In this document: piece by piece, positions 1 through 64,000 of the stretch | Numbering within the stretch: position 1 is the stretch's first letter | Layout of the letters: each line of letters starts with the position of its first letter | Assembly (NCBI GenBank): GCA_007922195.1 | Contig: ML682024.1 | Coordinates: 3,024,051-3,088,050, forward strand | Reading direction: 5' to 3' | Length of the DNA stretch: 64,000 nucleotides | Origin: Podocnemis expansa | Lineage: Eukaryota > Chordata > Testudines > Podocnemididae | Made by a program: the position numbers and the translations under genes | Notes under the pieces: model-generated | Databases searched by the model: none | Seen by the model: the letters and a program-made list of their open reading frames with translations, nothing else | What the model was told of the DNA's origin: nothing

Positions 1-216
1 TGGCCCCCACCTCTTCAACTCTTTCCTAGTAGCTCAAGCACTGTTAGTCAACCTGCAGCTGAAGTCATGTGGGCAGAGTTCATTTTGAATCCCTCTGCAG
101 GCAGACGCTGGAGATTTATGCACTTTGGAAAACTGTTTTCAACCTCCACGAATGAGATTGGGGGGACGCCAAATCAAAATTTGGCTTGGGGCGCCACAGC
201 CCCTTGAGTCGGCCTT
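1..216 (-). mobile_element. GC-ended hAT-type non-autonomous element, truncated by window start
   Basis: This segment is the reverse complement of the element at 36471-36771. Both share the phrase about snack-sized AT-rich interior 'atttatgcactttgg' and the GC-rich end that reads toward a CAGGGC-type terminus. The inner end lies beyond the window start, so its target duplication cannot be checked. Assignment to the hAT type rests on the intact relative, which has a perfect 8-bp target duplication. Confidence 0.6.
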
Positions 217-629
217 GGGGACGTGATAGTGCAAACAATGGTGGGGAAGGGCTTATTCTGGAGCATGCATTTTAAACCCCCACCTAGGGCCTTTGCATAA
301 CCAAAATCACCAAAAAAATCCACTGTATTGATAAAGCACTGAGCACACCGCCAGCTGCACCAGCTAGTGCACAGGGCACCACCTTCTGACCACAAAAGGG
401 AAGAGAAGACTGCAACTGCTGTCCTGCTGCATTAGTACACTCGGCTTAGAGGCAGCAGCAGAGGCTTTGAATCCCCTCTCCTCCCCAATTATAGATCTGC
501 ACAGAGAGCTATGCACTCAAGTCCCAGGCACAGTGGGACACGTGCAGGTGAACATGACTGTGAAAGAAGGCTGTAGAAGAAGAGGCAAGGAGAGACCTTC
601 TTCGCCAACACTTTACTACTTCTGTCTAG

Positions 630-790
630 TGCACGTGTGGCTGAACTGCAGCTCAGGAGACACGTGTGGCTCTTGAATGAAAAAGCGTGGCTCATGGAAG
701 AACATCAGTAAACCAGTTTTGTAGGTAAAAGTATATGGCTATATGCCTCAGTGTGGCTCTTGAAGGTTTAATAATCAACTTATGTTCAGA
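630..790. mobile_element. Fragment of a hAT-type element related to 18372-18816
   Basis: The stretch carries the phrases 'gtggctcttgaatgaaaaa', 'tatggctatatgcctcag' and 'ggtttaataatcaactt', all found again in the complete element at 18372-18816. The terminal inverted repeats are lost, so this is a decayed internal copy. A further scrap of the same right end lies at about 2108-2145. Confidence 0.55.
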
Positions 791-857
791 GGTGGCCTTA
801 GGCAATTGGGGGCCCTAGGCAAAGGCCCTTTATGGGACCCCCTATAGGCCCCCAATG

Positions 858-1439
858 TAGGGTTACCAGATACCAAAGCATGGAAAGGAGGATAGGGAAG
901 TATAAAAAGGAGGACGTTCAAGGACACATGGAGAAAACATACTATTAATGTAATATTCGTCCATTTTTAGGGAGCCCTGGAATGCTTCCCGCTAAAAATA
1001 GGGTGTTCTGGGCAGGGGCGTCACTTGCACCTGGCACATGGGGCCCGTGCCCCGAATCCCGGCACCAGTGCCCTGGGTCCTGACAGGGCCCCTGCCTCTC
1101 CTGGTCTCCACCCGGAGATCTGGGACCCAGCCACCCGTGCCGGCAGCGGCCACTTCTGGCCCCTTCCTAGGCCGGGTGGCCCTGTGGCCGCGGCTGCCAC
1201 TCCCTGCCCTGTCCCAGGCCAGGGGCATGGCCTGCAGTCAGGGGGCGGGGTCTGGGCCAGTACCCGGGTCCTTCCCTGGGGCAGCGACGCTCCTGGTTCT
1301 GGGGCATTCCAGCATACTTTAACCCCTGTAGGTAAAAAGCCAGATAAAATCATGTATTTTTTAAAATGCCTGCTGGACAGAGGACATGAAGGTAAAAAGA
1401 AGGACATATCCTCCTTTTACCTGACATGTGGTAACCCTA
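858..1439. mobile_element. hAT-type non-autonomous element with perfect 8-bp target duplication
   Basis: The termini are inverted: TAGGGTTACCA on the left and TGGTAACCCTA on the right. The flanks at 850-857 and 1440-1447 are the identical 8-mer CCCCAATG, the target-duplication length typical of hAT transposons. The outer parts are AT-rich and repeat 'aaggaggac'-like words. The GC-rich centre (about 1010-1325) looks like a second insertion. No transposase is encoded. Confidence 0.75.
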
Positions 1440-2370
1440 CCCCAATGTCACCCACACTGGGGCCCCAGACCCCCACTTCCAGCCTAACTGCCCCCCCCCA
1501 CAGTCCCAACTCCCATGGGAGGGGTGGCGGGGGGCTGCAGACCACCAGGACCAGAGGCTACACTGCCCATCTGCCCACCTAGCCTCTCTGCAGTGGGGTC
1601 AAAGCAGTGCTCCCTGCCTACCTGCAGCTGACCACGCCTCCCCAGGCAGAGGGAAGATAGTGGCCAGCACGGAGCTGCAGCTTGCCGGGAGTGGGGCCCC
1701 CTGGAACGGCCTGCTCCGAGGAGTTTGGGCCACTTCTCCCCCTGCTACCCCAGGCCTGAATAGGCCTGCCTCGTCCCAAGCCCTGGATCAGGCCCATTCA
1801 GGCCTGGGGTGCCCAGAAACAAAGCAGACTGCTCCAAGGGCCCCACTCCCAGCAAGCCGCAGCTGTGTGCCGACTATTATCCTGGAGGCATGGCCAGCTG
1901 TGGGTAGGTGGGGGGTGCTGCTCCACCCCGCTGCAGAGATGCCAGGTGGGCGGATGGTGCAGCTTCTGGCTCTGGCAATCTGTGGACCCTGCTCCCCCAC
2001 CATCCCGTGAGCACTAGGGTAAGTGAAGCAGGCAACTGGTACAGGGCCCCCTTACTGCTCGGGGCTCTAGGCGACCACCTGCTTCGATTACCCCAAAAGC
2101 CGCATCTGCTTATGTGGCTCTCAAGTTCCATAAGTTTGGCCACAACAGCGTTAGTGTAAGGACAAACTTAGCCCTTGCAGTCGCCTTCCTGCAGCTCCAA
2201 GCCTCCCTGCCTATGTGATCAGCTGCTCCCAAGGTGGGGAAATTCTTCCCCTGCACTCAGAAGGAGTAGGAAAAGGAAAATCCTTATTGGACACCAAGCC
2301 GGAGCTGAAGGGAGGCAGAGGTCTCTATTTAGCCCTTCCCAGACCTGGATGGTAGCTGGCACTCAGGGTA

Positions 2371-3790
2371 ACTTCAAAAGGGATAGCCGTGTTAGTCTAG
2401 TCCATTAAAAAAACAACAAGCAGTTGTGTGGCACTTTAAGACTAACAGATTTATTTTTTGTATGAGCTTTCGTGGGAGAAGATCCCACTTCCTCAGATGC
2501 TTCAAAGATGGGTGAACTTACAGAAAGGAATGAAAATAAATGCAAGGGGGTGTAAACCATAGGATCAGGTCATACAGTAACAGCAAATCAGAGCAGTTTT
2601 CAGGTTCAAACCATGGGAAGCCTGAAGTCAACTTACCTTTTGTAATGGGAAAAGAACCCATAGGCTCTATTAAGTCCTGCTTTCACAGAATTTAGCTTGC
2701 ATATTAATTCAAGTTCAGCTGTTTCTCTTTGAAGTCTTGATGTCCCAGCTACATCTCTAACGACAGTCATTAACAAATCAGTCATTGAGTGATTAGGAAG
2801 ATGGAAGTGCTCAGCAACTGGTTTCTTTGTTCTTTGATTTCTGATATCAGCTCTGTGCTCATTCAGTCTTTTACAGAACGATCGTCCTGTTTGTCCAATA
2901 TATAAGGTGTTGGGGCATTTCTTGCACATGATGGCATAGATCACATTAGTAGATGAGCAGGTAAATGAGCCTTTGATGGAGTAGCAGGCTTGATTAGGAC
3001 CTATGATGGTATCTGTTGTGCAGATATGTGGGCAGACTTGGCAGTGTGGTTTGTTGCAGGGGTGTGTGCCTGCTTCAATGTTTCTGTTGTTAGATCTGTA
3101 GTTGCTGGTGAGAATCTGTTTAAGATTAGGGAACTGCCTATAAGCAAGGAGTGGTCTGTCTCCTAATGCTTGAGAGAGAGAGAGGGATCATCTTTTAGAA
3201 TAGGCTGTAGGTCCTTAATGATCTGTTGCAGAGGTCTGACTTGGGGGTTGTATGTGGTGACTAGTGGTGTTCTGTTGCATACTTTCTTGGGTCTTTCCTG
3301 TAGTAGATGACTTCAGGGAACCCGTCTAGCTCTGTCAATTTGTTTTCTTACTTCCCCAGGTGGGTACTGTAGTTTCAAGAATGCTCGATAGAGATCCTCA
3401 AGACATCTGTCTCTGTCTGAGGGATCAGAGCAGATCTGGTTATATCTTAGGGCTTGGCTGTAGACAATAGATCGTGTAGTATGTTGAGGATGGAAGCTCG
3501 AAGGATGTAAGTAACTATACCGATCAGTAGGTTTTCGGTATGGGGTGGTGGTGATGCATCTATCCCTGATTTGTACTGTAGTGTCAAGAAAATGGATTTC
3601 CTGTGTGGAGTGTTCCAGGCTCAATTTGATGGTGGAGTGGAAATTGTTGAAATCTCTGTGAAAATCTTCAAGAGCATCCCTGCCATGTGTCCAGATGATA
3701 AAGATGTCATCAGTGTAGCACAGGTAAAGAAGAGGTGTTTTGGGATGAGACTTGAGGAAACGTTGTCCTAAGTATGAAGGCGCATTGTGC
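2371..3790 (-). mobile_element. Penelope-like retroelement, 5'-truncated copy (RT and GIY-YIG endonuclease)
   Basis: Read on the minus strand, this copy contains part of a reverse transcriptase with the catalytic YTDD box (3691-3717, reading YTDDIFIIW). A GIY-YIG endonuclease follows (2633-2944) with the spaced Tyr-Ala-Ile and Tyr-Ile-Gly motifs and a CxxC. A 3' tail with a hammerhead-like core (2463-2500) ends near 2371 in the terminal phrase shared by many short copies in this window. RT plus GIY-YIG is diagnostic of Penelope-like elements. The frame is broken between the two domains and the N-terminal half of the RT is missing, so it is inactive. The 5' break lies near 3790, where similarity to the copy at 36.8-39.0 kb stops. 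Confidence 0.9.
2463..2500 (-). ncRNA. Hammerhead ribozyme-like motif in Penelope-like 3' tail
   Basis: On the minus strand the order is CTGAGGA (2490-2496, fits CUGANGA), a perfect 6-bp stem GTGGGA/TCCCAC with a 5-base loop, then GAAA (2468-2471) followed by GCTC. This is the conserved hammerhead core with stem II. GCAT before the core and AT after it can begin stem I. Helix III is minimal, as described for hammerheads in Penelope-like elements. Activity is not shown by the sequence. Confidence 0.6.
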
Positions 3791-4029
3791 TGCTGTCCTG
3801 GAGCAGCAGCGACCCACAGTGGCGGTTCAGGGTAATGCATGGAGCGCAGTCCTGGTCCAGGTAACAAGCCGGGCGACTTTCCAGAAGCAGCCTTGACAGT
3901 GGGGGGCCAGGCCTCGCAGTGCTCTAGATATCGGGATATCCCTGCACAGGGGACTGGTGTTGCCTCCCCTCATTTACTCAGGCCCACAAGGATGCTCAGG
4001 CATGGCTCTGAAGAAATCTAGCAGGGTGG

Positions 4030-4165
4030 TGCAGTATTCTTCATAGGGCTTGAAATTAGGGGAAGGTGTAGAGAGGGGGTGCTCACTAAATTAGTATAAC
4101 ACTATTAAGAGCTGACAACTGGGGGGCTGACAGCTGGGGGGTGTTGGGAAATGCGAGGGCAGGTG
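4030..4165. repeat. Unclassified interspersed repeat, inverted copy at about 39110-39260
   Basis: The words 'tgctcactaaattagtataacact' and 'gtgttgggaaat' recur, reverse-complemented, near 39130-39250. The two copies share about 120 bases at moderate identity. I see no coding capacity or clear termini. They flank Penelope-like copies on opposite relative sides, so this is a separate family. Confidence 0.5.
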
Positions 4166-4466
4166 CTGGGAAGTCCCTAGGGTGGTGGGTGGGGGACTCG
4201 GCAGCAGCAGGGGTGCAAGTCAGAAGCTACAGTCAGGGGAATCCGAGAGAGGAGTTGGGGTCAGGGGACATGGTAGTCAGGGCAATGAGGGGACCCAGGG
4301 GGCAGGGGAGGGCCAAGCATCCAGGCGCTGGTCTGCAGAGGGATGCCCACCCGGTCCCCACTAGGGCCGGATTGAAGGGATCGCCTCTCGGCCCTGTCGG
4401 GAGATGCAGCAGCAGGGTGGGGCGGTGGGGGTTGGAGAAGATGGCGTTCAGGGGAAGCAGCACCCT

Positions 4467-5763
4467 CAGGCAGTGCTGGATTTAGGTACAAGTCAAGTAA
4501 GCCATGGCTTAGGGCCTCAAATTATGCAGGGGTTCTAGGTATGTTGGAGATGACTAAAAAGATTTATCATAACTGAAACTGATAATGCAAATAAGGCTTT
4601 TTGCAAGATCTGTGTTTTATTTGGTTGATTTTTGTTGCATCTTTATATGTATATATGCAAATATAACCCCTTTAACATTTATTTTTTCATTACTTTCTGT
4701 TACAGTGCAATACACTGTTTTCTCTTTATTTTTTATGGTATGGCACCTGTGAATCTTGACATAGCCTAGGGCTCTGTCAGTGGCAGATCAGGGGCTGCAG
4801 GGCCCTTGGGCATCCCCACCTCTGGCCCCCCCAGTGGAGGGTCACCAGTGGGCCAGAGCTGGGGGAAGTCAGCTAGGCCCAGAGACCAACCATGGCCTGG
4901 CTGACTGCTGCACATGGTGCAGCTTTGGGCCATACCAGAGCCTGCAGCTTGTGGGGCAGTCAGGTTGCCCTGGGGACGACCCACAGCCAGACTGCCCCAC
5001 CCTCAGGGGCGGAGTGGCCGGCCCAGGGGCAGGATGAGAATTGCAGAGCTCGGCCTGTGGGCTGGCTCTGCCTGCCCCTGGGAGCAGATCAGCCCTCCCA
5101 GGGGCAGGGCGGGAGCTCAGAGCTTGGCCTGAGGCTGGTCTGCCCTGCTCCCCTTCCCAGTTCAAGGCTGCCAGAAGGGCAGAGGGGCCCTCACACTGTG
5201 GTGGGCCCCTGGGCCCAGGCAGGACCATCCCTATGGGGGCACAGGGCTCCAGACAAATTGCCCTCTGTAGGCCTAGGGGAGGGGCAGACCCCTGCACTGC
5301 CCCCCCCCATGCCAGGGACTGGGTGAGCGGCCAAAAGGGCAGCCTGATGCAGTGCTGCCGGTCCACCCTCACACCCCCCCGGCCACGCTCGTTCCTCTGG
5401 GCTCTGTGCTGGAGCAGTGGGGAGGGGGCAGGAGGCAGCGCGGCCGGGGCAGAGGATAGCGATACTGGCTCCGAGCTGCCTCCCGCCCCATCCCTGCTGC
5501 TCTGGCACAGAGCCAAGAGCAGCACAGTGGTGGGGAAGGGGGGTGGTCAGACTGGTAGCACTGAACCCGGCTGCCCTTTTGGCCACCTCGCCTGGTCCCC
5601 GGCATGGGGGGGCAGTGGTGTGGCCACGTAGGCCCCCCCCAAAGTGTGGGGCCCTGGGCAGCTGCCCTGCTCGCCCTACCCTAGGGGTGGCCCTGGGCCC
5701 AGGCCCCATTGACCCAATAGGTAATCTGCCCTGGGCCTCATCATGTCTTAATTTGGCCCTGGG
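4467..5763. mobile_element. GC-rich hAT-type element(s), probably nested, with a large palindrome
   Basis: The left edge reads CAGTGCTGGATTTAGG and the right edge TTAATTTGGCCCTG, an imperfect inverted pair like those of the better-defined elements at 40980-41484 and 57619-58443. An inner pair (about 4780 and 5731) may mark a second insertion. The core at about 5305-5615 is a long imperfect palindrome: 'ggccaaaagggcagcc' on the left arm answers 'ggctgcccttttggcc' on the right. No clean target duplication was found, so boundaries are tentative. An AT-rich stretch at 4540-4750 is unexplained. Confidence 0.5.
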
Positions 5764-5895
5764 CTCAGCAGACAGCAGTCTAGAGATGTGACAGCTTTCG
5801 GGAAGGCAGCTGTTAGGGGAGGCAGCAGTGGGGATGCAAGGAGACAGTGGGTGGGAGAGAGAAACAACAAGCAGTTGTGTGGCACTTTAAGAACA

Positions 5896-7208
5896 CCAAA
5901 ATATAGACAGTGGATTTCAAGACGGCAGACTTCAGCACACTCAGAGTGTTGGTTGGTAGGATCCCATGGGAAGCACATCTAAGAGAAAAAACAACTGAAG
6001 ACACTTGGCAGTTTTTCAAAGAGCCATTGTTAAGGGGAGAAAAGCAAACTACTCCTGTGCGTAGGAAGCATAGAAAATATGACAAGAGACCAACCTGGCT
6101 TAACCATGAGATTTTCAATAATCTAAAAATAAAGAAAAGTCCCACAAAAAGTGGAAACTCAGTCAAATTACAAAGGATAACTATAAACAAATAAAAGAAA
6201 ATGTGGAAATGGCAGAGTAACTACATAATAATAAATTCTGTGGATGATACCAAGTTGGGAGAGGTTGTAAGTGATTTGAAGGATAGGCTCACAATTCAAA
6301 ATGATCTTCAAAGCATCTGACGAAGTGGGATTTTCTCCCACAAAAGCTGATGCAATAAATATATTTGTTAGTCTTCAGGTGCCACAGGGCTCCTTGTTTG
6401 TTTGTTTTACTGAGCTAGGCTAACAAGACTGCCCCTTTGGATCTTGGCAAAATGATTTGGGCAAACTTGTGAAATGGTCCAAGGTACACAGATAGAAATT
6501 CAGTAAAGAAAAGTGTGAAGTATTCCGCATAGGAAAGAACAACCCATTGCATACATACAAAATCGGCAATGACTGTCTAGGAAGGAGTACTTCAGAAAGG
6601 GATCTGGGTGTCACAGTGGACCACAAGCTAAATATGAATCAACAATGTAATACTGTTGGGAAAAAAAACCAAACACCATTCTGGGGTGTATTAACAGGAG
6701 TATAGTAAGTAAGACATAAGAAGTAGTTCTTCTGCTCTACTCAGCCCTGATTAGGCCCCAACTGGTGTATTGTGTCCAGTTCTGGGCACCTCATTTCAGG
6801 AAAAATGTGGACAAATGGGAGAAAGTCCAGAAAAGAGCAATATGAATGATTAGGGGTCTGGAACACTTGACTTATGAGGGAAGATTGAAAGAGCTGGGTT
6901 TGATTAGTCTAAATAAGAGGAGACTGAGAGGGGACATGATAACAGGTTTCAAAGTACCTAAGAGGTTGTCATGAGGAGAAGGGAGAAAAATTGTTCTCCT
7001 TAATTGCTGATGATAGGACAAGAAGTAATGGGCTTAAATTACAGCAAGGGAGGTTTAGGTTGGACATGAGAGAAAAATTCCTAACTGTCAGGGTGATTAA
7101 CCACTGGCAGAAGTTGCCTAGGTAGGTTGTGGAATCTCCATCATTGGAAGTGTTTAAGAGCAGGTTAGACGATCACCTGTCAGAGATGGTTTAAGAGGGT
7201 ACCTGGCC
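5896..7208 (+). mobile_element. CR1 LINE, 3' part, interrupted by later insertions
   Basis: The left part (5910-6194) encodes a fragment typical of CR1 ORF2 downstream of the endonuclease, with the words LVGRIPWE and WLNHEI. After an internal deletion come decayed reverse-transcriptase C-terminal sequence and the CR1 3' untranslated region (6450-7208). A Penelope-like fragment sits at 6309-6447. A hAT-type element at 7217-7842 splits off the last 56 bases, which resume at 7851-7906 and end in the CR1-like 'gattctata'. There is no intact frame. Confidence 0.85.
6309..6447 (+). mobile_element. Short Penelope-like 3' end inserted in CR1
   Basis: This is the Penelope-like 3' terminus in plus orientation: a hammerhead-like region with CTGACGA at 6317-6323 but a mutated GAAA box, then the tail ending 'gcccctttggatcttgg'. 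The flanks caaaatgatctt (6297-6308) and caaaatgatttg (6448-6459) look like a 12-base target duplication. The interrupted CR1 continues on both sides, so this insertion is younger than the CR1. Confidence 0.75.
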
Positions 7209-7216
7209 CTGTCATG

Positions 7217-7842
7217 CAGGGCTGTAAATAGGTCTTCTGGTACCCAGGGCAAGTAGCTCCAAAGGCAACCCCCCTGACCTGGGGCCCAATCCATCCCAGC
7301 GACAGGGAGCCAGATCCAGCCCCAGTAGCCTGGCTGGGCAGGTGCTTTCCCTGCTGGCCAATCCAAGTCCCCATGGCTAGAAGGGGGATGCCTTCCCTGC
7401 AGCCAGCCAAGTGTGGCTAGCGCTGGGCAGGGGGGTGCCTTCCCCACCATTGGCCAAGCACGGCCAGGGCTAGGCAAGGGGGGTGCCTCCCCCACCAACC
7501 AAGCCAAGTCTCCACCTGGCCACCGGCTTTCCCATCCTGGTCCCCAGGGCACTCACGCCTTTCTCCTTCCCTGACTGCGGGTCCCAGGAGGCTGGAGCTG
7601 CCTTGGCCGCATGGTGTGGCCAGAGGCTTCTCCCCCTACCACCACCCAGCATGCACCTGAGCATGCTTAGGGACCGGGCAAGAGAAGAACTCTCCCAGCC
7701 CCAGCCCAAGCCTGGCTCCTAGAGAAATGTGCCTTTGCCAAAAGCACATTCCTCTTTGGGGCCAGGTAGGATTGGTGTGACACCCTCTAAAATTTGGCAT
7801 CTGGGGCTTTGTTCCATTCACCCTGTCCTAGTAATGGCCCTG
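7217..7842. mobile_element. GC-rich hAT-type element inserted in CR1 3' end
   Basis: The ends are CAGGGCTGTAAATAGG and, reverse-complemented, CAGGGCCATTACTAGG. The flanks ctgtcatg (7209-7216) and ctgccatg (7843-7850) match at 7 of 8 bases. Removing the element plus one flank rejoins a normal CR1 3' end, which defines the insertion well. The interior is GC-rich and non-coding. Confidence 0.75.
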
Positions 7843-7850
7843 CTGCCATG

Positions 7851-7906
7851 AGTTCAGGGGACTGGACTCAATGACCTCTCATGGTCCCTTCCAGTTTCTG
7901 TGATTC
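7851..7906 (+). mobile_element. CR1 LINE 3' terminus
   Basis: The sequence reads through the characteristic CR1 end, with 'ggactggactcaatgacctc' followed by 'cccttcc' and 'gattctata'. It is the displaced end of the CR1 at 5896-7208. Confidence 0.8.
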
Positions 7907-8412
7907 TATAAGAGAGGGGTGTGGAGGAAGGTGTAAGTTTCTTAGCTGACAACTGACAGAAAATTGCACTGATAGAACAGTGCAAACTTCCATTTCTCAG
8001 TGAGTGGGACCCAATGGTGCTAACTCTCATGATTTTATTGTGAACCTCACTCAGGAGTGGGGAACTAGATTCTCAAAGAAATTTAGGCCTGGTAATGCTG
8101 AACAATACTAATTCTAACTTCTAAGTATCTGGAAAACCAGAAGGATTAATGAAGTCTGAGTTCAGTGCCTAGGCTCCTTATACAATGAATAGGGAGAGAA
8201 AAATGCAATGGAACTGATAGATGCCAGAATGGTAGGTGACCTTCCTGCTTCAACTGGCCAGTGGGAGATGGCAGAAAGAAGTGTGTGCCCTAAACCGCAA
8301 CTCCTTTCAGGGAATGGGTGCCTACATGCAGGCTGCAGAGAGATGCCACTCTCTGCTTGGGATTCTCAGCAACAGGTGGAGGTTAAAAAGAAGACAGCCT
8401 CATCTCGCATCT

Positions 8413-8556
8413 TTTAGCCCAGTGGTTAGACTACCCACATGTGAGGTGGAAGACCTCCAGTTCAAGTTCCCCACCAACTGAGAGGGAGAAGGGCTTTCAG
8501 GTGCAATCTGCCACCTCTCAGGTGAATGCCCTACTCATTAGGCTATGGGTTATTAC
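8413..8556. repeat. Palindromic tRNA-like SINE fragment
   Basis: A box-A-like TAGCCCAGTGG (8415-8425) and a box-B-like GTTCAAGTTCC (about 8460-8470) begin a tRNA-like left arm. The right arm, reverse-complemented, starts with a similar TAGCCTAATGAG (around 8534-8545). The unit is therefore an inverted pair of tRNA-like halves separated by a purine-rich spacer. The source tRNA could not be assigned. Confidence 0.45.
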
Positions 8557-8559
8557 AAT

Positions 8560-9366
8560 GTTGGGCTCTGTTTCCCCCTTTGATAACAGTTTAATATAAA
8601 TCTATTAATGGAAATATGCTGTCACCCCCTTTTGTAAAGTATTACAGGCCTAATTATGCCACCTTTATTGATTCTGAATTTGACACTTAGTAGTAAGTGA
8701 GTGACCATTTACAATAACATTTTATACCAATAGTACAAAATAGCAAAAATTCATACAAGATATGCCATGGTGGGTACTATTAGAAAGGTTATAGTCTGCC
8801 AAGTGTGATAATATTGTTAAAGTACATGTATCATCTTTGTATGGTAAGTTATGGATATCTACAATACATCTGTATTCAAAAACTTCCATGGTGCTTTTGG
8901 GTTGCACTCCCCAGGCAGATGCGTGTCCGAACTGATGATTCATTGAGGGCCATCACCTATACAATGAACTCAGGGAGAGAAGCCAGAGACCTGCATTTAG
9001 AAGTCACCAGGACATGTCCAAACATCATGCTTGTTGTGATCATGGGTACTAAACATGCTTTTTCTTGACCATGTGCTATGAGCCTGTTTGAAACAAGCCA
9101 CACTGCAGACCAGAGACTACAAAATGCAGCCACACTATCCCCATCTTGTCTCTTTATTCCTGCTTCCTGCCCCTGGATCAACTATTCTATAGCTGAAACT
9201 GTGAAACAAAGGACTGAAGCCCATCAAGATACCGGATGTTCTCCAGAGGCACTGCATAAACCTGCAAACTCCAGTACTACTAGAATCTAATATATATGGA
9301 CTTTGAAATCATCTGTATGTATCCAATTGTTTTGATCATTTAACATCGTTTGTTTCTTTCCTTTTA
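8560..9366. other. No recognised feature
   Basis: This AT-rich stretch holds no convincing exon, RNA gene or repeat that I recognise. Open frames here are short and lack family features. Confidence 0.5.
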
Positions 9367-9484
9367 TAATGAAAGGGAAGTTACTTACTGTAACTGATCG
9401 TTCTTCAAGATGTGTGTGTCCCTATCTGGATTCCAGGCATTGGTACATTTGTGAGCCATGTGCCAGAGCCAGAACCTTTTAAAG

Positions 9485-9639
9485 CAGTGGTTCTCAAACT
9501 TTTGTGGGGTCACAACCTTTCCAGACACCCCAGCCCAATCACTCCAGGCAGAAATCCAGCCATTTCCCCAGCCTCTGCAACACACTTGCCACTGTTTGGC
9601 ACAGTAATGTGTCCCTAACACAGTGGTTAAGAACCACTG
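9485..9639. mobile_element. Small hAT-type MITE
   Basis: The termini CAGTGGTTCTCAAAC and GGTTAAGAACCACTG are inverted. The flanks ttttaaag and ttttagaa match at 6 of 8 positions. It is 155 bases long, non-coding, and lies inside the DIRS-like remnant. Confidence 0.65.
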
Positions 9640-10002
9640 TTTTAGAATAGTCTCTGTCAACCTGTGTGCATGCCCTGCATCGCCCATGTGGCACATCCTA
9701 GGTCATATGAGACTGTGCCAGTTAATACCCTTTCTGTTTCTTCGTACTGTCAGGCGTTGAGCTCTTCGCAGAGGGGACAAGGAGAGGACTGGAATCTAGA
9801 TAGGGACCACACATCTCAATGAACCATTAATTACAGTAAGAAGCTTCTTTTTCTTCTTTGAGCGCTGGTCCCTATGTAGATGCAAAATGTGGGTCACATA
9901 GCAAGCAGTGTTCAGGGTGGAAGTGGGCACATGGGCTTGGTGGATGTGAGCATTGGTAGAACTGCATGGCCCACTGGTGCATTGGCGGTTGATGAAAAAT
10001 AA

Positions 10003-10110
10003 ACAAGGGGTCCTGTGTCACTTTTAAAGACTAACAAATTTAAAAATGCTACAGGACCCGTTGTTTGTTTGGCCAAACTAGACTAACATGTCTATCCCTC
10101 TGGAACTTGT
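10003..10110. mobile_element. Minimal inverted Penelope-like terminal fragment
   Basis: A short minus-oriented terminal piece ('acaaggggtcctgtg', 'aaagactaacaaattt') is joined to a plus-oriented one ('acaggacccgttgtttg', 'aaactagactaaca', ending in the usual 'ctggaacttg'). It is the shortest of the head-to-head terminal fragments in this window. Confidence 0.65.
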
Positions 10111-10474
10111 GGTTGATGAGTTAGCTATGACAAAATGCACCAAATGTGTGAACAGAGGGCCATGTTGCTGTCTTGCAAATATTGTTCCATGAGACATCTG
10201 CAAGGAGGACAGTCACGGTGGCCTGCATTCTTGCAGAGTGTACTGTTATGCCTAGTGGTAAAGCAACACAGGATAGGGAGTAGCACTCCATGATGCAACA
10301 AGAGATTCATTTTGAAATGCACTGGAAGGAGAGAGCAGTGCCCTTGCTGCTCTGGGGCAAAATTGCGTGTACTTAATGTTCTTTACTATTGCAAAGAGGG
10401 CTACAGTTGGGAATCTCCAATGTCTGAATATATTGTGTATAACTCCAGGGTCCACCTCCAACAACTGAAACTGG

Positions 10475-13400
10475 GAAAGGTGGGTTACTTACCAGTAACC
10501 GTCCTTCTTCGAGATGGGCTGCTCGGATTCATTCAGAAATAGGTGTGTCTGTGCTGGAGCACCTGATTGATCAGAATTTTTTGCCCTAGCCTGTCAGAAG
10601 AGGGCAGGCGGCCACCACCCCTATATATGTGGCCGCTGCCCAGCCCCTCCCCTTTTCCTAGGAGTCGCCAACTCCAGATGTGGGGATGGGGGGAGGGATC
10701 TGAATGAATCCAAGCAGCCCATCTCAAAGAAAGAATCTTACTGGTATGTAACCCACCGTTCTTCTCTGAGCGCTGCTTGGATACATTCAGAAATACATGA
10801 CTGCTAGCCATGCTGATGGACGGCGGGTGGAGTTGGCTCTTCCGCCTTCACCACAGCATGTCCCCAACTTGGGTAGTTGTTCAACGAGCAAGGTCCTCAA
10901 GAGGTCTAAGGAATCAACCTAAGAAACGTCATCCAGGCAAGGGTAACTTGGGATTCCAGGACCTAACCCAATGGAGAGAAGTAGGCCCAGTTTGTCCGAG
11001 TGCCAATTGTCGCACTTGTACAGGAGGGCCTGAGGTCACCGTATGCATAAACATGATACCAATGCATCGTGGCTATAGTTGAAAAATGTGACTCTATCTG
11101 CTCTGCCTAGGAGCATATTGGCAGAGGCATGAGAGAGCCAGAGGGGTTAGTGTTTTGGCAGCAACGCGAGTTAATGTACCTCCTATAGGGAATTTCAGAA
11201 GACCGTAGGATTATTGGGCCGGGAGCAGTGGTTACTGACACCGCAATAAGCGGGTAGAGGGGAGGTAGACTGTGTTTCCCTCAGTCGGGCAGTGTAAAGC
11301 ACTTGCGGCCCATGAGCCCGATGAGAACATGGATCTGGTGTGCTTGGCATCCGAAGAAGGGATAGACTACCAGAGGCAGGTAGGGACTAGGAGAGTTACT
11401 TTGTCCTAGATAGGAAGGGGGAGGTGTGGACAGCCGGCGGCGGTAGCTGATGACCTGATACAGCACATTTGGGAATGAAGCACCCGGCTCGGCATGGGGA
11501 AGGGAAGGTGTCTAACCCACCAAATGGCCCTATACAAGGCAGACCAGGAAAGGAACTTCCCGTGAGCCTGATGAACATATCCCAGGCCTACCTGAGTGTA
11601 CCGATGACGCTGTGGTGGTCCCTGTTGAAGAGGACTGTCAGTATTGATAACCTTGTGAAGGCACAAGGAAGTGATATTATTGTTATATCCCCCCTTTCAT
11701 TTCCCGAATACAGCAGTGGTGAACGGCCGAAGGAGTATAGGGGCAAGAGGCTAATTGCAAGGAAGCGATGCTCAAGAGTAGGCTCATAAGTACGATAATC
11801 CCAGATGCCAGATCTCCGTGGCCTACGGGATTAGGCTCACATTGGCTTATGTGACCTCGTACCACTGGCAAGAGCCCAACCTGTATGGTGCCGACCTTAA
11901 GTCTGGCGATGGACAAAGGTATGAGTCAGGATTGGGGCTCCCGAAGGAAGGGCCCCTAGCAAGAAAACAGGATATATGGGAGGAGAGAGCAGCGTCTTCC
12001 GCAGGAACAGAGGGAAGGTCTGCCACTCCGAAGGTGCACATCCTGTTATCTCCTCAAAGAGACTTCCGATTTATCTGAAGCGTCTACTACGAGCATGCTA
12101 CTGGTGTCATTAGATCTTACGCTGAGAGTGAATTCTATCGGGGGACAGCTAGCTCCTGAATTCCTGGTGGCTAGTCAGAATCTCGGGACATGTGTCATAT
12201 GAAGTCTATCCAGTGAGAAAGACCCCTAGAAGTCGCCTAGGATGGAAGCATAAAACCAAGATGCGAACAGTAGGGCTAGAGAACCCCTGGAGCGTGATGA
12301 GGAAGACGGAGTTGTACCTGCGGGACATCCAAACAGGGCTCTCCTGGTGCTGAGCCGGGATGACCATGGCACTATGGCCATCGCTAGGGGAGGAGCTATG
12401 AGAGGGACCCCCCTGGTTAGATGAGGCGATGACTGGGACCAGGCTAGTATCCCGACTTCAGGAGTGGTCTGCGCACCATACCTGTGGAGCCCAGCCGGGG
12501 GTGCCCTTCACTAGCCTTGGACCCTTGATTCTGAGGATAAAGACATCTTGCCTGCCCGCAGAACTGAGTGGGCAGCTTTGACTGCGAGTTTGGTGAGGAA
12601 GGCAGAGAGACGAGTGTGTTCAATTCTGACCGAGTGACAAAGGGGTGGGAGAGGAACATCAGTATTATTACCTCATCTCCTCTGATGGCCGTGACCAGAG
12701 ATCCCCTGATTTGAGTGGGAAAGAATGGGCACATTAGAGTTGGGGAGACAAAGGAGGGGAAAGTAATACCAGTCCACCTCATCAAAGAGACCCTGTGTAC
12801 AGATGTTCAGTCTCCACAGTGCATTCCGGGTAGCTATGAACGACAGGCCCAGAGAGGGAAAAAGGAGCCATTGTTCATTAGGGTAGGCAGAAATGAGGCG
12901 GGGGGTCCAGTTGGTGTGACCCCCTCAGCAAGTCATTCACCATGCCATGAACCAGCTGGCAGTAGCGAGTGTAGGGGTTTCATCACTGGCATGGGGCCCA
13001 TGAATGAGTTATCAAAGCCTGCGTCCTTGGACAGGCTCGGGCCTGCATCTCCAGTACTTGACAGGTAGAAGCAATATGCCTGCTCTATGGGTTCAGGAAG
13101 GGGTTGCTATATCCCAAGCTGGAGACACATATCTTAGGACCTTGGATGGGGTCAATCAGACGCGAGCTATGTTTAATCTAATCCTGTTAGTGACAATCGG
13201 AAGGGGTTGGTTAGGGCAGCACATAAGAAGGGTAGGGAGGGTCCCGCCCTGCCCCCCACTTTCGGGGCAGGGGAGCAGATGGTAAAGAAACAAGGGTCAA
13301 CAAGGGGGCCTCCAGCCACCTGGTTGGGGGGTAGAACGGTAGGACTTTGTTCATGGAGAAGCGTGTGGGAGTGACGCTCCCCGGTATGGAAATAGTCACA

Positions 13401-16120
13401 GTAAATAGGAGGGCCCCGTTTTGTTTGGAGTTGGGATCAACGGGGCGATACATTCTTCAGTGTTTGGAGCGTGCTCCGTGAACCCTTACGTCTCCCAAAA
13501 GGTGAAGGAGCTGCCGCCCAAGGGGGCATTGCGTACGGGGCATGATAGCACCCTGGGGGCAAAAACCATCCTCTAAGGGATGCCCACAGGATTTTGACTG
13601 CAGATCCCCATTGTGATCACTATGGTAGTCAAGGAGAGTGATGGGGGGGTTAAGTCCTCTCAGGTGTTGACATATTTGGGTAAACAACGGCACTATGGAT
13701 ATGTGTCCAACCTTAATCCTACTCGAAGGAAGAGAGGCTACTTAATCTCTGAACCGTCCACCCTCACCAAGAGGGAGAGGGAGAGGGGGAGGAAAAGGCT
13801 GTCTGTCAACTCAGAAGAATGGTACCGAGGGAGAGGGCACTCCATGGCAGAGTTTGGATTGTAGACAGCATGGCTGTGAACGTAGACAGTAGTGTTGATC
13901 ACAGTTGCACGGGGAAGGGCCTTGCCGGCTTTGCCAGGGAGGTCCCCCAGGTGGGTTTCGAACTGAAATTGTGGTGGTGAGGATTAAGTCCTCATCAGTA
14001 ACTAATGAGAAGAGGATGGGTGGCAGGGGGTCAGTCTATTGTGGGGCCCTGTGGGGCCAGAGGATGTGGAAGAGGCCCCATTGGGAGAAGGCCAAGATAT
14101 TTTAACTCCCTCTGGGGGTCACAAGCAGTTCCCAAGATGGCTGAGGTCTCTTGTGGGAAGAGGGAATCGCCCCCAAAGGGGAGATCGAGGGCCACCAGCT
14201 TAGAGGCTGGGGGCAATCTGGCTTCCCAAAGCCAAGCTGCGCAGCATAGCGTTACCGCTGTGGCTATAGTGCAGGCCACCGTATCCACCGCATCCCAGGC
14301 TGACAAAAGGAGGTCCTGGGAGGCTATTTTACCTTCCTCCAAGAAGGCATCATATTTTTCCCTGGCCTCTGGTGGGAGTAGATGTCTAAATTTGTTTATT
14401 GACTCCCACACATCCAACATGTATCTGCTTGTTAGGGCCTGATTGTTCGTGACCCACAACTGGAAGGCCAAGGAAGAGTATACTTTCCGTCCCAGTAACT
14501 CTTAACTCCCTTGCATCCCTCAATGTCGGGAGGGGATCGTGGGGAGTCTGTCCCGGTCCTAAGGCCACCTCTACCACAGCATGAGGTGGGACTGGGTGGT
14601 GGGTGAGTGAGGGGAACTCTGACCCTGGGACCCTGTACTTGAGGCCCACCATGTCTGAGACCGGGGAGATGGAACCCGGGTTTTGCCAGCGGGAGGAGGC
14701 CAGGTCCCAGACGCTAGGGTGGAGGGGAACCGTGACCAGTTCCACCGAGGAGAACACCAGGCCGAATAGAGCATTGGAAGGCACCTTGGAGGATTGGACC
14801 TCCATCCCCATGTGGGCTGAGATGAGGCACAGGAGTTCAAAATGAGCCGACAAATCGCCCATGTAAGAGGACGGTACTGGGTTTAAGGCTCTCCCCACTG
14901 CCGGGGGTGGTACCGGCGCAGTTGCAGGGGCCTCTTGCAGTGACCATTCGTGAGGGCGGTAGCAGAAGGGCAATGGCGCCGACACCTGGCACCGATGCCA
15001 TTTAGAGCTCTTTGAAGCCCCTTCTCCTAGGCTGGAACAGGCACAAGCACCTCAGGACCCGCAGGGTGGTACCGGAGATGGCAGGGTGATATGCTGCCGA
15101 GGGGACAGCTCCACGGTACCGGGACCCAGTGGGGTGACAGGCTCTGGAGCTTCAGAGCCCAGGGTTGGTGGTGGGGAAGGAGAGCGGTGCCGCTTATGTT
15201 GAGCCCAGGCCCATGACATGAAGGCTGGCTTCCCCCTTCTAATTGGTGCCGAGGAGGGAGGTGTAGGGAGCAGGAGGAGCACCCTGGCAGCCTCCACTTC
15301 CTCTGGGGTTGTCGGGATCGGCATCGACCCTGACCGGTCCTGGGGAGAGCCCTGTGTCAAAGACTCAGGGCTATGTTGGCACCTTGGTACAGGGGTCGAA
15401 TGCAATGGGTCCCAGGAAGAGCCCCGTGTGGGAGACACAGGACTGTGTTGGTGCTGCGGTAGCGACATCAGTACCAAGCTTGTCCTGAGGCCCCTGTTGG
15501 CACGGTGCCAGGCAGATTCTGGTGCCGAATTGGCACATGGTGCCGGAGGAGGTCTGGAAGCCTCAGGAGAGGAGTGCTGAGCCTGCTTGTAGGCCAGGGC
15601 ACGGCACTTTTGCTCCCTGTCCTTGATTGTCCTTGACTTGAAGGACAGAAAGATGGAACTAGCGGTGACCATGTGGCTTTTGCCCAGGCACCAGAGGCAC
15701 TTCTCATGGGGATCGTCCCGCAGGAAGGCCTTGCTGCATTCAGCACTTAGTTTGAACCCCAGCACGGCGGACAACAGAGTAGCGCGATGTTCCGGCCCGA
15801 GAGGGGAGACCTTCTTCGGTGGAACTAAGTCCACAAATAGGTGTTCCCATTCGGGCGAAAAGCTCATAAAGCAAATGACGGACAGGCTGCTTGCGAAGCG
15901 CAAGGAGCGGGCAGTTCCACAACTGACGCGAAGGCAGAAGAAATGAAACTGGGGAGGGGCCAGGCAGCAGCCACATATATAGCCAAAGGGTGGCGTGGGG
16001 GCAGTGGCCGCCTGCCCTTTTCTGACAAGGTAGGGCAAAAAGTTCTGACCAATCAGGCACTCCAGCATGGAGACACCTATTTCTGAATATATCTGAGCAG
16101 CACTTGAAGAAGATCTGCTT
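10475..16120 (-). mobile_element. DIRS-like retroelement with inverted terminal repeats
   Basis: The left edge (10501-10650) and right edge (15955-16110) are inverted copies of each other, both containing the attcagaaataggtgt word and 'gggcaggcggccac'. Next to the left edge, 10699-10757 is complementary to the outermost 60 bases (10478-10540), and 10758-10800 repeats them directly. Inverted terminal repeats plus an internal complementary region beside the 3' repeat is the DIRS design. The minus strand encodes a gag-like ORF1 at its 5' end (14031-16152). The interior 10.8-14.0 kb, where RT, RNase H and recombinase should lie, is too decayed for me to place motifs. Confidence 0.7.
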
Positions 16121-16152
16121 ATTGCATCTTCTGTGGAATTTTGACATCCCAT
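14031..16152 (-). pseudogene. DIRS-like ORF1 (gag-like), broken
   Basis: Three overlapping open pieces on the minus strand (16152-15052, 14985-14386, 14471-14031) together resemble the ORF1 product of vertebrate DIRS elements. The first piece contains a zinc-knuckle-like DPHEKCLWCLG followed by a basic stretch. The second carries the pattern of a KY-VPGSEF block then THHP and VVEVAL. The third has NNQALTSRY, a Leu/Ala-rich helix region and DLPFGGDSLF. At least one frameshift and stops separate them. The first piece begins close to the inverted terminal repeat, as expected for ORF1. Confidence 0.6.
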
Positions 16153-16360
16153 AAGGTAGGCTACTGAAATGTCTATTCTATCTGGGGCTCAATCACTTGG
16201 CACGCCTACCAATGGCCCTCTGCCTTATACATTGGCCAAATTGGACTGTCTCTGCACAAAAGAATAAATTAATACAAATCAGACATCAATTATGGTAACA
16301 TTCAAAAACCAACAAGGAGTCCAGCGGCACTTAAAAGACTAATAAATTTATTTACTGAAT

Positions 16361-16397
16361 GAGCTTTCGTGGGAGACAATCCCACTTCATCAGACAC
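16361..16397 (-). ncRNA. Hammerhead ribozyme-like motif, minus arm
   Basis: On the minus strand CTGATGA (16387-16393) is followed by a perfect stem GTGGGA/TCCCAC with loop TTGTC, then GAAA (16365-16368) and GCTC. All core positions fit the hammerhead consensus. Confidence 0.6.
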
Positions 16398-16424
16398 TTT
16401 GAAAGCATCTTTTTGAAAGATTCG

Positions 16425-16465
16425 GAGCATCTGATGAAGTGGAACTGTCTCCCACGAAAGCTCAT
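16425..16465 (+). ncRNA. Hammerhead ribozyme-like motif, plus arm
   Basis: CTGATGA lies at 16431-16437 and GAAA at 16456-16459, followed by GCTCATA. Stem II is weakened (GTGGAA against TCCCAC) but the core is intact. It is the mirror partner of the motif at 16361-16397. Confidence 0.5.
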
Positions 16466-17239
16466 ATGATAAATGAATTTGTTAGTCTTTTAAGTGCCAC
16501 AGGACTCCTTGTTTGTTTTACTGAACTAGACTAACACAGCTGCCCCTTTGGAACTTGGCATAATTAAAAAACCAGTAGAGGAGCCACTTCAACCTCCCTG
16601 GACATTTTGTAACAGACCTGAAAGCACGAGTCGATAAAATTGCCAGTCAGCTAGGTGCCCAGGTTTAAAGCAAAGCTCCTAGCTTGGGCACCTTCGACAC
16701 CCACCCACTCCCCATCCCAAAATGCCACCAGACTCTTAAAGAAGCCAGTGATTTTTTTTGTCACCAGAGGGCGCTCCTCCACTGCATTTCCCCTATCTGC
16801 CTTGCCCTCTTAGGACTGAAAATAAAATAAAATAAAGTTAAAAAAAACACAGCTGGCTTGTAGCTGCCAGCCTGCAAATTTTAGGCACCATGGTGACCTG
16901 GTTCTGTCAAGTCCTGCCTGAAAGTTATAATAATTCAGCAAAAAACCTTAAAAAATAGACTTCAGCATGAAACTGCAGAGTTCAAATTCATATGCAAACT
17001 GCACACCCTCACATTGAGTCTGAATGGCAAACTCACTACCAAAGGGAATTTTCCTCTTTTAACTTTCTCACTTTATCATCTATTGTTGTTTAAAGGCCCT
17101 CATACATACTGTTTGAATAAAACCAACTTGTTTGGTTTGCTGAAACAAATTAACAAACTACCCCTCTGGAACTGTTTGAATTGACTTTGTGACTGATCCT
17201 TCTCTGCATGTGTAACAATACCTAACCTACTACAGTTTC

Positions 17240-17360
17240 CATTCATGCATCTGATGAAGTGGGATTATGCCCAGGAAAATTTATGCAATAAATACATTTT
17301 ATTAGTCTTGCCACAGGGCTCCTTCTTTGTTTTGCTGAAATAAACTAACACCTCTGGAGT
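17240..17360 (+). mobile_element. Penelope-like 3' end fragment
   Basis: This plus-oriented terminus has CTGATGA at 17251-17257, a decayed stem, and the tail 'ttattagtcttgccacagggctcc' ending in 'aactaacacctctgga'. A smaller scrap of the same terminus lies at about 17120-17170. Confidence 0.7.
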
Positions 17361-18371
17361 ATGTAGTGATTGATGCACCAATTCCAGAGCAGCATGACTT
17401 CTTCACATAGGAATCAATCATGTCCCATCCCAGTGGTGTCACTAGCACTGGGCTTACAGGGCTCAAGCCCCATGTCCCAGCAGCAGGGCTTTGGGTCCGC
17501 CATGGTGGCGGTGTGCTTACGCCGCTCAAGCCCCAAGTCCTGGTGCCTGACCCCCAAGTCTTTTCCCAGGTCAGGGGTGCCCCGTCCCATCTCCCCCACA
17601 CACACCTGCTTATATAAGACATGCAAGTTACTTTTCTGTGAGGATCTCTGTAGCTTTGTTCTTGATAAGGGGTAGAATATGGATGTATGCATTGTAGATA
17701 CTCTTAGCTCCAGTACATTTACATGTCAGTTGGATTTCAATGGGGACTATTCGCCTTGGACTGTGTGGTTAAGCAAATGAGCTCCTGAACCTACTGAGAA
17801 TGCCTTTTTAGGGATTGTCCTCATTGTAGTCTTCTGTACAAAAGGGACACTTGCAAAAATGTTGTTTGTTTGTGTCTGCTATTTTAGGAGTCCTTTATTT
17901 TGTTTGGCATTGTGAGGTGTTTGTTTACTGTGTCTCTATGGTTTGTACATTCTCTGGAGTCAGACTTGCAGACATCTCATGGCAGCCTAGCATATTTTAT
18001 GATGATCGTCACTGTTGACATGTGGCCCAGCATGTCCTGGCTGAGGTCTGATGCCTGTCCATACAGTAATTGTCGATATTAGGTTAATAAGGGTTGGGAA
18101 GCATTCACAAAATAGAGATTTTAGCTTTTGTGCAGCTGAGATAGGTGCCAATGCGTTCCAGATTCTGAATAGGTATGAGCATTGATTTTTGTCTATCTCC
18201 TCTTGTTGTGTTGGTGCTTCGATTAGACAATTGCCTGGATATGGAAATATAATGGTTCCATGTCTGTGGACATTTGCTGCCACCACTGCTAAATCTTGGA
18301 AAATACCCTTGGGGCAGTCTGAAAGCTAGTACCTTGTACTGGAAGTAGTGTTTTCCTAGGATGAACTATAG

Positions 18372-18816
18372 CAGGCATGGCCAAACTGTGGCTCGGGAGC
18401 CACTTACGGTTCTTGAACGAAAAACTGTGGCTCCCAGAAGAACGTCAGCAAATCAATTTAGGAAAGCAGCCCCAGCCTAGGAGTTCAGGAGCAGGTCGGG
18501 ACAGTGGGGAGAAGTGCAGCATGGTCAGGATTTTAAATAACTTGCCAGTAGCCTGCAGTCTTCTACATCAAGCAGCAGCTAAGTTTTTACTGTATTGGCC
18601 TAATTTTCGTGGTAATCTTAAGTAATTCTCAGAATCTGACATTAGTAGGATAAATATTTGTCCTCTTTTTATGATAAAATTAAAGTGTGCAATGAATTTT
18701 AAACTTAGTAATTTTGGAGTAGGTAAAAGTACATGGCTATATGCCTCAGTGCGGCTCTCAAAGGTTTAATAATCAACTTGTGTGGCTCTTGAGTTCCAGA
18801 AGTTTGGCCACCCCTG
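18372..18816. mobile_element. hAT-type element with perfect 8-bp target duplication
   Basis: The ends CAGGCATGGCCAAAC and GTTTGGCCACCCCTG are inverted, and AACTATAG flanks both sides (18364-18371 and 18817-18824). The interior is non-coding and repeats 'gtggctc' words. It is the best copy of the family also seen at 630-790 and near 2108-2145. Confidence 0.8.
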
Positions 18817-19394
18817 AACTATAGGAATCTCTTGAGTTTCGGGTGTATTGTTATATGAAAGTATGCATCCTGGAGATAAAGAGACAAGAACCCATTGCTC
18901 CTTTCTAGTGCTAGAATTATGGTTGCTGTTGTCACCATTTTTAGGTGTGGAGTTTGCATACATTTGCTGAGTTTTCTTAAACCAAGAACAGGCCTTCACT
19001 CACCCATTTTTTATGGGTTAAAAACCAATGTGACCAGCACTCCTTCCCTCTATACTATGTTGGTACTGGTTTCCTGTGCCTAGGCATATGAGCAGCTGTC
19101 ATAGTAGGTGCTCATGAGAGGGGTCCCGGAAGAGGGAAGAGGAGTGATGGTGGGCGAATGAGTGAAATGGAGAGAACTGGAATAAAATAACCATTCTCAG
19201 TTATTTCTAAAACCTATCTGTCTGATATGACGGTCTGCCAGATTCAGTGAAATGATGATAACTAATCTCCAAATGGATGGGAGATGGCATCTCTTTCCAA
19301 TGCTTGAGTTTGTAAGTGTTGAAGCCCTCTGATACACCTTCAGAATTGCTGTATTGAGGTGGATTGTTGGAACGAGGCCTGTTGTCATCTAGTC

Positions 19395-19591
19395 CAGGGT
19401 TCTCAAACTCAAATCACCACAAGGACTAGTACAGGCCATACAAGGACTAGTACGTTAGCCTGAAGGCTGCACCACTGAAACCTTTTCATACAATGATATT
19501 GCAAATATTGATAACGGTAGCATCGTTGCAGGTCTCAGGAAATAACTTTATGGGCTGCATGCAGCCTGCGGGCCATGAGTTTGAGACCCTT
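19395..19591. mobile_element. hAT-type MITE with perfect 8-bp target duplication
   Basis: The ends CAGGGTTCTCAAACTC and GAGTTTGAGACCCTTG are inverted. ATCTAGTC flanks both sides (19387-19394 and 19592-19599). The interior matches, in opposite orientation, the MITE at 49880-50039. Confidence 0.85.
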
Positions 19592-20241
19592 GATCTAGTC
19601 CATCTCTGTTTTTGTCATCAGTCATGTTGCCTCTGTGGTTGCGAATAAAGCATCAAACAGAACCTTTGCAATAATAATTGCCCTGTATTTTTTCTTATTT
19701 GCAAGCGTATAAATGCCAAGGGATTTTAGTGTTGCCCTTGTGACCTTCAGGATAAGAAGAGACTCATCTATCTTGGCTACAAACAGCTTTGGACTTTCCC
19801 TTTTTTTGGGAAGCCACAGAGACTGATGCACACATGACTATGACCGTGGCGGTAGAGATTGCTGCTGTGTCTATGGCTCCTAATGAAGTTTGTTGTGCTG
19901 TTCTGGTGGTGAGATGGCCCTTTAAGATATCAATCAGCCCTTTGACAGGCCCACACCTTGCACTCTCAGCAGCTCCTTTTCCCTGCTGTCCTTGCACCCC
20001 AACAGGGCCTAGGGCTGCAAGAGTGGCTCCTGCTAGCCCCCAGTGCGGCTAGTCCAGTCTAGGGGGCTTGTGACTGTGCACTGCATGCAGCCCACAGCTT
20101 CCAGTAGGTCCACTGTGGTGAGAAAGGTATAGGTGGTGGCACCCATGGCTGTGGTTACCAGTTCTGTGACTCCAAGCCTGTATGGTAGCCCCATTGTTGA
20201 GGTGGCCCTGGTCTGGTGGAAAAATGTGCAGAAGAGTGTTG

Positions 20242-20505
20242 CCAAGTTCCAAATGGGTAGCTGTGTTAGTCTAGTTCAGTAAAACAAACAAGGAGTCCTG
20301 TGGCACTTAAAGACTAACAAATTTATTTACCACATGAGCTTTTCTGGGAGAAAATCCCACTTCATCAGACGCTTTGAAGATGGGGGAACTTACAGAATGG
20401 GAGGAAATAAAGGCAGGGAAGTGTAAGTCATGGGATCAGGTCATGCTATAACAGCAAATCAAAGCAGCTGGAAAGATTCAAACACTGGGGAACCCCATGC
20501 ACTGT
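20242..20505 (-). mobile_element. Penelope-like 3' end, minus orientation
   Basis: It starts with the terminal phrase 'ccaagttccaaatgggtag' and runs through 'gagcttttctgggagaaaat' into the pre-terminal region also found at 2510-2620. The hammerhead-like core keeps CTGATGA, but the base before GAAA is altered. It abuts the CR1 copy that follows. Confidence 0.8.
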
Positions 20506-21510
20506 TACAGACTGTTCTAGATCACAGGCCCTGGTTCTCATGAGGGACTTCAATTAACCTCACATCTGCTGGGAGGCCAGTACAACAGTGCACAGGCAAT
20601 CCAGGAAGTTTTTGGAGAGTGTTGAGAACAACTTTGTGGTACAAATGCTAGAAGAACCAATTTGAGGCCTTGCACCTCTCAACCTGCTGCTCACAAATGG
20701 AGAAGAATTAATTGGGGAAGTAGAAGTGAATGGCAACCTGGGCAGCAGTGACCATGAGATGGTAGAGTTTAAGATGCTGATTAACAGAAAAAAGGAAAGA
20801 AGCAAAACACAGATCCTGGACTTCAGAAAAGCAGATTTTGGCTTCCTCAGGGAACTGATGGGCAGGATCCCTTGGGAGGCTGATCTGAAGGGGAAAGGCA
20901 TCCAAGAGAGCTGGCTGTATTTTAAAGAAACTGCTAAGCGCAGAGGAAGATACCATTCCAATGAGCAGAGAGAACAGCAAATGTGGAACGTGCCCCACGT
21001 AGCTTAACAGAGAACTCTGCACTGAACCAAAGCATAAAAAGGAAGGTTACAGGAAGTGGAAGCTTGGACAGATGACTAAGGAGGCATATAAAGATATTGC
21101 TCGGAACTGCAGAGATAAAATCAGAAAGGCCAAAGGACAATTGGAGTTGTGGCTAGCAAGGGATGTGAAGGATAACAGGAAGGGGTTCTACAAGTACGTC
21201 AAGGAGAATGGAGCTCAGCTGTCCTTGGTAGTAACAGAGGTCAGAACAAGGAGCAATGGTTTCAAGGTGCAGCTGGGGAGGTCGAAGTTGGATATTAGGA
21301 AAAACTTTCTTACTAGGAGAGTGGTGAAGCATTGGAATCAGCTATCTAGGGAAGTGGTGGACTCTCCATCTTTGGAGGTGTTTAAGGCTTGGTTAGACAA
21401 AACCCTGGCTGGGATAATTTAGTGAGAGTGGTCCTGCTTTTTTGGCAGGGGGTTGGACTAGATGACCTCATGAGGTCCCTTCTAACCCTATGATTCTGTG
21501 ATATAGAGGA
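20506..21510 (+). mobile_element. CR1 LINE with internal deletion
   Basis: From 20506 the frame, with stops, resembles the end of the CR1 endonuclease domain, with LGSSDHEMVEFKML (20738-20779) followed by RKADFGFLRELMGRIPWE. A second block (21072-21200) has AYKDIARNCRDKIRKAKGQ. The reverse transcriptase is deleted. The frame resumes near the C-terminus with KLDIRKNFLTRRVVKHWNQL, and the copy ends in the CR1 3' terminus (21450-21505). Confidence 0.85.
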
Positions 21511-22049
21511 AGATGAGGTCAAATCACCTGTTGTAATGAGAGAAAACTCCAAAGTCCCAGGAGAAGAGTGGTGTGGTAAGTATTTCATCTCTCCTTCATC
21601 CTTCTCCTCATCCTCACTTGAAAACGGAATGGTGGACCTGGCCATGATGGTCAGTTGGATCAGTACCGAGTTGGAATTCATTCGATACCAAAAAGCAGCC
21701 ATTTTCCAGTGTAAAGGAGACCATCAAGTATTTGTGCCAGGTAAATTGTTCCCTCGTATGGGGCAGAAGGGAGACTCTTAGTTGTTCTAATGGACAACTA
21801 AGGAACTGAAACTTAATTTGTTATTAAGAGAAAATAAAAGTTTTATTTAAACCAATTAAGGTAAGTACTAAGGATAATTATTATTAAATACCTGGTAAAT
21901 TTAAACAATTAAACTGCTATCTTAGACTAAGCTGAAGTCATAGGTGCTACTAAGTGCTCCAACTCAAGGCAAGGGTGGTAGAGAAGGAACTGAGGGACAG
22001 TTGGTTGCAAAGCATCACATAACCACGCAGGGCAGTCCCGTCCCGATAC

Positions 22050-22632
22050 CAAATGGCAGGACCTCCTTCCACCTGCAGAGGCCGAGGACCCCCGGTGGGC
22101 CAGCCTTTATTCGGCCCTGACCCCACGGCCCGCTGGGGACATCAGTTGCCGGCTCCTCCATGGAGCCATGAGCATGGGCGTGTACTTGGCACGGTTCACC
22201 GCCTGCCCCAAGGCCTGCCCCTTTTGCGGTGCGAGGGAGACCCTGGTGCACGCCTACTTAGAATGCGCCAGGTTGCAGCCCCTTTTCTGGCTCCTCCAGG
22301 CCCTCTTACTGAGGTTCTGGCTGCACTTTTCCCCGCACAAGTTCCTCTATGCACTCCCTATCGGAGGCCCCACAAAGTCACAGGACCTCCTCGCCAACCT
22401 CCTCCTGGCCTACGCTAAACAGGCCATCTACAGGACCAGAGAGAGGAGGTTGGCTGAAGGAGGGGCCTGCGACTGTGGGGCTTATTTCAGGTCCCTTGTT
22501 CGCGCACATCTCCTGGCAGAGTTCCTCTGGGCAGCGTCCGCTAGCTCCCTCAACAGCTTCCAGGAGCAGTGGGCGCTGTCCGGGGTTCTCTGCTCGGTGT
22601 CCCCTTCCGAGTCCCTTGTTATACACCTATGA
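22050..22632 (+). pseudogene. C-terminal fragment of a non-LTR retrotransposon (Cys-rich zf-RVT-like)
   Basis: The open frame starting at 22168 encodes MSMGVYLARFTACPKACPFC, then a His and a Cys in HAYLEC. This is the CxxC...HxxxxC signature of the zinc-finger domain after the reverse transcriptase in several LINE groups, with a following Leu-rich tail. The region is GC-rich compared with its flanks. Upstream RT sequence is absent. The exact clade is not resolved; L1/Tx1-type is a guess. Confidence 0.5.
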
Positions 22633-22639
22633 CCTCACA

Positions 22640-23390
22640 CCCGGTCCCTGTTTTCTCATTAGTTGTCCCCAGGACTTTTTTTGGACCAGTTTCCTGTGCC
22701 ACCTCCCCATAGGCTGGGGTTGGGGCTTTAGAAGTGGGCGGGCTAGCGCCCACCCACCACTGCCTGATTCAATAGGACCATGCAAGGCAGGCATGGCACG
22801 TGTGCATCTCGACCAGGCACTGCTACTACAAATCTGATAACAGGTTCAGGGTACACAGACGCTAAAATGGTGCAGCTACTGGGACACTCCACAAAGAACT
22901 GTGCGTCCCCCAGAAGGGAGTGAAAAGGGAGGCTAGGGGACATTTTTTTTTCTTTTTGCACCAAACTGCCAGTGTTTATATGTCCCCCACTCCAAATCAG
23001 AGGTTAGCTTTCAAGAAAGCCAATTGCTCTCTTTTACCAAATAGCCTCCAAATACAAAGCCTTGGGCCACAATTGTCAGCCCTTTAAAATACAGTATTTA
23101 GGAACCTGTTCTTTAAAAAGCCCATGGAAACTGTCCTCTCTAAGCTGTGCGCCATCTGTGCATGCACACAGGTCATGAAACCTGCACACACAACAAAATA
23201 AAGTGCACACAAAAAAATTCACTAGTGCTAATATTGGTGCTCATAAATTTCTTTTTGCACACGCATTTTTTTTTGCACACAGCCTACGAAAAATGAGAGG
23301 GAACACGGCCCACAAATTTGACAATCTAACATGGAAAGGACACAGGCTGATGCTTGTCCTAGAATATTCTTTGCAGCAGGCAGAAGAGGG
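22640..23390. other. No gene seen; AT-rich repeat-like stretch
   Basis: I see no exon. The segment at 23120-23310 has repeated 'gcacac' words and T-runs and resembles a decayed interspersed repeat, with a distant echo at 28745-28800. Confidence 0.45.
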
Positions 23391-23399
23391 CTAAATTCT

Positions 23400-24200
23400 A
23401 TAGAGCGGGGTCTGAGCCAGCGGAGTGACGTAAGACAATTCCACTTCCTGGTAGCACGGCGGCTGAGTGTGACACGCATCGTCGCCCCACCCACAGACCC
23501 GCCCTCGCGCGCTGAAAGCGCATGCGCAAACCCAAGACTCAGGCCCCACATTAGAAGCCATTGGGTGGCCACTCAAGCCTAGTTTGCATAAAACAGCCTG
23601 GGGGGGGGATATGGCCGTTCTTGCCCCGCCCACGTCTCGCGGCACACATTCTTTCTCGCGAGATTTCCCCAGCCCTCATAGGCCAAGTGATCGCGAGACA
23701 TGCAGCTCTTCCCAGTTCTCGCGGTATCTGTCCACTTGGACCGAGCGTTCGCCGGCCAGTGGCTGCTGCTGCTGCTCTCGCGGGAGGAGCCCGGGGCCGA
23801 GAGGATTCCGGAGCTCTCGCGGGAGTCGCGCGCCCGCCTCTCTCGGGCCAGCGGCGCGCGCTCTCTGCTCTGCGCTCCGTGATGGCGGCGCTGTCAGGCT
23901 CCCCCTCCGGCTCGGCCGCCCCTCCCGGGGCCCCCGGCCCCTCCGGCTACCGGCCCTTCGAGCCTGAGGCGCTGGGGCTGGCCCCGGGCTGGCGCCTCAC
24001 CGGCTTCGGGGAGCTGCGCGGCTGAGGCTGCAAAGTCCCGCAGGAGACTCTGCTCAGGCTCCTGGCGGGACTGGGGGGGCCGCGCGCCGGGCTGGCGGCG
24101 GCCGGGGCCGAGCCCGGGGGGGGCGAGCCCGTGGGCCCCTCGTTAGGTGAGGGGGGGCTGGGGAGCCAGTGTCCTGTCAGCTGGGGGGCAAAGGTCCTGT
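23400..24200 (+). promoter_or_regulatory. SEPHS2 CpG-island promoter with TCTCGCGAGA motifs
   Basis: CpG density rises sharply across this interval and includes the first coding exon. A perfect palindrome TCTCGCGAGA lies at 23654-23663. Related TCTCGCG or TCGCGAGA words lie near 23635, 23691, 23717, 23777 and 23814. This palindrome is the known binding site class of BANP and is also linked to ZBTB33. No TATA box precedes the start codon, as expected for a housekeeping gene. Confidence 0.65.
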
Positions 24201-27200
24201 GAGTGGGGGAGGGGAGGGCGGGAGGCAGGAGCGAGGGGGGGATGGGGGAGCAAAGGTTCAGTGGCTGGGGAGAGGGTGTGAGCGGTGGGGCAGCCCTGTG
24301 CGTCTAGCTCAGTGGCTCCACTGCTGGCTTGTGAATTATGCCAAGCTCCAAAGGGGCAGCTGTGTTAGACTAGTTCAGTAAAACAAACAAGGAGTCCCGT
24401 GGCACTGAAAGACTAACGCATCTATTTATCACATGAGCTTTTGCAGGAGAAAATCCATTTATTTCTTCCCATTCTGTAAGCTTTCCCCCCTCTTCAAAGC
24501 ATGTAACGAAGTGGGATTTTTCTCCCATTAAAGCTTGTGCAGTAAATAGATTAGTTAGTCTTTAAGTGCCACAGGACCCCTTGCTTGTTTTGCTGAGGAG
24601 GGGGTGATGTGGGTGAGGGAGGAGGCTGTTGGGAGGCAGTGATCCTGAGGAGGCTGAGGTGGTGGGGGAGGCTGGGTTCAGAGCAGTGGTTCCCAACGTT
24701 TTCTCTGCTGTGGCACACCTTGCTACTTTTAAACAATTTGAGGCACACCACTGTATCGTTACCACATGAACTCTAAATATTCATGAGGCAGCTATCCAAT
24801 CTAGAGCTCTTTGAGTTGTTTTCCAAAAAATTTTGCAGTACACTTGCTCAGACCTGCCAGCACACCTGTGTGCCACAGCACACCTGTGTGCCACAGCAGT
24901 AGAGACATGGTGGCAGTGGGTTGTGCATTAAGGGGTAAGGGCTGTGGGTGGACTGATAAGGTGATGCACTGTGGAAGTGGAGGTGGGTATGAGCTGGGAC
25001 TAGGGGTTGGGGTGGTTTTGGATGGATGGAGTAGAAGTAGGGGAGGGGTTGTAGTGGTGGTGAGACCTGTGGCAGTGGTGGGATAAAGGGAACATCTGTG
25101 GGAATTACGGGTATGGAGCTGGAAGGTTGTTGCTGATCTGAAAGGCTTCACCTTATCTTTAGGCATAGGGATGGACTCCTGTGTCATTCCCCTCAGACAT
25201 GGGGGTCTCTCCCTTGTACAGACCACAGACTTCTTCTATCCACTTGTTGAGGATCCCTACATGATGGTATGAGCTCTAATGTGGGCAGGGGAAGGGAGCA
25301 AATATTACTAGCATTAGGAATCATGCTTATGATGACTTGGATGATGCCAGCAGTGTTTACATCTCTGGTGTGCCATCCTCACGTGGGAAGTACTAGAGAG
25401 CCCTGAGCCTGTTGAGTAGGGGCCAGGGATGCTCTCTGGCTCAGGGCATGGGGAATGGGCCACAGCCCATTGTGGTTCAGAGCCTGTGGGGAGGGCATGG
25501 TTCCTGGGGAGTGCTCTGGGACTCGGAGCCCAGAAGAAGGGGGCGTGTGCTCCCTGCCCACAGGATGTAGGGTAGGAGAAGTGGAACGCACATTCCTGAA
25601 CTCATGGCTCTGTAGCTGATACTCACCCTGTGTGTTCCAGGGCCGCATTGCCTGTGCCAACGTGCTGAGTGATCTCTATGCCATGGGCATCACTGAGTGT
25701 GACAACATGTTGATGCTGCTGAGTGTCAGTCAGAAAATGAGTGACGAGGTGAGTGGATGGGCTGTTGGAGATGAGTCTCCCTGTGTCCAGTCCCTGTGTG
25801 CAGTGGTCACTGACCTTGACTGTTGTTAGCAGCAGTGCCAGGCAGCTACTTATATGGGGGTATGTTAGGTGTTAGTGACAGGCAAGTTGGAAGTATTGGG
25901 ACAAAAGGTTTTACACTGAGAAGGGTTAGAGAGTAATGCAGCTGTTAGCAGCCTGATGGTTCCTTTGGAAAGTGCAGATTAGATTTCCAGGCACTGAGAT
26001 ATAATGCAAGGAGATGGTGGCTGAGGTTCTTGTCCCACACTGCAGGAGCCCTGTCTTTTTTCATCTGGGGCCCTGTGTCTGTGTGAGTGAGAGCTAGAAC
26101 TGCAGCCTCCCACCTGGGTTCAGGACTAATACCTGGAGCTGCAGAGCTTCCTGCATCTGGAGGAGGTTCCTGGGGGCAGGTCTGACTCACTCCGGGATTG
26201 GCTCCTGCAGATGTTTTCTCATCCCTGGCTGAACAAACAGCTGGAGCCTTGTGCTGGGTAAGAGCCCCTGGCTCTTCTCCAGATTACACAGGGAGTTCAG
26301 ATTTATGGTTGTGTGTTTTTCACAGCCATGTGTTTGGTAGGGCCTTACTCCTCTCTTCCTGAGTATGGAGCTTGGCTGCCAGACTGAAATCCTAAAAGTA
26401 GAACATGAAGGTACATCCCACCCCTGCAACTCAACCTTAAATGTGCCATTCCCCAACATGTCAAGAACACACATACTAGTACCCTATCTTCATAGCTGTC
26501 CCAGAACCTATAAGCATAGTAGGCTGAAGGCCAACAACTTCTCTGCTAGGCCAAAACTCAAGTTTAGATCAGGAGAACTGAAAAGGTGCCAACTGCCTTA
26601 TTTTACAGTGAGACACAGAGCCAGTTTCACCCCAACAAGTCCATGTTTGCTCATTCTTATGACCCCTTTGCTTCTATGGTGAGGGTTCTGTCTGTCACAC
26701 TGATTTAATTAAACTCTGGGGGTGTATGCTTTTGGATTGATCATCCTCATGGCAGAAGGAAAACTACCCTCTCTTGACTCAGCCTGAGGAATTCTTCACT
26801 GAACCAAAGCATTCTTCAAGGTTCATGTGCAGCCATTCTCATAGCACACTGACAGCTCTGTTACCTCCTGATTTCCCCCACCATATGGTGCAGCTGTGTC
26901 TCTTGCAGTAGTCAGAAGTGATATGCAATGAAACGCTTAAGTTCACACCTGAAACAACATAAATAATGGCTGACTTTTGGTTTCCAAAGGGATAGCTGTG
27001 TTAGTCTGTAAGTGCCACACAACTCTTCCCCCGCGCCCCCCCCCCCGACTTTTAGTATCTGCCTGTTATGGCAACTTCTTCTTGAACTGTTCCCTCTGGC
27101 TGTTGCCAGCACCAGGGAGGAAGACTTATAGTTATGTTGTGGTCTTAGCCACTTTCCATGTTGTGGAAGGGCACGAGGCAGTGCTAGGTAGCTTTGATTC

Positions 27201-30200
27201 AGCATTAACAAAGTGTTTGAGGAGTTAATCAAAGAAAAGAGTCCACATAATGTAGCCCATGCTGTTGTAATGTGTGTATCTCGTGCCTTGGCTTCCCAGT
27301 ACTTAGCAGAGCTCAGCAGGAAGGTTCTTGTTACAGTGAGCAGTAAAGCAAATAACTTTAATGTCATCTCCTAATCATCTTGTCAGTGCCCCATGGGCTT
27401 GGTTCTGTGTGCACCTGGCCCCATGGGTCTGTGTCAAAGGCATTACCTTCATTCTCATAAGACATCGTGCTATGCCAGCATCCACAAAGGACTGTTTGTT
27501 CAAGTGTGCTGTTGGGAAAATGAAATAGGGCCTATGCTGCAGACAATTATTATTGTCCCTTCATTCTGAGAGTATCTCCTCACCTCCCCAGCCTTGTGCT
27601 GAGAGAATCTCCCATGGTCCTGGTGCATTTTCCAGTATTTCAAGACATTTTGATGTTCCTTGAATGTTGCTGATTAAATTCTGATTTGGGATCTTTGGCT
27701 GTGGGAATGAGGTTGCCTGCATTGTCAGTCTGGCTGGCCCCTTTGCATGTTGGCTTCTCAAAGGGTGATTGTCCTTTTCCATTCCTCCTGCCACTCTACT
27801 TTCTAGGAATTGTGAAGTGTTGGCAAAGCCCACATGTTGGTCTGCCACTGCCATCTGTAGCTTTTCAGCCCTGGCTTACTTAAGGCTCACCCTGCTATCC
27901 TTGTGTACAGGTTCTCAGAGCTGCCAGTATCCAGTCCATCAGCTGTTCCTTGACCTCTGTTCTCACCTCCCCAGGAACGTGAAAAGATCATGCCATTGAT
28001 AATCAAAGGCTTCCGGGATGCTGCGGAAGATGGTGGGACGTCAGTGACAGGCGGGCAGACTGTGTTGAATCCCTGGATCATCATCGGGGGCGTTGCCACT
28101 GTGGTGTGTCAGCCCAACGAGTTTATCATGTGAGTGGGGGTTGAAGGGTGACAGTGAGCTCAAGTGCCAGAACCTCTGCGTGGGCAGCGTAGCCAGCATA
28201 GCTTATGGAATGGTAAGAAGAGCAGGAAAGAGGAGTTGGACAGGGCAGTATTCAGTGGGCACAAATTTAAACACAGGCTGGGCTCTGCACCAGCTGTTAA
28301 TGCAATCCTGTGGAACCAGGCCCCAAAGGACCATGCTTTTACAAGGATGAGTGTGGCAACACTTAAGTTCTAAGCCAGGGTTTCACGTTCTATCACTCTT
28401 GAGTCCACCTTATTTCAGTCTCCTGTAGAAATTTCTTTATCTCTGGGGAGCAATGGAGTCAGTGTGTATCTATGGTGACAACAGAGAAGCTGTTTCAAAG
28501 TAGATAGTATTTGTTTAGTAATCAGGCATCTGAGAGTTCTTAACTTAGAAAGGGAAAGCCACACTTTTCAGTCTGTACTGGTAGAAGCGAAGACTCAACA
28601 AGCCACATTCTGCTGGGTTCCAGCTGGATTCCTTACCTGTGTTTGTGTGTCTTTTTCTGAGAATCTGTGCTTCTGAGCCTTTTTCTTAACACTATCACCT
28701 TACACCTTGTACCTGCTGTCTCTGGCTCCAGCGCTGTGTTGACTGATGTTCCCCCTAAGCTGCACAGCCGCACAGCTCCCCGCCGCTGCCCTACACAGGG
28801 GATGCTGCCTGCAGCACACAGGAGGGGATCTGGCTGGCTGAGGGTGCACTTACTGGGAGAGCTGAGGGGGAGGAGGCCCACGGGGGGTGTGTGTGTGTGT
28901 GTGTGTGCACATGCACACAGGATCAGGCCTGCTGGGGGGGGGGGGTGAACCGCGCAGCAGCACCTTGAGTTGCTCAGCTGTTTCAGGGGATGCTCCTGGA
29001 TCTTGTGCAGAATAGTTCCCCCTTTTGACCCTTCCCCTTCACCTCATGTGAAGGTGGTCACACTTTATAAAACAATATGAATGTGTGTTTTTGCTTTTAA
29101 GGTACCTACAAAAGGGGTGGCTATAATAAGTCAAAAGACTTTTCTGGCCTTTCACTGCCTCGACATCGGGGTAGGCACTGGCAAGCCTATCCAACGCATA
29201 TCTACCAACGGCTCAAAGCTGTTCCTTCTTGCTAGCCAAGAAGGGTGGCCGGTAGTGTAGAAAACTGTTGATCATAATCTGTGCAATTGTTTTAAAGCAG
29301 CATATTGGGAGGCAACACGTGCCTGTGGTTTCAATTTTAAATACATTCACTTCATCCAGCAACACATTATAATTAACATTACTACTATTCATGCAAAAAG
29401 GATAACAATTGGATGTAGCATATTTTTAGAAATGATGACCAGGAGGGTGACCACCCCCCCCAAAATATCATACCAATGATGGGTCATTAGCTGTCTGGCC
29501 TGTTCTGATACCCTTAAAATTGCTGTTCCCTGGTGCAGTATGGCTACACTGTGGGTTTCCATCTGTGTTCAAGTGGTTTTGGTAAGGTGTCTAATTTGCT
29601 CATTTCTTTGCATTAAATCATACAAAGTAGTCCAATTAACCCCTAAAGAGTAATCAAACTGTAGAATATTACTTGTTTGTAAATCATTAATCTCTTTGTC
29701 CTCATGGGATGGAAAATAATATGTTAGTACAGGAGTCCTTAACATAGTTACATTACACATACGTTGTTGCACAGGGGGTTCTGAAACATACCTTTCTTGC
29801 CAAATAATTTGTTTTAGCCCAACCACACAGATGCAGTTTTTTTCCATCATAATACACCTTTGCTGTGTCATTGTTTAATTCATCCCAATAACAGGTTGCC
29901 AAATTTCTGTGTTCAGATGAACAGGGTTCCTCTAATATTGGCAGGGTCGGACATACCCATTGTTGTGGGGTCCATTTTGAACATGAATGATGGTCTATAA
30001 TTTCTCCTTGATTATTTAAATAAGTGCCTGCCAAACGAGGGACCCAGATGTGCTCACCCTGAAGAGCTGGGAGAGGTCTGAATGGCCACACTGGCATTGT
30101 GACTGTGTGGTTGTGCCCTGATTGCTTGCAAAGTTATGCGTCCTGTAAGAGTAAAAGGATGCAGTGTAGAATCCAAAACATTATACCAACCAGGGACATA

Positions 30201-32938
30201 TGGCAGGAAGAGGTCATCTTTATGTTTAGTTAAGAGAGGGACCAAGACCGTCATATCCTTACCCAGTCCATTTCCCGTTCCGTTAGCACAATGGCTAGTA
30301 GCTGTTGTTCAGAGCACCAAAGAGCTGATGTGGTTTTGTCTGCCATATGTCTCATTTTAACATGTCAGACATGTTCAACCTGTCTTATCACCTCAGTCAT
30401 TTGGTGTTCACGTCCCACTGCATGGCGCTTCCTGGTCTTTTGTTCCTGTATTGATTCCATCCAATTCTTATGCAAGTTTGTGGTGGCAACTCAAATGGTA
30501 TTAGTGATGTTTGGCTGTGCCTCAGTCACCTCTTCCCTAGTAGAAACTCCCCCCGACTTAGAACCAGTGGATAGCAATAGAATGGATGGGTGAATTGAGA
30601 TGCACCCATGGATCACAAAAATATTGCCAGGAATTCCCTTCATCCCAGTGGGTTTTAGCATCACAGAAGCAACATGTGACCATGGGAGGGGGCTTGCAGG
30701 ATGGATGGAGAGTTTGATGAATTCTTTGGGAGTAGGGAGGTCTCAGCAGGGCACACATGGCTCACAACTAGAACAAAGAAGCTGGGTTAGTTCTGGGGGT
30801 AGCAGGGACCCATACAGGACCCAGTGGGGATGTGCAGTTCATGGCTGGAGGGGATAGCAAGTTGAATTCTGGAAGGTGAGATAGCAAGATATGATGGACC
30901 AGTGTGAACACAGCCCATGAGTATGTCTATTTCAGGCCAGACAGTGCAGTTCCTGGAGATGTGCTGGTGCTGACCAAACCCCTAGGTACACAGGTGGCTG
31001 TCAACGCTCACCAGTGGCTGGATAACGTATGTATTCACCTGCTGCTATTGTTGTCATTATCCCCTGCGGTCGGGGGGGGGGGTTCAGAATTGGGGAGCTG
31101 CTGTGGGAGAGCCCTGTCAGTCCTGAGCCCTAAAGGATAGACTATCCCCAAGATGGGCAACAAGCCTTGCTTTGGGAGCCTCTGAGCTGTTTGAAAGAGA
31201 CTGAGCTCCCTTGTGGAGGGAGATGGGACACAGACCTGGGTGCATATTATCCTCTCCTGTTTTTTTGGGTTTTTTTCCCCAGCCTGAGCGATGGAATAAG
31301 ATTAAGCTGGTGGTGTCCAAAGAGGATGTGGAACTGGCCTACCAGGAAGCCATGTTCAGTATGGCCATGCTGAACAGGACAGGTAGGCACCTTGACATGT
31401 AGTTGGTGGGGAGCAGGTGCTGGTCCATCCTGCAGCTCCCAGCAGTAAGCTGGCCAAGCTTGTGGCAGCAGGATCTGCTTCTGGTCTCACTATCTGGAGC
31501 TTGTAATCAGTTAACAGCCACAGCAGTTTGGCTTGTGAGCTCAGAGGTTAAACTAAGCAGCATGATCCAAGGTCTGGGCTTGGCTCGGAACCCTCAGGAA
31601 CACGCCTGCTGCTCAGGGAATGGGGAGAGGGGGAGAGAGTCCTCTTCCCCCAGCATAAAGCTCCCGGAAAAGAAAGAAAAGACCGTGGCTGTAAGGTAAA
31701 TGCACAGCGCCTTTTGGAATCCAACAGATATCATGACTGTGGGGTCTTCTCCATGACCGACCTGTAAGTGCCTTTATTTTCCCTGCCACAGCTGCCAGTT
31801 TGATGCATACTTTCAATGCTCATGCTGCCACTGACATCACAGGCTTTGGGATCCTGGGCCATGCACAGAACCTGGCCAAGCAGCAGCGCAGTGAGGTCTC
31901 TTTTGTTATTCACAACCTACCCATCATCGCCAAGATGGCTGCCATCAGCAAGGCCTGCGGGAACCGTTTTGGGCTGCTCCAGGGGACATCCCCAGAGACA
32001 TCAGGTAGGGTGGAGAGCCTGGGTCATCTGAATTCGAGGTTGCCTTCTATTTCACCTCGGGGGGGGGGGCGCGCGCCCGGTCTCAAATCATCAGGCCTAG
32101 CCAGTTTCTTGGGGGTTTCAGGAGTGACTACTGGGATGGTTTGTGGCTCAGAAGCTTGATGTCTCTAAGATGAAGCTAGGGCAAGACAGCATGGGATGGG
32201 CACAGCATGGGATGGGCACAGGAGCCTTATAGTGCAAAATGTGTGCATGGGCCTAGGGGCTGGTGCAACAGGAGGAAAGGAAAGACTCATGTTTCAGCAG
32301 GGGTTAGCCTGTCAGAGCAGAATCAGATATCCTCGTTTCAGTATTTATCAACTCCACCCTCCTGGCCTGGCTGTCAGGCCTCAGGACTGGAGTTGCTGTC
32401 ATCAGCACTGGGTACATGATCAGTACCTGCCCAGGGCAAGGGGAGAGCAGTGAATCAAAGTTGGCCTATGTGTGGGGGCATGAGGATACCTCAGGAGACT
32501 GCATAACACCTCCCTCTGCATGGTTCAGGGAAGAGTTTTCACCCCATCTGAGCTCCTCTAATTGGCCCCCTGGCAGAAGAGTTGGGAGACCATTAGCAAC
32601 CCTTCCTCCATGACTGCTGCTAACTATCCTGGACCTATGGTGGGGGGGGTGTGTGTGAACACATCCCCCCACACAATAGGCACTCAGGAGCCCTGTCCAT
32701 TTTTGCAGGAGGGCTGCTCATCTGCTTGCCCAGGGAGCAGGCTGCCCGATTTTGTGCTGAAATCAAGTCTCCCAAATATGGGGAGGGGCACCAGGCCTGG
32801 ATCATCGGCATCGTGGAAAAGGGGAACCAGACTGCACGCATCATTGACAAGCCGCGCATCATCGAAGTGACACCCCGAGGTGCCACTGCTTCACCCCAGG
32901 ATAACAACTCAAGTGCCAGTCCCGAAGCAGCCTCGTGA
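23882..32938 (+). CDS. SEPHS2: Selenophosphate synthetase 2 (selenoprotein, intron-containing)
   Basis: The enzyme makes selenophosphate from selenide and ATP, the selenium donor for selenocysteine synthesis in the cytosol. Coding exons: 23882-24146, 25163-25266, 25641-25748, 27975-28129, 30936-31026, 31283-31382, 31792-32004, 32709-32938. All junctions are GT/AG and all phases join, giving 421 residues. Codon 48 is TGA, followed by GCK: this is the catalytic selenocysteine position, with the partner Lys three residues later. Thr at this place would mean SEPHS1. Later exons read [38 protein letters not shown] and [13 protein letters not shown], close to SEPHS2 (NAHQWLDN rather than the SEPHS1 form). 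The start was chosen at the first ATG in the CpG island, with good context. Placental mammals carry an intronless SEPHS2, so this is the older intron-bearing form. Introns hold repeats and an env-like remnant. It converges with IKBKG. Confidence 0.95.
24023..24025 (+). other. SEPHS2: In-frame TGA, predicted selenocysteine codon 48
   Basis: The TGA lies between ELRG and GCKVPQ, exactly where selenophosphate synthetases have the catalytic Sec or Cys. The downstream frame continues with conserved residues to the splice donor at 24147. A conventional stop here would leave only 47 residues. Confidence 0.93.
24341..24597. mobile_element. Head-to-head inverted Penelope-like 3' ends in SEPHS2 intron 1
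   Basis: A minus-oriented terminus beginning 'ccaagctccaaaggggcagc' meets a plus-oriented one ending 'cttgcttgttttgctga'. Both hammerhead cores are mutated. The centre retains the pre-terminal 'cccattctgtaag' words. Confidence 0.75.
24684..24900. mobile_element. hAT-type element fragment
   Basis: The left end CAGTGGTTCCCAACG starts a sequence similar to 51337-51518, including 'ttgaggcacacc' and 'attcatgag'. The right terminus is not clear. An 18-base unit is tandemly duplicated at 24861-24878 and 24879-24896. Confidence 0.55.
28887..28907. repeat. GT dinucleotide microsatellite
   Basis: An uninterrupted GT run lies in SEPHS2 intron 4 and is followed by a short 'cacatgcacaca' stretch. Confidence 0.9.
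29560..30270 (-). pseudogene. Possible endogenous retrovirus envelope remnant in SEPHS2 intron 4
   Basis: The minus strand carries several open pieces in different frames, rich in Cys and Trp and with several potential N-glycosylation sites. This composition is typical of a retroviral envelope surface domain. No gag, pol or LTR was identified beside it. Frameshifts and stops break it, so it cannot encode an intact product. A different origin is possible because I recognise no specific family motif. Confidence 0.35.
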
Positions 32939-33600
32939 GATGGCAGACCTTCCTTCCTTTGGACACTGTAGGCCTCTGCCTGCACATGCCAGCTAAGTGC
33001 CTTGGCTTTGGACATGGGAATGCTCTGTACCATCCTTCCCTCGTGAGCTGCGCTTCTCTCACAGCACAGCAGGCTCTGATCTTCCTCCCCAGCTCAGAGC
33101 AGCTCCCCTTCCCAAGGTCAAGGTAGCTGAGGTGAGGCCCTTCCAGAGTATGCCGAAGATGAGTGAGTTTCCCATGATACTGCCTCTCCCCACAGGCTGA
33201 TTGAGGGGGTTAACTTGGCTAATTAATTCCTGCAAATGAAGTGAGTTAATTATTTATTAAGGATAAATGCAGGTGGTGCAGAAGCAGCTGCCTCCCAACA
33301 GCAGGTAGTTTCTGTCTGGAATTATTTATTGGAATGTTTCTACGTGCTCTCAGACTCTCCCAGCCTTTGTTCAGACTGAGCAGCTGGTATAAAGGCTGTA
33401 GGAGAGTTAGTATAAACCACACAGCTGGGCATGTGCCCTTCCTCTCTTTAATGAAGCTCTTCCCCTTAAACCCACCCTGGGGCTAGGAGGAGTTGAGGAC
33501 CCCCCAGAGGGCAGGACACCCACTCAGCCAGATGGATTGTTTCCTGAATTGTAAATTCCTGGTGATTTATTCAATAAATACCAATTTCTATATGTGCTGT
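32939..33600 (+). other. SEPHS2: SEPHS2 3' UTR with poly(A) signal
   Basis: The UTR runs from the TGA stop to an AATAAA at 33573-33578, with a T/GT-rich stretch just after it ('tatatgtgctgtggtggt'). It includes the SECIS candidate and AT-rich words around 33220-33330. No other gene is seen here. Confidence 0.75.
33434..33516 (+). promoter_or_regulatory. SEPHS2: SECIS element candidate
   Basis: The eukaryotic SECIS pattern is present. ATGA (33451-33454) is followed by 13 bases and then AAA (33468-33470) in an apical loop. After 23 more bases comes TGAG (33494-33497), giving the tandem G-A/A-G core. Between them AGCTCTTCC pairs with GGAGGAGT with one bulged G (about 8-9 pairs). Below the core CCTCT (33441-33445) can pair with AGAGG (33506-33510). 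Its position about 500 bases past the stop fits decoding of the TGA at 24023. Confidence 0.75.
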
Positions 33601-33769
33601 GGTGGTAAGTCTGCAGGGAATGGGTTAGACACACACTGCATCAAGTCTGTTCAAGGAGACACTGCAGAATCTGCAATGAAGTCACTTTAGAACTGGTGCT
33701 GTAGACTGGATGGTGGAGGAAGGGTGGTGTGGGTCAATAGATTTGTTAGTTATCTGGAAGTTAATGTAA

Positions 33770-33940
33770 AATCACTGCTGGTAACATTTGCAACACAAAG
33801 CTTGGTGGAGTGGTAAATGAGGAGGACAGGGCAGTCACTCAGAGCAATCTGGATCGCTTGGTAAGCTGGGGCCATTCAAACAGAATATTTAATACAGCCA
33901 AATGCAAGGTTCTACAGTCAGGAACAATGCATGCAGGTGA
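33770..33940 (+). mobile_element. CR1-like LINE fragment
   Basis: The decayed frame reads like the CR1 reverse-transcriptase C-terminus: a KLGGVVNEEDRAVTQ-like block, then LDRLVSWGH and AKCKVL. Only this short piece remains. Confidence 0.6.
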
Positions 33941-35900
33941 GAATGCCAGAGGGTGTGCCTGTGTAAAGATAGGTGTGTGCAGAGAATGTGCTTGGAGTGA
34001 GGGGTGATCATGCCAGCTGGGATTATGAAGGATGGTGCAGGTCTGGTATTGCTATGTGATTTTGTAGGATGGTCCTTTTTTCAGTGCATTCTACAAAACT
34101 AATGGTTGGGGGGGAACAGAGGAAATCCTTCAAATGATCACTGAAGCCAGGAGTCTGGCCCTGCCATCACAGGGGTATAACCTAGCCCTCAGAACTAGTG
34201 GGAGGGCAGGAACGCAGGGTGAGGAGGGTTTGGCTGGTCTGTTATGGCACCACATGATGTCTTTGAGGGAGACTGGTGTTCCTGGAGCTGGGAGAGAAAA
34301 ATTACCCTCCCCTCCCGCACAGAGAAATCTAGTTCTCTCCCATAGCCCTGGGTTGTGCTTAAATTGAACCTAGAATGATAGCCAGACTGCTGGGTTTTAG
34401 TCCCAGTTTTGGGAAGGGACTGGGGTCTAGTGCAGTGGCTTGCATCACCTTTGAACCTTTTGGGGGTCTGCAGAATGTATCTTAGGATTTCCAAAAGGAT
34501 CTGTACCTCCTTTCAAAATGGGGGGGGGGTCTGGAAATGAAAGAGGCTGAGAACCACTGATTTGGTGAGGAGCTGGGAACTAGAACTCTGGGATTCTTTC
34601 TTCTGCTCTTGGAGGGGTGTTGGACTCTGCTGCATAAGAGTGGGGGCAGAGGTGGGGTTGGCAGTCAGGATTTCTTCATTTGGTGCCCACCTCTGCTACT
34701 AAGCTATTGTAAAATCACAGACAAGTCCGTTCCCTGCTCTGTGTTTCTTTCCCCTTCCAACCTGTGTGTATTCAGAGTGTGCTGTCTGTGCTTTGCCTGG
34801 CAAAAGGAACTACAGAGCTCAGCTACCATAACACTGCTACTAATCCATCCTGTGTAACAAGGCACAGTTGCAGTTGAGAGGGCATGAGTTCTTGTCTAGA
34901 AGCCAAGAAAAATCTAGAAATAAGGCATGACAGGCACTAGCAATACACAGTAGTTGCTTCTGAACCTGTGCAGGATGTTTCCATTAGGGATGTTATCTGG
35001 CAGCATCTCCCATCCCCCTGTTCAATCTGAGTGAAGCAGTTAAAGCATGGGGAAAGTTGCATGTGCAGGAGTTACAGCAGGTGCTGTGAACTCTAGCCAA
35101 TCGATTGCAGGCTTAATGGGTGGTCAGGGGCAGTGTAGAGGCTGGTCCCAACACTCATTGTTCTGGATGCAGGTAAATATAATTCCAGCTGTACCTGTTT
35201 GACAAAACATACAATAGGCTGATGCTTGGTCCACCTGGGTGTGTCTTAAGGATCTGTCAAGTAAGCTGTCACCCCTGAAGGCTACAGAGCCTGTAGGATT
35301 TAAACCAAAGCCAGGGAGCTCAGAGCTCAGGGAAGAGGGGCCAGGGCAAAGCTGAAGAAAGAGTTTCAATTATCTGCCCCAGTTGGACCTATGGAGAGCA
35401 GAACAAACTGCAGAGCAAGAGCCTTGCAGGAACCTAGGGGCTGGGCCCTGCAGCCTTCACTGCTTTGGATGCAGGCCACAGGTTGCCATCGTGCCAGCTG
35501 CTAACTTCGGGGACCCAATCTCTGCTGCTAAGGCTTTATTTATGAGTGTTCTAGATGCTGTTGCTAGTGTGTCATACATTTCTGAAGGGAATGACTGGTG
35601 CTCTCTCTGCAACATTACTGGGAACTGTTCAGGCCAGCAATCACTGTTTTACCTTGAGTAGCTCTGCCCTGGGGGAATTTATCCTGTCTGCTGGAATATG
35701 GAAGTGCTGGTACTGTCAGTTAGCAAACTCGTTCCATTTATATCTCTGGGAAAACCACAGGCCAGCAACATCCTGTCTGCAGAAAGGAAGCTGCACTCAG
35801 CTAGTGGAGAGTGTGCTTGAAAAATCCCTGTCACATGTATCTGTAAAAATCTATGCTGTTCTTCATGCAGGGTGAGCCTCCTGGACCAGTGCTACAGAAG
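33941..35900. other. Intergenic, no gene recognised
   Basis: I see no supported exon. A decayed hAT-type copy probably lies at about 34425-34562, from CAGTGGCTTGC to GAGAACCACTG. The remainder has only short incidental frames. Confidence 0.45.
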
Positions 35901-35904
35901 ATAA

Positions 35905-36393
35905 AGTTCTAAAGGGGCAGCTGTTAGTGTAGTAAAGCAAAAAAAAAAAAGTCCTGTGGCACTGAAAGACTAACAGATTTATTTATTGCATGAGCTTTTG
36001 TGGGAGAAAAATCCCACTTTGTCAATGCTCTGAAGAAGGGGAACTTACAGAATAGGATGCAAATAAATGCAAGGGAGTGTAAGACATGGGATCAGGTCAT
36101 ACAGTAACAGCAAATCGGAGCATTTGTTAAGATTCAAACCCTGGGAAACAGCACATAGAGGATGGTAAAGTCAAATTACTTGTTGTAATGGGAAAAGAAG
36201 CCAAAGTCATGATTCAATCCTGCTTTCACACAATCTAATTTGCATATTCTCATTTCAGCTGTTTCTCTTAAGTCTTGATGTCCCACTGACCTCCTTGCTG
36301 CTGATGAAGTGGGATTTTCTCCCATGAAAGCTCATGTAATAAATAAATCTGTTAGTTTTTCAGTGTCACAGGACTCCTTGCTGCTTTTTCTAA
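35905..36393. mobile_element. Head-to-head inverted Penelope-like 3' ends
   Basis: A minus-oriented arm beginning 'gttctaaaggggcagctg' extends through the pre-terminal region into the end of the endonuclease coding part (about 36170-36290). It then switches to a plus-oriented terminus at 36296-36393. The plus arm has an intact hammerhead-like core. Confidence 0.8.
36296..36336 (+). ncRNA. Hammerhead ribozyme-like motif
   Basis: CTGATGA (36301-36307), stem GTGGGA/TCCCAT with one G-U pair and loop TTTTC, then GAAA (36326-36329) and GCTCATG. Core and stem II are intact. Confidence 0.55.
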
Positions 36394-36470
36394 GCAGAAG
36401 ATAAAAAGCCTCATGTGGTCTGGAGAAGTTTGGATCATCTCAGCTACAGTACACCCAGCTGCCCCTGGGG

Positions 36471-36771
36471 CAGGGCCAGCTCAAGGGGCTGTGGCCCCCC
36501 CAAGCCAAATTTTGATTTGGGGCCCCCCCCATCTCATTCATGGAGGTTAAATGGTTTTCCAAAGTGCATAAATCTCCAGCATCTGCCTGCAGAGGGATTT
36601 AAAGTGCACAATGCTTGCATGACTTCAGCTGCAGATCGACTAACAGTGCCTGAGCTGCTAGGAAAGAGTTGAAGAGGTGGGAGCCAGCCTGATCTTCAGG
36701 GGGCTGGGTGCCTCTAAGAACTGTCACCTGAAGCCATGTCTGTCTCTTGCCTCACAGCAGAGCCAGCCCTG
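36471..36771. mobile_element. GC-ended hAT-type element with perfect 8-bp target duplication
   Basis: The ends CAGGGCCAGCTC and GAGCCAGCCCTG (the latter approximately) are inverted. CCCTGGGG flanks both sides (36463-36470 and 36772-36779). The interior includes the 'aaagtgcataaat' phrase that recurs inverted at the window start. Confidence 0.8.
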
Positions 36772-36784
36772 CCCTGGGGTAGCC

Positions 36785-38975
36785 TTAGTACCAGATCAAC
36801 GTACCAACACAGATACCTTCCTCCAAACGCTACAAGAAGAAATATTCTTCATGGACTCCTCCAGAGGGTTGAAACAAGAGACTTGACTTGTGCATTGTTT
36901 CCGCCACTGTGCCAAGGCTGAAATCGTGGACAAACATCCTTTACATCATAACCTCAGCCCTGCAGAACGCAATGCCATCCACAGCCTCAGAAACAACTCT
37001 GACATTATCATTTAAGAGGCTGACAAAGGAGGTGCAGTTATCATGAATAAATTGGATTAGGACTGGGAGGCTTATAAACAGCTCTCCAACACAACATTCT
37101 ACAGACCACTTTCCTCTGACCCCACTGAGGAATAACAAAAGGAATTACAACGCCTACTCAAAGTCCCTAAGACAGCACAGGAACATATAAAGACAGAAAC
37201 ACCACCTGAACTGCAGCCAGGGATGTTCTATCTACTACCTAAAATCCATAAAAAAGGAAACACTGGATGCCCCATCATCTCAGGCACTGGCACTCTTACT
37301 GCCAGCCTATCTGCCTATGTGGACTCCCTTCTCAGACCCTATGTTATCAACATCCCTAGCTATCTTCAAGACACCACGGACTTCCTGAGAAAAATAGTCC
37401 ATTGGAGAACTTCCAGAAAACATCATTCTGGCCACTATGGATGTAGAAGCTCTTTACACCAACATCCCACACAAGGATGGATTACTAGCTATTAGAAGAA
37501 CCATCCCAGATGATGCCACAGCACAGCTTGTGACTGAACTTTGACTTTGTGCTCACCCACAGCCACTTCAGATTTGAGGATCATTTATATCTCCAAATCA
37601 GTGGCACTGCTATGGGCACCCACATGGCCCCACAATATGCCAAGATCTTTATGGGCAACTCAGAACAATGTTTCCTCAAGTCTCATCCCAAAACACCTCT
37701 TCTTTACCTACGCTACACTGATGACATCTTTATCATCTGGACACATGCCAGGGATGCTGTTAATCTCTGAAAAGCTTCAAGAATTTCCACTCCACTATCA
37801 AATTGAGCCTGGAACACTCCACGCAGAAGATCCACTTTCGACACTACAGTACAAATCAGGGATAGACACATCAACACCACCCTGTACCGAAAACCTACTG
37901 ATCGGTATAGTTACCTACATCCTTCGTGCTTCCATCCTCACACTACACAATCCATTGTCTACAGCCGAGCCCTAAGATATAACCATATCTGCTCTGATCC
38001 CTCAGACAGAGACAGACAGCTTGAGGATCTCTATCAAGCATTCTTGAAACTACACTAGCCACCTGGGGAAGTAAGAAAACAAACTGACAGAGCTAGACGG
38101 GTTCCCCAAAGTCATCTACTACAGGAGAGGCCCAAGAAAGAAAACAGACCACCACTAGTCACCACATACAACCCCCAAGTCAGACCTCTGCAGCAGATCA
38201 TTAAGGACCTACAGCCTATTCTAAAAGCTGATCCTTCTCTCAAGCCTTGGGAGACAGACCCCCTCCTTGCCTACAGACAGCTACCCAATCTTAAACAGAT
38301 ACTCCCCAGCAACTACAGATCTAACAACAGAACATTGAAGCAGGCACACACCCCTGCAACAAACCATGCTGCCCAAATATCTGCACAACAGATACCATCA
38401 TAGGTCCTAATCAAGCCTGCTACTCCATCAAAGGCTCATTTACCTGCTCATCTACTAATGTGATCTATGCCATCATGTGCAAGAAATGCCCCAACACCTT
38501 ATACATTGGACAAACAGGATGATCGCCATGCAAAAGGATAAATGAACACAGAGCTGATATCAGAAATCACAGAACAAAAACCAGTTGCTGAGCACTTCCA
38601 TCTTTCTAATCACTTGATAAATGATTTAACGACCATTGTCAGATGTGGCTGGGACATCAAGACTTCAAAGAGAAACAGCTGAACTTGAATTAATATGCAA
38701 GCTAAATTCTGTGAAAGCAAGACTTAATTGAGACTATAGGTTCTTTTCCCATTACAAAAGGTAATTTGACTTCAGGCTTTCCATGGTTTGAACCTAACAA
38801 CTGCTCTGATTTGCTGTTACTGTATGGCCGTATCCTATGTTTTACACCCCCTTGCATTTATTTTCATTCTTTTCTGTAAGTTCACCCATCTGACAAAGTG
38901 GGATTTTTCTCCCACAAAAGCTCATGTGAAAAATAAAGTGCCCCATGACTACTTTGTTTTTTTTTTTTATTAAAG
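36785..38975 (+). mobile_element. Penelope-like retroelement, longest copy
   Basis: The copy runs from the N-terminal RT region (EADKGGAVIMN-like, about 37015-37050) through FYLLPKIHKKG (37226-37258). The catalytic YTDDIF box follows at about 37714-37731 in PKTPLLYLRYTDD. The GIY-YIG endonuclease is at 38460-38760 (VIYAIMCKKCPNTLYIGQTG, then TGA). The 3' tail carries a mutated hammerhead-like region (38890-38935). Stops and frameshifts are frequent, so it is inactive. The domain order RT then GIY-YIG identifies a Penelope-like element. Confidence 0.9.
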
Positions 38976-39109
38976 TGCCATGGTGCTGTTGTACTGCCCA
39001 GAAGCTGTACTGAAGGGGCCTGGATTCTGCCTTTGGGACCCCTCCCTAATTCTGTTAAGCATGTTCAGTTCCCTTCTACCCTGCTTGGCTCCCTCAGGTT
39101 TCACAGATG

Positions 39110-39260
39110 AATTGGAGTGCTTCAGGGCCAGGGATTTCCCTTACCCTCTCCCTGAATTTCCCAACACCCCCACCCCCCCAGTTTGCCAGCTAGTACAAGT
39201 GTTACACCAATTTAGTGAACACCCACTACACCACCCCCCATTTCAAGTCCTGGGGAGGAT
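39110..39260. repeat. Unclassified interspersed repeat, inverted copy of 4030-4165
   Basis: Reverse-complemented, this stretch gives 'gttcactaaattggtgtaac' and 'gtgttgggaaatt', matching 4070-4150. No coding capacity is seen. Confidence 0.5.
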
Positions 39261-39334
39261 AGTGCCCCAGGCTCTAAATCCAGAAGTCTTGGGTGGGCAC
39301 TTGGCTGATGGGTGTGACTTAAACATAGGAGGCT

Positions 39335-39425
39335 CCAAAGGGGCAGCCCTATTTGTCTAGTGTTCAATAAAACAAACAAGGAGCCCTGTGGCACATGAAG
39401 ACTTGTTTGTTTTACTGAATGTATC
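39335..39425. mobile_element. Short inverted Penelope-like terminal fragment
   Basis: A minus terminus ('ccaaaggggcagccctatttg', 'aaacaaacaaggagccctg') is joined to a few bases of plus terminus ('cttgtttgttttactgaatg'). A T-run and G-run follow at 39430-39462. Confidence 0.6.
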
Positions 39426-39499
39426 ACAGGTTTTTTGTTTTTTTTTTTTTGGGGGGGGGGGGGAGGAATGCCCTAGACATAATTAGAGAATAATGCAGG

Positions 39500-39960
39500 G
39501 GCCAGCATACCTCTCACAGCACTGCCTGAGCCACTGCGAAAGGTGGCACAAACTCAGTGACACTCTGCAGGGCCGGCAGGAGCCATGCACGCTTCCAGCA
39601 GAAGAGTTTTGTTGCTGCCGCCACATGGTTGTGCAGCTAGCAGGGCGCAAAAGCCTAGCAAAGAAAGCTTCCGCTGATTGGCCGGCTATGTGGCTAATCG
39701 GCGGGGCAGGGACCAATGGCTTGGCAGAGCTGGGTATAAATGCAGAAGCCAGGGGCTGCCACTGCTGCAGACTCAGGAAGCAGCACACTCAGCCAGCGGC
39801 TCCAAGCTGCTCTCCCAGGACCTCCAGCAGCCGGCTCTTCTCTCAGCAGCCCCTGCACTGTGCTGAGCTTGCCTAGCCCCCCTGGGAATAGGTTGGGGGT
39901 AAGCCAGGAGCCTGCCAGCCCTTAAGCACCCAAAGAGGCTTAGAAAGATCTGTTCTCAAA
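39500..39960 (+). promoter_or_regulatory. Orphan promoter-like module, possibly a solo LTR
   Basis: An inverted CCAAT (ATTGG, 39678-39682), a direct CCAAT (39714-39718) and a TATAAA (39735-39740) are spaced as in a compact RNA polymerase II promoter. A possible transcript start lies about 30 bases downstream, with a donor-like GGGTAAGC near 39898. No conserved exon follows. A solo retroviral LTR would explain the arrangement, but I could not define its ends. Confidence 0.35.
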
Positions 39961-40238
39961 AACTGATTGTTTTCTTCCTATTTGCTATGTTAACAGAAAA
40001 GCTGTACTACTGTTATTAATACAGACACATGCAAGTATGAGGACTGGCTTGTACTCAAATTTAGTACTCATTTTTACTAGTCCAGAGGACCTGTTGTCTG
40101 CATATAAGCAACATGTTAGACACAAATTCACTATCTGCTAACATCTTAACTTTAAAAAGTAAAGTTTATTAAAAAAAAAATTTACAAAGTGACTAGTTTT
40201 TTGTAACCTTTACAAAGAAAGCAACTACAACAAGTAAA

Positions 40239-40590
40239 GTTCCAAAAGGGTAAGATGTCTTAGTCTGGTTCAGTAAAACCAGTAAAGAGCCTGGTGGCAC
40301 TTTTAATAACTAACATTTATTTATTGGACAAGCTTTCATGGGAGAAGATTCCCCTTGGTCAGACACTTTGAATATAGGGAACTCACCAAATGCAAGGGAA
40401 GTAAATGCAGGGGCGTGTAAGTCATAGGATCAGGTCAGACTGTTACAGCAAATCAAAGTAATTACACTCCCCTGCACTTATTGTCCACCCATTCTGTAAG
40501 TTCCCCATCTTCAACGTGTCTGATGACAGGGGATTTTCTCTCATGAAAGCTCATGCAATAAAGTGCCACAATGCTCCTTCCTGGTTTTAC
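40239..40590. mobile_element. Head-to-head inverted Penelope-like 3' ends
   Basis: A minus arm ('gttccaaaagggtaagatg') and a plus arm ending 'cttcctggttttac' are joined at about 40450. The plus arm keeps CTGATGA (40520-40526) and GAAA (40545-40548), but stem II is weak. The minus arm is mutated. Confidence 0.75.
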
Positions 40591-40979
40591 AAGTAAAGTG
40601 TGACTGTCAGAATTGGAGGCAGTACTCCAGCTGAGTTCTCCACACTGCTGAGTTGGTGAATCCCATTGGGGACTCAGTATTTAAGTATCAACTAGTAGTG
40701 GACCAAGGACTAATGCAAGTGACCCAGACCACTACTGCCTGCTCTGGTGCAGAGTCAGATAGCTCTGAAAACTAATGCACAGTGGAAGACATAATCCTCT
40801 CCCCATAAACTTTCTAAAACATGGCCACTGTTGAATTTTGGATACTTATTTTACCATAGAAGACAGGCAGCGTGAGTGTGTGATTCCACCTCACAGTATA
40901 CAAGAACCTTCAGAGGGAAAAGAAATCCCCAGGCACTTAAAGGGCGGATTCTCCATGTTGCAGATGCTACAGCCACATA

Positions 40980-41484
40980 CAGGGTTGGATTAGGGGGCCT
41001 CAGGCTGACCCACCATTATGGGCTGCCTGGGCCCCAGCCCCCCCACCACTGTGAAGGCCCCTGCATCATGGCAGCCTGTGAGCATGCTGGCACTAGCAAG
41101 CCAGAGGCCATGCTCCCACCCTGTCCCTGGTCCAGCCAGTCTGCCACCAGGGCAGGACTGGCTGGCACAGTCTTCCAGCACCCTGAGCCATGGAAGGCTG
41201 TGCCTGAGACCACACTGTATGCCAGCTGGCCCCACCCCCAGCACAGAGGGAACCTGACCCACTGCAGCCCCAGGGATGGACCAGGCGCAGGGTGGGAGTG
41301 CAGAACCAGGCCTCATCCCCCACTTCTGGCAGGAAGTCTGCCCTCCTGCTACTTGCCTCAAGCTCCACTGGCACTTTGGGGGAACACAGATTTCACAAGG
41401 GCCTTATGAGGCTGGAGCCCTAGGCCTCCCTTCAGGCCAGGGCCAAGGCCTGTGGGCTTCAGTCCCTGTGTTAATCCAGCCCTG
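40980..41484. mobile_element. GC-rich hAT-type element
   Basis: The ends CAGGGTTGGATTAG and TTAATCCAGCCCTG are inverted at 12 of 14 positions. The flanks gccacata and gccaaaca match at 6 of 8. The interior is GC-rich, which creates misleading long open frames on both strands. Confidence 0.7.
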
Positions 41485-42080
41485 GCCAAACAAGTCATGG
41501 GCTCAATACAGCAATACCTGTAAACACACCCTTCCCCTCCCTCCACATTAATGTAAAATCTATTAACAGTCTTATTTTTTGGGACCAGCACATAATGTTA
41601 AATAACCAGAGCACAACCTGCAGAAGGAAAGCAGAGAGATGCTGCAACAACATGAAACCAAGCAGGGGAGTCTTCTCTGTCACACCCTGCAAAGGCCACA
41701 AGGTTAGCAATAAGGTGCTTAATAAACCTTTCTGCCATGCCCCTCCTCCCCCCCACTAATCTGTCAGTCTTTAGACTGTCAAATCCCTGAATTACAGCAG
41801 ATAACGCACATTCAGTTTCACACAAGGGATAAACAAGAGTACACACCCCTCCCCAGTAGTACCCACAGGGCACCCTGCCCAGTTGTAAAACTGACTTCCA
41901 TTAGAGCAGTGAAGTGTAGGGACGTGAAAGCCATACCATCTGTTTCAACGGGCTGGACGCGTTATGTGAACCCAGTTTGGAGCCCTATTTCACAGAGCAG
42001 CAAGTGTCACAGGGAAAGCAGAGTGTGGAGCAGACCAGTCACCCCCCACCAGTCCACAGCCTTCTCTTCCTTCATGAGAA

Positions 42081-45000
42081 TCATTTGATACAGTCCATCA
42101 CATGGATCTGTAGGGTATCCATGTCCGGAGCCTGGTACTGGCACTTGGGACAGCAGAAATCTGGCTGCTCCTCAGAGATACTTCTCCGGAGCCCTGCAGC
42201 AGGCAGGGGCTGGAAGGGTACCATGGGCATGTTGTAAACTACAGAGGAAAAAGAAAAAGTTACTGTCCTGGAGACTGGCACAGCCCCACAAATGGCCCCA
42301 CTGTACTTGTGCCTGGAATACCTGCTCTTCAGATGCCCCTTAAAGGCCTAGGCCATAAGCATTCCCCACTAGAGAGAGTTTTAAGACTCACCTGCCTGTG
42401 GGATAAGTGTGCGCCCCTCTGAATGGCGGTTCCTCATCTCTTCCATCAGAGCCCTTTGTAAAAACAGCAAGAATGTTGGGGGAAAGGCAGATGCCAAAGA
42501 AGAACCTCATCATTCCCTCCCTCCCCCAGTGAGCACTAAAGTGGGGCTCAAACCTAACCTACCCCACCTCTGGACTCAGGCCAGTGGTCATGGCTGAAGC
42601 CAGTCACCAGCATCTCCCTCAGGCTCTCCAAAGGAGTCCCAAGGGACTAAACAGCTGTCTGCAGATACAGAAAGCTGCACTGAGCTCTGACCCACCCACA
42701 GGCCCAGACCCAATAGCTGGGACCACACAAAGGGCAGGTGCTTGAGGGAGGTCAGAGAAAGGCAGTGCTCACCAGGTGGCTCCATCAGCCTCTGCTTTCA
42801 GCTTGTCATAGACCTGCCGCAGCTGCTCCAACTGTTCCTGCAGAGCCTCCCGCTGCCCATGGAGTTTCTCCCGGGCTTCACGCTCTGCCAGGAAGTCTGC
42901 CTTGTAGATATCAGCCTGCAGGGGAAGTACAAGTGACACTGCCCTTCAGCAACTATGCATGGTTACGTGTCCCCCCCACTACCCACCTCCTCTCCCCTAG
43001 CACTCACCTGGGCCTTCAGCACAGGGATGGTCTCCAGCACAATCTTTTTCTGCTCCAAGTCCTCCTTTAGCTTGTCAATCAACTCCTGCTTGACCACCAG
43101 GGCCTCCTCAGCCTGCTGCAGCTGCTGCAGCAGCTCCTCCAGGTGTTTCTCCATGGCCTGGAATGGAAAAACATACCCACAAATGGCTTACAGCTATGTC
43201 CCTGGGGTGCCAGGATTAGGGCTGGCCCCAGCAATGGAGCCAACCAGGCCACTACCCCCCGCCCCCAACCAGTCCCAAACCCACCTGGCTCCTCTTCTCG
43301 GTCTCTAGGCTGGATTTCACATGGCCATCATACTCCTGGAAGAGCTGGTGATAGGCAGCCTGGAGCTGGGCCAGCTTCCTCCTGAGGGATAACTGTGAGG
43401 TCAGAGAGCAGCTTCCTGCCTTAACCCATTAACTGCTCCCATCCGCTCATGTACCATGCCGCCACCACCACCACAGCTCTCCCTCCCTATGACCAGACAC
43501 TCCTGCTCTCAACATCCACTCACTTCTCCTCAGTGGCGCTCTGCCTCTCCACACGCAGCGCTGTCTCCAGGTTCTGGGCTTGCATGCGAAGCTGGTCCAC
43601 CTGCACGCTGTGCTGCCTGTGCAGTACCTCAGCCTCCCCCTCCATCTTGCGGCACCGTTCGTTAGCAGCCTGTGCTCTGGCACACCAGGCAGGGGAGAGA
43701 TACCAGTGTTAGCAGGCGCCTCCATCACAACCTCTACCCCATTAATGTGCCCCTAGATGGCCAAAGCCCATGTCCCACTTCCAGTCTCTCAGGACATTCC
43801 TGCAGCTAGACTAGCTTGCCACCCACCCTAGCAGAAATCTCACCAACACAGGGAAATGTACACACTCACTCCTTCTCTAGATCCCGCTTGTCCAGCATAC
43901 AGGCCTCCAATCGGCTCTGGCTCTCCTGCAGCTCCCCCAGCAGTGAGGTTACCTGGGCTTTCACAGAGGCCCTGTCCTCTGTCAGCTGCTGCAGAATGGG
44001 AAGAGACCATGCATAACACATCCCGCCCACCTCAAGGTCACACAGCCCGGGGAATCTAGATCCAGAAAGCTTGTGAGGCTGCCATGTGCTTGGATGGGGC
44101 CTACCCCCAATCTCCCTGTTCTACTCCCCACTAGGGAAGTGAGCCCAGCCTGGGCTTCTGGACACCTCTTGCTCCCTTTCCCACTTTCCTGACTCCCTGA
44201 AGGAGGTGACTGACTGAACTAGAGACTGCTACCCAGTGGGTGCAGAAAGGTTAAAAAGCGAGCAGAAAACAAGAGGGGACGTCTGTGTCCTGTCTGTGGA
44301 TTGTTAAAGGGCTGGCTGGGTCAACAGCTAATCTCAACATTGGCTTCTCTCCACTGACCTACAGGCTTCCAGAACAGCAACCATGTGACTGATAAACCTG
44401 ACTCTGGTTGGCTGAGGTACATGGGTTCCTGCAGAGTGTAAAACTCTCTCCTGGGGGGTCTCTTTCAGCATCATGAAGCAGGAGGGCTGGAGTCCAGGAG
44501 CTGTCTCTGAGGCAGTAAAGCTGATAACCTGCCCTGATGGAAGAGGGTGACCATTGGCGGCAGGGTGGTGAGCTACTGGTGTTCTGATCCCATGGGTAGC
44601 TGACTGGGGGAGCATTTACCTCCAATTGTTTCCTCAGGGCCTGAACCTGCTGCTCTGCCTCATGTGCCCTGGCTCCCAGCTGGGCCCGCTCCTCCTGCAC
44701 AGATGCCAGCTGCTGCTTCAGCCTCATGCTCCTGCCATGGGATCCACAGTGAGCAGGTGATGGATCAGTGCTCAAAGCCTCGCCACCCCCACTCAGTGCT
44801 GGGGGCCTTGCACTCCCCTCCTATCAAGCCCAAGTTTCCATTTCTTAGTGTCCCCACAGCCTCCTCCCACAAGCCTGACTCACCCCCAACTGCTGAGAAC
44901 GTTCTGTGCCCCTCTCCCCACATGTTTCCCCACCAGCATCCCACCACCTCAATGCAAACACCAATGCCAATGCTGGCCCCACCAGCACAGGCCCAAACCG

Positions 45001-48000
45001 GCAACCAACTTACTCATTCTCTGTCTCCTTCAGCCTCCTTTGCAGCAGCTCAGCTGCATCCTCCCTGCTCCCAGGCCTGAAAGGACACAAAGGGTGGTGA
45101 GGGACACCGAGCAGGTCAGAGCCTCCCCGAGTTGGTGCTCAGATCCTGAGAAATCTCTGCTCCCCTCAGTCACAGCCACTTCCTTGGCTCACAAACCATC
45201 ATTCAGTCCTACCACAGATGAGGTGGCCTATGATGTCCACCCATGAGGATGCCTCTTGTTTCATCTGCAGAACTTGCCCCATTGTCCTCCCAAATGGGGA
45301 AAAGGACACACAGCGTAAGCGAGGCTGGGCAGCACTAGGGGTCCCACAGCCTCACTGTATCATTTCTTCCAGAGTACAACCATTCTTACCGTCCATCCCC
45401 AGCACCCTGCAGGGCTTCCGACTCCACAGGTCTCTCCAGCTGGACCCCATTCTCCTGTGAATGAGACCAGAGCCACTGAGCACCACCATGACTCCTGCCA
45501 GAACCAGCCTGACCCCACCCCATCCCCCTGATGGAATGGTCCCAGGCTGAACAGAGCCATCCTGACACCTCCAGGAGCCAGGTCTCAGGGATGGGTCATC
45601 CAAGGAACCTGCTAAAAGGAACCCAGAACTGTAAAGAACATGGAAGCTCCAGAGAGCCAGAGCATTGACACCTAACAATCCACCACTTGAAGGAAACAGG
45701 TTCTCCTCCACAGCAGGGAAGATAAGCAGAGACCAGCTGGAGAACAAACTGTTCACAGGGGGAGGACGCTGCCAGCTCTCACCTGGGACTGAGGGGGACC
45801 AAGAGAGACAGCCTGATGGACTATGTCTCAATCTTGATTTCTCTATGGGAATGTAAAGATGCCCCATATTGGATTCCAGCTGACTAATAAACCCCTCTGT
45901 TCTGGAAATGCTGCCTACTGTTTATGCAAATCCCAGCTGGCTGCATTAGTCCCTGCACTGTGTAAGCGTTCCTGACCAAGAGTCTCTCTCAGCTGGCCTT
46001 GATGAGCAGAGCAAATAGTGTGAATCAGGCATGCTGGATCCCCAAGGCTGAGAGTAGGGAGTGAGGCTGCAGGGCCTGGCTGCTGTTAGTTGAGTTTAGG
46101 CTCTAGCACACGTTCTGAGATTTTGTTTCCAACATGTCTCTTGGCACTTCTGTTCTCTGTTAAATTAACACTTGCATGTCTGTGACAATGTCTGGAAGAG
46201 CTGAGAGATAAGCAGCATTGCAATGTGAGGTGCAAGTACTCAGCTGTGCTCTATTGTTCCCTTGGGAACAGCTGGTCTGGTAATTCTGCAAGCATGCAGT
46301 GGGTCAGGGCTGGGTACTCCATGAGGACGCTTGGCCATCACTGTCCTGCCAAAAGGGTGGGGCTTCTGCAGCCTGTAGTCACGGCTGCCAGGGAGCTGGC
46401 TGCTAGTTTAGCATGGCCAAGGCTCCCTCATACTAAGGGCAGGTGGGAGCGAGGTGTCTTGCACCCTGGAGAGAGATGGGAGCATTACAGTTAATGCTCA
46501 GACCCCTGCAAACTTCTGCATTCCCATCACCTCACCACCCATGCGTTCCCCCTCACACACCTCTCACTGCCCCCAGCAGCTTCCTTACCTTCACCTTCAC
46601 CTTCACACCAGCCTCTCCTGTGGACTGCACTTGCTGCTGGAGAGCCAGTTTCTCCTTCTGTAAAACCTGGTTGGCCTCCTGGAGCTGCTCGAGCTGCCCC
46701 TTCAGCAACTGCAGAGTCTCCAAGCCAGGGACCTGGGGAATGAGGAGCATGAGAAATGGATATCACATCACATTTCCCCCACAGCCAGTGTTCCCACCTT
46801 GCTCCCCACAGTGCCTCCTGCTGCGAGAGGCCAGGTGCTCTGCCCAGGCCACAGGGGCCACAATGTGTAAAGCCCTGCAAATCCACACGGATACAACACT
46901 GATATCCGTGGACCATTTCTTGCAGATACAGGTTGAATACAGATCCACTTATTTGTATCAATGCAGGACTCTAACAATGTGCCTTTTCCCTTCTAGTGTC
47001 TCATTAGCATAGCTACAGATGAGGCAAGCAGGTACGTACTCCCCTATTCAGGGAAGGGGTATTCTATTACTCAGGCAATTGAGGATTAAGTTAGGGGAGA
47101 TTTCTCTCCCTCAACTCTCCTCCCCAGCAACTCTCACCATCAAAGGATCTGCCAACTCCTGGGTCAGGGTCGTAGTGTCCGATTCCTCTGGCTCAGGTAT
47201 TTGCTTCTCCAGGGAGCTCGGCTGGGAAGTTACAAAAGAGCCAGACGTCTCAGAGGAAGCAGTGTCCCTGACCCACCTCCCAACTCCCTGTGGACCTACT
47301 GTGGAAAAGAACTGGGGCAGAAACACTGGGCACAAAGGGAACCAGAGAGATTGATATCCCCTCCTGGCCATAGTGCTGGGCACAGGAGATACAGCAAAAA
47401 TATGCCAACCCCCTTTCCCCTCGGTTAGAGGGGATAGGAAATGCTGATACCTGCTGGCTTCCCTTGAGCTGCTCCACCTCATGAAAGGCCTGCTCCAGTT
47501 TGCGTTTCATCTCGGTCCGCTCGGCGTTCAGTTTCTCCACAACGTCCCGGGCCTCCTGGAAACGAAGCATCAGGAACTCCTTCTCCTCACGCTGTGCTGC
47601 CTGGAAGCGCTGGAATTCCTGGTAGCGCTGCCTCAGCATCTGGTTACTTTGCCGAATGGCCTCTGCCATGGGGATAGGGAGAGCGTGAGGCTCCCTGCAG
47701 CAGCCCAGTGCTAGCTTGGCTTGTGCCTGCTCTTTGTGGCAGTTACAATCCTTACCAGCTCTCACTCCTCCCCCTGTCACCAAGGGGGAATTCTGGCAGT
47801 GTTTTTATGATTCCCATGTGTGCCTCTACCTCTCTCTGTGTTTTGCATTCCAGTGCAGGGAGTGTAAAGGGTAAAGAAGCTGCTCTTGGGGCACTGCAGG
47901 AGCTTTGAGGTGTTCGTGTCACCTAGACAACTGAGACTATATGAATGGGTTGCTTAAGGATTGCAAACACCCCTATAAATGGATGATCCAGAAAGACAAG

Positions 48001-50792
48001 GGGAACCACAATGCCAGAGCCAGGATGGGCCAGGTCACACCTAGCAATAACCAACAAGTAGGAGATTCCCCCACCCCTAAGCTAAGCAAAAGCCCCAGCT
48101 GGAGAACAACTGGGAAAGTGGCAGCTGGATGGATGAAATGCTAACCTTTGGAAACAGACATGTACATGCATCAAGGACAGAGAGACAGAGCCAAGATAGC
48201 TTCTGTGCTAACCCATGGACTCTCAGATTTTGTATTTAGGTGATGAATAAATCAATTGCTTGTTTGAAAAGTTCCCTGATGTTACTGTGAATACATCTGG
48301 GGCCCACAGCATCATAGAAATTAGAAGGGACCACGAGAGGTCATTGAATCTAGTCCCCTAAACTCATGACAGAGCCAGGTACCCTCTCCCTGACAGGTGT
48401 TTGTCTAACCTGCTCTTAGACGCTTCCAATGATGGAGATTCCACAAAAAGAGAAAGAGTCCTGTGCCACTTAAAAACCAACAGATTTATTTTTCACATGA
48501 GCTTTCACGGGAGAAAATCCCACTTCCTCAAAGGCTTTGAAGATGGAGGAACTTACAGAATGGAATGAAAATAAATAGGCAACTTATGCTAGTGTTTAAT
48601 CCCCCTGACAGTTAGGAATTTTTCCCCTCATGTTCAACATAAGCCTTCCTTGCTGTAAGTTAAGTCCATTGCTTCTTGTCCCTTCATTGACAGATAAGGA
48701 GAACAATTTTTCTCCCTCCTCCTCATGACAACCTCTTAGGTACTTTGAAAACTATTATCCTGTCCCCTTTTAGTCTCCTCTTTTCCAGACTAAACAAAAT
48801 CCAGCTCTTTCAACCTTCCCTCATAAGTCAAGTGTTCCAGACCCCTAATCATTCACGTTGCTCTTCTCTGGACTTTCTTGAATTGTCCACATCTTTCCTG
48901 AAATGAGGCACCCAGAACCAGACACAATACACCAGTTGAGGCATAATCAGGGCAGAGTAGAGCAGAAGAATTACTTCTTGTGTCTTTCTTACAATATTTC
49001 TGTTAATACATCCCAGAATGGTGTTTGATTTTCTTTGTAACAGTGTTACACTGTCAATTCACATTTAGCTTGTGGTCCACTACGACATCCACATCCCTTT
49101 CCACAATATCCCTTCCTAGACAGTCATTGCCCATTTTGTACATGTACAATGGATTTTTCTTTCTTAATTTGAGTATTTTGCATCTGTCTCTAGTAATTTT
49201 TTTTTCTATTCACCTTGGACCATTTCACCAGTTTGTCCAAATCATTTTGAATTGTAATCCTATCCTCCAAAGCACTTGCAACTCCTCCCAGCTTGGTATC
49301 ACTCTCAAACTTCGTAAGTGCACTCTCTATGCTATCATCTAAATCACTGATGAAAATATGGAACAGAACCAGACGCAGAACTGATTCTTCCAGCACCCTG
49401 CTCATTACAGCCTTCCAGCATGACTGTGAACCATTGATGACTACTCTCTGTGGTCGGTTATCCAACTAGTTTTTCACCCATCTTAATTAGCTCCATCCAG
49501 GCTGTACTTCCCTACTTTGTTAATGAGAAGGTAACGCAAGACCGTATCAAAAGCCTTACTAACGTCAAGTTACACCATATCTACCCCTTCCCCTCTATCC
49601 ACAAGGCTTTCTACCCCATCATAGAAAGATATCAGGTTGGTTTGACACAAGTTGTTCTTGACAAACCCATGCTGACTATCACTTAGCACCTTATTCTCTT
49701 CTAGATGTTTGCTAATGGCTTCCTTAATCATTTGCTCCATTATCTTTCCTGGCACAGAGATTAAGCTGACTGGTCTATAGTTTTCCTTAGTTCCCTTTTT
49801 ATAGATGGGCACTACATTTGCTTTTTTCCACTCCTCTAGGACCTTTCCAGTTTTCCATGATTTTTCAAAGATAATAAACCAGGGGTCTCAAAACATGTGG
49901 CCCCGAAAGCTATTTCCTGTGGCCCGCAACAACACTACCGTTACTGATATTTGCAATATTGTTGTATGGAAAGGTTTCAGTGGTGCAGTCCTCAGGCTAA
50001 TGTACCAGCCCTCATGGTGATTTGAGTTTGAGACCCCTGTAATAAACCATGGCTCAGATATCTCCTGAGTCAGCTCCTTGAGTATCCTGATGGGGTCTGG
50101 CTTGGCTGGATTCCATGCAGGGACCCATAGGGAGACAGAGGGATTTACTGGTGCCTAAAGTACCAGGCTTGGAGGCCACAGGGTTGCTCCTCTGAACTGA
50201 AGGGGCGCTTGGGGCCCAGCCCACAGAAGGGGTCACTGCCCAGGGACTGACTGCAGGCCAGGCGGTGCACAGACCATACCCTGTGGATCCATGAGACCCT
50301 CACTTTTCAGTTTCCTCCTTCTGCCAGAGGATTTATTTCATTCATTCGTCTCCAAGGATGACTTCCCCCACCCACTCCCAGAGGGCACCTGGCCTCTGCT
50401 GTGTGGACGGGGTAGATTTCCACCTTCCTGATTGTCTTTATCCTAATCGGCGGTACAGCCCCTTCGCACGTGACTAGGGATCGGTGACTGCTGAAAAGCG
50501 TCCTCGAGCAAGTCAGAAACAGAGACCGGGAGCTCCGCCCCCGGGGTGACGGGGAACAGGCGCCGCGCAGCGCCCCGGCCCTGGGTCCCCCCGCGGGGCC
50601 GGCCCCTCCCCCACCCTTACCCTTCAGGTCCTGGTTCTCGGCCAGGAAGCGCTGCAGGACCTCGTGCCCGGCCAGCTCCGGGGGCAGCTGCCACGCCGCC
50701 GCCTTGCCCAGGGAGGAGTCCTCGCCCAGGGCACCGAACTCGCCGCCCGGCTGCACCATCTCGCAGCTGCGGCGCTGCCGGGTCCCGTTCAT
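42081..50792 (-). CDS. IKBKG: NF-kappa-B essential modulator (IKK-gamma), long form
   Basis: NEMO is the regulatory scaffold of the IKK complex. It binds IKK kinases at its N-terminus and linear ubiquitin through its UBAN coiled coil. Coding exons in transcript order: 50792-50621, 47662-47451, 47221-47138, 46732-46589, 45454-45390, 45076-45014, 44731-44620, 43988-43870, 43676-43524, 43381-43285, 43157-43008, 42915-42773, 42453-42392, 42238-42081. All phases join, giving 577 residues. The N-terminus has CEMVQPGG and [12 protein letters not shown] words. UBAN exons read [20 protein letters not shown] and [18 protein letters not shown]. The last exon ends with the CCHC zinc finger ([18 protein letters not shown], then HVMDC). 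The five exons 47221-44620 have no mammalian counterpart that I know (human is 419 residues). The start matches the human MN...CEMVQP. The frame is also open upstream to 51059. Confidence 0.95.
43985..43991 (-). other. IKBKG: NAGNAG tandem splice acceptor in IKBKG
   Basis: On the minus strand the exon boundary reads TGCAGCAG|CTG, so splicing can use either AG. This would include or omit one Gln without changing the frame. Confidence 0.5.
44620..47221 (-). other. IKBKG: Five extra in-frame IKBKG exons (156 codons)
   Basis: Exons of 84, 144, 65, 63 and 112 bases total 468 bases, and each has consensus acceptors and donors with matching phases. They lie between GSQQ and [12 protein letters not shown], where human NEMO is continuous. 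The second and fifth encode heptad-like coiled coil ([38 protein letters not shown]). The first is acidic. The paralogue optineurin has a similarly placed longer insert. Confidence 0.8.
48300..49870 (-). mobile_element. CR1 LINE in IKBKG intron 1
   Basis: The minus strand encodes CR1 reverse-transcriptase fragments ([19 protein letters not shown] at about 49730-49790; then [15 protein letters not shown] and DTKLGG) and ends in the CR1 3' region near 48305. A Penelope-like terminus interrupts the 3' region at 48445-48577. The frame is broken. Confidence 0.85.
48445..48577 (-). mobile_element. Penelope-like 3' end inserted in CR1
   Basis: This minus-oriented terminus ('agagtcctgtgccac', 'gagctttcacgggagaaaat') has a mutated hammerhead core. 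The CR1 sequence continues on both sides, so this is a later insertion. Confidence 0.75.
49880..50039. mobile_element. hAT-type MITE with perfect 8-bp target duplication
   Basis: CAGGGGTCTCAAA and TTTGAGACCCCTG are inverted. TAATAAAC flanks both ends (49872-49879 and 50040-50047). It is 160 bases long and inverted relative to the copy at 19395-19591. Confidence 0.87.
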
Positions 50793-51260
50793 CCAGCCCG
50801 CCGGGCCCGGCCAGGGGGGAGGGAGACAGGCCCGGACGCCTGGGTTCAAATCCCGGAGAAGGGCCGTCGGACGCCTGGGTCCCGCCCTGGGCTGGAGGAT
50901 CCCGAGACCTGCGCTCCCGGCCCCACTTCTGCTTCCCGCTTCCGGGATCGCCGTTCCAGCCCCGCCGGAAGTGCTCTCACACGACCCGGAAGCGGAAGGA
51001 GCGGTGGCGGCGTTGGAAAGAGGCGTGGGTGGCGGCTCTTCCGCCTCGCTAGGTGTCATGGCGAAGTCGGGGGCGGGGCGCCCATTGGCTGGGCGGGCAG
51101 GGGGCGGGGCTGGCAGGGGATGGGGAGCCGGGCGAGCGTGAGGCAGCCGGCGGCGGAGCGAGACTTAGGGAGCGGTGGGCACGCGGGGCGGGGGCCACTG
51201 GGGGGCGTGTGGGATTAGGGGGGCACTGGGGGGCTTTGGAGAGGTCAGCAGCAGGGGGCC
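50520..51260. promoter_or_regulatory. Shared IKBKG-G6PD CpG-island promoter
   Basis: This CpG-dense interval separates the divergent genes. It contains ETS-type sites (CTTCCGGG near 50939, CCGGAAGT at 50965-50972, CCGGAAGC near 50986), an ATTGG inverted CCAAT (51084-51088) and GC boxes (about 51071-51080 and 51101-51110), with no TATA. Non-coding first exons of both genes probably lie here, but I could not place their boundaries. Confidence 0.65.
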
Positions 51261-51336
51261 TGGAGGAGTAGGACAAGGCTGGGGGATAGGGGGCATGGGG
51301 GCAGGGGACAGCTCTGGGGGGGGGGGGAGTGACCTG

Positions 51337-51518
51337 CAGTGGTTCCCAACCTTTTCTCTTCTGTGGCAAACCTTTAGACCTTTAATTATTTTGAGGCACA
51401 CCTCCATCTAGTCCGCAGGTGAACTCATGAATATTCATGAGCCCATCCAGAACACCAGGAAGTTTTTCAAAAAATTCTGGGGCACACCTGCTTGATGGCG
51501 CGTCCGTTGGGAAACACG
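51337..51518. mobile_element. hAT-type element
   Basis: The left end CAGTGGTTCCCAAC and right end GTTGGGAAACAC are inverted. The interior resembles 24684-24850 ('ttgaggcacacc', 'attcatgag'). The target duplication is unclear. Confidence 0.6.
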
Positions 51519-52052
51519 GGAGGGCTGGGGGGTGAGGGTGGGGGCAGGGGGCAGCTGGAGGGCTGGAAGCAGGGGGCGGTGCTGCGAAGGTGCTGGGGAG
51601 CAAGAGTGATAGCAGGGGCCTGAAGCTGTGGAGAGCAGGGAGCAAGGGGGGGGGTGAGGTCTGGTGTCTTGGGATGCAATGAGGGAGTACCTCACAGGCA
51701 GGACTCAACACTCATAACCCTGCTGCCCCCATCCTGGTGCCCCCAGCCTTCTCTTTATACTCCCACTGGGCCCCATTTTCCCCCTATCTTATCTCAAGGG
51801 CCCTTTTCCCTTGCAGGCCCCATTGTCTCTCCTCACACACACACACCCTGGGGTTCCTTCGCCCGCCAGCTCAGAAACTTCCCAGCTTGCTGGTAGATCT
51901 GTTGCCCTGCGCACTCTGCTTTCCTGGCTTGAGGATGTGTGCTGAGGTGGGGGGAGCCATCAAGTAGGCCAGCCCTGTCAGGGGTGGGACGTCCAGCTCA
52001 CCCAAACTTCCTGGTCTTTCTGGTTCTTTTAGGGAGCAACAATTTGAGCACC

Positions 52053-64000
<11,948 letters not shown>

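Follow-up and report, generated by a model that had tools for sequence, protein, structure and literature searches.

The question raised by this locus is whether the five additional exons in a turtle IKBKG gene truly belong to the coding sequence of NEMO and, if so, whether they are a novelty of some lineages or the remainder of an older form of the protein. The window (the whole 64,000-nucleotide stretch of Podocnemis expansa DNA that was analysed) contains an IKBKG gene of 14 coding exons, all joining in phase, that occupies 50792–42081 of the minus strand. G6PD adjoins it head to head in divergent orientation, an arrangement also known from human, and because G6PD stands beside it the gene is assigned to IKBKG and not to OPTN. 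At 85% identity, NEMO from the side-necked turtle Pelusios castaneus is the closest of the best 120 of 902 database matches, and the top 23 rows among the matches listed are all turtle NEMO orthologues. The features of the locus are as follows.

50621–50792, minus strand: first coding exon of IKBKG (172 nt, ATG to donor, ending in phase 1 and joining LK(E)AIRQ)
47451–47662, minus strand: exon with the first coiled coil, the IKK-binding part (Pfam NEMO PF11577, residues 41–105, E 7e-20)
47138–47221, minus strand: X1 (84 nt, phase 0-0), an acidic loop with a 10-residue motif
46589–46732, minus strand: X2 (144 nt, phase 0-0), a short helix at the position of the optineurin leucine zipper
45390–45454, minus strand: X3 (65 nt, phase 0-2), a loop with the LQGAGD motif
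45014–45076, minus strand: X4 (63 nt, phase 2-2), in which the second helix begins
44620–44731, minus strand: X5 (112 nt, phase 2-0), second helix
43870–43988, minus strand: IKBKG exon with a 20-residue marker sequence, core of the intervening domain, with a CAGCAG acceptor
43676–43524, 43381–43285, 43157–43008, 42915–42773, 42453–42392 and 42238–42081 (stop), minus strand: remaining IKBKG exons
58998–59303, 59434–59634 and 62792–63127, plus strand: G6PD exons in three pieces (Pfam G6PD_N and G6PD_C)

All of X1–X5 (47221–44620) are flanked by AG and GT, and together they insert exactly 156 codons between the exon that ends at 47451 with a 10-residue motif and the exon that starts at 43988 with a 12-residue one. 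The predicted protein measures 577 residues when X1–X5 are included and 421 when they are left out. The exon lengths (84, 144, 65, 63 and 112), their joining in phase and the gain of 156 residues given by the original prediction are thus all reproduced, and X1–X5 are regarded as genuine coding exons of turtle IKBKG. Three Pfam domains were found in the turtle protein, all above their cut-offs, namely NEMO, CC2-LZ (E 1e-26) and the C-terminal zinc finger (E 6e-16). Placental NEMO shares these domains, the same flanking exons and the G6PD neighbour, but lacks X1–X5, the human row having 418 residues as against 577. Two small variations were seen at the exon borders. The CAGCAG acceptor (43985–43990) precedes the QLTEDRASV exon, whose first Q is missing in several turtle rows, which would fit splicing to the second AG. 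X2 ends, beside its donor site, in a tandem GTGAAG repeat (46589–46606) that encodes three VK units, whereas the long NEMO of Pelusios has two and is annotated in a form without X1.

The spread of the block was followed in a protein search that returned 902 matches below 1e-10; the best 120 were compared, comprising 87 non-placental rows, 32 placental rows and one other, most of them gene predictions, with one bird and no fish or frog among the matches listed. The number of residues between an FQEAR-type motif and a 12-residue motif served as the measure of spacing. Among these 120 of 902 matches it was 133–267 residues in 82 of the 87 non-placental rows, the other five being unmeasurable, in contrast to 40–41 residues in 31 of the 32 placental rows; the one further row, belonging to neither group, gave 41. 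For the turtle protein studied here the value is 197 with the block and 41 without it. The protein accordingly carries the block of about 90–170 residues, located after the first coiled coil and ahead of KAQVTSLL, that marks the long, non-placental type of NEMO, while in the placental rows among the matches listed the first coiled-coil exon is joined straight to the counterpart of exon 43870–43988. The 32nd placental row, armadillo NEMO isoform X1 (P0099), has a spacing of 65; the roughly 25 additional residues found at this junction are unlike X1–X5 and may be either a new or a retained stretch.

Whole or in part, the block occurs in the listed NEMO proteins of turtles, squamates, tuatara, alligator, echidna, marsupials, caecilians and salamanders. 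Among the matches listed, all of X1–X5 can be made out in the echidna row, and X2–X5 in the ten marsupial rows, where X1 is unrecognisable, as it is in the amphibian rows. The five unmeasured rows (P0077, P0081, P0082, P0106 and P0114) are two from Dromiciops, a partial Chelydra, a partial Gekko and the emu; both Dromiciops rows show X2–X5. In emu NEMO (P0114), X3–X5 are present, X2 is missing and X1 is barely alignable, and the block may have been shortened independently in birds. A query consisting of the block only matched 30 proteins, all from turtles and squamates, a result that reflects the reach of that search and not the true spread of the block. The expectation that related sauropsids would possess similar exons was confirmed. 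The claim that the exons are absent from mammalian NEMO holds for the listed placental rows, but is ruled out for mammals as a whole by the echidna and the marsupials, which carry all or most of them; for the same reason the proposed loss in mammals has to be restated, the loss having apparently been placental.

The second line of evidence comes from the paralogue optineurin, for which the original prediction had pointed to extra sequence at the same place; homologous-looking extra exons are indeed located there. Like turtle NEMO, optineurin has an additional zipper and coiled coil at this position, whereas X1 has no counterpart in it. The positions of the optineurin introns were taken from printed variant names: the accessible text of PMC2268851 yields introns at c.166, 552, 626, 779 and 882, that of PMC5974248 an intron at c.1242, and that of PMC6018216 one at c.1401. 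Excluded were the PMC2268851 entries c.708-53 (intron 7, not fitting c.626), c.1978+101 and c.1979-48 (both past the 1734-nt reading frame), together with c.1410+4 of PMC5974248, for which PMC6018216 prints c.1401+4. Each of the seven introns usable from these texts has the phase of a turtle NEMO intron, namely of those that follow the first exon, X2, X3, X4, X5, E6 and E7. Three of them, after the first exon, at X4/X5 and at E7/E8, fall in the same codon in both proteins; X2/X3 matches within two residues and X5/E4 within one in the NEMO–optineurin alignment, and at X3/X4 and E6/E7 the match is limited to phase, optineurin exon 8 being 90 nt longer in the case of X3/X4. With the excluded entries set aside, the printed intron positions and phases of optineurin exons 6–9 are thus matched by X2 onward. 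A gap of 51 residues was present in 6 of 119 optineurin rows, and its size fits the 153-nt exon 627–779.

The most economical account of both lines of evidence would be an ancestral long NEMO that was shortened on the placental line. We consider it likely, at a probability of roughly 0.78, that X1–X5 represent an older and longer form of NEMO, with X2 onward matching optineurin exons 6–9, which predates the NEMO/optineurin split and was lost toward placentals. The middle of long NEMO from X2 on would then be the exon-for-exon counterpart of these optineurin exons (zipper, loop and coiled coil), and the block would have existed before the two genes parted. On the placental line the NEMO block would have been lost and the first coiled-coil exon then joined directly to the intervening-domain exon, so that human NEMO is probably a shortened form. 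The direction of this change is read from the spread among species and from optineurin.

The strongest competing explanation is that NEMO acquired the block within tetrapods and that it has no relation to the middle of optineurin, coiled-coil exons having been inserted independently in both genes. It is favoured by the sequence comparisons, in which similarity to optineurin was no higher than similarity to unrelated coiled coils. In profile-versus-profile tests with all 120 optineurin rows, the X2 profile scored 26.4 against the optineurin zipper when built from 52 NEMO inserts and 32.5 when built from the 15 inserts of amphibians, echidna and marsupials, and neither score was reached by any of 400 register-keeping shuffles. 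Heptad-block shuffles, run with an earlier profile and fewer optineurin rows, nevertheless reached the observed score of 25.0 in 7 of 200 cases; X4–X5 also matched the optineurin zipper off the diagonal (scores 21.1–22.5); and for the part after the LIR, 17/300 and 145/300 shuffles scored at or above the observed value. Searches of the PDB with the insert profile and with axolotl X2 as query matched CENP-E and other coiled coils, and not the optineurin zipper chains 9ikq_C and 9m0o_A. The sequence tests are thus mixed: in view of the shuffles by heptad block, the off-diagonal match and these real coiled coils, the zipper scores do not by themselves prove homology, and because unrelated coiled coils match equally well, zipper similarity alone is, as judged from the sequences, not decisive for the kinship of NEMO and optineurin.

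The same explanation draws on the LIR of optineurin (DSFVEI). At the corresponding place the xLIR pattern was found in 0 of 52 NEMO inserts, although two lizard rows have it elsewhere, and the retention of an optineurin-like LIR in the NEMO block is thereby ruled out. Against independent gain stand the shared place in the gene, the succession of intron phases 0, 2, 2, 0 in both genes, and the X4/X5 intron, which interrupts the same codon of an LKE motif when the two proteins are aligned with no reference to introns. Two unrelated insertions are consequently regarded as unlikely. The idea of an ancestral NEMO/optineurin spacer, with which the analysis started, therefore stands as far as shared intron positions and phases are concerned, but the similarity of the coiled-coil part does not rise above that of unrelated coiled coils; the case for homology with optineurin is made chiefly by gene structure, that is, by place, order and intron phases.

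A considerably less probable explanation is that the five exons are mainly a matter of gene prediction, seldom used, and that the 421-residue form is the working protein. Single exons are indeed skipped in predicted isoforms, X2 in eight turtle and lizard rows among those examined and X1 in several, but every one of the 82 measured non-placental rows among the matches listed keeps at least part of the block. The reading frame and motifs are retained from amphibians to turtles: LQ[GS][ASTG] occurs in 44 of 52 inserts, the amphibian ones included, and the DTxT[LI]T-type motif of X1 in 33 of 52, though in 0 of 5 amphibian and 1 of 10 monotreme or marsupial inserts. Compared with Pelusios, the Podocnemis sequence is about 84% identical over X2–X5 (107/128) and 96% identical over the next five exons (213/222); the block changes faster than the core and yet is far from neutral drift within its frame. 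Least probable of all are several independent placental losses instead of one on the placental stem, given that a spacing of 40–41 residues recurs among the matches listed in Afrotheria, Xenarthra, primates, rodents, carnivores and bats.

An AlphaFold2 model was obtained for the Macrochelys orthologue (P0003) from 42 aligned rows, with a mean pLDDT of 72.4 and a pTM of 0.25. It consists, in this region, of a loop (131–163), a helix at low confidence (165–188, pLDDT about 48–57), a further loop (189–228), a second helix (229–286, pLDDT about 62–78) and a long rod from residue 292; the two helices are consistent with the two coiled-coil blocks predicted from the DNA. The solved NEMO chains matched by the turtle protein cover no residue of the block. 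In the proposed mechanism, the IKK-binding helix is separated from the ubiquitin-sensing rod by two linkers and two helical parts: a flexible linker is followed by a short zipper helix, and another linker, bearing the conserved LQGAGD motif, by a second coiled coil. The block would serve as hinge and spacer, and probably also for docking, and would loosen the mechanical coupling between the two ends of NEMO; isoforms that omit X1 or X2 could adjust this effect.

In the models described in the accessible text of PMC10694592, strain that arises at the IKK-binding helix is transmitted by way of the intervening domain. Should the block prove ancestral, these models would refer to a derived, shortened machine, and the NEMO proteins of marsupials and reptiles would offer ready-made natural variants in which coupling could be tested against the short spacing. 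The optineurin zipper was placed at residues 143–164 in the accessible part of PMC2902519, which reports a roughly five-fold drop in Rab8 binding for a zipper mutation. In one paper the zipper is regarded as an addition peculiar to optineurin; with an ancestral block, the view that zipper and LIR are extras of optineurin would need amending for the zipper. It is a speculative and rather doubtful extension that placental NEMO is a derived, truncated scaffold and that non-placental NEMO, as the older form with an optineurin-type zipper and an LQGAGD docking motif, may bind optineurin-type partners (for example a small GTPase such as Rab8) and possess a looser hinge toward ubiquitin than the human protein. 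No report of a placental loss of the NEMO block was found in the literature searched, although Supplementary Figure S4 of PMC10694592 may include long NEMO rows, and for fish NEMO the same literature gave no usable sequence or length.

Two repetitive elements were also observed in the window. The first large intron of IKBKG harbours a LINE-like reverse-transcriptase piece on the minus strand (49573–49887, extending to about 48500; Pfam RVT_1, E 3e-7), and the G6PD region contains a perfect 35-base tandem repeat of 2.1 copies at 60318–60390.
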